Source: Planctomycetota bacterium (GTDB lineage Bacteria; Planctomycetota; Phycisphaerae; Phycisphaerales; SM1A02). Taken from it: a stretch of DNA of 64,000 nt. Of this stretch, positions 1-64,000 are shown one piece after another; position 1 is the first letter of the stretch; every line of letters starts with the position of its first letter. Where the stretch lies: positions 45,083 through 109,082 of the forward strand of contig QWPW01000006.1 of NCBI GenBank assembly GCA_003671025.1, given 5' to 3'. The position numbers and the translations under genes were made by a program. The notes beneath the pieces were generated by a model, which saw nothing but the letters and a program-made list of their open reading frames with translations, had not been told where the DNA came from and searched no databases.

Positions 1-2444
1 GCGCGGCAACGGACGCGACCAGTCCGCCACTGAGCGCGATGGTCAACGACCTCAAGTGCGAACTCACGCTGCCGAGCAACAGCAAGCCCGGCGTGATTGA
101 TCTCGGTGCGCGCATTGACGGTGCGGTGACGCACGTTGTCCAGCAATTCACGCGTATTCCCGCATCATTTGCCGCACCAGCGCCCGAGTTGTTGGCGACG
201 CTTGGACTCGTAGGTTCGATCGACATCAAAGGAATCGATCCATCATTCGTCGCCCGCTTGGCGCCGAGTGCTGCGGACAAAGTGGGAGTGCTCGGCGTTG
301 GACCGATGACGGCTTCGGTGCGCAATCGAAATGAGAACGGCGCGACGCTCGCAGAGTTCACGCTCGACGCGACGGACGCGGATGTGTCGGGATCGGTGCG
401 CCTTGCCAAAGACACGCTGGCACTCAACGCGTTCGTGCTCGACCTCACGCTCAGCAAACAAGCGCTCGCCTCGCTCCCACTCGGTGAAGGAATCGAACTC
501 GCGCCAGGGACGAAAATTTCAGTGCGCGTTCCCACCTTCGCGCTCACGCAAGCGAGCGACGGTTGGGTTCCATCAGGCGATTGCGCGGCGACGATTTCCA
601 TCGACGCGTTGCAGATCAATCGCGCGCCAGGAATCATGGCGCCGCTGAAGATTGCGCGCATCGATACCAACGCCTCGTATGTCTTCAAAGAGGAGCGCGC
701 AGTCGTCAAGGGCCACGCAAACCTTGGAGGCAACGGCAACGCGGGCGGCATGGCGTTTGACCTCGCATGGAAAAAACCTGCACAAGCGAAGCTGTTTTCT
801 GGCGCGCAGGGCTCGCTCGAGATCGTTGAGTTTGATCTGGCGAAGTTCGAACCAGCGCTTGGTCTCGCGCCGGGGAGTTACTCGGGAATGCTCGGCGGCG
901 CGGGAACTCTGAAGATCACCTTTGATGAACGTGACTCGGCACGCGCGCAAGTGATTGCATCGTTTCCCAAGACGCAAGGCTCGATCGAGCTTGAGGTCAT
1001 CACGCAAAGTGGTCAGCGTCTGGCGCGCGCGAAGGGTGATGTGAGCGCAGACATTTCCGCCGATGCGTTTGGAAAACTCGCGGGTCTCGGTGGAGATCCC
1101 ACACGACGCGTGACGACTCCAGTGCGCGCGACGATGACGATTGCGCAACTCGATGTTCCGCTCGACGACGCGCTGAGGCCGCTGCTCGCACGCGCGAGTG
1201 TGAACGCGAACGGCGCGCTCTCACCGCTGGCACTTGAAGTCATTACTGGCAACGGAACAAAGACATCGGTGTCGACGGGCGCGCTTGCGCTGACGATCAA
1301 GAGCGCGCGGCTTGCCGATGAAATCACGCTGCAACTGAGCAGTGCAAATGCGCCGAGCGCTGCTACGGCCACGAACCAAGTCAGCACCACGGGCAGCATC
1401 GACGCGAAGATCGTCGTGCGCGGCGCAGTCGCGGACTCGACGAACATCGCGACTCAAGCAAAGGTCGCGAACAACACCAAAGTTGCCAACGCGCCCGCAA
1501 CTGCCAGCGCCATGCGTGTCGACGCAACCATCAAGGCATCGAAGTTTCCCGCGGCCACATTTGATGCGCTCGCGGCCACGGGCGGATCGATTCAGAAATA
1601 TCTCGGCGACGCGATTGACGCGGAAATCTCCGCACAATCGCTCTCGTCCACCGGCGGTTCACTCGCAGCGAAACTCTCGTCAGCCTACGCATCGCTCGAT
1701 GCGCCAGTACTCACGGTGAGCGACGGTTTCTTGCGCGTGACCGAGAGCGCACCGTTGAGCGCAACCTTCGCGCTTTCGCCCGCAGTGAAAACCGAGTTGC
1801 TCGCGTCGATCAATCCGATCTTCTCCGACATCGTCGCGGGATCACCCGCGAAGTTCACGCTCACGAATCTCGCGTGGCCACTCGATGGGGATCGCAAGAA
1901 GTTCGACGCTTTGTTCACGCTCGAGACCGGCGAAGTGCGTCTCTCCAATTCGGGAGTGCTTTCGTTTCTGCTGACATTCGCGGGCGCATCGCGCGCCGAT
2001 GGATTCGAGTCGTATCTCGACATGCTCAACGGCACGGTGAAACAAGGTCGATTGACCTATCGCGACTTCGCACTGCGCGCGGGCAAGACCAAGCAGGGCA
2101 CGTGGAAGAATTCGTTGCTCTTTGCAGGCGACATTGATCTTGCCGCGAAACCGATGCGTGCGAATTCGATCTCCACGGTGGTTCCGCTTTCTGATGCCGC
2201 AAATTGGTCGAGTATGGCGAAAGGTATGTTTGACAGCATCGGCGCTGCGAGTCCCGAGTTGCTCAAATCGCTGACCGTCGGCGTCGACATGAGCGGTCCG
2301 TTGTTCGACAGCGCCGGCAAGCCCGCGAAGCTCGAGATGAAAATGAAATGGCCAGACATCACGAAGGCGTTGTCCGACAATCCTGGGGGAATCCTCGATG
2401 CCGCGGGTTCGATCTTCGATGCGATTCGCAATCGAAACAACTAG
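1..2444 (+). CDS. AsmA-like / large repetitive envelope protein, 5' end truncated by window edge
   Basis: Frame 3 is open from the first bases through the annotated ATG at 39 to the stop at 2444; low-complexity beta-rich AsmA/DUF3971-like composition. Confidence 0.6.
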   Translation, partial: AATDATSPPLSAMVNDLKCELTLPSNSKPGVIDLGARIDGAVTHVVQQFTRIPASFAAPAPELLATLGLVGSIDIKGIDPSFVARLAPSAADKVGVLGVGPMTASVRNRNENGATLAEFTLDATDADVSGSVRLAKDTLALNAFVLDLTLSKQALASLPLGEGIELAPGTKISVRVPTFALTQASDGWVPSGDCAATISIDALQINRAPGIMAPLKIARIDTNASYVFKEERAVVKGHANLGGNGNAGGMAFDLAWKKPAQAKLFSGAQGSLEIVEFDLAKFEPALGLAPGSYSGMLGGAGTLKITFDERDSARAQVIASFPKTQGSIELEVITQSGQRLARAKGDVSADISADAFGKLAGLGGDPTRRVTTPVRATMTIAQLDVPLDDALRPLLARASVNANGALSPLALEVITGNGTKTSVSTGALALTIKSARLADEITLQLSSANAPSAATATNQVSTTGSIDAKIVVRGAVADSTNIATQAKVANNTKVANAPATASAMRVDATIKASKFPAATFDALAATGGSIQKYLGDAIDAEISAQSLSSTGGSLAAKLSSAYASLDAPVLTVSDGFLRVTESAPLSATFALSPAVKTELLASINPIFSDIVAGSPAKFTLTNLAWPLDGDRKKFDALFTLETGEVRLSNSGVLSFLLTFAGASRADGFESYLDMLNGTVKQGRLTYRDFALRAGKTKQGTWKNSLLFAGDIDLAAKPMRANSISTVVPLSDAANWSSMAKGMFDSIGAASPELLKSLTVGVDMSGPLFDSAGKPAKLEMKMKWPDITKALSDNPGGILDAAGSIFDAIRNRNN

Positions 2445-2544
2445 TCACCGCAGCGCTGCGATTCGCTCGCGCGTCAATTCAGCAATGCAATTGATGGGTT
2501 GATGGCGCGGGATGCACGGCGCCCATGCCGCGCGAATCGCCCAC

Positions 2545-3102
2545 TTACATGGGCTTTTCGGCGATGGTCTCGTCAAACACTTGCAGCAGTTTCGTCTTGT
2601 CGAAGATCATTTCTTGACGCGAGAGACCAGTGATCTCGTAGTGCGGCGTCAATTCAATCGCATCGACGGGGCACGCCTCTTCGCACATGCCGCAATAGAT
2701 GCAACGCAACTCATCGATGTCGAACTGCTTGGGATATTTTTCGCGGTCAGGCCACGGCGATTCTTCGGCGACGATGTGGATGCAATTGGCGGGGCAGGCC
2801 GTCGCGCACATGAAGCACGCGACGCAGCGCACGCGCCCGTCTTCGTCTTTGTTGAGGCGATGCACGCCGCGAAAGTTGTCGCGAAACTGGCCGCCCTCTT
2901 CAACAGGACGATCGTCGCGCTTCTGTTCGGGGTACTGCAACACCCAAATGTTTTTCTTGGTGGTGCCGCCGCGACCGATGTTTTCGAAGCAGTGACGCAG
3001 CGTCGTCCCCAAGCCTTTGAAGATCGCGGGGAGAAACAAACTCTCTCCGCGAGAGAGGCGGGTGGGGGTCACGTCGATGACTTCTTCGTCGCGGATTGCC
3101 AT
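2545..3102 (-). CDS. nuoI: NADH-quinone oxidoreductase subunit I, 2x[4Fe-4S] ferredoxin-type
   Basis: Two CxxCxxCxxxCP motifs (CVACFMCATACP, CIYCGMCEEACP) and NuoI-like HRLNKDEDGRVRCVACFMCATACPANCIHI; likely start MAIRDEE at 3102. Confidence 0.9.
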   Translation of the reverse strand: MAIRDEEVIDVTPTRLSRGESLFLPAIFKGLGTTLRHCFENIGRGGTTKKNIWVLQYPEQKRDDRPVEEGGQFRDNFRGVHRLNKDEDGRVRCVACFMCATACPANCIHIVAEESPWPDREKYPKQFDIDELRCIYCGMCEEACPVDAIELTPHYEITGLSRQEMIFDKTKLLQVFDETIAEKPM

Positions 3103-3127
3103 GGGGTCGGGATGGTACGGTGTGGCC

Positions 3128-3508
3128 GTGAGCAACGAAAGCGAACCGAAATCATCACCGCCTCGCGCAAGCAGCGAGAGTGCACGCACCAATCGCGTCA
3201 CCTTGCTCGCGCGCAAGCCGTTTCTCGCCGACGCATCGATGATGGGGTTGGGCACTCAGATCTTTAGCGAAGTCATCGCCGGAGTCGTGCTCGGCCTCGG
3301 CACGGACTACCTCCTCGGCACCAAAGGTCGCTGGGTGGTGGTGGGCGCGATCGTCGGAGTGTGCGTGGCCATGTGGACCATGATTCGTATCGCGCTAAAC
3401 ATGAAGGGCGTTTCAGCGAGTCGCGCTAACGCTGGCAAAGCGACGTCCACGCCGAATTCGTCGAGCGCATTGCGAAGCGGTGAGTCGAGGACCGATGAAG
3501 CACGCTAA
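3128..3508 (+). CDS. AtpZ/AtpI-family F0F1 ATPase-associated protein
   Basis: Two TM segments (GTQIFSEVIAGVVLGLGTDYLLGTKGRWVVVGAIVGVCVAMWTM) directly upstream of the atp operon; GTG start VSNESE. Confidence 0.7.
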   Translation: MSNESEPKSSPPRASSESARTNRVTLLARKPFLADASMMGLGTQIFSEVIAGVVLGLGTDYLLGTKGRWVVVGAIVGVCVAMWTMIRIALNMKGVSASRANAGKATSTPNSSSALRSGESRTDEAR

Positions 3509-3923
3509 CCCCGCCTCGGCCTATCCCACCGGACGACTCCTCTTCGCCATCGGAGCATCAGCCGCGACGCTCATCGTGCTGTGGACGCTCATTCGCCTCG
3601 GCGGCGAGCTCTCACCCGAGGTCTATCGAGCGGGCGTTCTAGGACTGGCATCAGCCACGCTCGCGCATATTTTGGGAGCAGTCGCGGGCGGATTTTTCAT
3701 CGACGCGCACGGCTGCTCGACCGCGTACCTCGCCTCCACGGTCGTGCGCTTCCTGCTCACACCGCTGTTGGCACTCTCGTTATACTTTGCCCTCCCTGTG
3801 CAGCCCGTCCCGCTCCTCATCGGTGCGACGGTGGGCTACCTCGTCATCTTGGTGGCCGACATGGCCGTCATGCTGAAGTCGGCGCAGAGGGGTGAGAGAG
3901 ACGTGGGCGCGGCTGCAAACTGA
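3495..3923 (+). CDS. ATP synthase subunit I-like membrane protein
   Basis: Four predicted TM helices, located between atpZ-like gene and atpB. Confidence 0.55.
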   Translation: MKHANPASAYPTGRLLFAIGASAATLIVLWTLIRLGGELSPEVYRAGVLGLASATLAHILGAVAGGFFIDAHGCSTAYLASTVVRFLLTPLLALSLYFALPVQPVPLLIGATVGYLVILVADMAVMLKSAQRGERDVGAAAN

Positions 3924-4109
3924 GCCAAAACCTGCGGAAAAAGCGTGGTTTTCAGAATTTGCAAGGCCGCGCACGACACAACGAATTGACATTAATTGAC
4001 ATCGTGACAGATTTCACGATTGCGTCCATCGATGCAATCTCCATCGACACGACATCGACACGACACTTGATCGCGGAATCGCGTCTGCATCAGCTCTGAA
4101 CTTTCCCGC

Positions 4110-5183
4110 ATGAACTTCACCTCCACACTTGCCTCGTTGGTCAGCGCTGCGAGCACCTCGGTGCACGGGGCTCACGCGCTGCTCGCGTCCGAAGGCAGTC
4201 CACTCGACCACGTGCTCGACAAGCCATCGGCGCTGTCCACGATGTTCGGGCTTGACTCGGCCGACATCAAACTCAGCGTTGTCTCGCTCGTCGTCGGCGG
4301 CCTGCTGACGTTCTGCCTGCTGATGCTTTCGGCTCGCCGCATCGGCACCGGATCTGCCGCGCAAGGCACCGACCGCTACCTCACCAAGGGGCGCATCGCG
4401 CAACTCATCGAAGTCATGGTGCAGGGACTGCGCGATGGCGTGCTCGAGCCGATGTTGGGCAAGCGCACCTCTGACTACTACCTGCCGTTCTTCCTCTCGC
4501 TGTTCTTCTTCGTGCTGACGCTCAATCTGTTCGGCCTCATCCCGCTGGCGGATATGCAAGAGTTCGTGCACAAGCTCACCAGCTCGCACGACCATGCAGG
4601 TGAACACGCTGGTCATGCCGCGAGTCCGATTTACTTCGGCGGCACGGCGACCGCGTCCATCTCGGTGACCGCGGGCTTGGCCACGATTTCGTTCTTCGTG
4701 ATCTTGCTCCACTCGCTGCGCGAACTCGGCGTCAAGGGTTTCCTCGAGCACATGTGCGGCGGCAAGGAACTGCTCAACGGACCCAAGGGACTGTTGCTGG
4801 TCGTGCCCATCCTCTTTGTCGTTGAGATCCTCGGCCTCATCATCAAGCCCGCCGCGTTGGCCATCCGTCTGTTCGCCAACATGCTCGCGGGCCACACGTT
4901 GTTGGCCACGATCTTCATGTTTACGGGCATGGCTCTGAAAGCCGGCGGTTGGGGCTTTGCCGCGCCAATTGGCCTTGTTTCCGCGATCTTCGCGATCGCG
5001 ATTAGTTTCCTCGAACTCTTTGTCGCCTTCCTTCAGGCGTTCGTCTTCATGTTCCTCACTGCGGTGTTCATCGGAATGATGAGTCATCACGGTGACGATC
5101 ACGGCGCTGATCATGAGACTGATCATGAGGCTGGCCACAAAGAAGGGCACGGACATGGCGTAGCCCATGCGTCCGCGCACTGA
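4110..5183 (+). CDS. atpB: F0F1 ATP synthase subunit a
   Basis: Conserved AIRLFANMLAGHTLL and late TM helices; His-rich C-terminal tail. Confidence 0.95.
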   Translation: MNFTSTLASLVSAASTSVHGAHALLASEGSPLDHVLDKPSALSTMFGLDSADIKLSVVSLVVGGLLTFCLLMLSARRIGTGSAAQGTDRYLTKGRIAQLIEVMVQGLRDGVLEPMLGKRTSDYYLPFFLSLFFFVLTLNLFGLIPLADMQEFVHKLTSSHDHAGEHAGHAASPIYFGGTATASISVTAGLATISFFVILLHSLRELGVKGFLEHMCGGKELLNGPKGLLLVVPILFVVEILGLIIKPAALAIRLFANMLAGHTLLATIFMFTGMALKAGGWGFAAPIGLVSAIFAIAISFLELFVAFLQAFVFMFLTAVFIGMMSHHGDDHGADHETDHEAGHKEGHGHGVAHASAH

Positions 5184-5194
5184 CCGCAGATTGA

Positions 5195-5665
<471 letters not shown>

Positions 5666-5772
5666 TCAGGCACTGATGAAGGACTGATTTGCGTTGACTG
5701 ACAAATCGGCGAATTGCGGCGGTCACACCGTTGCAGTCTTGCGTCGAGGCTTGCGTCAGAAGACAAATTTTC

Positions 5773-5827
5773 GGTTGCCGCCGAGGACACTCGGCGGCAA
5801 CCTTTCCGATCCGCGACTTGCGGATCG
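5773..5827 (+). promoter_or_regulatory. Two consecutive stem-loops in the atpE-atpF intergenic region
   Basis: Perfect 12-bp stem ggttgccgccga/tcggcggcaacc (5773-5802) followed by 8-bp stem cgatccgc/gcggatcg (5807-5827). Confidence 0.65.
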
Positions 5828-5907
5828 AACGACTGCTCTCCACCGGAATCGTCTTGATTCGCGGATTGTTCACGGTTCGACTCGATCACCATTCGCTGGA
5901 TTTTCCT

Positions 5908-6423
5908 ATGAACGCGCTCATCGCCGCCAGCCCACTTGCTCCTGATGTGATCGGTTTCACGACCGCGATCATCGTCTTCCTCGCCTTCTTCATCGTCACC
6001 GCCAAGTTGGTGTGGCCGAAGATCATCGCGGGCCTTGATGAGCGTTACGCCAAGATCCGTGGCGAGATTGATGCCGCGGAAGCCGCGCGCCATGAAGCGC
6101 AATCGGCGCAGAAGAAGTTCGAAGAGAAGTTGCAGCAAGCACAAGCCGAAGCCGCCGCGACCATCGCCTCCGCGCAGGCCATCGCGCGCAAAGCAGGCGA
6201 TGAACTTCGTGCGCGCAACGAGGTGGAGCTCGCCGACATGAAGGCGCGCGCTGTTGCTGACATCCAAGCCGCGAAAGAGAACGCGGTCAAAGAACTCAAC
6301 GATCACGCCGTCGGGTTGGCCACCACCATGGCGAGCAAGATTCTCCGCCGCGAAGTGAGCGCGGGCGATCAGTCGCGTTTGGTGACCGAAAGCCTCGCCG
6401 AGCTCGTGCGCGGCCGTAACTGA
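5908..6423 (+). CDS. atpF: F0F1 ATP synthase subunit b
   Basis: N-terminal TM (FTTAIIVFLAFFIVTAKLVWPKII) and long coiled coil; start MNALIAAS at 5908. Confidence 0.9.
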   Translation: MNALIAASPLAPDVIGFTTAIIVFLAFFIVTAKLVWPKIIAGLDERYAKIRGEIDAAEAARHEAQSAQKKFEEKLQQAQAEAAATIASAQAIARKAGDELRARNEVELADMKARAVADIQAAKENAVKELNDHAVGLATTMASKILRREVSAGDQSRLVTESLAELVRGRN

Positions 6424-6515
6424 CTGCGACGCGCGTTGTGCGCGACTGCCGTACTTCCACTCGCTTCGCTCGTATCGCTCTCTGACCTCCGCGCCACTTC
6501 TTTCGTCAAGCTCCA

Positions 6516-7121
6516 ATGGCCAACACCAAGCACATCGACAAAATCGCCAGCGTGTACGCCAAGAGTCTTCTCGAGGTGTGCGACAAGATGGGCGGCAACG
6601 CCGTCGCGCAAGCATGCGCGAGCGAACTCGAAGGCATCGCCGAGATCATTCGATCTGATCGCGCGTTCGCCGAGTTTCTCAAGACTCCGATCATCGGTGA
6701 CGCGGCGCGCACTGCGTCGCTCGACAAGATCGTCAAAGGTCGCGTCTCTGATTTGGTCTATCGCTTTGTCATGGTGCTCGCCGATCACGGCCGCGGTGGT
6801 CGACTCGCAGACGTTGCCGATGCATTCGACGCGCTGTTGCAAGAGCGACTCGGTCGCATCGAAGTCGACATGTTCACCGTGGACGGCCGCGCTGATGACG
6901 AGGTCATCGCCACCGTCAAAGCACGCGTGAAAGAAGCGTTTTCCAAAGACGCGGTGCTTCATCAGTACGCGGACAGCGCCATGATTGGCGGCGTCAAACT
7001 TCGCATCGGCGATCAACTCATCGACGGCTCGGTCGCGACCCAATTGCGCGCGATGCGCGATGCCGTTGCCGCACGCGGCTCGGGCGCGATTCGCTCGCGA
7101 CCCAGTGACTTTCTCGGCTAA
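6516..7121 (+). CDS. atpH: F0F1 ATP synthase subunit delta
   Basis: DKIASVYAKSLLEV...; C-terminal IGGVKLRIGDQLIDGSVATQLRAMRDA. Confidence 0.92.
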   Translation: MANTKHIDKIASVYAKSLLEVCDKMGGNAVAQACASELEGIAEIIRSDRAFAEFLKTPIIGDAARTASLDKIVKGRVSDLVYRFVMVLADHGRGGRLADVADAFDALLQERLGRIEVDMFTVDGRADDEVIATVKARVKEAFSKDAVLHQYADSAMIGGVKLRIGDQLIDGSVATQLRAMRDAVAARGSGAIRSRPSDFLG

Positions 7122-7268
7122 CCAACTTCAAATCACACATGCCAAAGCGAGTCTCTCGCCTGCGCATCGTTTCACTTTCCCTCCCGACTTTCGCAACACA
7201 ACACACGCAGATTCAGCAGTGGCCACGGACGAGAGTCAAGGCACCGCATTTACCACGAGGACACATCC

Positions 7269-8831
<1,563 letters not shown>

Positions 8832-8879
8832 TCAGTAGAGCGAGAGCTGAGCTTCGAACTCGCAACGATTCAAAATAGA

Positions 8880-8909
8880 GGGCGCCGCAAATTGCGGCGC
8901 CCTCTTTCA
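8880..8909 (+). terminator. Rho-independent terminator after atpA
   Basis: gggcgccgcaaattgcggcgccc stem-loop followed by tctttcatt, 50 bp after atpA stop. Confidence 0.85.
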
Positions 8910-8950
8910 TTGGATCATGTGTTGTAAACAGCAGCTTGATGTGCGCGTGA

Positions 8951-9445
8951 CTAGCTGCGTTTGTTGTCTGCGTTCTTTCCGCTCCGAGATACGCTCACGC
9001 CAGACGATCCGCCTACAGCCATGCCCACGAACGCGGCGGCAAGGGTGCTCCACGCGCGCCACGATGGGTAATCAATCCACCGCGCCGACTCGCTGAGCGT
9101 GAGCGTGCTGATGCGCAGTAGCGGTCGCTGAAGCGCGCTTCCCTCGATCGCGCCCGACGCAACGAGTCCGCCGAGGACTGTCGAGATCAGCAGCAGCAAC
9201 GCCATCCCGCCGCGACCGCCGAGTCGTCCTGCGACGAATCCACCGATGAGTCCGCCGATGAGCGTCACGGTCAACGCGACGAACGTCCAGTTCTCCGTGG
9301 CGCCCCAGCCCCCGTCGGCAAAAACGAATTCGTCGCCGAGGCCGCGATAGCAGGCGTAGGTGCCGACGATGATGGCGATGATCCCCACCATGAATCCCAC
9401 CCATGCGCCAAAGGGCGCTCGCAGACATCCGGTGCATCCCATATG
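8951..9445 (-). CDS. Hypothetical multi-TM membrane protein
   Basis: Start near MGCTGCLRAPFGAWVGF; at least four hydrophobic segments. Confidence 0.6.
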   Translation of the reverse strand, partial: HMGCTGCLRAPFGAWVGFMVGIIAIIVGTYACYRGLGDEFVFADGGWGATENWTFVALTVTLIGGLIGGFVAGRLGGRGGMALLLLISTVLGGLVASGAIEGSALQRPLLRISTLTLSESARWIDYPSWRAWSTLAAAFVGMAVGGSSGVSVSRSGKNADNKRS

Positions 9446-9560
9446 AAATCCTCTTGAAGCGCGCCTGCTCGCATTACTGCTGCGGGCGCTGGTCCATGTC
9501 TTGATCGATGTCGTGAGGCGTGTCGCGAGGCATGTGAGTATCGCCCACACGCTGATGGCG

Positions 9561-10601
9561 CTACTGCCGTCCCTGAATTCCGATCATCGTCCCCAGCCCC
9601 GCGGAAAGTTGAATCTGTGCGCGAAAATCTAACAATTTCGCGGCGGCCTCGGTGTGTGCGACGCTGTGTTTGACCTCGCCCTCGCGCGCGGGTTGGTGCA
9701 ACACCGCGACTTCTCGCGTCGCCAATCGTTGCATCAGATCCGCGAGGACGGCGATTGAAGTGGCCACACCGGTACCGATGTTGAGCACAGCTCCGCCGAG
9801 TGGTTTCGTCGCCTCAAGTGCAACGATCAAGGCACGGGCAACATCGGTGACGTGCACGAAGTCACGGGTTTGCGTGCCGTCGCCGTAAAGTGTGATCGCT
9901 TCGTTCATCGTGATGCGCTCGGCGAAGCGGGCGATGACTGCCGCATAGCTCGAGTGCGGATTTTGTCGCGGCCCGTACACATTGAAGAATCGCATCGACA
10001 CGCCATCAGGTGCGCTGTGTGCCAGGGTGTGTGCCACGGTGTGTGCCGCGGTGTGTTTCGTCGTGTCGCCGTGTTCTCCGCGCGCAAACGCGCGCACTTG
10101 TGTCTCGCCGTTGAGTTTGCTCGTCGCGTAGGGCGACATCGGTTGTGGCTCCATCGACTCGATGTGCGGCGCGCATTGATCGCCGTACGCACTCGAACTC
10201 GCGGCGAACACCACGCGCCGCACACCTGCCGCGCGCGCGCCGTCGAGCAGCGTGCGCGTGCCTTCGACATTGACTCGTTGATACAACTCAGGCGATACGA
10301 CGCTCTCTGCCACCGATGTCTTCGCCGCAAGATGCACGACGTCGCTCACGCCCTCGAGCGCGCGCGCCACCGCGACCGGCGACTCGATCGACCCTTCGCA
10401 AATCTCAAGTTTCGCCTCGAGTTTGTCCGTGAGGTGCGCGAGATTCTCTTTGCGCCCGCTGCTGAAATCATCGAGCACACGCACGCGCACTCCGTGATGC
10501 AGCAGCGCTTCACACACATGCGATCCGATGAAGCCAGCGCCACCAGTGACCAACACCGTGCGCACCGTGTCGGCGTCGCTGCGTGGCAATCCTCGCATCA
10601 A
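9561..10601 (-). CDS. NAD-dependent epimerase/dehydratase (extended SDR)
   Basis: VTGGAGFIGSHV Rossmann motif, YATSK catalytic motif, RFFNVYGPRQ, GDGTQTRDFVHVTDVA. Confidence 0.93.
   Translation of the reverse strand: MMRGLPRSDADTVRTVLVTGGAGFIGSHVCEALLHHGVRVRVLDDFSSGRKENLAHLTDKLEAKLEICEGSIESPVAVARALEGVSDVVHLAAKTSVAESVVSPELYQRVNVEGTRTLLDGARAAGVRRVVFAASSSAYGDQCAPHIESMEPQPMSPYATSKLNGETQVRAFARGEHGDTTKHTAAHTVAHTLAHSAPDGVSMRFFNVYGPRQNPHSSYAAVIARFAERITMNEAITLYGDGTQTRDFVHVTDVARALIVALEATKPLGGAVLNIGTGVATSIAVLADLMQRLATREVAVLHQPAREGEVKHSVAHTEAAAKLLDFRAQIQLSAGLGTMIGIQGRQ
10017..10064. repeat. 12-bp tandem repeat (4 imperfect copies, gtgtgccacggt) inside the epimerase CDS
   Basis: gtgtgccagggt gtgtgccacggt gtgtgccgcggt gtgtttcgtcgt; encodes HTAAHTVAHTLAH. 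Confidence 0.85.
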
Positions 10602-11311
10602 GATGAAGCCTTTCGTGCGCGTTGGTCCTGATCGGAGTGTGCGTGATGATCAAGCAGTTGCGTACCCGCATTCATTCTCATCGGGTTGGAACGCAATATC
10701 GCCGCGCACGCATCAAGCGCCGCATGGATTCCGCGCGTCGCGCTCTCGATGTCCATCGAAGGTCCTCCGCGCGTGCGCGCTTGCTCAGGCAGCTGCGGTA
10801 CGTGGATGAACCCCGCTGCGCCTAGCGAACTGTGCGCGAGCAATCGATACATCAGTTCGTTGCACAAGAAACTACCCGCGCTGAGCGAGAGTGTTCCCGC
10901 AACTTCCGCCGCGCGACACGCCTCGAGCATTTCACGCACAGGCAGCGTGGTGAATCGCGCAGCGACGTCGCCGTCGATGACCGGCGTGTCGATCACTTGC
11001 GCGCCCGCGTTGTCAGCGATGCGAGAGTCGCGCAAGTTGATCGCGACGCGTTCGAAGTGAATGCTGTCGGCCTTGCCACTTTCACCGAGCGCGATCACCG
11101 CTTCGGGTCTCAGCGCATCAAGCGCTGGCTCGAGGATGGACCATGCGCTTGCCGGTTCAACGCCACCGATGACGGGCAACGTCAAGTATGCGCGCGTGCC
11201 GCAAATACAAGGGGTTTTCTCTAGGAGATCGCTGATGAGCATCGTCGGATTGACGGTGCTTCCGCCAAACGGTTCGAACGAAGTCACGAGGATGAGCGGG
11301 CGTGATGGCAT
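10598..11311 (-). CDS. pcp: Pyroglutamyl-peptidase I
   Basis: VTSFEPFGGSTVNP; catalytic AGSFLCNELMYRLL; GFIHVPQLPEQ. Confidence 0.92.
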   Translation of the reverse strand: MPSRPLILVTSFEPFGGSTVNPTMLISDLLEKTPCICGTRAYLTLPVIGGVEPASAWSILEPALDALRPEAVIALGESGKADSIHFERVAINLRDSRIADNAGAQVIDTPVIDGDVAARFTTLPVREMLEACRAAEVAGTLSLSAGSFLCNELMYRLLAHSSLGAAGFIHVPQLPEQARTRGGPSMDIESATRGIHAALDACAAILRSNPMRMNAGTQLLDHHAHSDQDQRARKASS

Positions 11312-11365
11312 AGAGAAATGTTTGCCAACGGCGATTGAGACGAGTGCGCATCACGCGCGACGCGA

Positions 11366-11818
11366 TTACTCCCCGATGTCCTCAGCCCACAGATCAGGCT
11401 TCTCACGCTTCATCCGTTCCATGAGTGCGATGCAACGCGCATCGTCGACCACCACGAGTTCGGCACCGTTGGCGCGCATCCAATCTTCCGCGCCCATGAA
11501 TGTGCGGTTCTCGCCGATCACCACCCGCGGAACTTTGAACAAGATCGCCGTGCCCGAACACATCGAGCAAGGCGAGAGTGTGGACACCAATGTGAGCGAG
11601 CGCCAATCGCGACGACGTCCCGCGCGACGAATGCAATCGACTTCCGCATGCGCGGTGGGATCGCCCGATTGCACGCGCTGGTTGTGGCCCGCGGCGACGA
11701 CGTTTCCGTTCGCGTCGAGCAATGAACTGCCGATGGGAATGCCGCCTTCACGCCAACCCTTTTCGGCCATCTCGATGGCCGCATCAAGTCCGCGACGAAT
11801 CCATTCAGTGCTGATCAT
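11366..11818 (-). CDS. Cytosine deaminase, fungal FCY1-like (CDA fold)
   Basis: HAE and PCSMC zinc motifs; LVVVDDARCIALMERMKREKPDLWAEDIGE resembles the recalled yeast Fcy1 C-terminus. Confidence 0.82.
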   Translation of the reverse strand: MISTEWIRRGLDAAIEMAEKGWREGGIPIGSSLLDANGNVVAAGHNQRVQSGDPTAHAEVDCIRRAGRRRDWRSLTLVSTLSPCSMCSGTAILFKVPRVVIGENRTFMGAEDWMRANGAELVVVDDARCIALMERMKREKPDLWAEDIGE

Positions 11819-11888
11819 GCGGTGCAGTATCAGCACCGCCGCGCGTTTTGCAACAACGCGAAGCGCAATGGTCCCCGACCCAATCGGC

Positions 11889-13721
11889 TTAGCTCGGAAG
11901 CGTTCCTTGCACAGGAAGCGCGGCGCCTCCGGCATAGTTGTCACTGCGCAAGACATAGAGCGCATGCTGCGCGCGACTGCAGGCGGTGAGGATCGCTTCG
12001 TACTCAACGTTGGCGCTCGCGCCCGCGACGTCGTGCAAGATGACGACTGCAGCCTCGAGCCCCTTGAAGCGATGCAGCGTTTCGTGGCGCAAACACGGCG
12101 GATCGGTGTCTTCGCGACGCACCGCGCGTTCGAGTGGAAGCAGGGGAATTCCTGCGATTTCGCCCCATCCCGCCAACACCGTGCGCTCGTACTTGAAGGG
12201 CGAGATCAGCGCGATGTCCTCCGCGCGCACGTCTTCCTCGTCAACGAGATGACGCACGATGCTCTCGATGGCGCGGCGTTGCGCAGCGATGTCGCCATGC
12301 GCGTACTCGGCCACGACTACCGTCTGTCCCGCGCGCATCGATGGCGGCGAAGTGAACTCCTCCATGCGCGCAGGGTTGAGCGATTTCAAGAACTCGCTGA
12401 TGGTCACGGAATTGCGCAGGTTCTCGCGCAGCTGCAAAGGCTGACCGAATCGAGCGCGCAGCTCTGCGTCTGGCGTTGCTTCGTAGAGCACTTGATTGCG
12501 ATCGTAGAAGAAGGCGACGCGCGTGCGAGGATTTGCACACAGCGCATCGAGCACGCGCATCATCGTGGGCGAAAAATCTTGCCCCTCATCCACGATGATC
12601 GAATCGAAGTGACCGAAGTCGCCTGCGTGTGCCGCGCGTTCGAGTGCAGTGAGCAACGCATCAAAGTACTCGGGCGTGTTTTCGTCGGCGGGGAGCTGGC
12701 AGCGTCCGTGCGCAGCGGCGGCGGCGAGCGCGTAGAGGCGCGCGACCACGCATTCGCGCGCGCGAATTTCATCGAGCGACGTGTCGTTGCGTACCGGATG
12801 CGCATGGAGTCGCGCCGTGAGCGCCGCCGCAAGAGGGATGTTGAAGCACAGCACCAACGTGCGTCGTTTCTGTGCCAAATCGCGATGCGCGCGATAGAGC
12901 GCCGCGTAAGTCTTGCCCGTGCCGGGATAGCCGTCAATCGACACGCGATCGATCCCATGCGCCGCATTCATGATGCTGCGCACCGGACGCAAGAAATCCG
13001 ATTCGACGAGGCGCGCGTTGCCGATTTCGTCGCGCACGCCCAGTTGTGTTCGTGTTGAGGGCAGTAGAAAACGCGCGACCAATTGCGCAACACACGACTC
13101 GGCGCCCAGCGACACTTCGGGATAGCGCTGCGCCAATGCTTGAAACAAGTCTTCGATTTCTCGGCGCAATACCGCGGGATTTCGGCATTTGGCCGCATCG
13201 AGAATGTGCTCGCGGATCTCCAACGGGAGCGCCTCGTCGGGCGCGTCTTCGTCTTTGCGCGCATGTTTGCGCGTGGGCTCTGGAAGAACTTCAGCGTCAA
13301 CCAGCGCGACCAGCCAACCATGGAGATAGGGTAGTTTCTTCGCGTCATGCATCGCGTGCTTGGACATCGCGCGCACCAACGCGTGCATTGATCCAACGGC
13401 TTGCTTGGGTGCGCCGCGGTGATCGATGCGAATTTCATCGCGCACCACCCGGTGCCAACCATGCTTCGCACTAAAGCGGTAATCGCCGCCCTTGACTTCG
13501 ATGACGATCATTCCGCGCGTGGGATCGATGACCAGAAAGTCGATCTCGCGCGTTCCCACGCGGTCGGGATCTTGCACCAACAGATTTTGAATCACGGTCC
13601 ACGACGTCTCCGCGAGCGCCTCTTCGAGCAACGCGCGAAAGACCAGTTCGGGTTGGTTGCTTGCGCGAGTCGCGCCGTCAGGCCACAACTCATCGGGGAC
13701 ACGAGGAAAGAATTCCGCCAT
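11889..13721 (-). CDS. NERD-domain SF1 helicase/ATPase
   Basis: NERD motif GTREIDFLVIDPTRGMIVIEVKGG; Walker A GYPGTGKT; motif II VDEGQDF; LHRFKGLEAAVVIL; SRAQHALYVL. Confidence 0.85.
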   Translation of the reverse strand: MAEFFPRVPDELWPDGATRASNQPELVFRALLEEALAETSWTVIQNLLVQDPDRVGTREIDFLVIDPTRGMIVIEVKGGDYRFSAKHGWHRVVRDEIRIDHRGAPKQAVGSMHALVRAMSKHAMHDAKKLPYLHGWLVALVDAEVLPEPTRKHARKDEDAPDEALPLEIREHILDAAKCRNPAVLRREIEDLFQALAQRYPEVSLGAESCVAQLVARFLLPSTRTQLGVRDEIGNARLVESDFLRPVRSIMNAAHGIDRVSIDGYPGTGKTYAALYRAHRDLAQKRRTLVLCFNIPLAAALTARLHAHPVRNDTSLDEIRARECVVARLYALAAAAAHGRCQLPADENTPEYFDALLTALERAAHAGDFGHFDSIIVDEGQDFSPTMMRVLDALCANPRTRVAFFYDRNQVLYEATPDAELRARFGQPLQLRENLRNSVTISEFLKSLNPARMEEFTSPPSMRAGQTVVVAEYAHGDIAAQRRAIESIVRHLVDEEDVRAEDIALISPFKYERTVLAGWGEIAGIPLLPLERAVRREDTDPPCLRHETLHRFKGLEAAVVILHDVAGASANVEYEAILTACSRAQHALYVLRSDNYAGGAALPVQGTLPS

Positions 13722-13795
13722 GCGGGCGAGTGTATCGCGAGCACTTCGCGCCAAGGTCAATCCTCGTGATTGAGCCGAACCCGACGCATCATTTA

Positions 13796-13830
13796 CATAA
13801 AAGAACGGAGCGCGTCCTGCGACGCGCTCC
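13796..13830 (-). terminator. Terminator after ftsK (minus strand)
   Basis: 10-bp perfect stem ggagcgcgtc-ctgc-gacgcgctcc with T-rich tract (gttctttta) on the minus-strand 3' side. Confidence 0.75.
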
Positions 13831-13882
13831 GAAGTATTGATCTTGTTTTCAAGGCCTTTGCGGCCAGTGCCACTCGCGGCGT

Positions 13883-16522
13883 TTACTCGTCGTCGCTGTC
13901 CTCTTCATCGTGGAAGCGCAGCGCGTCATCGTTGTCGACGCTGTTGGCGTAACTCTTCTGGAACACCGTGCCCTTGAGCTCGGATTCGTCGCGCATCTCT
14001 TTCATGCGCGCCCATTCTTCCATGGTCACCACCACTTCACGCGCGACCGAACCCTTGTGATCGCCGAGGATTCCCGCTTGCCCCATCTGATCCACCAAAC
14101 GCGAGGCGCGGCCGTAGCCAATCGCGAGACGTCGTTGCAGCAACGACACGCTGCCGCGACCCGACTCGATCATGATCTCAACTGCGGAGTCGAACATCGG
14201 GTCGCGTTCGAGTTCGCCATTGTTCAGCGCCACGTTTTCGCCACCGTCGCCGCCAGTGTTGCCGATCGCGCCCGAGCGAATCGTGAGCAGTTGTCGCTCG
14301 AAACTCGGCGCAGCAACAGTCTTGAGAAACTTGGTGACCGCACGCGCTTCCTTGTCTTCGACCAACGTGCCTTGTGATCGACGCGCATCAGTTTGGGTTG
14401 GCGTCACCACCAACATGTCGCCTTGACCGAGCAGCAATTCCGCGCCCTTCTGATCGAGCACGATGCGACTGTCGGTGCCGCTGGCCACTTTGAAACTCAC
14501 GCGGCAAGGCATGTTCGATTTGATGAGGCCAGTGACGACGGTCGCTTGCGGACGCTGGGTGGCGAGGATGAGATGGATGCCCACCGCGCGCGCCTTCTGC
14601 GCGATACGCACGATCGACGTCTCGACCTCTTTGTTGGTCATCATGAGATCGGCGAGCTCGTCGATCACGAAGACCATGTAGGCCATCTTCTTGGGGACCT
14701 TGGCCCATTCGATCTCGTCGCTGGGACTCATGCGCTCGCGCAGTTCGGTTTCGCCGAGTTCGTTGAACGAACGAATGTCGCGCACGCCTGCTTCTTTGAG
14801 CAGTTCGTATCGCTCTTCCATCTTGGTCACGGCCCATTCGAGGATCGCCGCGGCCTTGGACATCTCAGTGACCACGGGGCACGCAAGATGCGGAATCTCG
14901 CTGAATTGCGCCATTTCCACCATCTTGGGGTCGACCAACACCAGCTTGAGTTCATCGGGACGCTTGGTGTACAGCCACGACATGATGATCGTGTTCATGC
15001 ACACCGACTTGCCCGAACCCGTCGTGCCCGCGATGAGCATGTGCGGCATCTTGGTGAGATCAAGCACGAGTGGCTCGCCCGCGGAATCTTTGCCCAAGAA
15101 CATGGGGAGCATCATTCCTGCGGCGTGACCGCTGGACATGAGTTCCTTCAAGCGCACTTTTTCCTTCTGCTTGTTGGGCACTTCGATGCCCACCGAGGTG
15201 CGACCAACCATGTTGGGAATGATGCGCACGTTGGGAGCTTGCAGCGCACGCGCGATGTCTTTGGCAATCGTCTCGAGTCGCGCGACTCGCGTGCCCGCCG
15301 CGAGTTCCACCGAGAACAGCGTGACCACTGGACCAGATTCGATGTGGGTGATTTCGCCTTCGATTCCGTACTCCGCCAACGTGCGCGTCAAGAGTTCCGC
15401 TTGTTCGCGCACGAACACTTCCATCTTGACTGAGTAGTTTCCCTCGGGTTCTTCCAGCAAATCGAGGGTGGGGAATTGGTAGCCCGAGTAATCCGGAGTG
15501 CGCGGAATGTCTTGATCGCGCAGCTTCACCACCGACACCTTCGCGGTCATCTTGATGGGGAGCTTCTCGATCTTCGCGCGCAGTTCATCTTCGGAAAGCG
15601 GTGAACGCTCGACGACATCATTCGTGGGTTTAGTTTCAACCACGCTCTTGCTCGCCGTCGTGCCGCCATCGGTCGCGTCGATCTCATCGATGTCGCTGAC
15701 ATCATCGTCTTCGTATTCGTCGAGGTCTTCATCTTCATCAGCGTCGACGAGTTCATCGTTGTCGAGAGGCTTGGCCACTGCGATCGCTGGACGCGCCGAG
15801 GCGCGACGCGCGCGTGACGAGGGAACGGGCGCGGTTTGCGGAAACATCGAAGAAACCCGCTCGCGCAGCGCGTTTGCGTGTCCCTTCCAATCGGTCTCCC
15901 ACACTGGCGCGAGGAACGAGAGCGCGCGCGCAACTGCTCCAGGCACCATGAACACCAACGCATCGGCCGCAACAACGGCGCCGATGGAAAGCGCGCTCAG
16001 CAGAATGAGTGACGATCCGACGGGACCAAAGCGCCAATGCAATTCATCAGCGAACCACATGGGCACGATGCCCGCGTCAACACCAGTGAGTGGGCCAACG
16101 GTGGGGAACCACTCGGCATGCAACGCACCAAACGCAGCCATCGCGAGAAGGCAACCGACGAAGCGCACGAATGGATGCGTGAGCGTTTTCCCGAGCGCGA
16201 CAAACACCATGAGCACGCCGAGGTAGATCACCGGCAGCCACACGCCAAAGCCGAACGTGAAGTTGAGGCTGTACGCAACCGCCGCGCCGAACTTGCCGCA
16301 GAGATTGAGCGGCGGATCGGTCGGGATCGCCACCACATGCGTGGGCCAATCAGAGGAGCGGAAGCTCGCGAGACTCGCGAGCAATCCGGTGTACAGCGCC
16401 GCCGCGAGTACCCACAGAATGCGTCGACGCGCAAGGTCGCGGCTCTCGACAGGAGTGGTGACATCGGTATCAACCTCAGACGCGCTCGAACGCGCTGAGG
16501 AGTTCTTTGAGGACTTGGCCAT
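13883..16522 (-). CDS. ftsK: DNA translocase FtsK/SpoIIIE
   Basis: Four N-terminal TM segments, acidic linker, MPHMLIAGTTGSGKSVCMNTII, IDELADLMM, ATQRPQATVVTGLIKSNMPCRVSFKVAS, C-terminal gamma domain. Confidence 0.96.
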   Translation of the reverse strand: MAKSSKNSSARSSASEVDTDVTTPVESRDLARRRILWVLAAALYTGLLASLASFRSSDWPTHVVAIPTDPPLNLCGKFGAAVAYSLNFTFGFGVWLPVIYLGVLMVFVALGKTLTHPFVRFVGCLLAMAAFGALHAEWFPTVGPLTGVDAGIVPMWFADELHWRFGPVGSSLILLSALSIGAVVAADALVFMVPGAVARALSFLAPVWETDWKGHANALRERVSSMFPQTAPVPSSRARRASARPAIAVAKPLDNDELVDADEDEDLDEYEDDDVSDIDEIDATDGGTTASKSVVETKPTNDVVERSPLSEDELRAKIEKLPIKMTAKVSVVKLRDQDIPRTPDYSGYQFPTLDLLEEPEGNYSVKMEVFVREQAELLTRTLAEYGIEGEITHIESGPVVTLFSVELAAGTRVARLETIAKDIARALQAPNVRIIPNMVGRTSVGIEVPNKQKEKVRLKELMSSGHAAGMMLPMFLGKDSAGEPLVLDLTKMPHMLIAGTTGSGKSVCMNTIIMSWLYTKRPDELKLVLVDPKMVEMAQFSEIPHLACPVVTEMSKAAAILEWAVTKMEERYELLKEAGVRDIRSFNELGETELRERMSPSDEIEWAKVPKKMAYMVFVIDELADLMMTNKEVETSIVRIAQKARAVGIHLILATQRPQATVVTGLIKSNMPCRVSFKVASGTDSRIVLDQKGAELLLGQGDMLVVTPTQTDARRSQGTLVEDKEARAVTKFLKTVAAPSFERQLLTIRSGAIGNTGGDGGENVALNNGELERDPMFDSAVEIMIESGRGSVSLLQRRLAIGYGRASRLVDQMGQAGILGDHKGSVAREVVVTMEEWARMKEMRDESELKGTVFQKSYANSVDNDDALRFHDEEDSDDE

Positions 16523-16649
16523 GGGCTCGATATCGGCTGAACTCGCGCGAAACGGCCAACTGTTCGCATGCGCCAAGGAGCAACGGCCACGAGTCGCGCG
16601 AGCATCGCCTTCGCGCCCATCAACCGCCCGCGCGCGGTAGGCTTCCGCC

Positions 16650-17060
16650 ATGTACTTTCGGCTCGTCGATCGCTTTCTCGAACTGAGTGACACCCAAGCG
16701 GTGGGCATCAAAAATGTGACCGCCGCCGAGGAGTACCTCCAAGATCATTTCCCAGGATTTCCCGTGCTTCCCGGCGTCTTCATGGTCGAAGCGCTGACCC
16801 AAGCAGCGCGCGCGGTGCTAGAAAAACGCGGCCATCGCCGCATGGTGTTGGGCGAAGTGAAGGCGTTGCGCTACGGCAGTTTCGTTCGTCCTGGTGAGAC
16901 TTTGCGCGTCGAAGTCTCACTCGACAAAGCGCGCGAAGACGGAACATTCGTCTTCAAAGCGCAAGGAACAGTCGTGCGCGGAGTCGGTCTCGCGCAAGCC
17001 GAGTCGCCTGCCGAGACAGCCGTCTCGGGTCGCCTTATACTGCGCCCCCTTCGCGCCTGA
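16650..17060 (+). CDS. 3-hydroxyacyl-ACP dehydratase FabZ-like
   Basis: Hotdog signature DHFPGFPVLPGVFMVEALTQ. Confidence 0.88.
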   Translation: MYFRLVDRFLELSDTQAVGIKNVTAAEEYLQDHFPGFPVLPGVFMVEALTQAARAVLEKRGHRRMVLGEVKALRYGSFVRPGETLRVEVSLDKAREDGTFVFKAQGTVVRGVGLAQAESPAETAVSGRLILRPLRA

Positions 17061-17119
17061 GCGCTCAAGATCTCTTGAGTTGCGTGCGCAAAGTTTGACC
17101 CCAATTGGAGACTTTTTAG

Positions 17120-17524
17120 ATGGCGCAAAGCCGCGACGAAATTGAAGCCGCTGTTCGTGATGTGTTGATCGACGCTCTCGGTGTTGATGAGGAAGATGTG
17201 GTCGAGACTGCGACGCTCAAGGGCGATCTCGGTGCGGAAAGCATCGACTATCTCGACATCGTGTTTCGCCTCGAGAAGAAATTCACCACCGCGGAGAAGC
17301 CGTTCAAGATCGCGCAAGGCGAACTGTTCCCCGAGAATCTGATGACGGATCCGTCGTTGGTGGAGAACGGCAAGATCACCGCCAAGGGCATCGCGATGCT
17401 CAAGGAAAAGGTTCCGCACGTGGCGCTGGGCGCGTTCGAATCTGATCCGCAAGTCACCAAGTTGGCGGGGCTGTTTACGGTGAAGAGCCTGTGCGACTTC
17501 GTGCAAACCAAACTGGGGAAATGA
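17120..17524 (+). CDS. Acyl carrier protein, elongated
   Basis: ACP fold with GAESIDYLDIVFRLEKKF attachment motif and ~45-residue insertion. Confidence 0.85.
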   Translation: MAQSRDEIEAAVRDVLIDALGVDEEDVVETATLKGDLGAESIDYLDIVFRLEKKFTTAEKPFKIAQGELFPENLMTDPSLVENGKITAKGIAMLKEKVPHVALGAFESDPQVTKLAGLFTVKSLCDFVQTKLGK

Positions 17525-18049
17525 ATGCGGTGGATGTGGATCGACAGGGTCATCACGTTTGAGCCGAAGCATCGGCTTGTCGCGGTGAAGAACGTTTCCC
17601 TGGCCGAAGAACATCTCCATCAACACTTCGCCGCCGAGCCTGGTCTGGCGAGCGCGCCGGTGATGCCCAACTCGCTCATCCTCGAGGGAATGGCGCAAAC
17701 CGCGGGCATTCTCGTGGGCAGCGTGCATGACTTTCGCGAGAAGGTTGTGTTGGCCAAGGTCACCTCGGCCACATTTGAACGCGACGTGTTGCCTGGCGAA
17801 ACTATTCGCTACGACGCCACCATCGAACGCATGGATGAGATGGGCGCAAGCACCATCGGCGTGGTCGATCGCTTCTCGTTTGTCGACAACGCGTGGGCGC
17901 CTGTCGGGCGAATCGAGTTGATGTTCAGTCATCTCGATCAGAACCGCGCGGGCACGGAGTTTCCAGAAGAGAACTTCGTCTTCGGCGAGAACTTCGCGAC
18001 CCTGCTCGAAGGGGCGGGACTGCGCAAAGCTGGCGTCAAGAAGGACTGA
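17525..18049 (+). CDS. FabZ/FabA-like hotdog dehydratase, divergent
   Basis: EHLHQHFAAEPGLASAPVMPNSLILEGMAQTAG; immediately after the ACP stop. Confidence 0.82.
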   Translation: MRWMWIDRVITFEPKHRLVAVKNVSLAEEHLHQHFAAEPGLASAPVMPNSLILEGMAQTAGILVGSVHDFREKVVLAKVTSATFERDVLPGETIRYDATIERMDEMGASTIGVVDRFSFVDNAWAPVGRIELMFSHLDQNRAGTEFPEENFVFGENFATLLEGAGLRKAGVKKD

Positions 18050-18121
18050 GCGGGCGCGATGCGGTGGGTGCGGACTTTCGTTAACACTCACCATCGTCTA
18101 CTGCGCAGAGCCTAAGCTCGT

Positions 18122-18352
18122 GGGCGGAAGCGCCCGCGCTCAACACACATCACAAAAATGCGGCGCGCCCCGCGGATATCGCGGGGCGCTGCCTGTCATG
18201 AGCGGGACGGGGTGCTCCTCAGCCACCCCGTCCCACACGGAGTTTTGGAGCCCTGATCGGGGAGGCGTTCCGATACAGGGCCGATCCAAAGTCGAGTCCC
18301 AGTGCGGGGAGTCGAATCTGTCACGGTCGCGGAGTCCCTTACGCGACGGTGA
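18122..18352. ncRNA. Candidate structured RNA or regulatory element: consecutive strong stem-loops between the hotdog gene and coaD
   Basis: Hairpins 18122-18135, 18165-18189 (10 bp), 18204-18234 (11 bp), 18251-18280, 18320-18352; minus-strand T-run follows the 18165-18189 hairpin. Confidence 0.45.
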
Positions 18353-18471
18353 CTTGAATAGAGTGAGTTCCAGCGCGCGCAATGCAAGCGCATGCGTGCG
18401 TGTGTCGCAATTGGGGTGCTCGTCTGCGCAGCCTGTGCGGGTTGCTCGTAGGGCGAGTCCCGTAGGATGCG

Positions 18472-19032
18472 TTGGTGGCACGACATCTTGCGATTTACAC
18501 CGGCTCGTTTGATCCGATCACCCTTGGTCACCTTGATGTGCTTGCGCGCAGTCGAGGGCTGTTCGATGAAGTCGTCGTGGCCATCGGGCGCAATCCCAAT
18601 AAGGAGGCGCTCTTTAGTTTCGACGAGCGTCTCGCGTTGGCGCGGGCGTTGGTGAGCGAGATGCTCGCGAGCAATCCCGTGGGCGCGCAGATTCGCGTCG
18701 AGCATTACACCGGTCTCACCGTGGATTACGCCAAGAGCGTCGGCGCATGCGCCATTGTGCGCGGAATTCGCAACATCACGGATCTCGCGAATGAGTGCCA
18801 ACTCGCGATCACCAATCGTCAAGTCGCCGCGATCGAAACGGTGTTCATCGTGACTGGCGAAAACTTCGCGTACACCAGTTCGAGCCTCATCAAACAGATC
18901 GCGGCGTTGGGCGGTTCGCTCGATTCGCTTTCGAGTTTGGTTCCGCCGTTGGTGATCGAAGCGCTGCGGATCAAACGCGGCGATCGCAGCAATCCGCTGG
19001 GACGTTTGGTGCGCGACGAACTCGTCGAGTGA
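18472..19032 (+). CDS. coaD: Pantetheine-phosphate adenylyltransferase
   Basis: AIYTGSFDPITLGHLDVLARS; VRGIRNITDLANECQLA; TTG/GTG start. Confidence 0.95.
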   Translation: MVARHLAIYTGSFDPITLGHLDVLARSRGLFDEVVVAIGRNPNKEALFSFDERLALARALVSEMLASNPVGAQIRVEHYTGLTVDYAKSVGACAIVRGIRNITDLANECQLAITNRQVAAIETVFIVTGENFAYTSSSLIKQIAALGGSLDSLSSLVPPLVIEALRIKRGDRSNPLGRLVRDELVE

Positions 19033-19128
19033 GCGCAATCAGTGTGCGGCAAGTGCGGCCCAGAAAACGCGCGCACACCGCACCCATGATCGATCGAACG
19101 CGCGACTTCACTCGCTACTCTGCTGCGC

Positions 19129-19812
19129 ATGTCCGCCACTGTTCGCGTCATCTCGCTGGGAACTCTCGCCGCAAATCCTCTGTGGGGAGAACGCGGAGCC
19201 GTGCGTCCGCCGCACGCGACCACTTCACTCATCGTCGCGGGCAAGGTCAAGATTCTTGTTGATCCATCGCTGCCCGCGCAAGCATTGCTGCCGCGACTCG
19301 CCGAGCGTGCGGGCATCGCCTCCAGTGAGATTACCCACGTGTTTCTCACGTGCCTCAATCCGATTCATCGTCGTGGCATCATTGCCTTTGAGCATGCGCA
19401 GTGGCTTGTGTGCGAACGCGAGCGCGAGGCGATCGGCATTCAGCTCATCGCGTCGATCAAAGAAGCGCATGCCGCGGGTGATGAGGATCTGGTGCGCACC
19501 ATTGCGCAAGAAGTCGCGCTGGTCGAGCGCACGGTTGCCGCGCCCGACAAGTTGGCGCAGGGCGTTGATTTGTTTCCACTTCCGGGCGTGACTCCGGGGC
19601 TCGCGGGATTGCTGCTTCCGGGCGCAGGCGCAACCACACTTGTTGCGGGCGACGCGGTGGTCACGGTCGAACATCTCGCGGCTGGACAGGTGATTTCGCC
19701 TTGTTATGACCTCGAAGCCGCGCACGAGAGTTTCAAAGAGGCAGTCGAGATCGCGGACTGGATCGTGTGCGGACGAGACAACATCGTGGCCAATCAAACG
19801 CGAAGATTCTGA
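19129..19812 (+). CDS. Metallo-beta-lactamase-fold protein with degenerate metal motif
   Basis: Overall MBL-like layout (HVFLTCLNPIHRRGI, LFPLPGVTPGLAGLLL, VVAGDAVV) but lacks HxHxDH. Confidence 0.65.
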   Translation: MSATVRVISLGTLAANPLWGERGAVRPPHATTSLIVAGKVKILVDPSLPAQALLPRLAERAGIASSEITHVFLTCLNPIHRRGIIAFEHAQWLVCEREREAIGIQLIASIKEAHAAGDEDLVRTIAQEVALVERTVAAPDKLAQGVDLFPLPGVTPGLAGLLLPGAGATTLVAGDAVVTVEHLAAGQVISPCYDLEAAHESFKEAVEIADWIVCGRDNIVANQTRRF

Positions 19813-19875
19813 GCGACGCGTCCATTCTCGCGCGACGTTTCGCAACGCGGCAACGGTTCTCTATCATGACGATCC

Positions 19876-20850
19876 ATGTCGCGATCTCTGCCTGACGGAC
19901 GACCAATTGCCAGCGGCACTTCGCCTACGAGTGAAGCGCGCGCGCTCACTTCGCCTGCGACAACTCCACCAACATCTCAAGCACAAAACTGGATCGGAGC
20001 CGATCCGCGCGTGGCGCCAGTCACATTGCGCACGCTGCAACGCGCGATGCGTGAGCGCAAGACCTTCGCATGTTTGACCTGTTACGACGCGACCACCGCG
20101 CGTTGGCTCGAGCGCGCCGGCGTGCCCGTGTTGCTGGTAGGCGACACCGCGGCCGAGATGATTCTCGGATTTCCCAACACCCTTCATGCGCCGCTTGATT
20201 TTCTGATCTTGCTCACTGCCGCGGTCAAACGCGGCGCGCCGCGCACCTTGGTCATGGCCGACATGCCCTTCATGAGTTACCAAGTCAGCGACAGCGAAGG
20301 CGTGCGCAACGCGGGCCGATTCATGACCGAGGGAATGTGCGACGCGGTCAAACTTGAGGTTGATGCGTCATTCGCTCCGCTGGTGCAACTGATGACGCGC
20401 GCGGGTGTGCCCGTAGTCGCACACATCGGCTCGCGGCCGCAGCACGCCAAGCAAATCGGCGGATACATCGCGGCGGGAAAGACCGCGGAAAGCGCGCTCA
20501 AGATTCTCGACGACGCCGACGCGATGCTCGCGGCGGGCGCGTCGATGCTGCTCGTTGAAGCGACGCCGATTGAAGTCACGCAGGAAATCGTGCGTCGCGC
20601 GCAGGTGCCGGTCATCGGCTGCGGCGCGGGCGTTGGCTGTCATGGGCAGGTGGTGGTCACTCACGACCTTCTCGGGCTCAGCGATCGCCAGCCGCCATTT
20701 GCGCAACCACTTCTGGCGATGGGAAAGCAGCTCACCGAGATGGCCGATAGTTGGAAAGAGCGCGTCGCCAACGGCGAGCTCGGAGAACACCCGTATGCGT
20801 TGAGCGATGAGCAACGCGCTGATTTTTTGCGGCGAATCGGTCGCGACTGA
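19876..20850 (+). CDS. panB: 3-methyl-2-oxobutanoate hydroxymethyltransferase
   Basis: TCYDATTARWLERAGVPVLLVGDTAAEMILG; IGCGAGVGCHGQVVVTHDLLGL. Confidence 0.9.
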   Translation: MSRSLPDGRPIASGTSPTSEARALTSPATTPPTSQAQNWIGADPRVAPVTLRTLQRAMRERKTFACLTCYDATTARWLERAGVPVLLVGDTAAEMILGFPNTLHAPLDFLILLTAAVKRGAPRTLVMADMPFMSYQVSDSEGVRNAGRFMTEGMCDAVKLEVDASFAPLVQLMTRAGVPVVAHIGSRPQHAKQIGGYIAAGKTAESALKILDDADAMLAAGASMLLVEATPIEVTQEIVRRAQVPVIGCGAGVGCHGQVVVTHDLLGLSDRQPPFAQPLLAMGKQLTEMADSWKERVANGELGEHPYALSDEQRADFLRRIGRD

Positions 20851-20876
20851 ACACGGCTGAACATCACTGAACATGG
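20847..20876. repeat. 10-bp tandem repeat x3 overlapping panB stop codon
   Basis: ctgaacacgg ctgaacatca ctgaacatgg. Confidence 0.7.
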
Positions 20877-21075
20877 CCGAGCCGCGATTCGCTCGCGACT
20901 TTGGGTACGACAGGCACAGGGAAGCGCGCGTGAGATTGCCGTCCATCGATCAACGATGTCGTGCAACCGCCGCCGCGCACGAGCGAATGAATCGTCGCCG
21001 AGGATTGGTTGCAATCGCGAGTACGCCGTTGCGTCCACGCCAACGAAACTCTGCCATCGAATGCGAACCAATGCC

Positions 21076-22665
21076 ATGTCGAACTTCACTCACGTCGGTC
21101 CTGGTCTTGTCGTTCTCGCGGCCGCGTCACTGGCGCTGATCGCTGCGCCGTTGTGCATTCGCCGCGCAAACGATGCGCAGGCCGATGCCAACATCGCGTT
21201 CGCCTCGCAAGTGTTGGCGCGTCCGACGGTGATGGCTTCGGTGCGCTCCTCTGACGCCACTTCCACGCGCGTCGCTCTGGCGGCGCCTCCGAGCAACGAG
21301 GTCGAATCGGGATTGACGCTGCTGGAACAGTTCAATCGCGCCAATCGCGCCATCGCCAAACTTGTCGAGCCCAGTGTGGTGCACGTGAGCACGCTGGTCG
21401 CGGAATCGGGTGCGCAGGGCGGCGCGCCGATGGGCGCGTACGGATCGAGCGGCTCCGGTTGGATTTGGGATGAAGATGGGCACATCGTCACCAACGCGCA
21501 TGTGGTCGAAGGCGCCGAGCGCTTGCAAGTGCAGATGTTCGACGGCGAACTGCGCCCGGCGGAATTGGTGGGACTCGATCTGCGCACCGACATCGCGGTG
21601 ATCAAAGTGGCCAGTGGAGGTATGCGCGCGTCACTGCGCGGCGACTCGGGCAAGCTCGAGCAGGGCGATCTTGTGTACGCGTTCGGTTCACCGTTTGACT
21701 TTCGTTTTTCGATGTCGAGCGGAATCGTTTCCGGTCTCGGCCGCAGCGCAGGACTGGCCGACGTCGATTACGAGAACTTCATTCAGACCGACGCCGCGAT
21801 CAATCCGGGAAACTCCGGCGGTCCACTCACCGACATTCGCGGTCGCGTCATCGGCATGAACACCGCCATTGCCACCGGTCGCGGCAACACCGTCGGTCAA
21901 GGCCAGTTCGCTGGGATTGGCCTGGCAATCCCCATGTCCATGATCGAATCGGTGGTGTCGCAACTCATTGAGACGGGTGAAGTGCGCAAGGGGTTTCTCG
22001 GCGTGACCGTGGTGTCGCTCGATCAAGCGCGCTTCAACGCGCAGGCGTTTCCCAACTTCGCTCCCGCGGCAGCACACTTCAAAGGCGACGGTGCGGTGGT
22101 CGGCGCGGTGTCAGCAGGGTCACCTGCAGACAAGTCGGGGTTTCGCGAGGGTGATGTCATCGTTTCTATCGATGGTCAAAAAATAGTCGGTGAAACCGCG
22201 GTGCCTGCGATCGTGTCCTCGCGTCGTCCCGGAGATGAAGTGCGCTTTGAGCTTTGGCGCGGCAGCAGCGATGGCGTCGGCGCGCAAGTCGAAATCGTGA
22301 CCAAACTGGGACAACTCGACATGGGCATGCGCGTGGCCTTTGATGTGCCCGCGATACTTGCGCGCGCGGGCATCGTTTCATTCGCCACCGCGACCAGCGA
22401 ACGCGCGAGCAAACTGTCGGTTCCCTTTCGTCGCGGCGTGATCATCGAAAGTCTGCAAGAGGGCTCGGAGCTTTCGGGGATGTTGAGCGCGGGTGCGGCG
22501 ATCACCGGCGTCTTCGATCAGAACGTGGGCTCAGTCGACGAGTTGTATGCGCGCCTCGCACGCGTGTTCCCTGCGGGCGGACGATTTCGCCGCAGCGAGT
22601 TTCCGCTCACGGTGACCCAACCCGATGGCAGCGTGGTGGCGATTCTGATTTCGCTTCGGCGCTGA
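21076..22665 (+). CDS. HtrA/DegP-type serine protease with PDZ domain
   Basis: Triad contexts IVTNAHVVEGA, LRTDIAVIKV, NPGNSGGPL; PDZ GFREGDVIVSIDGQ; N-terminal TM anchor. Confidence 0.93.
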   Translation: MSNFTHVGPGLVVLAAASLALIAAPLCIRRANDAQADANIAFASQVLARPTVMASVRSSDATSTRVALAAPPSNEVESGLTLLEQFNRANRAIAKLVEPSVVHVSTLVAESGAQGGAPMGAYGSSGSGWIWDEDGHIVTNAHVVEGAERLQVQMFDGELRPAELVGLDLRTDIAVIKVASGGMRASLRGDSGKLEQGDLVYAFGSPFDFRFSMSSGIVSGLGRSAGLADVDYENFIQTDAAINPGNSGGPLTDIRGRVIGMNTAIATGRGNTVGQGQFAGIGLAIPMSMIESVVSQLIETGEVRKGFLGVTVVSLDQARFNAQAFPNFAPAAAHFKGDGAVVGAVSAGSPADKSGFREGDVIVSIDGQKIVGETAVPAIVSSRRPGDEVRFELWRGSSDGVGAQVEIVTKLGQLDMGMRVAFDVPAILARAGIVSFATATSERASKLSVPFRRGVIIESLQEGSELSGMLSAGAAITGVFDQNVGSVDELYARLARVFPAGGRFRRSEFPLTVTQPDGSVVAILISLRR

Positions 22666-22761
22666 CATCGAAGGGTGAATGCGCTCGCGGCTGTGCGAGT
22701 GCCATGTCGTCGGTTAGCATCGCGACGCTCGTTCGTTTCACGCTCGCGGCTCATCGCTGAC

Positions 22762-23622
22762 ATGACTGCTTCACTTAACAAACACGATCAACCGATTCTG
22801 CTTGAGGTCAACAACCTCAAGACCTGGTTTCCCATTCGTCGCGGACTTCTGCAACGCACAGTGGGACATGTGAAGGCCGTCGATGACGTGAGCTTTCATG
22901 TGCGTCGCGGCGAGACACTGGGACTGGTTGGCGAATCCGGTTGCGGCAAGACCACCGTTGGCCGCACCTTGCTGCGATTGATTCCAAACTCTGGTGGAAG
23001 CGTGCGCTTTGATGGAGTCGATGTCTTCGGCGCGGGTGCGTTGCAACTGCGCGGCTTGCGTCGGCAGATGCAGATCATCTTTCAGGATCCCGGTGGCAGC
23101 CTCAATCCGCGCATGCGCGTGGGCAACATCATCGGCGAGCCACTCGAAGTGCATGGCATCACGAGTGGTGACGAGACTCGCGTGCGAGTCGAAGAGTTGC
23201 TGGTGAAGTGCGGGTTGTGGAAGCAAGCGGCTGATCGCTATCCCCACGAATTCAGCGGCGGGCAACGACAGCGCATTGGCATTGCCCGCGCGCTCTCGCT
23301 CAATCCGCGACTCATCGTGTGCGACGAACCAACCAGCGCGCTTGATGTTTCGATTCAATCGCAGATCCTCAATTTGCTCGCGGATTTGCAGCAAGAAATG
23401 GGTCTCTCGTACTTGTTCATCTCCCATGACATGGCGGTGATTCATCACATCTGTGATCGCATCGCGGTGATGTACAACGGCAAGATTGTCGAAGCGGGTT
23501 CGCGCGACGAAATCATCGGTAACCCGCAACACGAGTACACCCGCGCGCTGTTGTCGGCCGTGCCTGAGGCGGATCCGCGTGGCAAGAAGCAGCGCGTCAA
23601 GCCGGAAAACGCGCGGATGTGA
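22762..23622 (+). CDS. Oligopeptide/dipeptide ABC transporter ATP-binding protein (OppF/DppF-like)
   Basis: GESGCGKTT Walker [16 protein letters not shown] signature, C-terminal oligopeptide ABC extension. Confidence 0.93.
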
Positions 23623-23645
23623 TGAGCGCGCTACTCTTGCCCATC

Positions 23646-24137
23646 ATGCGCGGCAATAAAGTTTTTTGGGTCCTCATGCTGGCGTTCGTGATTCCTGCAA
23701 TTGGATTCACCATTATCGCGTGGCGCGTCGTGGGACAAGTGCGCCGCGATGCGTTCGTCACCGACGCGCGCCTGCGCGAACTGGCGTGGAGCGTGCTCGC
23801 CTACGCCGATGAGGCCAACGCGTTTCCTGTTTCCGAAGCGGAGTTGCGTGCGTTTACCAGCGCGCCGACCGGAGTTCCCGCGACGCTGCGCATGCCCGTA
23901 CTTGAGGTCGGCGCGGTGGCCGTTGCAACTGGCTACCCACTGACGCGCGTGGAAGTCACCAGTGCGATTCCCGCGCCCACGCTCGACGAATCGCTCAAGG
24001 AAATCGAAGTCGAGTGGCCCACCGCGCGCGATGTGCAGCCGATCTTTCGCTCCAAGGGCAAGGCCACGCTGCACGGAACTTCGCCCAGCGTCGGCGAGTG
24101 GTTGTACGCGATGGCGCAGCGCATTCGCGCGCGCTAG
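23646..24137 (+). CDS. Hypothetical membrane-anchored protein
   Basis: One N-terminal TM (VFWVLMLAFVIPAIGFTIIAW). Confidence 0.6.
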   Translation: MRGNKVFWVLMLAFVIPAIGFTIIAWRVVGQVRRDAFVTDARLRELAWSVLAYADEANAFPVSEAELRAFTSAPTGVPATLRMPVLEVGAVAVATGYPLTRVEVTSAIPAPTLDESLKEIEVEWPTARDVQPIFRSKGKATLHGTSPSVGEWLYAMAQRIRAR

Positions 24138-24190
24138 AAAGCCTCGCGAAATCGCGCGCGAGTCCCGCGCCGTTGCGCTAGATTCTGCGC

Positions 24191-25084
24191 ATGTCCGATG
24201 CTCCTGCTGCCGCGCCCGTGTTGATCGAGAAGTCGCTGCCCACAACCGAAATGGTTGATTGCATGCTCGGCGCCAGTCGCTGGAATATCCCCATTCACGA
24301 GCATGGCTTCATCGCCCTCGTCGATTGCATGCCGCGCCTCGTTCCGCAAGGACAAACCGCCGACTGCGCCATCGTGCAATCGGCGCGCGTGAGTTACGGC
24401 GAGGGCACCAAGCATGTCAGTGAAGATCGCGGTTTGGTGCGCTATCTCATGCGTCACCATCACTCGACGCCGTTTGAAATGGTGGAGTTCAAGTTCCACA
24501 TCGCGATGCCGATCTTCATCGCGCGCCAGTGGATTCGCCATCGCACTGCGAACGTGAACGAATACTCCGCGCGCTATTCGATCATGCCTGATCGCTTCTA
24601 TCGCCCCGATGTGGAGAGCGTGCGCAAGCAATCGAAGTCCAATCGGCAAGGCGGCGAAGGTCCCATCGACAGCGGAACCGCCGAGGAGTTCCTCAAACTA
24701 CTCGACGACGCAGAGAGCCACTACCAGCGCTACATCGATCTCACCGAGCGCGGCGTTGCGCGTGAACTCGCGCGCGCGGCGTTGCCCGTGAGCGTCTACA
24801 CCGAGTGGTATTGGAAGTGCGACTTGCACAACATCTTCCACTTCCTCGCGCTGCGCATGGATCCGCACGCGCAAATCGAGATTCAAGATTACGCGCGCGC
24901 GATGTATGAGCTCATCAAACCAATCGCTCCCGTTGCCTGCGAAGCATTCGAGGACTATCGATTGCACTCGATGCACTTGACTGGTCTTGAGATCGAAGCG
25001 ATTCGCAGCGGCGCGCCACTCGCGACTGAAAACAAGCGTGAAACAGCGGAATGGGACGCAAAGAAGGCGCGGCTTGGTCTGTGA
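24191..25084 (+). CDS. thyX: FAD-dependent thymidylate synthase
   Basis: ThyX motif RHRTANVNEYSARYS; SVYTEWYWKCDLHNIFHFLALR. Confidence 0.96.
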   Translation: MSDAPAAAPVLIEKSLPTTEMVDCMLGASRWNIPIHEHGFIALVDCMPRLVPQGQTADCAIVQSARVSYGEGTKHVSEDRGLVRYLMRHHHSTPFEMVEFKFHIAMPIFIARQWIRHRTANVNEYSARYSIMPDRFYRPDVESVRKQSKSNRQGGEGPIDSGTAEEFLKLLDDAESHYQRYIDLTERGVARELARAALPVSVYTEWYWKCDLHNIFHFLALRMDPHAQIEIQDYARAMYELIKPIAPVACEAFEDYRLHSMHLTGLEIEAIRSGAPLATENKRETAEWDAKKARLGL

Positions 25085-25129
25085 GTTTGGATTCTGAGTT
25101 GAGTCGGCGAAGTGAGCGTGGGTTCACGC

Positions 25130-25915
25130 TCACGCGATTTCGCTGAGGCATGCAATCGTCGCATCCGACTTGGGCGCAGGCGTGCCGGCCACAAGAAGCG
25201 CAATCGAACGAGCGCCCGCGTTCGCGGCAGCAACAGCTCCCGCAGCGCAATCGTCGATGAGCACGATGTGATTCGCGTCGGTGATGCCGAGCACGCGTTG
25301 CACTTCGAAGAGCCCCCACGGCGCGGGAGCGGGCGCGCATGTTTCATCGGCAGTGATGATTGCATCGAGCGGAATACCTGCGGCAACCAGCGCATCCAGT
25401 TGGGGTGCGAGCAATCTGCGCGAAGTGCAGCAGACGACGGCGGTCTTGATGCCGCGGTCATGCAATCGGCGAATCGCCGCGCACGCTTCCGCGTTTGGTG
25501 TGCTTGCAATTTGCGCCGCCGCGAGCAGACGCGGCTCGAGATAGGCCATCATCACGTCAAGGTCCGATTCGGTCACCCATCGATGATGGTGGCATCGATA
25601 GGCCTCGGCGATGCGCGCCGTCGAGAACACGCGTTCCAATTGTGGTCGTCCTGTGGGTCCGCGCGAAGCCGTGAGTTCCGCGTCGGTGACTTCAACACCC
25701 CAATGCGCCAATGTGTCGCGAATCGCCTGATGAATCGCCGTGCGCCCCGCGTCATAGAGCACGCCATGCCACGAAAACACAATCGCCTCGGCGTTGCGCA
25801 GCACATCGTTGGTTCGGTCAGTGTCTGGTCGCGTCATGGTTTGATCGCACACTGCAAACGGTTGGTCGCCGGCGGAACATCGGCGGAGTTCTGCGGCGCA
25901 CGCGCGCTGCGTCAA
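25130..25915 (-). CDS. Phosphonoacetaldehyde hydrolase-like HAD protein, catalytically degenerate
   Basis: PhnX-like architecture (GVEVTDAELTASRGPTGRPQLERVF, VQRVLGITDANHIVLIDD) with motif I Asp replaced by Ser. Confidence 0.65.
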   Translation of the reverse strand: MTQRACAAELRRCSAGDQPFAVCDQTMTRPDTDRTNDVLRNAEAIVFSWHGVLYDAGRTAIHQAIRDTLAHWGVEVTDAELTASRGPTGRPQLERVFSTARIAEAYRCHHHRWVTESDLDVMMAYLEPRLLAAAQIASTPNAEACAAIRRLHDRGIKTAVVCCTSRRLLAPQLDALVAAGIPLDAIITADETCAPAPAPWGLFEVQRVLGITDANHIVLIDDCAAGAVAAANAGARSIALLVAGTPAPKSDATIACLSEIA

Positions 25916-25961
25916 GGCGTCGTTGATTCATACGCATCAACTCGCACTCATTCGCATCCAT

Positions 25962-26459
25962 TCACATCGGCTTGTTCAACTGCGCCAAATCGAGTTCGCG
26001 TTCGGTCGGAATCGAAACCAGTCCGATCAGCGGCGCGTCGGGCGCGGTTTGAATCTGCGTCAGACGAATCGGAGTCGGCGGGTAGTAACGCAACAGCCCT
26101 CCAGGGAAAGGACCCTCTCCGCGCACATCCCAGAATTCGTTGAGCGGAATCGTCAGCGTCTCACCGGCAGCAAGTTGTTTGGCGTGATGGAGGTAGCGTT
26201 GATTGAGCCAGATGTCGATCTCGGTCCACGATTCGACGGAGGCGTTCACGATGATCATCGCTTCGCCGTCGTTGAAGACTTGGATTCCCTCGGCGATGCG
26301 CTGAGTAAGTTGGAAGGGATACGGCCGCGTGGCCTTGGTTGGATCCGAAGGCAACGACTCGCATCCGCACGCCGACATGATCACGCCCGCCGTGAGGGCT
26401 GCGCAAAGAAGCGGCGTTACAACAGGAATTCGCATCGGCGGAATGTAGCACTTCATCGT
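25962..26459 (-). CDS. Putative lipoprotein (YcfL/DUF1425-like)
   Basis: Signal sequence with lipobox-like Cys (MSACGC); small beta-rich domain; start assignment uncertain. Confidence 0.5.
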   Translation of the reverse strand, partial: TMKCYIPPMRIPVVTPLLCAALTAGVIMSACGCESLPSDPTKATRPYPFQLTQRIAEGIQVFNDGEAMIIVNASVESWTEIDIWLNQRYLHHAKQLAAGETLTIPLNEFWDVRGEGPFPGGLLRYYPPTPIRLTQIQTAPDAPLIGLVSIPTERELDLAQLNKPM

Positions 26460-26535
26460 GTGGGCGCGTCGCGAGCAGTCGTGCGCGAGCGTTGCGATGA
26501 AGGAGCGGTGCACGGATCTCGTCACGCGCGACGCA

Positions 26536-27969
26536 TCAAGATGGGTGCAATCCAGCAGCTTTGGCGCAGGAATCGACTAGTGCGCGCGCGCGATCCATGG
26601 TGGGTGCCTCGGCGATGATGCGCGCGATTGGCTCGGTGTTCGACGCGCGCAGATGCACCCAACCATCAGCGAAATCAATGCGCACGCCGTCCGCGTCGTT
26701 GATGCGCTCGTTGGCAAATGCCGCCTTCATGCGCGCCAACGCGGAGCTCACCGCGGGCAATCCACCGATGGCGGCGAGGTCGAGCTTGGTCTTGAGAATC
26801 GCGTAACGCGGCAGCGCATCGACAATCTGTGAAAGCGGTTCGTCGCGCGATGCAAGCAAATCAAGCACCAGCGCCATCGCACTCAGAGAATCGCGCACCC
26901 AACACACGCGCGGGAAGATGACGCCGCCATTACCTTCGCCGCCGAGCAATCCGCGCGCGGGCTTGAGCGACGCGACCACATTCGCTTCGCCGACTGCGGT
27001 GCGCAAAACCCGCGACCCGGGAAAGCGCGCGGCGACATCATCAATCATGCGCGAGGTCGAAAGATTTGCCGCCAATACGCCCGCGCCATGCAATTCCAAC
27101 ATGCGCAGTGCCGCGAGAACCAGCGTGTATTCCTCGCCGATGTAGCGACCAGTTTCATCGACGATGGCGAGGCGATCGGCGTCGGGATCTTGTGCGAATC
27201 CGCAAGCGGCGCGACCACCATGAGCAGCATCTCGACTCATCGTCGCGCGCACGGCGTGCACGAGATCGCCGAGATTTTCCGCGGTGGGCTCGGGCGTGTG
27301 TCCGAAGATTCCCGTGGCCTCGCCATGAATGTGAGTGAGTCCACAGCCAAGCGCCTCCAACAACATGCGACCACCAACGCAACCCGATGCGTTCACGCTG
27401 TCGAGCACAACATGCAGCGCCTTCGCGCGCACCCGCGGCGCCGCTTGCGTCGCGTGCAACACACGTTCGACGTGACGCTGATTTCCCGAGTCGTCACTGG
27501 CGATGACGCCAATCTGCTGTGGACCCACGAACGCAATGTCACTGTTGCGAAATCGCGTGATGATCTGTTGCGCTGTTTCTGGTGGCGGTGCGAGCCCATC
27601 GCCGTCGAGACACTTGAGGCCGTTCCACTCAATTGGATTGTGACTGGCGGTGATCACCATGCCGCCATCGGCCTTGAGTGCGTCGATCATCACGCCCGCA
27701 GTGGGCGTCATCGCGATGCCGATGTCGATGACATCGCAGCCCGTCGCAGCGAGCGCGCCTTGCACTGCGCGTGCCAGCGCATCGCCGCCGATGCGACCAT
27801 CACGCGCGACCACTAATCGTGCGCGGCGCCCTGTGATTCCCGCTTGAATATGCGATCCAAACGCTCCCGCAAACGTGGCCGCGAACACGGGCGTCATGGT
27901 TTGTCCCACGATGCCGCGAGCGCCTGAAACAGAGAGCATGAGAGGAGCATCCGTGCGTGTCGAAGACAT
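26536..27969 (-). CDS. Phosphoglucosamine/phosphohexose mutase (alpha-D-phosphohexomutase family)
   Basis: Active serine loop ITASHNPIEWNGLK, metal loop DPDADRLAIVDE, GEGNGGVIFP, RASNTEPIARII. Confidence 0.92.
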   Translation of the reverse strand: MSSTRTDAPLMLSVSGARGIVGQTMTPVFAATFAGAFGSHIQAGITGRRARLVVARDGRIGGDALARAVQGALAATGCDVIDIGIAMTPTAGVMIDALKADGGMVITASHNPIEWNGLKCLDGDGLAPPPETAQQIITRFRNSDIAFVGPQQIGVIASDDSGNQRHVERVLHATQAAPRVRAKALHVVLDSVNASGCVGGRMLLEALGCGLTHIHGEATGIFGHTPEPTAENLGDLVHAVRATMSRDAAHGGRAACGFAQDPDADRLAIVDETGRYIGEEYTLVLAALRMLELHGAGVLAANLSTSRMIDDVAARFPGSRVLRTAVGEANVVASLKPARGLLGGEGNGGVIFPRVCWVRDSLSAMALVLDLLASRDEPLSQIVDALPRYAILKTKLDLAAIGGLPAVSSALARMKAAFANERINDADGVRIDFADGWVHLRASNTEPIARIIAEAPTMDRARALVDSCAKAAGLHPS

Positions 27970-28040
27970 AGGCGCGAGTGTAGGGCGAGAGTTCTTCGGC
28001 GCGCGAACCAGTCGAAGCATCGCGCTACACTCGGGCGTCA

Positions 28041-28493
28041 ATGGTTCACAATGCTTCCGCTTCCCTCTCGCACCCATTTGCGCTTGAGGTTGAGTCCGAG
28101 TTTGCCGCAGCGCATGCGATCATGATCGGCGGCGTACGCGAGCCGATGCATGGCCACAATTGGCGGGTGGTCGTTTGCGTCGGCGGCGCCAAGCTCGATG
28201 GCGAAGAACTCCTGTGCGACTTTCATGCGCTCGACGCACACCTGCGCGCGATCATCGCGCCGTTCAGCAATCGCACACTCAACGACGTCGCGCCCTTTGA
28301 CGTGATCAATCCAACCGCCGAAGCGCTGGCACGACACATCTCGCAATCGCTAACCACTGCGCTCGCCGCGCAATCACCATCGGTGGTGGTGGAATGGGTG
28401 CGCGTGACGGAAGCGCCGCGCTGCACCGCCATCGTGCGCAGCGGCGCGACGACAGCGAACGGCGCGGCCAGCCCGAAATCGATTTCACCATGA
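28041..28493 (+). CDS. 6-pyruvoyl tetrahydropterin synthase/QueD family protein, PTPS-III-like
   Basis: Zn-binding MHGHNW, E-x-x-H-G-H motif, FAAAHA; no CxxxHGH. Confidence 0.82.
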   Translation: MVHNASASLSHPFALEVESEFAAAHAIMIGGVREPMHGHNWRVVVCVGGAKLDGEELLCDFHALDAHLRAIIAPFSNRTLNDVAPFDVINPTAEALARHISQSLTTALAAQSPSVVVEWVRVTEAPRCTAIVRSGATTANGAASPKSISP

Positions 28494-30697
28494 CGCAACG
28501 GATTCCCACGATCAACTCGAAACGTCCTCAATCACCCAACGATGTAGTCCCCGCGGGACCAGACGATCCCGCGCGTTTTCTCAATCGCGATTTGCAGTGG
28601 CTCGAGTTCAACCAACGCGTCTTGGCTCAAGCACTTGATGTGCGCACTCCCTTGCTCGAGCGCGTGCGCTTCCTCGCGATTTTCGGCTCCAATCTCGATG
28701 AATTCTTCATGAAGCGCGTCGGTGGTCTGCGTCGGCAGATTGATGCAGGAGTGGGCAGTCCGCCTTGGGAGCCACTCACGCCTGTCGAACAACTCGAGCT
28801 CATTCGCGAGCGAGTGCTCGAGCAAACCGCGTGCGCCACCGCGGCGTTTCGCGAGACGTTGGTGCCCGAGCTTGCGCGCGAATCGATTCAACTTCTCGAT
28901 TGGCCGGAGCTCACCGATGCCGAGCGCGTCGAAGCGGAAAGCTGGTATCGCCGCAACATCTTTCCCATTCTCACTCCACTTGCGGTGGATCCTGGGCATC
29001 GCTTTCCCTTCATCTCCAACATGTCGATTTCGCTCGGAGTGTTGCTCCGTCGTCCCGGCGAGAGCGAAGCGTTGTTCGCGCGCGTGAAGGTTCCCGAACT
29101 CGGCGGAAAGTTGTTTCGCTTCGGTCAGACGCGCCGCTTCATCTCGCTGCAAGACATCATCGCGCACAACTTGGACGACCTCTTTCCGGGAATGGAAATC
29201 ACCGAGGTCCTCCCATTTCGCGTCACCCGCAACGCCGAGACCGAGCGTGACAACGAAGACGCCGAAGATCTGCTCGAGCAGATTCAACAACAATTGCGCG
29301 AGCGGCGTTTCGCACGGGTGGTGCGATTGGAAGTCGGCGCGCGGAGCAACGAGCGCGTCATGCGCTTTCTTGAAGAGGAATTGCAACTCGACACCGACGA
29401 CCTCTATCACACCGATGGCACGCTCGATTGGGGAACACTCAATGAGATCGCCGATCTCGATCTGCCCGAGTTGCGCTGGCCCAAGTGGACGCCGGTCGCG
29501 CCGCAAGGACTCGATGACGATGACTCCGACATCTTCGCCATCATTCGCAAGGGCGATGTCTTGTTGCATCATCCCTACGAGAGCTTCGACCACTCGGTGG
29601 AACGCTTCATCGAACAGGCCGCGGCGGACCCGAAGGTGTTGGCGATCAAGCAGGCGCTCTATCGCACCAGCGGCGATAGCCCGTTCATTCCTAGTTTGAT
29701 TCGCGCGGCGGAGAGCGGCAAGCAAGTTGCAGTGCTCGTCGAATTGCGCGCGCGCTTCGATGAGGCGCGCAACATCCTTTGGGCGCGCAAACTCGAAGAC
29801 GCGGGCGTGCATGTGGCCTACGGAGTCGTGGGCTACAAGACCCACACCAAAGTTGCGCTGGTCGTGCGTCAAGAGCAAGGCGGCATTCGTTCGTACGCGC
29901 ATGTGGGCACGGGCAACTACAACTCCAAGACCGCGCGCCTTTACGAAGACGTGGGCATGCTCACTTCGGATCCTGCCATCACTGAAGACCTCATCGGGCT
30001 CTTCAACTACATGACTGGCCGCAGTCGGCAGACCGAGTATCAAAAGTTGTTGGTCGCGCCGGTGGCGATGAAGAAGCGATTCATTGAGCTCATCGATCAC
30101 GAAGCCGAGTTGGCCACGGGGGGGCGCGGTGGACGGATCATCGCGAAGATGAATCAACTGGAAGATCGCAGCGTGACCGATGCGCTCTATCGCGCGGCGA
30201 TGTGCGGCGTTTCCATTGACTTGATCGTGCGCGGCTTCTGTTGCATTCGTCCCGGCGTGAAGGGACTGAGTGAAAACATTCGCGTGACCAGCACCATCGG
30301 GCGATTCTTAGAGCACAGCCGCATCTTCTGGTTTGGCAACGGTGCGCCCGATCCGCTCGATGGACATTTCTATCTCGGCAGCGCGGACTGGATGTATCGC
30401 AATCTCAACACGCGCGTGGAATGTGCGACGCCGATTGAAGCGCGTCGTCATCGCGAGCGATTGTGGGACATCTTGCAGCTTCACTTGACGGATCGTCGTC
30501 AGCGATGGGTGATGGCGGCGGATGGTTCCTATCGCCAGCCTAATTGCGCGACGGCGAGTGTTTCGTCGCAGGACGCACAGGGCAAGAACTCCGCCGAGGA
30601 CGACGTGTGCATCGGAACGCAACAGTTGTTGATGCGCCGCACGCTCGAACATCGCGTCAGCGCTGATCAACTGAGTAGTAGGCAACGCTTCGAGTAG
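28490..30697 (+). CDS. ppk1: Polyphosphate kinase 1
   Basis: FLNRDLQWLEFNQRVL, VKVPELGGKLFRF, KTHTKVALVVRQE, YAHVGTGNYNSKTARLYEDVGMLT, LGSADWMYRNLNTRVE. Confidence 0.97.
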   Translation: MTQRIPTINSKRPQSPNDVVPAGPDDPARFLNRDLQWLEFNQRVLAQALDVRTPLLERVRFLAIFGSNLDEFFMKRVGGLRRQIDAGVGSPPWEPLTPVEQLELIRERVLEQTACATAAFRETLVPELARESIQLLDWPELTDAERVEAESWYRRNIFPILTPLAVDPGHRFPFISNMSISLGVLLRRPGESEALFARVKVPELGGKLFRFGQTRRFISLQDIIAHNLDDLFPGMEITEVLPFRVTRNAETERDNEDAEDLLEQIQQQLRERRFARVVRLEVGARSNERVMRFLEEELQLDTDDLYHTDGTLDWGTLNEIADLDLPELRWPKWTPVAPQGLDDDDSDIFAIIRKGDVLLHHPYESFDHSVERFIEQAAADPKVLAIKQALYRTSGDSPFIPSLIRAAESGKQVAVLVELRARFDEARNILWARKLEDAGVHVAYGVVGYKTHTKVALVVRQEQGGIRSYAHVGTGNYNSKTARLYEDVGMLTSDPAITEDLIGLFNYMTGRSRQTEYQKLLVAPVAMKKRFIELIDHEAELATGGRGGRIIAKMNQLEDRSVTDALYRAAMCGVSIDLIVRGFCCIRPGVKGLSENIRVTSTIGRFLEHSRIFWFGNGAPDPLDGHFYLGSADWMYRNLNTRVECATPIEARRHRERLWDILQLHLTDRRQRWVMAADGSYRQPNCATASVSSQDAQGKNSAEDDVCIGTQQLLMRRTLEHRVSADQLSSRQRFE

Positions 30698-30743
30698 TCG
30701 GGCTCGGCTTGTTTTGTAGCCAATTCGCTTACCAACCCGTCGC

Positions 30744-31334
30744 TCACCAACCGAGGCGTCGTGGCGCCGTGGAACCGACAAGCCGAATCGGTATCACTTC
30801 GTCGCCTTCGAGCGAGAGATTTGCGTTGTCGTCAGCCTCAACGGTGAGATCGAAGCTGGCGCGAACTAACTTGGATCCATTCTCAAACTCGAGCGTGAAC
30901 GCGCCCTGTGCCACGCCGCCGATTGCCAGCGGTCCGCGCACACCTTCGAGCAACAGTTGTTCCACACCATCGTCGATGCGCATCAACAGCGCGGCGTTGG
31001 CGCGATCGAGGCGCACGGAAATCTCGCGATCATCATCATCAAGAAAGATGATTTCGTCGCTGGTGAGATAGCGGTCGCGCGGATCCTCGGGCATCGGACC
31101 AAACGCGACACCATTGCGCACCAACGCGAGCACGCGATGCATGATGATCCGGCCAACCATGTGCGTCGACGCTTGCTCCGTCGTTGCTTGATAGGCGCGA
31201 AAGGAAGCGGTCAACGCCGCGAGTGTCGCCACCAACAGCGCCGAAGAAATCGCCAGCGCGATGAGCATCTCGACCAGCGAGAAGCCGCGCGTTGCGCGCA
31301 CGTGGCTTTGATCATGGTGACGATGAGCGTTCAT
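30744..31334 (-). CDS. Prepilin-type N-terminal cleavage/methylation protein (GspJ/PilW-like)
   Basis: TRGFSLVEMLIALAISSALL class III signal. Confidence 0.8.
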   Translation of the reverse strand: MNAHRHHDQSHVRATRGFSLVEMLIALAISSALLVATLAALTASFRAYQATTEQASTHMVGRIIMHRVLALVRNGVAFGPMPEDPRDRYLTSDEIIFLDDDDREISVRLDRANAALLMRIDDGVEQLLLEGVRGPLAIGGVAQGAFTLEFENGSKLVRASFDLTVEADDNANLSLEGDEVIPIRLVGSTAPRRLGW

Positions 31335-33733
31335 GAAGTACTCGCTCCCTCGTGGTAACTATTCGCGACTGGATCAACTGATGCGGGCCAAGGAACGCCG
31401 TCGGGCAGTTTCGCGTTAGGGTCGTAACGCAAGCGAATCTCGCCAAATCCGCTGAATCCCGCGTCTCCGGGCAGCGCGCCTTCGCCGTCACCGTCGAGCG
31501 GTCCGAAGTAACCCAGCGTGGTGTTGAAGGATTCAGGTTGGCCGTTGTAGAAGAGCGGACCAACTCCAGGAACAGGACGGTAGGTCATCAACAGCGTGCC
31601 GATGACGTCCGCGGTTCCACGCACATCCATCACGCCTGCGATGATCGTGCCCTTGAGTTTGACGCGTGGGGTGAGGTCGGGATCCGCCGCCACGACGTTG
31701 CTGAAGTTGCCCACATCAACGCTCCAGCCTGGAAGCATCACCGAGCTCCGTTGCAATCGATCCAAGGCCTCCGCGCCCAATGATTCCAACGCTGATTGCA
31801 ATGCCGGTCCGTCGACTTGCAACGCCAAGTCAGGATCGAGTGGATCGCAATAGAAACGTGTGGCTCCAGTGATCTGCACTTTGTTGCGCCAGTGCGTGTA
31901 CTCGTTGGGAGTGTCGCCCGCGATGGAACCGAGAAATGTGCAGCCATCGAAACGTACAGAATTCGAAACTGCGCGCGTATTCGCGTAGACCGTTGCGCCA
32001 ATCTGCGAGGTAACGCCGGGGAAACGAGGCGCGTAGCTGATGACGCCCGCGATGTCGACTTGCTTGAGTGCTCCCGTGTAATTCCAATTCACATCAGTGC
32101 AATTGGTTTCGGTTTCGAGATACACCGTTCCTTCGAAGCGACAATTGCGAAACAGCGGATTGGTCCCCTTGGGGATCTTCACATCGCGGAAGGTCATGTT
32201 CGAATAGATGGGGCGTTGGTAGTAGTCGTAGGCTGCGCTCGATCCGTAGGGAACCGCTTCATAGGGCGCGCTTATCGCGGGCGTGTAGGTTCCACCCGCG
32301 GCTGCTCCTGCAGCGGCTTGGGTGGAGAAGTTGTTGGTGACGTGCGTGGCAAACCACGTGGCGCTGTCGGCGAAATCGGCGGTGGTCACCACGCGCAGTT
32401 CATCTTCGGTCGCTTCGAATTGCACGGCCGATTCGGATTCGCCAGGACGCACTGGTCCTTGCGCGATGCCACGCCAATCTTCTGCGGCCACCGTTTCCCA
32501 CGCGCTCTCGGAAACCCCAAACACCAGTTTTCCCTGGACTTTTGCGTAGTAATCGTCGCCGCTGAGCACGCCGTCGGAGTAGCCCAAACGCACATCGCGT
32601 GCATCGACCACACCATCTTCGTTGCGATCTGGTTTGGCCAGATCGATGAGTCGTGCGAGTTGATCATCAACACCAGAGAATTCTGGTGAGCCCGCATCAA
32701 TGTTCGCAGCAGCAGCACGCGTTGCGTCCCACACCACCATCGCGTCGCCGTCGAGGTCGTACTCGGAGAGGAAGAGATCGAAGTCATCGATGAACTCGTC
32801 ACGATCGAGATCTTGGAAGCTGGTGCCGCTGAGACCTTGGAGCTCGGTGGGATGCGTGGGACGCAAGCGTCCGTCGCCATCACTGTCGTACGCCGCGACC
32901 GCAGCGGCCAGCGCGTTCACTTTCGCAGTGAGCGAGTCGGAGAGGTAGCGGAAATCGGAACGCATGACCAACGGGTCGCCGTTGGCCGCAGTCAACTCAT
33001 CAGCGTTCGTTCCGTACTGTGTGCCCAGTGGTCCTTCGACGATCACGTTCTTGCCGATCATCACGCGGTTGGGCGAAATGATCGCATACTCGATGCGCTT
33101 GCCAATGCTGAACTCCATCGTGAGTGTGCGTTGAATCTCACCATCAACACCCACGCTGGTCACGCGGACACGCGACGTGTTGGGTACGAGTTCGTAGCGC
33201 AAGTCAAACCACAAGCGATCGACGCCCGCTTCGAGGCGCATCGCTTTGGTGGCGAGTGTGCCGTCATCGAGCAACACCGGACGAAGAACATGCTGCGGCA
33301 ATGGCGCAAATGCGCCGACATCCGCCAAGTGCGCATCGCGTATGGCCTCGGCGAGACCATCAGGAGTCGCAGGTCCGTCGAAGCCATCGGCAGCCAGCAC
33401 TTCAATAGTGCCATCACTAGGGCTCCAGTCGCCGCGCCACAAGCGTCCCGCATAGATTGCATCCACAACGCCCTTGTCGATGACAAAGCGACGACATTCA
33501 CGTGCCAATCGTCGCTGCGCGAAGATCAATCCGCTTTCGGCGGCGCTTTGTGCGCGCGAAACTTTGAGCGAGCTGTCTGCAGTGCGCAGATTGCCTTGCG
33601 CCACGACGGCCATCGTCGCCGCGAGCGAGGCGAAGATCACCAAGAACATCATGGCCAAGATGCTTGCGACACCACGACGCACGCGTGTGCGTGCCGCAAG
33701 GTGGTGACGCAAAGATGTCTCGAGTGGCTTCAT
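31331..33733 (-). CDS. PilX-like pilus assembly protein, large, with EF-hand/dockerin-like loops
   Basis: N-terminal RRGVASILAMMFLVIFASLAATMAVVAQGNLRTADSSLKVSRAQSAAESGLIFAQR; DSDGDG, DLDRDE, DRNEDG loops. Confidence 0.75.
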   Translation of the reverse strand: MKPLETSLRHHLAARTRVRRGVASILAMMFLVIFASLAATMAVVAQGNLRTADSSLKVSRAQSAAESGLIFAQRRLARECRRFVIDKGVVDAIYAGRLWRGDWSPSDGTIEVLAADGFDGPATPDGLAEAIRDAHLADVGAFAPLPQHVLRPVLLDDGTLATKAMRLEAGVDRLWFDLRYELVPNTSRVRVTSVGVDGEIQRTLTMEFSIGKRIEYAIISPNRVMIGKNVIVEGPLGTQYGTNADELTAANGDPLVMRSDFRYLSDSLTAKVNALAAAVAAYDSDGDGRLRPTHPTELQGLSGTSFQDLDRDEFIDDFDLFLSEYDLDGDAMVVWDATRAAAANIDAGSPEFSGVDDQLARLIDLAKPDRNEDGVVDARDVRLGYSDGVLSGDDYYAKVQGKLVFGVSESAWETVAAEDWRGIAQGPVRPGESESAVQFEATEDELRVVTTADFADSATWFATHVTNNFSTQAAAGAAAGGTYTPAISAPYEAVPYGSSAAYDYYQRPIYSNMTFRDVKIPKGTNPLFRNCRFEGTVYLETETNCTDVNWNYTGALKQVDIAGVISYAPRFPGVTSQIGATVYANTRAVSNSVRFDGCTFLGSIAGDTPNEYTHWRNKVQITGATRFYCDPLDPDLALQVDGPALQSALESLGAEALDRLQRSSVMLPGWSVDVGNFSNVVAADPDLTPRVKLKGTIIAGVMDVRGTADVIGTLLMTYRPVPGVGPLFYNGQPESFNTTLGYFGPLDGDGEGALPGDAGFSGFGEIRLRYDPNAKLPDGVPWPASVDPVANSYHEGASTS

Positions 33734-33809
33734 GAGTGAAGAGTGTTCGTTTGTAGCCTCATCGATCGGGCATTGACGTTTGACTTACGCGTGACATCAA
33801 TCACGCGTT

Positions 33810-34376
33810 TCAACCAGGCGCAATCCAAGCGACGCGCGTGATTTCACGCGGCGCGTCATCGGCAACCCCCTGATACTCAACGATGACGCGCACGCGCACC
33901 GTGGTGCTCGCGCCGTCAGCGACAACATGGGTGATCTCAAACGGATCCACATGTTCCACCATCACGCGCTGCGACCAACCGGCCATGTCGGGGATGGGGA
34001 GACCGAGCGCATTGAGCGGACCGTTTCCCAGCGCAAAGGAGAAGGTCACACCATCACCATCGTCACCGTCGAAGTCATCGAGGTCATCGAAGTCTTCGAT
34101 GCTGATTTCGTTGGGTTCTGGTCCCCAAAACGAATCGCCAGTGACAGGATCGCGATAGGGAAGATGAAGCGTGAGTTCACGAATCTCGTTGCCCAATCGC
34201 TGCGCCGTACTCGCGTGCGTCGACCACTCGTTTTGCTTGAAAAAGGCTTGCTGCGCAGACATGATCGCGAGCACGCCTGTTCCCACAATGATCGTGGCCA
34301 ACGCTGTTTCGATCAGGGTGAAGCCACGCGCGCGCGCCGTGGTGATTGCGGAGTTGTCACGGTGATGAGTGAGCAT
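33810..34376 (-). CDS. Prepilin-type protein (PilV-like)
   Basis: ARGFTLIETALATIIVGTGVLA. Confidence 0.8.
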   Translation of the reverse strand: MLTHHRDNSAITTARARGFTLIETALATIIVGTGVLAIMSAQQAFFKQNEWSTHASTAQRLGNEIRELTLHLPYRDPVTGDSFWGPEPNEISIEDFDDLDDFDGDDGDGVTFSFALGNGPLNALGLPIPDMAGWSQRVMVEHVDPFEITHVVADGASTTVRVRVIVEYQGVADDAPREITRVAWIAPG

Positions 34377-34378
34377 CG

Positions 34379-35614
34379 TTACTTTCCCGAGACGAGGCTG
34401 GACATCTTGAAGATCGGCAGAATGATGGCCATGGCGATGAAGCCAACCACTGAACCCATGAGCACAATCATGATGGGTTCGATCATGCTGGTCACTGTCT
34501 TGATCGCGTCCTTGAGTGCCTTGGCGTAGAAGATGGAAATCTCGTCGAGCACTTCGCCGAGCTTTCCCGATTCTTCACCAGCGGAAATCATCTGAATCAC
34601 TGAGCGAGGAAGCAGCGTGCTGCGCGCCAATTGCGTCTGCACCTTCTTGCCTTGCTTCACTGCGCCATACACCGAGCGCCACATGCGCTTGTAATGTCGA
34701 TTGCCCGAGATGTCGCCGGTGATGGCGATGGTGTCGAGCATGGGGACGCCTGCGTTGAGCAGCTCGCCCATGGTTTGCAGCGAGCGACTGATGTACAGCG
34801 CGCGGAACATGCGTCGAATCAACGGCGCGGAAATCTTGAAGCGATCCCACCAGTTGCCACCGACTTCGGTGCGAATGAACGCGAGGAAACCACCGATGCC
34901 CATGAACGCGGCCAACAGCAGCAACCACCACCACTCGACCATGAAGCTCGAGAGCGTCATAAGAAAACGAGTTGGTCCAGGCAGCGCGTCTTCTTTGCCT
35001 TTGAACACGCCAGCAAAACTCGGCAGCACGAACGTGAGCAAGAACACTGTGGTCGACACCGCCATGGTGGCGATGATGCCGGGATAGATGCTCGCGCCGA
35101 TCACCATCTTGCGCGTCTCAATTTCTTGCGCGAGATAGGCGGCGATACGGTCAAGCATGCGCGAGAACGAACCCGACATCTCCGACGCCTTGACCATGTT
35201 CACGTAGAGCGCGCCAAACAACTTGGGATGTTTCGCGATGGCCTCGGAGAACTGCTTACCGCTTTCGACGTCGGCCTTGATTTGCGCCAAAATGCGGCGG
35301 AACTTCACGTTCTGCACTTGATCGGCAATGCCTTCGAGTGCCGCGCGAATCGAGATACCTGCGCGAATCATCACCGCGAGTTGGGTCGTAAAGTCGAGAA
35401 TATCTTTCTGCGATGGGCCCGATGCGTAGTTGAATTTGCGCAGCGTCGCGCGAATGTCGTCGCCTCCCGCAACGATGGGCACCAGTTGCACCACGTGATC
35501 GCCACGGGCGCGCAGCAGTTGTGCGGCTCCGGCGACGCTGTCTGCGGATAGCACGCCGGCGATGAGTTCGCCTCGTTCGTTGCGCGCTTGAAAACGATAG
35601 TGCTGCGTAGGCAT
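34379..35614 (-). CDS. Type IV pilus/type II secretion inner-membrane platform protein (PilC/GspF family)
   Basis: FTTQLAVMIRAGISIRAALE; three TM segments; ISAGEESGKLGEVLDEIS. Confidence 0.92.
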   Translation of the reverse strand: MPTQHYRFQARNERGELIAGVLSADSVAGAAQLLRARGDHVVQLVPIVAGGDDIRATLRKFNYASGPSQKDILDFTTQLAVMIRAGISIRAALEGIADQVQNVKFRRILAQIKADVESGKQFSEAIAKHPKLFGALYVNMVKASEMSGSFSRMLDRIAAYLAQEIETRKMVIGASIYPGIIATMAVSTTVFLLTFVLPSFAGVFKGKEDALPGPTRFLMTLSSFMVEWWWLLLLAAFMGIGGFLAFIRTEVGGNWWDRFKISAPLIRRMFRALYISRSLQTMGELLNAGVPMLDTIAITGDISGNRHYKRMWRSVYGAVKQGKKVQTQLARSTLLPRSVIQMISAGEESGKLGEVLDEISIFYAKALKDAIKTVTSMIEPIMIVLMGSVVGFIAMAIILPIFKMSSLVSGK

Positions 35615-35617
35615 GAG

Positions 35618-36730
35618 TTACGCCGCCAACATTCGGTCGAGCTTGTCGGGAAACGACGCCTGCGCCACTGCGTCGTCGCGCGAAATCATGCCGTTGAAGT
35701 AGAGCTCCGCAATCGAGTTGTCCAGAGTGGTCATTCCGATGGAACGACTGGTCTCGATGACGTTGGGGATTTCGTAGGTGCGCGCTTCGCGAATGATGTT
35801 GCGCACCGCGGGCGTGCACAGCATCACTTCGATGGCCGGAACCATGCCCGGCTTGTCGATGCGACGAAACAGCGTTTGTGAAATCACCGCTTGCAGTGTG
35901 TTGGCCAACATCGCGCGAATCTGATTCTGCTGATTCGCGGGATACATGTCGACGATGCGCTCGACAGTCTGACTGGCGTTGACGGTGTGCAACGTCGAGA
36001 GCACCAAGTGCCCAGTTTCTGCGGCAGTAATTGCCAATGCAGTGGTGTCGAGGTCGCGCATTTCACCGACGAGAATGATGTCGGGATCTTGACGCAACGC
36101 ATGTTTGAGACCGCTGGCAAACGTTGGCATGTCGGCGCCGAGTTCGCGTTGCTCGATCAAACACTTCTGACTTTGAAACGTGTACTCCACGGGATCTTCG
36201 AGCGTGATGATGTGCTTGCGATAGCGCTCATTCATCGCTTGAATCATCGCGGCGAGGGTGGTCGATTTACCCGAACCGGTATCACCCGTGACCAACACCA
36301 ATCCGCGCGGCAGATAGGTGAGGCGGGTGATGACCTCGGGGAGATTCAACATCGCCAGCGGCGGAACCTTGGTGCGAATTGCACGCATGGCCATGCCCAC
36401 CACGCCGCGCTGCATGTGCGCGTTGACGCGGTAACGACGAAAGCCTGGGATTTCGTAGGAGAAATCGAGATCGAGATGCTGTTCGAAATGACGACGCTGG
36501 TGTTCATTGGTCACCGACGCCAACACCCGCCACATGTCTTCACCCGAGAGCTCGGGCATATCGAGTGGCTGCATCACGGTCTGCGAACGAATCATCGGTG
36601 GATGACCGGAGACGAGATGGATATCCGAGGCGTCGGCCTCGTTGGCTTTTCTGAGGATGTCATTAAGCGGTGATGATTCCGACACGAGCGAGTCCCTCCG
36701 AGTGACTGTCGTCATCGGTCGCAGGGTCAA
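35618..36730 (-). CDS. pilT: Twitching motility ATPase PilT family
   Basis: ASDIHLVSGHPPMIR, VTGDTGSGKSTTLAAMI, LVGEMRDLDTTALAITAAETGHLVLSTLHT. Confidence 0.93.
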   Translation of the reverse strand: MTLRPMTTVTRRDSLVSESSPLNDILRKANEADASDIHLVSGHPPMIRSQTVMQPLDMPELSGEDMWRVLASVTNEHQRRHFEQHLDLDFSYEIPGFRRYRVNAHMQRGVVGMAMRAIRTKVPPLAMLNLPEVITRLTYLPRGLVLVTGDTGSGKSTTLAAMIQAMNERYRKHIITLEDPVEYTFQSQKCLIEQRELGADMPTFASGLKHALRQDPDIILVGEMRDLDTTALAITAAETGHLVLSTLHTVNASQTVERIVDMYPANQQNQIRAMLANTLQAVISQTLFRRIDKPGMVPAIEVMLCTPAVRNIIREARTYEIPNVIETSRSIGMTTLDNSIAELYFNGMISRDDAVAQASFPDKLDRMLAA

Positions 36731-36865
36731 CGCAAGTGAGGAGCGCGAGTGAGCGAGTGGATTTCCATCACGCGCACGGTGGTGCAGATGTCACGGCGCG
36801 AACACATCGACCGTTACAGGGCGTTGCGCCGAACACGCGGCAGGTATTACACAAGGTTGGGTTGT

Positions 36866-37378
36866 TTACCCGCCCTGGGCGGGAGTCGTCGCGATGGGCG
36901 GAGTTTCCGATGGCGTCGTCGGCGCGGGGCGAATCGAGTCGCCGCGTCCATCGACGCTGGTCGCGGTCTTGAGAATTCCCGCTTCATACAAGATGCGCAC
37001 CACCGACTCGGGATCGCGATACCCAAGCGTTCCCGTAACCGTCCACGATGTCGCACCACCCTGCAGACTCGCGGTGGGAACGACCGCAGGAATCGTCGCA
37101 GTCACGCGCTCGCCCGGCGGCAACGCGCGCAGCGCCGCCCACTTTCCACCGTAGGCCGCGCCATCTGCAAGTCGCAGCACGTAGTCGTATTCGATGAGTT
37201 CGATCTCATCTTCGCCGGGGTTCAACAGTTCGAGTGTGATGACGACCGCAGTCGTGTCACCTTTGGATGATCCGATGGTGACGGCGGATGCTTGCGCCTT
37301 GGGACGAACGAGCGTGCAGCCTGTCGTAAGCACGAGCGCAAATGCGCAAACGCAGGCAAAACTCCAGCGTTTCGTCAT
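36866..37378 (-). CDS. Putative lipoprotein with LEA/WHy-like domain
   Basis: MTKRWSFACVCAFALVLTTGC lipobox; LELLNPGEDEIELIEYDYVLRLADG. Confidence 0.6.
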   Translation of the reverse strand: MTKRWSFACVCAFALVLTTGCTLVRPKAQASAVTIGSSKGDTTAVVITLELLNPGEDEIELIEYDYVLRLADGAAYGGKWAALRALPPGERVTATIPAVVPTASLQGGATSWTVTGTLGYRDPESVVRILYEAGILKTATSVDGRGDSIRPAPTTPSETPPIATTPAQGG

Positions 37379-37547
37379 CGCGAGGTCACGCACGATGTGG
37401 GACGCAAACGGATGCGCAAAGCGATGAGCGTGGAGATTTGAAGGTCGGCACATGCACCTTTGAATGTAGCAGGATCGTTGCGGATTCTCCGCGTGTACAG
37501 AGTCACGCGAGCCTGTGTTGTGAATCGCTCTTGGTTACGCTTTGTCT

Positions 37548-40500
37548 ATGCCGCGCATCCGCTGCAACACCGCTGATCTAGATGCTTGCGCCACTCAGCA
37601 GCATGCATGGTCGAGTGCGTGCATCACGCGCGGAGTCCGCAGTTTTCCGTGGCGCGCGCCGGTCATCAATCATCAACTGTTACTAGTGGGCGTGTGTTTC
37701 ATCGTCACGATGCAGTTGCCGTGGAACAGCGCGTGCATGGCGCAGCAATCGACGATGCCCGCCATCGCGGACTCGCCCACCGCGCAAGCTCTCTTTGAAG
37801 AAGCGTTGGCGCAAGCTGCGGAAAACCCCGCGGAAAGCGCGCGTATCGCGCGGCGACTGCTCGACGAGTACGGAACCAAAGTGATTCGCATCGGTGACGC
37901 GAGCGATGGTTTGTTCGCGTCGGTCTCGGATGAAACCGAGCGCATGTTGCTCGCGACTCCTTCGGTGTTGACGCGCTTTCGCGATGCGCAATCGCGCGAT
38001 GCGCAGCGCATGTTGGATGAACTCGGTCCGCTGGTGACTGCGGCGCGTCGACGACTGACTCCTGCGGGATTGGTCGCGACCATTCTCGTGGCGCAACGCG
38101 CGTTGCATTCGGACCGACCTGCGGAAGCGGTGGCGGCGTTGTCGCGCGTGAGTGCGCATCCAGATTTGCGCGGCGCAGAAGCCATCGCATGCGCAGGCAT
38201 CGAAGCGTCTGCGCGGAGACGTCTCGGCGATGCATTGGGCGCAGACATTGCGTTGGCGCGATTGGAAGCGCTCGCAGCCGACGCGCGAATCAACGTGGAG
38301 AACGCGTCAACAGCGCAGCTCCAAGCACAAGCACGGTTGTTGTCCGACGTGACGGCAGCGCTGGCATCGGCGCGCGCAACTGTGGTCGAGCACAACGCAA
38401 CTCGGGCGCGTTCACCGTTGCTCACAGGAACCGCGACGGAAATCCCCGCGACATCATGGCGCGAGATTTGGTCGCTCGATCTCGAAGAGACGCTCTTTCA
38501 GCGGCTCTTCACCGAGATGCTCGCGCAACAGTCACCGAAAGTCTTCGAGCGCAATCGCAACGCCGCGAGTTGGATGACGGTTGTTCCGACGGTGTTGGGT
38601 AAACGCATCTTTGTGCACGAAGGTCAACGCGTGCGCGCGGTGGATGCAGACTCGCGCGATGAACTCTGGTCGCGTGATCTCGGTGGTGTTGGTGTCGAAC
38701 GCGATGTCGGTGGTGTCGGTGATCTCTCCGTCGTGGCCGTCGATGAAGGCGCGCTCGTCGTGTACGAAGGTCATGCGTTCACCAACGCACGCAGCGGTGC
38801 CGCGCGTGTGTGGTGTCTTGACCCGCGCACGGGCGACAAGCGTTGGAGCATTGATCTTGATGGACACGAAGGACGCAACGAACTCGCGGGACTCTTTCCC
38901 GTGGGCACGCCGCTGCTCTTGCCTGAATTGATTGTGGTCTCCGCGCGCAAGCCCACGCAACGACTGGAGCAAGTCGATTGGTTGTTGGCGCTTGATCGCC
39001 GCGACGGCAGCGTGGTGTGGAGTTCATCAATTGCAGGCGCGCCAGGAATTCGCGCACTCGCGGGCCGTCGACACGCGGGCATCGTGGTCGACGGCGCGTC
39101 CATCGTCGATGCGACTCCGCTAGGCGCAGTAGCCAGTGTGCGCGCGACTGACGGTGCGATCGAATGGCTGCGTCGATTTCCAGTTCCGCTGCGCGAGCCG
39201 CGTTACACCGCAGAACCGTGGGAGTTCGGTGGTCCTGCGATTGCCGCGCAACGCATCTTCGTCATCGCGCCTGATGAGAGCGAGATCTACGCGCTCAATC
39301 GAAACAACGGCGCGTTGCTCGAAGCGAAACCGATTGGTCCGGGCACGCAGTGGGAAAGTCCGCGCTATCTCATCACTGCGATGAGTACGCCGGCGCCTTC
39401 GTCTTCGCGCGCAAGTGGCGAAGCCGTGAACGAAGAGGACGCGCGCGCCGCAACTCCGATGGTGCTTGGTGTGGGCAGCGACATCGTCGCGTTTGATGCG
39501 CGTGACCTCTCGAAGCGGGTATGGAGTTTCGCGGAGAACACGAAGTCGTTGCAGCCGCAGCGCACTGGTCTGGACAATCGCACGGGAATTCGCGGGCGGG
39601 TGAGCATTGCGGGTAACGCAGTGCTCGTGCCTGGCGTCGATGAGTTCACGATTCTTGATTTGAGTACGGGCGCGATCGTCGCGCGCATTCCCGGGCAGCG
39701 TCCCGCCAACGCAGTGATGGCTGATGACCGCATCATTGCCGCCGGTGATGAGTCGCTGCGCATCTTGATGCCGCCCGCGCGTGCCGAGTTGATTCTGCGC
39801 GAACGTCTCGCGTTGATGCCTGACGATCCCGCAGCGGCGCTCGCGTTACTTGATCTCGCACAAGCGACCGCGCGTCCCGCGTTGGCCATCGAAGCCGCGC
39901 GTGCAGCAGCAGCCGCATTGGCGCGCGGCATGGGAAACGAAGCTATTCGCGCCGATGCGATCGAACGACTCATCGTGCTCGCGTCCACCAATCCTGATGT
40001 GGGCGATGTCGCGCATCACATTGCCAGTGAACTCGTGAACACTCCCAAGTTGCGCGTGCGCGAGTTGTTGGCGCGCGGAGATTTCTTGCGCACCGCAGGC
40101 CGCCCCGTCGAAGCGATCGAATGCTGGCGCGCGTTGGCAGTGGACGAGGCGCTCGCGTCGGTGCTGGTGAGCAACGTCGTCGGCAGCGAGGTCGGCAACA
40201 ATGGAGTGGCGCGTTGCGTGCGACTCGAAGCGCTCTCGCGTTTAGCGCGTATCTCTGCGCGCGACGCCACGATCTCTACGCAACTCGAAGGGTCGGCGAC
40301 TGCGGCGCTGATCGAGTTGCGCGCCGCGTTGATCAACGACGCGACGAATGAATCGAGGCAACGTGCTGCGTTCATTCACGCACATCCGCGCACGCAAGTT
40401 GCGGTGGACTACGCGTTGGAGTGGATGCGCCTGTCGCAACTTTCGCCGCAAACTCCGCTGCACGACAAAGCATGCGCCGAGTCCGCACTGCGCGCGACAT

Positions 40501-42086
40501 TGCTCGATGCACTCGTCGCACCAGCGCGAGTGGATCTCGTTGATGCGGCACGCGCGCAACTCGAGCTTCACGGTGATGCGATGCAAAACGCGCGCGTGAC
40601 TCGGCGTATCGACAACTTGTTTGTCGCGAGCGGAGTTGATCGCGCGGGTCGCGCCGTGCGCGAATCGCGACTGCCTCGCGTGGGAACCGAAGTGGGAACT
40701 GGTGTTGATCTGCGCGCGCGTCTCGCGCGATACGACGGCGGTGCCTACGCAGGCCGCGCCGCAAATCTCGCGCTCGGCATACACGAGGGCGCGTTGGTGC
40801 GATTGAGCGAAGCCGATCTCTCCATCATGTGGCGCCTGCGATTGGACGACCGCGACCCGTTGGTGTTGTGGGCTTCGGATCGCATCGTGTTGTGGCAGTC
40901 CGTGGCGCAGGGCAGAGAAGGTGCGTTAGTCATCGATGCGTCGGGTGGCACAGTGCTCTACGCAACGCCGCGCGCGCATGAGTTGTGGCCAGTCGACGGA
41001 GACAAAAAAACTGCAGCGACTGTTTCCGATCCTCGCGCTGGTGTTGGCGACGGCGGAGTCGAGCCGTGGAAGATCATTCCCTTCTGTGATCAAGATTCGC
41101 TCGTCCTCGTGCGCGGTGATGGCGATGTCGCTCGATTCGCCCTCGCCGACAACACGCTGAATCCACGGACAGCGCGCGCGGTGCTTCAACATGTCACCGC
41201 CGCAAGTTTGCACGATGGAACACTGACGCTTGCGGGCCGCGTCGAACGCGAAGGCGTGATGTCGACGCAAGTCGTCGTACTCGATCCCGTCACGCTCACG
41301 GAACGATTTCGCTTCGAGCCGGTGACGTCGCTCGAAGTGCGTTGGTGCTTCGCGACGGCGCTCGGTGAAGTGTTTGTGGGCACCGCGGTCGGTGTCGAGC
41401 GTTGGACCGTCGACGCGTTCGGCGTTGCGCGCCCTTCGCTTGCGGCGGCGAGTTCAGATCTGTTTGAGAGTCGTATGCCTACGCTGCTCGGCGCGTCGCT
41501 GATGGTGGTTGATCGCTCCGATCGACCGCTGCGCATTCCGTTTTTCGAAGGCGTGGTGACGCCGATGATTCTTGCCGACGCGGCAGACGGACGCGTGCAA
41601 TCGTTCCGCGGCATGCAGACGATTGCTCAGGGTTTGTTGATGCACTGGGATGACCGCGTGGGATTGCTCGCGGCTAACGGTGAGTGGATCGGCGTTGACT
41701 CCACCGCACAAGAGCGCAACTTCGTCGCGGTGCTGCCCACCGAAACCGCAGTGCTCCAAGTCGCGGGAGCGGGAGTCCTCGACCTCATGGGCGCCGATCC
41801 CGCCTCGAGCCGCGTCGAATACGCGTACCTCGTGAATGCGCTCTCGCCCGAGCATGGTTTGCGCTTGACCAATGAGGGATTCGCGGTGTCCACATCCAAA
41901 GTCGACCGAGCCATGGTCATCGACGGATGGCTGCTTCTCTCGTCCACGCGCGGCACCGCGGCGGTAGCGCTTCCTGCAGTTTCTCCGCCGTTACAAGCGG
42001 TTTCCGCGGTTGCGCCGGGTGATGGTGTCGCACCTCATGCCGTCAACTCGACGGCCACTCCAGCGCACGCGAAGACCACTCCGTAA
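37548..42086 (+). CDS. Large PQQ-binding-like beta-propeller repeat protein with signal peptide
   Basis: 1514-aa ORF with multiple PQQ-like blades (VRAVDADSRDELWSRDLGG, LDPRTGDKRWSIDLDG, LDRRDGSVVWSSSIAG, LNRNNGALLEAKPIG). Confidence 0.85.
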   Translation: MPRIRCNTADLDACATQQHAWSSACITRGVRSFPWRAPVINHQLLLVGVCFIVTMQLPWNSACMAQQSTMPAIADSPTAQALFEEALAQAAENPAESARIARRLLDEYGTKVIRIGDASDGLFASVSDETERMLLATPSVLTRFRDAQSRDAQRMLDELGPLVTAARRRLTPAGLVATILVAQRALHSDRPAEAVAALSRVSAHPDLRGAEAIACAGIEASARRRLGDALGADIALARLEALAADARINVENASTAQLQAQARLLSDVTAALASARATVVEHNATRARSPLLTGTATEIPATSWREIWSLDLEETLFQRLFTEMLAQQSPKVFERNRNAASWMTVVPTVLGKRIFVHEGQRVRAVDADSRDELWSRDLGGVGVERDVGGVGDLSVVAVDEGALVVYEGHAFTNARSGAARVWCLDPRTGDKRWSIDLDGHEGRNELAGLFPVGTPLLLPELIVVSARKPTQRLEQVDWLLALDRRDGSVVWSSSIAGAPGIRALAGRRHAGIVVDGASIVDATPLGAVASVRATDGAIEWLRRFPVPLREPRYTAEPWEFGGPAIAAQRIFVIAPDESEIYALNRNNGALLEAKPIGPGTQWESPRYLITAMSTPAPSSSRASGEAVNEEDARAATPMVLGVGSDIVAFDARDLSKRVWSFAENTKSLQPQRTGLDNRTGIRGRVSIAGNAVLVPGVDEFTILDLSTGAIVARIPGQRPANAVMADDRIIAAGDESLRILMPPARAELILRERLALMPDDPAAALALLDLAQATARPALAIEAARAAAAALARGMGNEAIRADAIERLIVLASTNPDVGDVAHHIASELVNTPKLRVRELLARGDFLRTAGRPVEAIECWRALAVDEALASVLVSNVVGSEVGNNGVARCVRLEALSRLARISARDATISTQLEGSATAALIELRAALINDATNESRQRAAFIHAHPRTQVAVDYALEWMRLSQLSPQTPLHDKACAESALRATLLDALVAPARVDLVDAARAQLELHGDAMQNARVTRRIDNLFVASGVDRAGRAVRESRLPRVGTEVGTGVDLRARLARYDGGAYAGRAANLALGIHEGALVRLSEADLSIMWRLRLDDRDPLVLWASDRIVLWQSVAQGREGALVIDASGGTVLYATPRAHELWPVDGDKKTAATVSDPRAGVGDGGVEPWKIIPFCDQDSLVLVRGDGDVARFALADNTLNPRTARAVLQHVTAASLHDGTLTLAGRVEREGVMSTQVVVLDPVTLTERFRFEPVTSLEVRWCFATALGEVFVGTAVGVERWTVDAFGVARPSLAAASSDLFESRMPTLLGASLMVVDRSDRPLRIPFFEGVVTPMILADAADGRVQSFRGMQTIAQGLLMHWDDRVGLLAANGEWIGVDSTAQERNFVAVLPTETAVLQVAGAGVLDLMGADPASSRVEYAYLVNALSPEHGLRLTNEGFAVSTSKVDRAMVIDGWLLLSSTRGTAAVALPAVSPPLQAVSAVAPGDGVAPHAVNSTATPAHAKTTP

Positions 42087-42271
42087 TGGGGTAAATTTTC
42101 GAAGACATTGAGCCGCGCCGTGGGCATGAATGATGCGCCATATTTTGTGGCGTGGTGGGTTGACAGATTGGTGTACAAGCGCGACAAACCCGCTCCCATC
42201 GGCGCGAATTCTTAGCGCGCCACGCATCACCAATGCGTGCATCTCGATGTATCGCTTGCAGGTCTTTCACT

Positions 42272-42736
42272 ATGACACTCATGCTCATTGAAAATTCTGT
42301 GATTGATCGCACGTCGTTCATCGACTGCGGCGCGGGACTTGCTGTCGTGTGCGCAATCGACAACGCGTCGTACTTCATCGGCGGCGAATCCACCGCCGTG
42401 CTCAACGGCGATGACGACGACGACGCGGGCTTCGAGCTCGACGATGACGATGATGACTTCGGCGAAGAAGAAACCTTCGGCGATGAAGACGCGCCCGCCG
42501 ACGACGATGACGACGAAGACGAGGATGAGGACGAAGACGACGATGATGACGACGACGATGCCGACGAACTCGGAGACGATGAGTCGAAGGACGCCGACGG
42601 CGAAGAAGGCGAAGACGACGGCGACGAAGAAGACGACGAGGAGTCCAAGAAGGACACCGATGACGAATCCGCATTTGGCGCCGCTGAAGACGATGACTTT
42701 CTCGACGACGAAGATCTCGCCGACGAGGACAAGTGA
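42272..42736 (+). CDS. Hyperacidic Asp/Glu-rich low-complexity protein
   Basis: MTLMLIENSVIDRTSFIDCGAGLAVVCAIDNASYFIGGESTAVLN head followed by ~110 residues mostly D/E. Confidence 0.6.
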   Translation: MTLMLIENSVIDRTSFIDCGAGLAVVCAIDNASYFIGGESTAVLNGDDDDDAGFELDDDDDDFGEEETFGDEDAPADDDDDEDEDEDEDDDDDDDDADELGDDESKDADGEEGEDDGDEEDDEESKKDTDDESAFGAAEDDDFLDDEDLADEDK

Positions 42737-42793
42737 CGCGTGGCGTTAGGACAAGTGACGCGCGACATTAGGACAAGTGACGCGCGGCGATGA
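42728..42793. repeat. 22-bp tandem repeat x3 starting at the DK-stop of the hyperacidic ORF
   Basis: gacaagtgacgcgtggcgttag / gacaagtgacgcgcgacattag / gacaagtgacgcgcggcgatga. Confidence 0.85.
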
Positions 42794-42824
42794 CGAGCGA
42801 TCATTCGCTCATCCATCCGCGCGA

Positions 42825-44087
42825 TCAACCACCCATAAACCGCGCCAGCAGCAACTTCACGCCGCCGGGGTGAGGCACGACGAACAGAACGGTGGGACGA
42901 CCTTCCATCGCTTCCATCGCGCGAGGAACCGCGACTTCATCGAGGATCACTGTGCCGGGATCGCGCGTGAGTTCTTCGGAGCTCGCGTCGAGCGCGCGCA
43001 CGCGCACGCGTCCGCCCACGAGCACCGCCACACGATCATTCGACACGCGTCCCAGCGCCATCACGCCGCCGTTGATTGGACGCAATCCATCGGCATCGTT
43101 CCAACGCACGAGCGAATTGAGCGCGGGATGAAACGCGATCCAGTCACGGCCATCAATGCCATCGCGCACGCCTTGGGGCGCGAGCATCTGCGCGGCGGTT
43201 TGATCATCGGCGCGATCACTGATCAGCGCGCGCGTCAGTGATTGCGTGAGCGATTCATCGCTGGTGGGATCAGCGCTGGCGAACTCAAGAATCCCATCAC
43301 GTGCGCACATCGCAAACACGCGCGAGCCATCGCTGTTGAAGGTGGGAAACAAGTAACTGCGCGCGCCGTCTCCGAGCAATTTGCAAACCTTGCCATTGCG
43401 CTGCACGACAAGATCAAACTGTCGCTCACGCACATCGCGCGATGAATACGTCAACGCGCCGTCGATCCCCAACGACGCGAATGCATTCACGCGACCATCT
43501 TGCACCAACCACTCGATGTCGTTCTTGCCCCACTCGAGGCGACCAATCCAACGCGCGCCATCGGGACGCGGACTCTCGACTAAAAATCCGCGCGCGTCGC
43601 TGTTACGTCCGAGCACGAGTCCGCTGTCGGTCTCGCCTAGACGCACGAGTCCAGTCGGCGCGACGCGATACATCGCGATGCGCGAAGCCTTGGGTGCCCG
43701 CTGTCCCGGGCGCGCAAGCATGGTGGCGCCATCAGGTGGAGTGCCCGTTTGCACTGCGATGAACTGTCCGCTGGGAGAGAGCAACGGCAGCGTGAATCCA
43801 TCGGTGGTGATGGTGCCCAGTGCGCGCACATCCATCGACACGCCACTGCCAATCACCGTGCCCATCGCGTGCAGCGCATCAGGCCCCACACGCGGCGCGG
43901 CGGCGGAAATCACTGGTTTTGTAGGGGTTTTCGCGGTGTTCGGCGGCGTGCTGGTGGTGGTGACGCACGCAGCAAGCAAGAGTGTTCCCACAAACAACGC
44001 ACCCGCCGCGCCAAGGAAATTCCATCGGCGCGACGGGTGCGAGTAGTTACGGATGTCGATGCGCATGAGCGTGTGCGGAACACGCAC
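42825..44087 (-). CDS. Putative lipoprotein, propeller-like, last gene of the T2SS operon
   Basis: Signal with lipobox GTLLLAACV; repeated beta-strand pattern; same strand and close behind the secretin. Confidence 0.6.
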   Translation of the reverse strand: MRVPHTLMRIDIRNYSHPSRRWNFLGAAGALFVGTLLLAACVTTTSTPPNTAKTPTKPVISAAAPRVGPDALHAMGTVIGSGVSMDVRALGTITTDGFTLPLLSPSGQFIAVQTGTPPDGATMLARPGQRAPKASRIAMYRVAPTGLVRLGETDSGLVLGRNSDARGFLVESPRPDGARWIGRLEWGKNDIEWLVQDGRVNAFASLGIDGALTYSSRDVRERQFDLVVQRNGKVCKLLGDGARSYLFPTFNSDGSRVFAMCARDGILEFASADPTSDESLTQSLTRALISDRADDQTAAQMLAPQGVRDGIDGRDWIAFHPALNSLVRWNDADGLRPINGGVMALGRVSNDRVAVLVGGRVRVRALDASSEELTRDPGTVILDEVAVPRAMEAMEGRPTVLFVVPHPGGVKLLLARFMGG

Positions 44088-44123
44088 GATGTTTCTTTCT
44101 CATGCGCCCTTGCGCCGAGAAAC

Positions 44124-47075
44124 TTACGGCGTGCCTTGTTGCTTCTTGTCGACTCCTGCGGTTTCGTCGATGGCATCGGGCTCGCTGTCGACCGACTCGC
44201 CCTTCTTGAGGTCGTCGAAGAACTTGCCTTCTTTAAGCATCGCCTTCGAACTGGTCTCGAGCGGTTGTTGCAACATGCGCAAGCGACCACGCTCTTCCTT
44301 GTTGAAGTTGTCGTCGTTGGCGTCGGGATTCTCCACCACGACCGGCACGAGGAACACTACGAGTTCCACAACTTCCATCGAACGCTCGGTCGAGCTGAAC
44401 GCAGCACCAAGAATCGGAATGTCGCCTAAGAACGGAATGCGGCGATCGACTTGTGTCTCTTGCTCGCGACGAATTCCCGAGATGACAATCGTCTGACCGT
44501 TCTTGACCGTGACGCTGGTGTTGGTCTGACGGCGATCGACCACGGGGTTGGAGTTGATGGTGGTCGACGAGAGATTCGACAAGAGAATCTCGACTTCCAT
44601 CGCGACGTTGTTGTCTTGGGTGATGCGCGGACGCGCGTTGATTCCTACGCCGACGAACTGCTGCTCGAAGCTGGTGGTGGTGCCGCCGGTACCGCCGTTG
44701 GTCGATCCCGTTTGGAACGAAACATCGCTACCCGCGACAAACTTGGCTTCCTTGTTGTCCTCGGTAAACACGCGCGGTTGCTGGAGAATTCGCACCGAGT
44801 TGTCGGTGGAGAGTGCTTGCAAGAAGAACGCGAGATCGTCGGTGGTCGAGATGGTGAGCGAGCTGGCGTCAAACCATGGCGAACCAAAGTTGTCGCTGCT
44901 GTTGCCCGAACCGGACTTTTCCATCTCCAAACCAATGTTGCCCGTGACCGAGTTTTCGCTGCCGTTGAGCGGCGACGCAAAGTCGCCCACGCGACCCACG
45001 CGCGCGCCCCACGAGAAGCCGTCGCCGACTTTCACTTCGGCCAACACTGCGGTGATCATCACCTGACGGCCAGGGCGATCGAGTTCATGGATGATCTCGA
45101 TGACCTTCTTCTCAACTTCTGGCGGCGCCATGACCAACACCGAGTTCTGCTTGGGATTAGGGACGACGCGACTGCGACCAATGAGCGCGCTCACTTCCGA
45201 CGGCGTCTCGCCCGCGCCTGCGCCCGCGCGCCCGCCTTGCCAAGGGAAGGTCATCTCATTTTGCTGACCACCTTGTTGCGCCGTCGCAGTGCCGCCACTC
45301 GTGTCTGTCGCGCCTAGTCCCGTGTTGAAACTATCTGCCAGTCCGCTGAGGCCTTCCTCGGGCATGCGAATTCCGCCGCCTTCGGAGCCGCTCGCCGCGA
45401 GCAGCGTGTTGAGAATCTCCGAGAGTTCCACTGCGCCCACATGCTTGAGCGGCACATTGACGGGAAGTCCCGAAGTGAACGGCTGATCGAGATCTTGAAT
45501 CCAGCGATCGAGCCACTCGTAATTTTCTGGCGTCTTGGAAATCACCACCAGACGATTGGAGTCGGGATACGCCTCGATGGAAAAGATGTTGGCCACTGCT
45601 GCAGTAGGCGAACCATCTCCGCCGCCACCGCCAGCATTTTGCACCGCGCGACCACCGGCAAATGCACGGTTGGTTTGCGACGCGCGCGAACCAGTCGACG
45701 AGCCGCCGCCGAGCAACGTGTTGAGCAGCGTCTTTACTTTGATGGGATCGGCGTAGAGCAAGTCGTAGGTGCGGAAGATGCTGCCCGCCGAATTGGGCGG
45801 CAGATCCCACGCTTGGTCCACCAGTCGGCGAATCTCGGTCAACGTCGTCGGGTTCGCGCGCACGGTGACCGAGTTCATCGATTCAAGCACCGAGACGATG
45901 AGCTCACCGCCGCCGCCGCCCGCCGCGCTAGGCACGCCGGGCTGTTGCGGATTGCCGCGTTGTTGTTGGTTGCGACTGTTGCCGCGCTGCGCACTGGACC
46001 CGCCGCGACTTGCGCCCGCGTCGGCGAAGAGATCTTGAATCAGCGTCGAGATGGTGGTCGCGTCTTGATACTGCAGTCGAAACGTCTCGGTGGCGTAGTC
46101 ATTCCACGAAGGCGTGTCGAGCATGTTGATGAGCGTCTGCACCTTCTTGGCCAGACCAACATCACCCGAAAGCAGAATCTGATTCGAGTCGCCGTCCGCG
46201 GAAACCTTCACATCGGTGGGCAGCAGCGCTTGAATGCGCTCGAGCACATCGGTGGCACTCGCGGTGTTCAGTCGAAATACTTTGGTGACGAAGAGACCGT
46301 TGTCCTCGACCTCCATCACATCTTCTTCAGGCCCGAGCACCACGCCCGGCTGCGTCTTCTCGAAGTCCGCCGAAGAGGTGAGGTAGATGATGTCTTCGGT
46401 TTCCGTCACCGCGATCGGTGGCGTCGCCATCTTGAGCGACTGGAAGAGGAAGTCGAGCGCTTGGCTCTTGGGGATTTCCTTGTCGCCCACGAGCGTGATC
46501 TTCACGCTCGAGACGTCGGACTTCTTGTACGAGACATACTTGCCCGTCCACTCGTAGATGAAGGGGATGAGCGCCTCGACGCCTTCTTCTTTGAACGCAA
46601 GCTTGACCATCTTGTCGTCGATGGTGCGTCGTCCCTCGCGATTTCCGCGCAGCTGCGACGGCGGAGTCGCGGGCGCGGCCGTTGCGTTGTAGCTCGCGAC
46701 GGTGCGCACATCGTTTTGGATCGGCGCGGTGTCGCGCGCGGGCACAGGTGTTGGGGTCGGCGCTGGTGCAGGAGTCGGCGCGGTGGCCGGAGTTTCTGCC
46801 GCCGCTGGCGTGACGGGCGCAGTTGTTGGCTCGACGGGTGGCGTCGTCGGCGCAGCGGCTGGTTCAACCGGCGGAGTCACTGGCGGCGCGGTCGGCGCAA
46901 CTGCGGGCGTTGGCGTCGCATCTTGCGTTGGCGTCGGTGCCGCGGAAGGAGTGGGGCGGTTCGAATCGGCAAGCGAGGCGGGCACGAACATGCCCGCGAT
47001 CGCGATGAACGCCGTCGCACGGATGACATCACTCAGACGAGTGGTGCGCGGGAATGGTCGGTAGATCTTCTGCAC
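44124..47075 (-). CDS. gspD: Type II secretion system secretin
   Basis: N1-N3 repeats (LVVISKTPENYEWLDRWIQDLD), RQVMITAVLAEVKVGDGFSWG, TTINSNPVVDRRQTNTSVTVKNGQTIVISGI. Confidence 0.95.
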   Translation of the reverse strand: MQKIYRPFPRTTRLSDVIRATAFIAIAGMFVPASLADSNRPTPSAAPTPTQDATPTPAVAPTAPPVTPPVEPAAAPTTPPVEPTTAPVTPAAAETPATAPTPAPAPTPTPVPARDTAPIQNDVRTVASYNATAAPATPPSQLRGNREGRRTIDDKMVKLAFKEEGVEALIPFIYEWTGKYVSYKKSDVSSVKITLVGDKEIPKSQALDFLFQSLKMATPPIAVTETEDIIYLTSSADFEKTQPGVVLGPEEDVMEVEDNGLFVTKVFRLNTASATDVLERIQALLPTDVKVSADGDSNQILLSGDVGLAKKVQTLINMLDTPSWNDYATETFRLQYQDATTISTLIQDLFADAGASRGGSSAQRGNSRNQQQRGNPQQPGVPSAAGGGGGELIVSVLESMNSVTVRANPTTLTEIRRLVDQAWDLPPNSAGSIFRTYDLLYADPIKVKTLLNTLLGGGSSTGSRASQTNRAFAGGRAVQNAGGGGGDGSPTAAVANIFSIEAYPDSNRLVVISKTPENYEWLDRWIQDLDQPFTSGLPVNVPLKHVGAVELSEILNTLLAASGSEGGGIRMPEEGLSGLADSFNTGLGATDTSGGTATAQQGGQQNEMTFPWQGGRAGAGAGETPSEVSALIGRSRVVPNPKQNSVLVMAPPEVEKKVIEIIHELDRPGRQVMITAVLAEVKVGDGFSWGARVGRVGDFASPLNGSENSVTGNIGLEMEKSGSGNSSDNFGSPWFDASSLTISTTDDLAFFLQALSTDNSVRILQQPRVFTEDNKEAKFVAGSDVSFQTGSTNGGTGGTTTSFEQQFVGVGINARPRITQDNNVAMEVEILLSNLSSTTINSNPVVDRRQTNTSVTVKNGQTIVISGIRREQETQVDRRIPFLGDIPILGAAFSSTERSMEVVELVVFLVPVVVENPDANDDNFNKEERGRLRMLQQPLETSSKAMLKEGKFFDDLKKGESVDSEPDAIDETAGVDKKQQGTP

Positions 47076-47265
47076 GGTTCTAGCTCCGATTCTTTCAATG
47101 GATCAGGCAATGATCAGGCGGTGTCGTTGATCAAAGGCGGCGAGCGTGTGACTCTTCGCGCGATCGACCAAGGCTTTGATGTGTGAAGTGATGGAGCGCG
47201 GTGATGTTGCGCGATTGGCAACGCCGCCCCACATTTCTGATTGCGTGTTTCGTCGAGTTCGCAGG

Positions 47266-48459
47266 TTACGGATTCTGCTGCAGTCGTTGGATCAACATCG
47301 CGCGCTCGTGATCGAGTCGCGCTTGACTGTGATCGTCCACATTGAGGGAATCCGTCGCGGAAATCGCTTCGAGTGCGGTGCGCGCTTGCGCGTGAGTCAT
47401 CGAAGTGATTCCCGCATCTGTGAGCGTTGGCGGCAGCAGGCTGCGATCCGCATACTCCACGCCCTCGGTCGAAGTCGCGTCGGGCTCGGGGAGATTTTGC
47501 GGCTCCATTGCAGGTGAGTAGCCCGGTTGCTGGGTGGGATCTTCGCCAGGACCTGGGCCTGACGGTTGATCCGCGCCGGGCTGATCGCCGGGGCCTGTCG
47601 TTGGATTGTGGTTTGGTGTTCCTGGTGCAGCGCCCTCTGGAGCGGTCGGCGGCTTCGTGCCCGCGCTGCGCGGCTTGCTGCCGCCGTTTGCGGTGGCTGC
47701 TCCGCCAAAGGCTCCGTTTGCAGCGCCGGTTCCACCACTCATAGTGCCAGGAGCGCCAGGAGCGCCAGGAGCTCCGACTTTCGTTGTGACTCCGCCGGCA
47801 GCGCCGCTCGTTCCCGCGCCACTGGTCGTGCTTGCGGGAGTCGCCCCAGCTTCGGTGATGCTGCTCATGCGCGCGAGCGCGACGGCGCCCGTGAGAAACT
47901 TCGTGTCGAGTCTCGGCCAGAGCGAAACGGTGTACTCGCCGCGCAGATAGCCGAGTTTCGCAGAGAACGGCGCGTCGATGGCCATGACCGTGATGCCGTT
48001 GACGGTCTCGCCGATCTTGATCTTCGTCTCGCCAAACAACACGTACTCGCCCACGAACGATGTCGGCGCGGGACCGGTGTAACTCGCTGGTGGCGGTGGC
48101 GGTCCTGGCGGTGGCGCTGGCGGTTCGATGGGTTTGACGACGTCAGAGACCTTGGGCTTGCGCACAGGCGCGGTCGGCGACACATACATCGAGCGCCCGT
48201 CAAAGCGTTTGCGACTCTTATCGAAATACGCTTCGCTGTCGGCGGCGAGCGCGAGCAGTGGATCAGCTTCTTCGCTGGTGACAGAAGTGGAAAAGATCGC
48301 CGTCGTCAGCGCGCCGACACCGATTCCAACCACGTACAACGAGAGCCCTACAGCCACCGCAGAGACAACAACCGGAGTGGAGAAGCGAAGTCCTGTGGGA
48401 AGTTTGTCGAGGAGATCTCTCACGCGCCACCTCGTTGCGACTTGCGCATCACGCCCCAT
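47266..48459 (-). CDS. GspC-like type II secretion protein with Pro/Gly-rich linker
   Basis: N-terminal TM, Pro-rich region, HR-like domain (YVLFGETKIKIGETVNGITVMAIDAPF), position in operon. Confidence 0.6.
   Translation of the reverse strand: MGRDAQVATRWRVRDLLDKLPTGLRFSTPVVVSAVAVGLSLYVVGIGVGALTTAIFSTSVTSEEADPLLALAADSEAYFDKSRKRFDGRSMYVSPTAPVRKPKVSDVVKPIEPPAPPPGPPPPPASYTGPAPTSFVGEYVLFGETKIKIGETVNGITVMAIDAPFSAKLGYLRGEYTVSLWPRLDTKFLTGAVALARMSSITEAGATPASTTSGAGTSGAAGGVTTKVGAPGAPGAPGTMSGGTGAANGAFGGAATANGGSKPRSAGTKPPTAPEGAAPGTPNHNPTTGPGDQPGADQPSGPGPGEDPTQQPGYSPAMEPQNLPEPDATSTEGVEYADRSLLPPTLTDAGITSMTHAQARTALEAISATDSLNVDDHSQARLDHERAMLIQRLQQNP
47746..47772. repeat. 9-bp tandem repeat x3 (gccaggagc) encoding GAPGAPGAPG
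   Basis: Direct reading. Confidence 0.8.
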
Positions 48460-49253
48460 TTTTCGACGGTCATTTGCACGGAAACTCGGCGCGTGTCGCG
48501 GCGGTAGGTGATGCGCAAATCGGAAATCGCGTCCACGGCAGGATCGGCATCGAGCGCCGCAACCACCGCAGTCGCAGCCTCGGGCGTCGCCTCAAAGCGC
48601 AAGTCCGCGGTGAGTCGACCCATCACGCCGCCGATGCGCGCGGCGACGTCAGGAAGCACCGAGCTCGGCAGCGCCTGTGCGGGACGCATGTCGAGGCCGT
48701 AACTGCGAATGTCTTTCTTGCGCAACGTCGCGTCGATCGCGGCGGAGAGTTTCGACTTGGTTTCCGCCTCGAGGCGCGGCGCGGAATTTGGTCCAAGCAC
48801 GAGCGCGTGATCGGCGACGGCTTCGGGCAAATCGCTCGCTCGACTCGAAGCGCGCTCAAGCACCGCGGACATGTTGTCCGCGCGATTGCTCAGCTTGTCC
48901 GAGATCGGCCACAGCCAACTGTTGAGGATGAACCAACCCGCGAGCGCGGTGCCAGCGACGGCGATCCATTTGCCGCTGCGAGGCAGCGTGTGGTAGCGCT
49001 CAAGCACGAGTGCGAAGGGGTCGCGTCGCGCCACCGAAGTTGCAGGTTTTGCCGCGAATGGCTTGGCATTCGACAAGAGCGGCGAAGGGACGGTGGAGGT
49101 TGGTGCGGCAGTCACGGTTGAGGTCGAAGAAGCAGTGGGGAACGCGCGTAAGGAAGTCGAATCAGCGCTCGCGCCAACCGCAACCGAACCAGTCGAACTA
49201 GGCGTAGGCGGAAGAGTGGGAGCAGGATTGGGATTCACGGGCGTCATTGGCAC
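48420..49253 (-). CDS. GspM/PilO-like type II secretion protein
   Basis: Single TM (KWIAVAGTALAGWFILNSWLWPI) and ferredoxin-like C-terminal region; position. Confidence 0.6.
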   Translation of the reverse strand: MPMTPVNPNPAPTLPPTPSSTGSVAVGASADSTSLRAFPTASSTSTVTAAPTSTVPSPLLSNAKPFAAKPATSVARRDPFALVLERYHTLPRSGKWIAVAGTALAGWFILNSWLWPISDKLSNRADNMSAVLERASSRASDLPEAVADHALVLGPNSAPRLEAETKSKLSAAIDATLRKKDIRSYGLDMRPAQALPSSVLPDVAARIGGVMGRLTADLRFEATPEAATAVVAALDADPAVDAISDLRITYRRDTRRVSVQMTVEKWGVMRKSQRGGA

Positions 49254-49280
49254 GGTAGGTGATTTGGTGGCGCGACTGAC

Positions 49281-51338
49281 TTAGGTTTTGCTCTTCAAGT
49301 AGTCGAGGATGCGATTGAAATCCGCGGCAAGACGCTTGCGCGTTTCCGCATCGAGGTCGGCGCGATTCTTGGATTTGGCCAGTTCGCCCAGACGCGCGCG
49401 CGCTTGCTCTTTAGTCATCGCTTTGAGTTGCTCATCGGTGAACGGCTCGGGGATCACGAGGTTCGCCGCGGCGACTCCGCCGGGTCCACCACCTGCGCCG
49501 CTGCCAGTGCGCGGAGTTGCGGTTGCGCTGCCGGCGTCAGTCTTGGGCGCGTTGGGATCGACAGTCTCGGGAGTCGTTGCGGGCGGAGGTGTATCGCGAC
49601 GACCGATGCCGCGCGTGCCCATCGGCCGACTCGCCGCGTCGGCGCCCGTTGTCGCGTCGGGGTTTGGCGTCGCCGCGGCGTCTGCGTTGGCAAGCACAGC
49701 GGTTGTCGCAAGGGCTGCCGCAGGTGACTCGTTGGATTTATTCTCTGACTCGTCTTCGGTTTCAGCGCCCTCGTTGTTGCTTCCGCCTCGAGTTGAGCCA
49801 GAATTCGACGCGGCGTCTGCGCGCGCGTTGGAGTTCGCAGCAGGGGCGCCGCCGACTGTTTCGTCCGCATTCGGATCGCCGTACTTGCGCTGCGAAAGTG
49901 TCTTCACACTCCAGTCGCGGTCGGCTTCGATGCGCGCGTCACGCGTGGCATTCACGATCGCGGCGTCGAGATCAAACTTGAAGATTCCGCGGCCATCCGG
50001 CATGTTCCAGCGCCAGCGCGTCTTCTCAAACACGCCCGAACTGTCCATGTATTCGGCCATCTTGTTGACCGACTCGGCGGCGGAGTTCTCGCCTTGCGCT
50101 TTCGCTTCGGCCTTGACGCTGATGCCTTGCGTCGACGAAATCTGAATCGACTCGATCTCGATTCCGTCAGGCGTGCTGCACGCGAGATCGCCGAGCAACT
50201 TCGCGACGGGAACCGTGCGCTTGCTCAGCTCGGAGTAGAGCGCGATGCGGCTCTCGATTTCGCGCTGCTGACGATCGAACTTTCCGTATTCGTCAGGCAT
50301 CTTCCATTCGAGAATCTGTACCCGCGTCCAGTTCGCGACGATCGGCGCAACGCCGAGCACGAGAAAGGCGACCAGCGCGACGCGCAGGGCGCGGCTGGGA
50401 TTCGAGTAATGCTGCACGAAGCGCTCGATGCGCGAGGGAAGTAGCGATTGCTCACGCCGTGCGAGAGTGGCGAGGCTCGAGAGCGGACCCGTTGCGACGA
50501 TCGTGGCCGCGAGCAGAATCGCCCACTCGCGCCACCATTTGGCGTCGCGTTGCGCGGCTTCGACTTGCACCGAAAGCTGCGACGCGAGCAGTGCGCGAAT
50601 GGCGGGATCGAGCATGAGCACGGTGTCGCCCACGCGCTCGGCGCCGGCTTCGGTTTGCGCGATGATGCTGGCCACCCGCGCTGGTTCGATTCCCGCGTTG
50701 AGCGCGGTTTCGGCGATGGAACGGCGCAGACCTTCGTTCCACACGTTGTCGTCTTCGCTGGCGGTCTCGCGCGTCGCGCGCAGGACGAAGCCGCTTGCGC
50801 AGCGCATCGCGATGGCGATCGAACCGTCGCTGCGATCGGCGCGCAGTGCGGGCAGCTCGCCTGAGGCAAGCACCAACATCGCGGCGGGTTCAGGGATGTA
50901 TCGAGTGATTGATTCGAGTTTGGCGGGGACCGCGACGCCAACATGCGCAGCGGGCCACGCGATGATCACGCCTTGGCGATCGTCCGCGGTGGCGTCGCCG
51001 GTGAAGGCAAGGCCCAAACGCGAACTAGGAATCGAGCCGAGGAACATGCCCTCAGCCTGCATCCGCAGCGCGACCAGCATCAGATTCGGCGCTGCGTTTG
51101 GGATCGTGGAAAGCCGCACGATCGAGGAAGAAGCTGGCAACATCACCCGAAGATCGCCGCATTTCGCGTCACGGAGCCAGTTGCTCAGTCCCGTGGAATC
51201 TTCGCGGGGGAACTCACGTGCCTCAAGAACAGTGGCCTGAGTGCCTCGGCGAACGAGCAGGACTCGCCACGCATTGGCACGGTGCTCGGCAATGGCCAGG
51301 AGCGAGTCATCGAGGGCGGGTGGGGACGGCTGCTTCAC
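49281..51338 (-). CDS. GspL-like (PilM/PilN-type) type II secretion protein
   Basis: Actin-like N-terminal region plus TM and PilN-like periplasmic domain (DLACSTPDGIEIESIQISSTQGISVKAEA). Confidence 0.65.
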   Translation of the reverse strand: MKQPSPPALDDSLLAIAEHRANAWRVLLVRRGTQATVLEAREFPREDSTGLSNWLRDAKCGDLRVMLPASSSIVRLSTIPNAAPNLMLVALRMQAEGMFLGSIPSSRLGLAFTGDATADDRQGVIIAWPAAHVGVAVPAKLESITRYIPEPAAMLVLASGELPALRADRSDGSIAIAMRCASGFVLRATRETASEDDNVWNEGLRRSIAETALNAGIEPARVASIIAQTEAGAERVGDTVLMLDPAIRALLASQLSVQVEAAQRDAKWWREWAILLAATIVATGPLSSLATLARREQSLLPSRIERFVQHYSNPSRALRVALVAFLVLGVAPIVANWTRVQILEWKMPDEYGKFDRQQREIESRIALYSELSKRTVPVAKLLGDLACSTPDGIEIESIQISSTQGISVKAEAKAQGENSAAESVNKMAEYMDSSGVFEKTRWRWNMPDGRGIFKFDLDAAIVNATRDARIEADRDWSVKTLSQRKYGDPNADETVGGAPAANSNARADAASNSGSTRGGSNNEGAETEDESENKSNESPAAALATTAVLANADAAATPNPDATTGADAASRPMGTRGIGRRDTPPPATTPETVDPNAPKTDAGSATATPRTGSGAGGGPGGVAAANLVIPEPFTDEQLKAMTKEQARARLGELAKSKNRADLDAETRKRLAADFNRILDYLKSKT

Positions 51339-52798
51339 TGCTCTCGGTACTCCAGAATGCGGGCGGGGAGGGTCGAACGATCGACAACCGCCGTGATTTC
51401 AACTTCGAGTCCAGTCGTGTTAGAACGGCCGCGACTCGTGATGGTGAAGACGTAACTTTGCGTATCGGCGTAGGGCGCGAGCGCTGCGATGGCTTCTTGA
51501 GTAATCCGCGTCCCGCCCGAAAGATCGGAGATCGAGAGGAGCCCGGTACTCGAGGCGCCACGCACCGAGATGATTGCATCAGCGCTAATCGGATCATCGG
51601 GTAGCAACGCGCGAAGAACGGATGGAGGAGCCGTGTTGAGGTTGAGCTTGCCGATGATCGGCTTGGTCCCATCCTCGAGCGTGGCCTCCTGAAAAATCTT
51701 GCGCATCTGCATCGCGTCGAGCGCTTGAATGCTCGCAGTTCCGCCTGCTGCTGATGCCGAGGAACTGCGACCGCTGCGACGACCGCTGCCAGGTTGTTGA
51801 CCCGCGGCCGCTTGCCCGCCGCCGGTTGCGAGCGCCGAGAGAGATTGCGCCAGGAGCATTTCCATCTTGGCGTTGGCGCCCTTGGCGAAGGTGGTGAGCG
51901 CCGCGGATTGCGCGGCGGTCACGCCCAGACGCTCTTCCATTTCTTCGGCGGTGGCGACTTTGAGGTTGAGTCGAGGTTCGCCCGAAGCGCCGATGAGGCT
52001 GCCCATGCTGCGCGCAGTGAGCGCCGAGGACCAGCCGCCGTCGAGCAACCCATCGCCGTCATCGCGAGGTTCGCTGAGCGCTCCGTCATCTTCGTTGGCA
52101 TCGAGGCGCCCGTTGAGATTCGCGTCTTCGCCACGCACGGAACTCGGAGGCGCACCCGCGACCAGTTCGAGTTCGGCGATGGAGCGAAAGTTGCCGTTGC
52201 GCGGTTCGTAGCCGAGATCGCGATTGGCGTAAAACTCGCGCTCCGCGCCCATCATTCCTTCCGATTCGTCCGAGTCGCGCCAGTCGACAATCGCGTCGGC
52301 GACATCCATGGTCATGCCGCTGATTTCCAGCAGCGTGGTGCGACCAATGTTGTTGATGTTGAGTTTCGCGTGCTCGTCTTGCGGGCCATTGATCTCGACG
52401 CCATCTTCGACGTGACGGATTTCCCACGTGCCCGAGAGCAAACTGCCATCCGCTGATTTTTCGAGGTCTTTGAAGAGCTGCCGCGCGTTGGTCGCGTCGG
52501 GTTCTTCGGTGTGGTACTCGAGCACGGCGATGGTTTCTTCGATGCCCGCGCGCGCGGCCCATCGCGCTTCGACCTTCGCGATCGACTCACGTCCCATCGC
52601 CGCTTGCCGAAACGCAAGCACCTGCGCCGCACCCACCACCACCGCCGCGATGGCTACGGCCCAGATGACGATCACGATTACCGAGCCGCGCCGCAGGTGC
52701 ACTTTGCCGCGCCGCAGGTGCACTTTGCCGCGCCGCAGGTGGATTACGCCGCGCCTCGCGTTGTGCATGTCACCGATGCGCGGGCGCGTTTCGCTCAT
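51335..52798 (-). CDS. gspK: Type II secretion minor pseudopilin GspK
   Basis: RRGSVIVIVIWAVAIAAVVV N-terminus; KLNINNIGRTTLLEISGM; KLNLNTAPPSVLRALLP. Confidence 0.88.
   Translation of the reverse strand: MSETRPRIGDMHNARRGVIHLRRGKVHLRRGKVHLRRGSVIVIVIWAVAIAAVVVGAAQVLAFRQAAMGRESIAKVEARWAARAGIEETIAVLEYHTEEPDATNARQLFKDLEKSADGSLLSGTWEIRHVEDGVEINGPQDEHAKLNINNIGRTTLLEISGMTMDVADAIVDWRDSDESEGMMGAEREFYANRDLGYEPRNGNFRSIAELELVAGAPPSSVRGEDANLNGRLDANEDDGALSEPRDDGDGLLDGGWSSALTARSMGSLIGASGEPRLNLKVATAEEMEERLGVTAAQSAALTTFAKGANAKMEMLLAQSLSALATGGGQAAAGQQPGSGRRSGRSSSASAAGGTASIQALDAMQMRKIFQEATLEDGTKPIIGKLNLNTAPPSVLRALLPDDPISADAIISVRGASSTGLLSISDLSGGTRITQEAIAALAPYADTQSYVFTITSRGRSNTTGLEVEITAVVDRSTLPARILEYREQ
52685..52768. 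repeat. 21-bp tandem repeat (3 full copies plus a degenerate fourth) in the gspK leader
   Basis: gccgcgccgcaggtgcacttt units; encodes ARRGVIH-LRRGKVH-LRRGKVH-LRRG. Confidence 0.92.
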
Positions 52799-53844
52799 CG
52801 ACGATTGCCTCGCGACGATCCGAATCCGTTGCCGTTGCCGTTACCGAGTTGAGTCGCGCCGCCGCCGCTGCCGCCAAAGCTCGGACGACCACCGCCACCG
52901 CCGCCCATTCCGCCGCCGTTGCCGCCGCCGGGACGACCGCCGCCGAAGCCGCCCCCAGGACGACCGCCACCTTCGCCACGACCGCCACCTTCACCGCGAC
53001 CGCCGCCGCGACCGCCGCCGCCGCCGAATTGCACTCCGCCGTCCGTGAGCACGCCGCCAGCTGCTGCGGCGTCCGCTGCGGGATCGGTTGGAGTTTCGCC
53101 GGCCGCGGCCTCTTCAGCTGCTTCTTCCTCTTCGGTTGGTGGAGCGACGATGCGATCGATCGCAACTTGGGTGCGCAGCACAGAAATCGCGCGCCTCGCA
53201 TCGCTCATCTCCGCGCCCGCGGCGTCGCCGGTGGCAGTCACCGTGATGCGCAGCGCCCAGGGCAGACCCATCGAGTCGGAGTCCCAATCTTGATACCACT
53301 GCTCGCCGTCGTAGGCCTCGATTGAGACGCCCATGATGCCATCAACGCCTGGCGTCGCCACTCCGCCGCCTTCGCCGTTTTCATCAGGCACGGGATCGCG
53401 ACGCGTCCAAAGCACACTGCCCGCGGAGTCATCTTCGATGCGATGTTGCGTCTCGTACTCGCTGCCTTCGCCCGAGTAAATGTCGCGCTTGGTGGGACGA
53501 AGTCGCGTGTTGTAGACGAGGATTTCATCGCGATCCATCTCGCCGTAGCCGGTGTAGGCCACGCCGTCGAGAAGAAGCACGCGCGTGTAGAAGAGATCGC
53601 CGTCGCGCAACACGGCCGCGACATCGCGACGAATTGCATCGAGCCCAGCAGAGGCGCGCGTGACTGCTTCGAGTCGAATGCGTGCGGCATCGCGCCCGCG
53701 CGAGATGCGCGAGAGCACCGTCGCGATGGTGACGACCACCATCGCGCTCACCGCGATTGCGATCACCAACTCGATGATGGTGAACGCGCCCGCGTTACTA
53801 CGGTGATGCTTGTGCGCTCTCACGGGCTGCTTCGATTTCGGCAT
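52795..53844 (-). CDS. Type II secretion minor pseudopilin (GspJ-like) with Gly/Arg-rich tail
   Basis: GAFTIIELVIAIAVSAM class III signal; C-terminal GGGGRGGGRGEGGGRGEGGGRPGGGFGGG. Confidence 0.78.
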   Translation of the reverse strand: MPKSKQPVRAHKHHRSNAGAFTIIELVIAIAVSAMVVVTIATVLSRISRGRDAARIRLEAVTRASAGLDAIRRDVAAVLRDGDLFYTRVLLLDGVAYTGYGEMDRDEILVYNTRLRPTKRDIYSGEGSEYETQHRIEDDSAGSVLWTRRDPVPDENGEGGGVATPGVDGIMGVSIEAYDGEQWYQDWDSDSMGLPWALRITVTATGDAAGAEMSDARRAISVLRTQVAIDRIVAPPTEEEEAAEEAAAGETPTDPAADAAAAGGVLTDGGVQFGGGGGRGGGRGEGGGRGEGGGRPGGGFGGGRPGGGNGGGMGGGGGGRPSFGGSGGGATQLGNGNGNGFGSSRGNRR

Positions 53845-54310
53845 AGCGGGCCTCACGATCAATGGGTTCAAGAGGGGTACGAATGGGATCGGGTTCTTCA
53901 CCGCGTTTTTCGGCGATGTATGTCTCAATGATGTACTCACGGCCGCCATCATGACTCACCGTGGCGCGCACGAGTGCAGGAACTCCCGAGCCTCCTTGCT
54001 CGATTTCAATCACGAAAGAAAACGCCTCATAAGGCGTGCCTGATTCGAAGTGTCCCGCGAGCGGATGAATGTCGCCGTATTCGACGGGACCTTCGGTGAG
54101 CACGCTCGCGAGTATCTCATCGATCGCGTGCGCGGCCAACACATCGATCTCGCCGCGACGCACCAAGTTCATCGCTTGGCCGCCGACTGAGAGCACCGCA
54201 ATCATTCCAATCGCGAGCAACACACCGGCGATCACTGCATCCATCAACGCGAAGCCACGACGCATGCGCGCACATCGAGCAGCATGATGAACGTGCGCGT
54301 GCTTCACCAT
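53798..54310 (-). CDS. Type II secretion minor pseudopilin (GspI-like)
   Basis: MRRGFALMDAVIAGVLLAIGMIAVLSVGGQAMNL; position. Confidence 0.75.
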   Translation of the reverse strand: MVKHAHVHHAARCARMRRGFALMDAVIAGVLLAIGMIAVLSVGGQAMNLVRRGEIDVLAAHAIDEILASVLTEGPVEYGDIHPLAGHFESGTPYEAFSFVIEIEQGGSGVPALVRATVSHDGGREYIIETYIAEKRGEEPDPIRTPLEPIDREARYAEIEAARESAQASP

Positions 54311-54972
54311 TTCTCCAATGCAGCGCCTTGGTCGTCGAGATCAATTTGTTCGCGCACCACGACGCCCGGCTCGCCGATGCGAACCGGAACAGTGGTGTAG
54401 GTCTCCAACACCAACGCAGCGGTTTTTTCGCGACCCGCAATCAACAGTTCGATACGAGGTCGGCTGCCATCGGGATACGAAGGAATGTTCCAGTTCTCAT
54501 CGCGCATAGGCACGCCGTCAACCAACGCTTCGACGATGAGCATTCCGTCTGGAAGTTGGACGGGCGAGCTCAACCGATCTTGCTGCCACACGCGCGGGCC
54601 TTCGGGATTCGCGGGGTCGAGGTCCTTGATCCACAACGACACTTCGCCGGAGATCTTGTCGTAATACAGGCCAATTTGCTGGGTTCCCGACCCGTTGCGA
54701 AACGCATACATCCGCAGCAAATCTTCGACTTCCAAAATCGCTTTGTCTTCGATCTGTCGCGCCGCCACCGTAAACTTCGGAACAATCGTCGCCGCCATAA
54801 TCGCCAGCATGATTGAAACGATCACGATCTCGAGCAGTGAAAAGCCGCGCCGCAGGTGCACATCGCCGCGCCGCAGGTGCACATCGCCGCGCCGCAGGTG
54901 CACATCGCCGCGCGTATTTTGACGCGGCGTCGATCGCTGAAGATGAGTGATGGAGTTGCTCACGCGGTGCAA
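54304..54972 (-). CDS. Type II secretion pseudopilin (GspH-like)
   Basis: LRRGFSLLEIVIVSIMLAIMAATIVP. Confidence 0.8.
   Translation of the reverse strand: MHRVSNSITHLQRSTPRQNTRGDVHLRRGDVHLRRGDVHLRRGFSLLEIVIVSIMLAIMAATIVPKFTVAARQIEDKAILEVEDLLRMYAFRNGSGTQQIGLYYDKISGEVSLWIKDLDPANPEGPRVWQQDRLSSPVQLPDGMLIVEALVDGVPMRDENWNIPSYPDGSRPRIELLIAGREKTAALVLETYTTVPVRIGEPGVVVREQIDLDDQGAALEKW
54844..54914. repeat. 21-bp tandem repeat (3 copies plus partial) in the gspH-like leader
   Basis: gccgcgccgcaggtgcacatc x3; encodes RGDVH-LRRGDVH-LRRGDVH-LRRG. Confidence 0.95.
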
Positions 54973-54984
54973 TCTTCGCGCGAA

Positions 54985-55416
54985 TCAGCTGGTCTTCTTG
55001 CCGTTGGTGATGTCCGCGTCTTCACCTTCGCCGCCAGGAGTTCCGTCTTTGCCGTAACTCACGATGTCGAAGTCGCGGCCGTTGGAACCGGGAAGCAAGA
55101 TGACGTAGTTGTGTCCCCACGGATCGAGCAAGTCGTCAGTTGACTCGAGATAGTCAGGCACCAACAGCGAGAGATCGAATTCGTTGCCGACCGAGGTCTC
55201 GCGCTTCTCAGTGAGATAGATTTTGACTTGCTGCGAGATCGCGCTCGCTTCGGTGCGCGCTTGATCTTCCTTGGCTTCGCCGAGGCGCTTGAGCAATTGC
55301 GGAGCCACGAGTCCCGCGAAGATCGCAATGATCGTCACGGCAATGATGACTTCGATGAGGCTGAAACCGCGGCGAGCGCGACGAGTGCGAGAACGTTGAG
55401 TGGTGGCGTTGTGCAT
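54985..55416 (-). CDS. gspG: Major pseudopilin GspG
   Basis: RRGFSLIEVIIAVTIIAIFAGLVAPQLL; LLDPWGHNYVILLPG; GKDGTPGGEGEDADITNGK Ca-binding tail. Confidence 0.94.
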   Translation of the reverse strand: MHNATTQRSRTRRARRGFSLIEVIIAVTIIAIFAGLVAPQLLKRLGEAKEDQARTEASAISQQVKIYLTEKRETSVGNEFDLSLLVPDYLESTDDLLDPWGHNYVILLPGSNGRDFDIVSYGKDGTPGGEGEDADITNGKKTS

Positions 55417-55465
55417 GGAAGTTTCCTGAAGCAGAATTTTGTTTGGTCGGAGCAGCACTGAACTC

Positions 55466-56680
55466 TTACGCGCCCGCGGCCTTTTGCAGTTCGATGATGG
55501 GAAGAAGAATCGCGGCGAGCACGAAGCTGGCCACGAGGGCCATGACCACGAGCAGAACCGCGGGCAAGACTCGAGTGAACATTTTGAGCGAGTTGTTCAC
55601 TTGGCGATCAAACGATCCTGCGGCGTGCAACAGCATCTGTTCGAGACGGCCTGAGCGTTCGCCGATGTTGACGATCTGCACCAGCAGCGGGGGAAACTGT
55701 CCCGAGCGCTCGAGTGGATCCGCGAGCGATTGGCCCGTCGAAACTTTGTCGGTGACTTGATCGATTGCGTGCATGAGGGCCTGATTGCCCAACGTGTCAC
55801 GAACGATCTTGAGTGCCGAAAGAATGGGAATTCCCGCAGAAACAAGCGTTCCCAGCGTGCGAGTAAATCGAGCCACCGCGATATCGCGCATCAATCGACC
55901 CACCAAAGGAATGCGCAGCGTGGCCGTGTCAAAGCGCAAACGGTTCGCGGGCTTCGCGATCCAGTTGTTGCAGTTCACCCACACCAAGAGCATCACCGCA
56001 AGAATCACCAACCACCATGAGGTCACAAACGACGAGAGTCCCATGAGGATCGTCGTCGGAAGCGGAAGCTCGAGATTCGCTTGCAGAATCGGCTTCATCA
56101 CGCGCGGCAACACGAACACGATGAGCACGACGATGCTGGCGCCGATCAACACCGCAATCATCAGCGGATACACAATCGCGCCCACCAATTCGCGACGCAG
56201 TTCCACGGAACGCTCGAGCAGATCCGCGAGTTGATGCAAGATTTCTGCGGTGCGCCCCGAGGCGTCGGCGGCGCGCAACATGCCAGTGGTCATGTCATCA
56301 AACGGTGGGCCGTATTCTTTCGCCGCTTGATGAAAGGTGACGCCCGACTCCACGCGCTCGATGATGAAGTCGAGAATCGTGCGCATGTTGCGATGCGCCG
56401 CTTGGCGACGCACGGTGCGCAACGCTTGCATGAGCGGCAATCCCGCTTCGAGCGCGGTGGCCAACTCGCGAATGAGATCAGCAAGCTCAGGACGCGAGAT
56501 GCTCGGACGCGACTTGCGTCGTGTGCTCGCCGCAGCATCGGCATCACTCAGCGTGACTTCGAGCGGCGTCTCGCCCTTGGCGGAAATCATGCGCATGGCG
56601 ACGTTGCGGTCGGGCGCAACGAGTGTTCCCGTCGCAGTGCCGCCGTCGGCGGAAAGCGCTTGGTAGTGGAAGGAAGGCAT
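55466..56680 (-). CDS. gspF: Type II secretion inner-membrane protein GspF
   Basis: LIRELATALEAGLPLMQALRTV; IVNIGERSGRLEQML; three TM segments. Confidence 0.93.
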   Translation of the reverse strand: MPSFHYQALSADGGTATGTLVAPDRNVAMRMISAKGETPLEVTLSDADAAASTRRKSRPSISRPELADLIRELATALEAGLPLMQALRTVRRQAAHRNMRTILDFIIERVESGVTFHQAAKEYGPPFDDMTTGMLRAADASGRTAEILHQLADLLERSVELRRELVGAIVYPLMIAVLIGASIVVLIVFVLPRVMKPILQANLELPLPTTILMGLSSFVTSWWLVILAVMLLVWVNCNNWIAKPANRLRFDTATLRIPLVGRLMRDIAVARFTRTLGTLVSAGIPILSALKIVRDTLGNQALMHAIDQVTDKVSTGQSLADPLERSGQFPPLLVQIVNIGERSGRLEQMLLHAAGSFDRQVNNSLKMFTRVLPAVLLVVMALVASFVLAAILLPIIELQKAAGA

Positions 56681-56686
56681 CGACGA

Positions 56687-58471
56687 TTAGCCCTTGCTCG
56701 CGGCAGCGACGCCGGCCTTCAACTCTGCAGAGAAATCTTCGACGTCTTGCGTGGCGCGCAACACTTCTTCGATGGTGGTCATGCCCGCAACAGCTTTGCG
56801 CATGCCGTCTTCGCGCATCGAGATGAACTCGGAATCGAGCAACGCCTTGAGTTCATGCACGGGACGATTCTGCGCAATCGCCGCACGCAGAGCGGCAGTG
56901 ATGCGCACGATTTCGAAGAAGCCCAATCGTCCGCGGAAACCGCTGCCGTTGCATTTCTCGCAGCCGCGTCCCACCGTTTGTTTTCCGACGAAACGCACGC
57001 GCTCTTCGGGCGTGAGTCGGTGATCGACTTCTTCGGTAATCTGCCGCGATTCGCGGCAAAACGCGCAGTTTCGTCGACCGAGGCGTTGCGCGATCAAACC
57101 TTCGAGCACGCTCGCGGTGAGGTACGGCTCCGCACCCATGTCGGCCAAACGACCCACCGATGAAATCGCATCGTTGGTGTGCAATGTCGAGAAGATCAAG
57201 TGACCCGTGAGCGCCGAACGAATGGCGATGTCGACGGTTTCACTGTCACGCACTTCGCCGACGAACACGATGTCAGGGTCTTGACGCAAGATCGCGCGCA
57301 GGCCAGTTGCGAAACTCAATCCGCGCTTGGCGTTCACGGGAATCTGGTTGATGCCGTTGAGTTCGTACTCGACGGGATCTTCGATGGTGATGATCTTCTT
57401 GCGCGGGTCGTAGAGTTTCGAGAGCGCCGCGTAGAGCGTCGTCGTCTTGCCCGAACCAGTGGGGCCCGTGACCAGCACCAATCCGTGGGGCTTGTCGATC
57501 ATGCGATCGACCAGCAAGCGATGCGACTCGCTCATGCCCAGACTCACGAGGTCCAACGGCAGCGAACTCTTATCGAGAATACGCATGACCACCGATTCGC
57601 CGTACAGCGTAGGCACAGTGGAAACGCGGATGTCGACTTTGCGTCCTTCGAAACGCAGCGTGATGTGGCCGTCTTGCGGCACATAGCGCTCGGCGATGTT
57701 CATACCCGCCATGATCTTCACACGGCCGATGAGCGCCGCTTGCAGATGCTTGGGCGGTTGTGGTTGCGAGACCAACACGCCGTCGATGCGGTACTTCACG
57801 CGCAGTTCGATTTCGAACGGCTCGACATGCACGTCGCTCGCGCGCCCTTGAATCGCTTCGAGCAGAATCAAGTTCACCAGATTGATGAGCGTGGGCTGCT
57901 CGGCCATTCGATGCACGTCATCTGCTTCGATGGCATCAAGATTGTGTTCGTCATCGGGCGAAGCGGTGAGACCGCCGTCGCTCGCGAGCGTCTCGGCCAT
58001 GCGCGCCGCAGTGGTGCCGTAGCGATCACGCATGAGATCGCGAAACGCCGGCGGATCGAGTCCGATGCGTCGCACTACATGCGCCGTGACGGTGCTGATT
58101 TCATCGACTGCCGCAGTGTCGAGCGGGTCGAGCATGGCCACGACGATGCGACCACCGTCAAGCGACACAGGAACCGCGCCCAAACGCACGGCAATTTCAG
58201 GAGGCAACAACTCTGCCGCCGCGGGATCCGATGGAGGAGCCTTCTCGAGCCACTCGATTCCCAGCAACGTGCAGCGCTCACGCACCGCAGCATCTTGCGA
58301 GAGTGGAATGGGTTGCGGTCGCTGCTCTTTTGAGAGAGTGGTCGCGACTGCGGTGCCGTTGCTACTCGTGATACCTGTCTGCAAGCGTGAACTCATTCTG
58401 CGGTCGTTGGCCGCGCTCAACTCAGTATGGATTTCTGATGCGATGCGTGGACGCGTTGTGGTTGCGCGCAC
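56687..58471 (-). CDS. gspE: Type II secretion ATPase GspE
   Basis: VTGPTGSGKTTTLYAAL, Asp boxes, LRQDPDIVFVGEVRDSETVDIAIRSALTGHLIFSTLHTNDA, Zn tetracysteine CAFC...CEKC; start may be 58396. Confidence 0.95.
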   Translation of the reverse strand: MRATTTRPRIASEIHTELSAANDRRMSSRLQTGITSSNGTAVATTLSKEQRPQPIPLSQDAAVRERCTLLGIEWLEKAPPSDPAAAELLPPEIAVRLGAVPVSLDGGRIVVAMLDPLDTAAVDEISTVTAHVVRRIGLDPPAFRDLMRDRYGTTAARMAETLASDGGLTASPDDEHNLDAIEADDVHRMAEQPTLINLVNLILLEAIQGRASDVHVEPFEIELRVKYRIDGVLVSQPQPPKHLQAALIGRVKIMAGMNIAERYVPQDGHITLRFEGRKVDIRVSTVPTLYGESVVMRILDKSSLPLDLVSLGMSESHRLLVDRMIDKPHGLVLVTGPTGSGKTTTLYAALSKLYDPRKKIITIEDPVEYELNGINQIPVNAKRGLSFATGLRAILRQDPDIVFVGEVRDSETVDIAIRSALTGHLIFSTLHTNDAISSVGRLADMGAEPYLTASVLEGLIAQRLGRRNCAFCRESRQITEEVDHRLTPEERVRFVGKQTVGRGCEKCNGSGFRGRLGFFEIVRITAALRAAIAQNRPVHELKALLDSEFISMREDGMRKAVAGMTTIEEVLRATQDVEDFSAELKAGVAAASKG

Positions 58472-58478
58472 GATTCGA

Positions 58479-58511
58479 TCAAGACTCGCTCAAGACTCGC
58501 TCAAAATTCGC
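58479..58511. repeat. 11-bp tandem repeat x3 (tcaagactcgc)
   Basis: tcaagactcgc tcaagactcgc tcaaaattcgc. Confidence 0.75.
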
Positions 58512-58543
58512 GCGCACTTCAACGACGCGAAGCCTCACACAAC

Positions 58544-58615
58544 GGCTCTACATAAGGCTCTACATAAGGCTCTACATAAGGCTCTACATAAGGCTGTAAA
58601 TACGGCTGTAAAAAA
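58544..58615. repeat. 12-bp tandem repeat (4 perfect plus 2 degenerate copies)
   Basis: ggctctacataa x4, then ggctgtaaatac, ggctgtaaaaaa. Confidence 0.95.
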
Positions 58616-58639
58616 CGGCGCGGCGAAATGCGCCGCGCC
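58610..58639 (-). terminator. Rho-independent terminator for the 58654-60114 gene
   Basis: 9-bp stem ggcgcggcg/cgccgcgcc with aaatg loop followed on the minus strand by a T-run (58615-58610). Confidence 0.85.
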
Positions 58640-58653
58640 TGTGTTTCAGTTGC

Positions 58654-60114
58654 TCAGTCTTCTTTGGTTGGCGGTGGTCCGCCGCGACCTGCGTTGGGAT
58701 CCTTCGTCGCGCCGAAATCGCGCGCGGCCTTCGCGCCTTCCGCGCCCTTGCCGTTGTTGGCAGAGAACGCCGGCGCTTGAACGCCCTTGGGATTCGCCGC
58801 CGCGCCATCCGCGCCGTCCGCGTCGTCGCCGCGACTCTTGGCGCCGCTGCGAATCGCCTGCGAATAGGTCTGTCCATCCGGAATGTCCGCGCCTGGCTTG
58901 CCCATGCCCGGAATCGCTTCCTTTTGCACATCGTTGAGCAAGCCCGCGAGCAGTGTGCGGTACTTGGTGTAAAGCTCGTCGCGCTGCTTCTTGACCATCT
59001 CAATCTCTGTCGCTTCGCTGTGCTTCACGGTCGCGCCCGAGGCTTTCTGTGCAGCAATCTCGGTCCGTCGACGCGGTTCGGCCGGCTCGGTCACTCGGTA
59101 CGCATCGACCATGCGCGATTGCAGTGATCCGTACTCGACGGTGAACTCTGCGCGCAGCGTCTCGAGGCTCGTCTTCTGCGCCTCGGTCAGATCAGCCAAC
59201 CCAAGCGCCGCGTCAATCATCGGATTGATCGGATCAGGACGGTAGACCTGCGGAAACGCGCGCTGCATCGCCTTCTTGTGGAAGGGCGCGCCGTACTCGT
59301 CGCCGAGGGCCGTGGTGATCGCGACCAATGATTCCTCTTGCACAGTGCGCACGCCTACGCGACGCATCATCACGCGCTCTTGCACGGCGATGCCGCCTTG
59401 TGAATCGTTGTTCGCCATCGCTTTGAGAATCGGCGTGATCGTGGCATCGACTTCGGCGTCACGCAGCGCGAGCGCGGCGTCGAGTTTGGCTTCGTACTCT
59501 TCCATCGGAACGCGGGCGGCATCGGCGGCCGACGGTGGCGCATCGAGCTCGCGGAAGATCATCATCAAGTTGAGAGTCTCGCCCGAGAGTTCGCCGTTGG
59601 GCAAGCTCTTCTCGCGACGCAGCGCGCGCTCGAGTCGCGGCCATTGTTCGACTTGCACATCGCTGAGCAGACTCTTGACGCTCGCGAGGAAGTCATCGCG
59701 CAACACCACTTTTTCAGCGGCCCACTCGACGAGTGGCTTGCTGATCGCGTCCATCACGCGATCTTGCGACGCGCCCACGGCGGTCTCTTTCATCTTCGCT
59801 TGGAAGCCCTCGTTGGCGGTGACGAACGTCGCGTTGTATTCATCGAGCAGCGTCTCGAGAATCGGGCGCTGCCACTCTTCGAGCTGCAGCGAGTCGACGA
59901 AGACGGGCAAGTCGCGGCCGAGGAAGTCGGGCATGAACAGGTTGCGCATGCCCACTCCGCCGCCGAACTGGGCGTGCGCCGCGGGCGCGAGCGAGAGGGC
60001 GACGCCTGCAGCCACTACGGCGATGGCGAGGCGCGAGAGAAGAGCGGAAGTACCGAACGAGGCGCGAGTATTTACGCGAGCATTCACAAGGGGGCTGATT
60101 CGAAGCACTGTCAT
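58654..60114 (-). CDS. Secreted hypothetical protein with LTxxQ (CpxP/Spy-like) motifs
   Basis: Signal peptide ...LAPAAHAQF; LTEAQKTSLETLRAEF; LLNDVQKEAIPGMGK. Confidence 0.6.
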   Translation of the reverse strand: MTVLRISPLVNARVNTRASFGTSALLSRLAIAVVAAGVALSLAPAAHAQFGGGVGMRNLFMPDFLGRDLPVFVDSLQLEEWQRPILETLLDEYNATFVTANEGFQAKMKETAVGASQDRVMDAISKPLVEWAAEKVVLRDDFLASVKSLLSDVQVEQWPRLERALRREKSLPNGELSGETLNLMMIFRELDAPPSAADAARVPMEEYEAKLDAALALRDAEVDATITPILKAMANNDSQGGIAVQERVMMRRVGVRTVQEESLVAITTALGDEYGAPFHKKAMQRAFPQVYRPDPINPMIDAALGLADLTEAQKTSLETLRAEFTVEYGSLQSRMVDAYRVTEPAEPRRRTEIAAQKASGATVKHSEATEIEMVKKQRDELYTKYRTLLAGLLNDVQKEAIPGMGKPGADIPDGQTYSQAIRSGAKSRGDDADGADGAAANPKGVQAPAFSANNGKGAEGAKAARDFGATKDPNAGRGGPPPTKED

Positions 60115-60148
60115 CTCCTAAGCGATTAGATTCGTCGAAGTCGTTTGT

Positions 60149-60337
60149 CTAAAGATCCACCGAAAGGTTGGGATGTCCCAAGCTGCCATACAAGTCTTGG
60201 TCGAAGTCTTGGCCGAAGTCTCGGTCGAACTCTCGATCGAACAAGGTCTCGGCCAGACATGGCGGCGATTGTTCCATCATCGCCGCAAACGCGTTGCCCA
60301 TTCTGAGCTGAGCCAACGAACTCGCGGCAGTTCTCAT
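60149..60337 (-). CDS. Hypothetical small protein with degenerate DRDF repeats
   Basis: MRTAASSLAQLRMGNAFAAMMEQSPPCLAETLFDREFDRDFGQDFDQDLYG...; ATGA overlap with upstream 74-aa ORF; alternative start at 60502. Confidence 0.3.
   Translation of the reverse strand: MRTAASSLAQLRMGNAFAAMMEQSPPCLAETLFDREFDRDFGQDFDQDLYGSLGHPNLSVDL
60192..60239. repeat. 12-bp tandem repeat x4 (aagtcttggtcg)
   Basis: aagtcttggtcg aagtcttggccg aagtctcggtcg aactctcgatcg. Confidence 0.85.
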
Positions 60338-60561
60338 GCCACGAAAATTTCGAGTTTGGGGAAGTCTCGCGGCGGCGCTCCAACTCCAAAGTTCACACAT
60401 GCATCCGCGATTTGCTGCGACCAAGGACCGACCGTGGCCACGTAGCGAGGAAAGATCGGCACATCGCGGCGACAACTGCACAAGCGCTGCGACTTCTCGC
60501 ACGACGATTTACGCGCCGATAAGCGGTCGCGGCGCAAAGTGGTGTGCGAGCGCACCAAGCG

Positions 60562-61260
60562 TCAGCGAGCGCGCACGGTCCGCTGCTCGATGCGCTTGAC
60601 CGACTCGGTGCGCACGATGCGGTCGACGTAGATGCCCGGGGTGTGAATGTGATCGGGGTCAAGCGAGCCAGTGGGCACGATTTCCTCGACTTCGGCCACG
60701 CATACCCGACCGCACATCGCCACCATCGGGTTGAAGTTGCGCGCGGTCTTGCGGAAGATCAGGTTGCCCGACTCGTCCGCCTTCCACGCCTTGACTAAGG
60801 AGAGGTCGGCGCGAATCCCGCGCTCAAGAACGTAGGTTTCCCCGTCGAATTCCTTGGTTTCCTTGCCCTGCGCGACGATGGTCCCGACGCCGGTTTTGGT
60901 GAAAAACCCCGCGATTCCCGCGCCGCCCGCGCGCATGCGTTCGGCAAGCGTGCCTTGAGGATTGAACTCAAGCTCAAGCTCGCCCGCCATGTACTGCCGC
61001 TCGAACTCCGCGTTCTCGCCGACATAGCTCGACACCATGCGCCGGATCTGCCGCGTCGCAAGCAGGAGCCCGAGACCCCAGTCGTCAACGCCCGCGTTGT
61101 TGCTAATCGCGGTGAGCCCGGTCGCGCCGGAGTCACGCAAGGCAAGGATGAGTTGCTCGGGAATCCCGCACAGCCCAAAGCCGCCGACCGCAACGGTGAT
61201 GCCATCGCGCGTGAGCCCGTCGAGCGCGGACTGGGGAGTTTCGTACACCTTGCTTTTCAT
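60562..61260 (-). CDS. scoA: 3-oxoacid/acetoacetyl-CoA transferase subunit A
   Basis: KVYETPQSALDGLTRDGITVAVGGFGLCGIPEQLI; ISNNAGVDDWGLGLLL; ELEFNPQGTLAERMRAGGAGIAGFFTKTGVGT. Confidence 0.93.
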   Translation of the reverse strand: MKSKVYETPQSALDGLTRDGITVAVGGFGLCGIPEQLILALRDSGATGLTAISNNAGVDDWGLGLLLATRQIRRMVSSYVGENAEFERQYMAGELELEFNPQGTLAERMRAGGAGIAGFFTKTGVGTIVAQGKETKEFDGETYVLERGIRADLSLVKAWKADESGNLIFRKTARNFNPMVAMCGRVCVAEVEEIVPTGSLDPDHIHTPGIYVDRIVRTESVKRIEQRTVRAR

Positions 61261-61518
61261 GGGGCGCGAAGTGTAACGGGGGGTTGACGGGAGTTTTGGC
61301 GAGGCACGATTTCGAGACTCCGCGAATCGCGGAAATGCACGGTTGTGGGTACGGAGCGCGCCGCCGTTGACGCATGGAATGTTGCTCGCGGTGCCGTGGT
61401 GGCGCGTGGTGTGAGCGGTGACGAAGTGGGCCAGCCACAATTTCCAAACTCCGCCAAGCGAGCGCCCCACAAGCGCCTGGCCAATCAGTTTCTCCGCGTC
61501 CCGCGCAACGCCCGTCGA

Positions 61519-62487
61519 TTACGGACACGTCCCCCAGCCGTCGAGAATCACTGCGAGATCGAAACCGTTGATGGTGCCATCCGCATTCGTGTCGGCGCGC
61601 GGGTAGCCCTTGGGCGCAGTGGAACCCCAATGGGCGAGGATGATTGCGAGGTCGGTCCCGTTGGTGCTGCCGTCTTCATCGATGTCGGAGCTGCACAGCG
61701 GACATGCTGGGAATCCATCGATGATGTTTCCAAGGATTGGAGAGGTTGAAGCCACCGGCGGGAACCCGTACACGCCGACGTCGCATTGGAAGTGACTCGG
61801 GCTTTCATCGATGAGAACCGTGGTGCCCGCGGGTTCATTGAACTTCAGCAGAAGTTGTGTATCGGAGTCTGCAGCGACTTCGCACTCAAACGGTGGCACA
61901 AAACTAGATGTGTAGCGCGCGCCGGCACTCACATGAATCCAATCAAGATCAAAGAGACACGACGGGAAGTTGACCGACGAAAGCAGGGGTCGGAACAGGC
62001 CGATCGACATGCGTGAATCTGGAGAGTTCCCCGCGCATGTCGCGGTGAAGACCCATGAATTCGTCAGCTGACCGTCAATGAAGAGCATCCCGTTCGATCC
62101 GCTGCGAACCCATGCCACATGACGCCATTCCCCAGCGAAGTTTGGAGCAAGCGAGGCAACCGAATCGGTGCCGCAGGCGTACCCCCGCGTCATGTAGTTC
62201 GAAGTCTCTGTTGAGGAAAAGGAGACCGACTTGGCTTCGTACATGTCGCGTTGCTCAGCAATGAGGAGACCTGTGGGAGACCCAGGTTGAATTCGGACGC
62301 GCATCTCGTAGGTGTAATCGACAGTCGGAAAAACGGTGTTTCCCGAGATTCGAATCGTGTCGGTGACTGCGCCGAATTGCGCGTAGCCGGCGTCTTGCGC
62401 GATGGCGCTCGACACAATCATGGTCGCGGCCGTGGTCGCGGCCATGGTCGCGGCGATCGATGCAGACGCGGTTGTTCTGTGGCTCAT
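61519..62487 (-). CDS. Secreted LamG-like domain protein with dockerin-like C-terminus
   Basis: Signal peptide MSHRTTASAS...; concanavalin/LamG-like WRHVAWVRSGSNGMLFIDGQLTNSW; DIDEDGSTNGTDLAIILAHWG and DTNADGTINGFDLAVILDGWG; frame open upstream to 62853. Confidence 0.7.
   Translation of the reverse strand: MSHRTTASASIAATMAATTAATMIVSSAIAQDAGYAQFGAVTDTIRISGNTVFPTVDYTYEMRVRIQPGSPTGLLIAEQRDMYEAKSVSFSSTETSNYMTRGYACGTDSVASLAPNFAGEWRHVAWVRSGSNGMLFIDGQLTNSWVFTATCAGNSPDSRMSIGLFRPLLSSVNFPSCLFDLDWIHVSAGARYTSSFVPPFECEVAADSDTQLLLKFNEPAGTTVLIDESPSHFQCDVGVYGFPPVASTSPILGNIIDGFPACPLCSSDIDEDGSTNGTDLAIILAHWGSTAPKGYPRADTNADGTINGFDLAVILDGWGTCP
62420..62455. repeat. 12-bp tandem repeat x3 (atggtcgcggcc) within signal peptide region
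   Basis: atggtcgcggcc gtggtcgcggcc atggtcgcggcg. Confidence 0.8.
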
Positions 62488-62758
62488 CTTCGTGCTCTCC
62501 GAATGCGCTTCGGTTGGCCGCACAAGACGAATGTGCGCGCGCGCCGAACTTTGCGTTTCGAGAAGGAAGAGAGATCCGCCAATGCCCTCATGCCACAGGG
62601 TCGCCAGAATTACGAAAATCATCGCGGCTTTCGCGAAGGTGCGACGTGAACGTGCGGTGAAGCGTTCGGCGGACTCTGGTTCGTTCTCGTCATCCTCGTC
62701 CGCGCGTGCGAGTGCGCTGCGCAACCGAGCACGTTGGACCGCGTCCATTGGGTGCGAC

Positions 62759-63445
62759 TTAAGCATTGGCGTCATCGTCATCCACGAGGATCGCTCGAAA
62801 CTCAGCCTCGCGCTCCGGTTGCGCAATGCGCTCGTCGGCCAACAGCAGCTCAATTTCCGCGCGCAGCCTCCGAAGCGCGGTCCGCGTGATCATCGGTGCA
62901 CGGGTCGCGGCAATCGAGAGCTCGATCTCAAGAGCGGGGTACGAAACGCCCTCGAGGACGTGGCGCGTGAAGAGCCGCCAGAAATCGCTTCGCCCTTCGC
63001 GGGTGTATGCGAGTTGGACCCGATCGCACGCCACTTGCAGCACGCCTCGACGCCACGCGCGATCGAGTGCACGCCACGGCTCGGGATCGAGGGACGCGTC
63101 GGGAGCGGCGAGTTCGGTGGCTCGACGAGCGCGGCGCTCTTGCGCAACGTGTTCATGCGCATAGAACACCAGGCCGTTCACCAACCAACGCCGAAGCGTG
63201 ATCGGCGGAGTTTGCGTGAGCCAGAGCAAGAAGTAATCGTCACGCGCGAAACGTGAACCAATGAATCCGCCGACCAAGTCTTCGGGCGTTCCGATGTTGC
63301 GCAATCTGCCCGCGCGGACGTACGCACAGAGCGGCGCGTATGCGTGCGACATCACATGGCTCCGCGCCAATTCAATCTTCCCTAAAGAGATTGCACGCTC
63401 GAGAAACGTGAGATGCGTCGATGGAAATTCATCTAAGTCCGCCAC
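62759..63445 (-). CDS. ECF-type RNA polymerase sigma factor, planctomycete-style
   Basis: GTPEDLVGGFIGSRFARDDYFLLWLTQTPPITLRRWLVNGLVFYAHEHVAQERRARR and C-terminal helix-turn-helix-like region. Confidence 0.72.
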   Translation of the reverse strand: MADLDEFPSTHLTFLERAISLGKIELARSHVMSHAYAPLCAYVRAGRLRNIGTPEDLVGGFIGSRFARDDYFLLWLTQTPPITLRRWLVNGLVFYAHEHVAQERRARRATELAAPDASLDPEPWRALDRAWRRGVLQVACDRVQLAYTREGRSDFWRLFTRHVLEGVSYPALEIELSIAATRAPMITRTALRRLRAEIELLLADERIAQPEREAEFRAILVDDDDANA

Positions 63446-63580
63446 AACTTGACTATACCTTCATCGACGGAAGGCGATCGCAAAGCGGAGGTCGTCGTGA
63501 TGACGGCGGTGCTTCGCGCGGCGGGGCGCGTGATCGTGCGCGCGCGATGTCTCGCGAAGGTGCGCCGCTGAGTGAGAACC

Positions 63581-63907
63581 ATGAGCCGCTCTCCGCGAGT
63601 TCAGATGCCTCGGAATCTTTCGATCGCGCAAGGGCCACTTGCATTGCTTTCTCAAGCGTGCATGTTTGTAGAGGCCGCGCTCCTCGCAGAAGGGCGCGAT
63701 CCCGCGTGGACAGTGTTTCGTCGTCACGCGATTGATTGACGAAATTACCAAGCGCTCGAATCAGAACTCGGCCTCCAACGCCAACAAATGGCCGACCTCG
63801 TGCGCAGCGTGACGAAACGAATCCGCACCCGCATGGTTGAACTTCTCGAAGTCGAAGGCGGGAACCTCGCCGAAGAAATCCGCGACGTCATCCACCTCGC
63901 GCGATGA
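63581..63907 (+). pseudogene. Sigma-70 region-4-like ORF interrupted by in-frame TGA (63737-63739)
   Basis: MSRSPRVQMPRNLSIAQGPLALLSQACMFVEAALLAEGRDPAWTVFRRHAID*RNYQALESELGLQRQQMADLVRSVTKRIRTRMVELLEVEGGNLAEEIRDVIHLAR in one frame. Confidence 0.5.
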
Positions 63908-63971
63908 GCGCGGAGACGGTCGCCAACGCTAAAAATTGCTGTACCAAGATGCGCCTAGGTATCATCGAGGG

Positions 63972-64000
63972 ATGGCTTCGGCGGATCCACCTTTGAATCA
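63972..64000 (+). CDS. Start of a downstream gene, truncated by window edge
   Basis: ATG GCT TCG GCG GAT CCA CCT TTG AAT, preceded by ttgctg-N18-tatcat promoter-like spacing. Confidence 0.35.

Follow-up and report, generated by a model that had tools for sequence, protein, structure and literature searches.

The leaders of two pseudopilins encoded in a single type II secretion operon each carry three tandem 21-bp units (63 bp per gene) placed immediately before the first mature codon; five of the six units contain an identical 18-bp core, GTGCACCTGCGGCGCGGC, which encodes VHLRRG. We consider it probable that these arrays represent a coding minisatellite, in frame and specific to this lineage, that lies in the disposable leaders of two minor pseudopilins and was copied locally within the operon, then amplified, and tolerated. 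As the evidence stands, this is an unusual but modest finding and a curiosity of one species; its most likely source is recent duplication of local DNA in a throw-away leader, as opposed to a new mechanism or a mobile cassette.

A type II secretion operon on the minus strand

The minus strand of the window (the whole 64,000-nucleotide stretch of DNA that was analyzed) encodes a type II secretion (T2SS) operon, as judged from profile matches and gene order. The machinery is co-located, with Pfam/NCBIfam matches to a secretin (44124-47075), T2SSF (GspF, 55466-56680), T2SSG, T2SSJ (below its cut-off), and T2SSK. A gspH-like pseudopilin gene (54304..54972) lies between gspG, the T2SSG match that encodes the major pseudopilin (54985..55458), and a pseudopilin gene assigned to gspI by its position (53798..54310), for which Pfam and NCBIfam searches returned no match. 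These are accompanied by gspJ (52795..53952), the T2SSJ match, and by gspK (51335..52798), which encodes a minor pseudopilin of 487 aa and whose ATG overlaps the gspJ stop codon. GspK matches Pfam T2SSK_1st and T2SSK, and its match to NCBIfam GspK (E 1.5e-20) falls below that model's cut-off. The GspH-like protein matched no family in a Pfam search and has weak NCBIfam matches to TIGR01708 and TIGR01710 (GspG/GspH), both below their cut-offs. The start of its gene is uncertain: a start scan offers a TTG and a GTG, lying 43 aa and 40 aa ahead of the cleavage site, respectively. At its C terminus, GspJ is extended by a long, low-complexity stretch rich in glycine (GGGGRGGGRGEGGGR..., 52849-53026). 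Elsewhere in the window, the protein encoded at 61519-62853 contains a C-terminal dockerin-like stretch (DIDEDGSTNGTDLAIILAHWG...DGTINGFDLAVILDGWG), which is presumably typical of planctomycetes.

Class III signal peptides have a glycine at position -1, about 20 hydrophobic residues next, and usually Glu5. The N_methyl profile finds such a signal in the GspH-like protein just above its cut-off (RRG/FSLLEIVIVS, with the slash marking the cleavage junction), and the corresponding GspK sequence, RRG/SVIVIVIWAV, is read as being without Glu5. A Peptidase_A24 (prepilin-peptidase) domain is encoded in the genome. The leaders of the remaining pseudopilins, including those of GspI (ending MRRG/FALMD), GspJ (ending SNAGA/FTIIEL), and GspG, do not contain the core, in agreement with an earlier sequence-only reading, which had described the repeat as absent from the pseudopilin genes between and beside the two that carry it.

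Anatomy of the two leader arrays

The gspK array occupies 52685-52768 on the minus strand and reads in four 21-bp registers as MHNARRG-VIHLRRG-KVHLRRG-KVHLRRG, followed directly by TCGGTAATC (SVIVIVIWAV). The first register, K0 (52748..52768; ATGCACAACGCGAGGCGCGGC, MHNARRG), has little in common with the repeat except its end, and from its sequence it is probably the native leader end of gspK and no clear repeat copy. K1 (52727..52747; GTAATCCACCTGCGGCGCGGC, VIHLRRG) is the one unit of the six without the full core; it has only the 15-mer CACCTGCGGCGCGGC in common with the others, from which it differs at five of the six first bases. K2 (52706..52726) and K3 (52685..52705) are both AAAGTGCACCTGCGGCGCGGC (KVHLRRG), and K3 adjoins the predicted cleavage junction G/S on its upstream side. 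The GspH-like array, 2.1 kb away on the same strand (54844-54906), consists of three identical DVHLRRG units, H1 (54886..54906), H2 (54865..54885), and H3 (54844..54864), each being the triplet GAT followed by the core; H3 adjoins the junction G/FSLLE from upstream, and FSLLEIVIV comes directly next. The linker triplet is therefore gene specific, GAT in every H unit and AAA in K2 and K3. The hexamer CGCGGC that ends each unit also ends the sequence preceding each array (TRG in the GspH-like leader and RRG in K0).

The repeats that the sequence-only reading had placed in the gspK leader were borne out both by the sequence and by Tandem Repeats Finder (TRF), which reports an array at 52685-52755 with period 21, 3.4 copies, and 92% matches. 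For the GspH-like leader, TRF reports an array at 54844-54913 with the same period, 3.3 copies, and 100% matches. The same reading held that the units of the two genes differ only in their last three bases, which is correct for K2 and K3 but does not extend to K1 or K0. Both arrays are tandem, lie within an open reading frame (gspK and the gspH-like gene), and have a period that is a multiple of three, as expected of coding minisatellites. Counted from the ATG at the gspJ stop codon, the gspK leader is 38 aa long with its units and 17 aa without them; the GspH-like leader without its three units would be ∼19 aa from the GTG start. Because every unit ends in RRG, added units regenerate the cleavage end and leave its distance to the hydrophobic segment unchanged. 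RNA folding over both array regions was no better than that of shuffled sequences (z ∼0 for each), giving no support for any particular RNA structure across the arrays.

Distribution of the repeat

In the window, the 18-bp core has five exact matches and one with two mismatches, compared with a chance mean of 0.42 for matches with up to three mismatches. Across the entire genome (3.25 Mb, 95.89% complete), these five exact copies are the only ones, and all lie within the gspK and GspH-like leaders. Allowing up to three mismatches outside the six units yielded one two-mismatch and seventeen three-mismatch matches, against 10 for a reversed-pattern control, and the sole extra two-mismatch match is not at a prepilin. 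The degenerate peptide VHLRRG occurs at four further single sites in the genome, none of the four being followed by a hydrophobic segment. There are 29 prepilin-motif profile matches in the genome, of which only the GspH-like one carries the unit; GspK is not among these 29 and was counted as the second unit-bearing gene, placing the unit at 2 of ∼30 prepilin genes.

The search was extended to relatives and to public collections. No exact copy of the core was found in 180 other genomes of the family, where single-mismatch matches were about as frequent as for the reversed-pattern control, and a tandem pair of units at up to three mismatches occurred in ∼400 genomes of the class only in the source genome. 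The degenerate pair (VHLRRGx)2 had one match in GTDB, a collection from which records very close to the source genome may be missing. That match, in Actinomadura fibrosa, lies in a longer irregular stretch of VHLRRG-like units with no relation to prepilins (L015:4200-4400, minus-strand translation) and was rejected. Matches to RRG-xxxx-RRG/F..E in 399 genomes of the order included other prepilins and no VHLRRG-like array, and several of them merely reflect a start methionine ahead of RRG.

As far as could be searched, given that close strains may be missing from the collection, the repeat is restricted to two leaders of one species. Widespread occurrence at unrelated loci, which the sequence-only reading had named as the outcome that would speak against a link to prepilins, was not what the genome search returned, and the leader-specific location proposed there is confirmed. 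The location is limited to two genes, however, and the suggestion of a general prepilin leader cassette does not hold, with most prepilin genes of the genome and the relatives searched lacking the unit. A dispersed mini-repeat, also proposed in that reading, is largely refuted by the absence of exact copies elsewhere in the genome and in the 180 family genomes.

Orthologues in the same genus

Orthologues of the GspH-like protein in 14 same-genus genomes are 52-63% identical to it, with homology beginning at or near the cleavage region, and the nearest full-length orthologue available is 62% identical. GspK orthologues in same-genus genomes are 66-73% identical. The gene order G-H-I-J is also present in congeners, with GspK homology at the same loci, and the leaders encoded by this shared operon are shorter there and carry no repeat. 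Their GspK leaders are ∼11-24 aa long (from likely starts), free of repeats, and end in RRG or RG before SVIV or SVIL, and no such repeat was found in their GspH-like, GspG, GspI, or GspJ leaders. Repeat-free orthologues with homology starting from the cleavage region indicate that the array-bearing genes are intact, conserved genes, with their mature coding parts preserved, into which a leader insertion was recently introduced. Conservation of the mature proteins reaches 63% for the GspH-like protein and is about 71% for GspK.

Origin of the two arrays

The probability that both genes would by chance encode VHLRRG with an identical set of six codons is ∼0.001 under the codon usage of the operon, a low value mainly because CGG accounts for only 4.3% of its arginine codons. 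The shared codons make one common seed much more likely than convergence. Many leaders of this operon family end in LRRG or RRG, independent leader duplications are known elsewhere, and both leaders could in principle have expanded separately from similar native RRG codons; we nevertheless regard such an origin as very unlikely, since the 18-bp identity takes in the V-H-L residues, which are not obligate, as well as the rare CGG codon, and the codon probability alone is already low. The consistency of the gene-specific linkers suggests that the seed was amplified independently in the two genes once both possessed it.

We therefore favor a scenario in which a seed of ∼15-18 bp, encoding a prepilin leader end (HLRRG), was probably copied between gspK and the gspH-like gene, in whichever direction, and would then have been amplified inside both genes until each held three 21-bp units, with a linker triplet specific to that gene. 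An identity of 15-18 bp is short for classical RecA-type conversion, and template switching or short-homology recombination is thus our natural guess for the copying. The gene conversion envisaged in the sequence-only reading survives in this broader form: local copying between the two genes, by conversion, template switching, or similar, followed by amplification, fits the data best, with the mechanism itself inferred. Prepilin leaders are basic, cytoplasmic, and variable in length, and are cut by the prepilin peptidase after Gly/Ala at position -1 (PMC10191384, PMC4471445). The insertion would have been tolerated because it keeps the frame and the basic RRG/ end beside the hydrophobic segment, and because it lies in the part that the peptidase removes before assembly; cleavage would then follow the last RRG, and the arrays would be effectively neutral. 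Several observations count against a neutral, locally copied minisatellite: exactly three units in both genes is a coincidence under neutrality, separated arrays seldom share a unit in the 464 kb sampled, and tandem repeats are no more enriched in leaders overall than in random local segments.

The coincidence in copy number bears on the possibility that the basic VHLRRG units are kept by selection to tune the membrane insertion, topology, or cleavage timing of GspK and the GspH-like subunit. The unit, its copy number of three, and its junction are common to these two genes and absent from GspG, GspI, and GspJ, and each unit adds two arginines, with basic leader residues favoring a cytoplasmic leader under the positive-inside rule (PMC10191384). 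We consider such selection unlikely, however, as the arrays occur in a single species, the operon of congeners runs with short, repeat-free leaders, and the leader is gone before assembly. A more elaborate version, in which the paired arrays form a selected, length-tunable module that coordinates GspK and GspH-like insertion or processing, is spread by repeated conversion, and controls pseudopilus initiation through leader length, appears more doubtful still.

Other explanations account for less of the evidence. Two loci with an identical unit might be expected if a mini-repeat, dispersed or mobile, had inserted into both leaders, and another repeat family (core GTGCCAGGCAC) does occur elsewhere in the source genome, but the VHLRRG core has no further exact copies in the genome or the family genomes, both of its sites are in frame at the same functional junction, and the end of the unit (RRG) is itself ordinary leader coding sequence, making a mobile origin very improbable. 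Each copy of the core begins with GTG and may itself start a six-residue leader, MHLRRG/, so that the array would multiply translation starts. An in-frame GTG is present in five of the six units, and the leader downstream of it would be complete, short, and type IVa-like. This reading is nonetheless exceedingly unlikely: predicted anti-Shine-Dalgarno pairing ahead of the internal GTGs is weak, reaching about -2.7 kcal/mol at best, compared with -5.9 for the gspK ATG at the gspJ stop codon, K1 has no GTG, and the folding results above offer no support. Finally, the genome is a draft in 68 contigs and the repeats are common to loci 2 kb apart, which could raise the suspicion of an assembly artifact. 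The arrays are only ∼70 bp long, however, differ in their linker triplets, preserve the reading frame, and are embedded, in intact genes, within a single long contig, and we find an artifact scarcely credible.

Tandem-repeat background and comparison with known systems

Tandem duplication is routine in the source genome, in which 400 kb of sampled sequence held 59 tandem arrays of period at least 9, or 14.8 per 100 kb; two congeners had 8.9 and 29.2 per 100 kb. Separated arrays that share a unit amounted, in 464 kb, to the pilin pair and one pair ∼300 bp apart on contig C1, and other unit sharing consisted of weak single k-mer coincidences. A comparison of 119 leaders with random local DNA showed no enrichment of tandem repeats, and so we do not claim leaders as hot spots.

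Two further prepilin leaders contain in-frame duplications. The GspI-position leader of one congener (G003) has a perfect 15-bp duplication, TCCGCGCACCGCGGC ×2, encoding (SAHRG)2 and ending exactly at the cleavage junction (L058:5073-5178). Another prepilin of the source genome (G000:C12:84547-84618) has the leader MRKSVRKSVRNRG/FTILELL, with a 12-bp-period duplication, CGCAAGTCTGT ×2 (RKSV). Both are unrelated to the VHLRRG arrays and independent of them; they resemble these as in-frame tandem duplications in a prepilin leader, the first also in ending at the junction, but are built from other units, in two copies and in one gene each, as opposed to three copies in two genes here. In the part of the literature that was covered, tandem repeats were not found to have been described in the leader of any prepilin.

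The arrays resemble bacterial in-frame coding minisatellites of the VNTR type in having a short tandem unit with a length that is a multiple of three, near-identical copies, and a lineage-specific occurrence. They differ in that the unit codes for the last residues of a leader that is cut off and restores the motif at which cleavage occurs, and in that it is common to two genes of one operon. A hydrophilic, basic leader with a glycine before the hydrophobic segment is also found in class III long-leader prepilins, such as the type IVb prepilins and the major pilins of Streptococcus sanguinis (PMC4471445, PMC10191384). Prepilin leader length varies, being given as 6-26 aa in a 2014 review; the leaders described here, at 38 to ∼40 aa, exceed that range, and in contrast to those of other class III long-leader prepilins they derive their length from three tandem units. 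The two arrays are a clear natural example in which the motif at a cleavage site has been duplicated, without loss of frame, at one and the same junction of two genes that serve a single machine, and they show how readily the leader of a prepilin can grow. Should natural variation in copy number exist, they would provide a simple test of whether leader length affects pseudopilin processing.

Other short repeats were observed in passing. Further minisatellites, of periods 11 and 12, are present in the window at 58475-58607, upstream of gspE, and at 60192-60241, upstream of the gene at 58654-60114. Arrays of GTGCCAGGCACWTTCA with variable linkers occur at G000:C1:67153-67703 (L156:7130-7710), and single-mismatch copies of this sequence are found on contigs C2, C58, C30, and C67, those on C30 and C67 being near the contig starts; this short repeat truly occupies multiple loci of the source genome.
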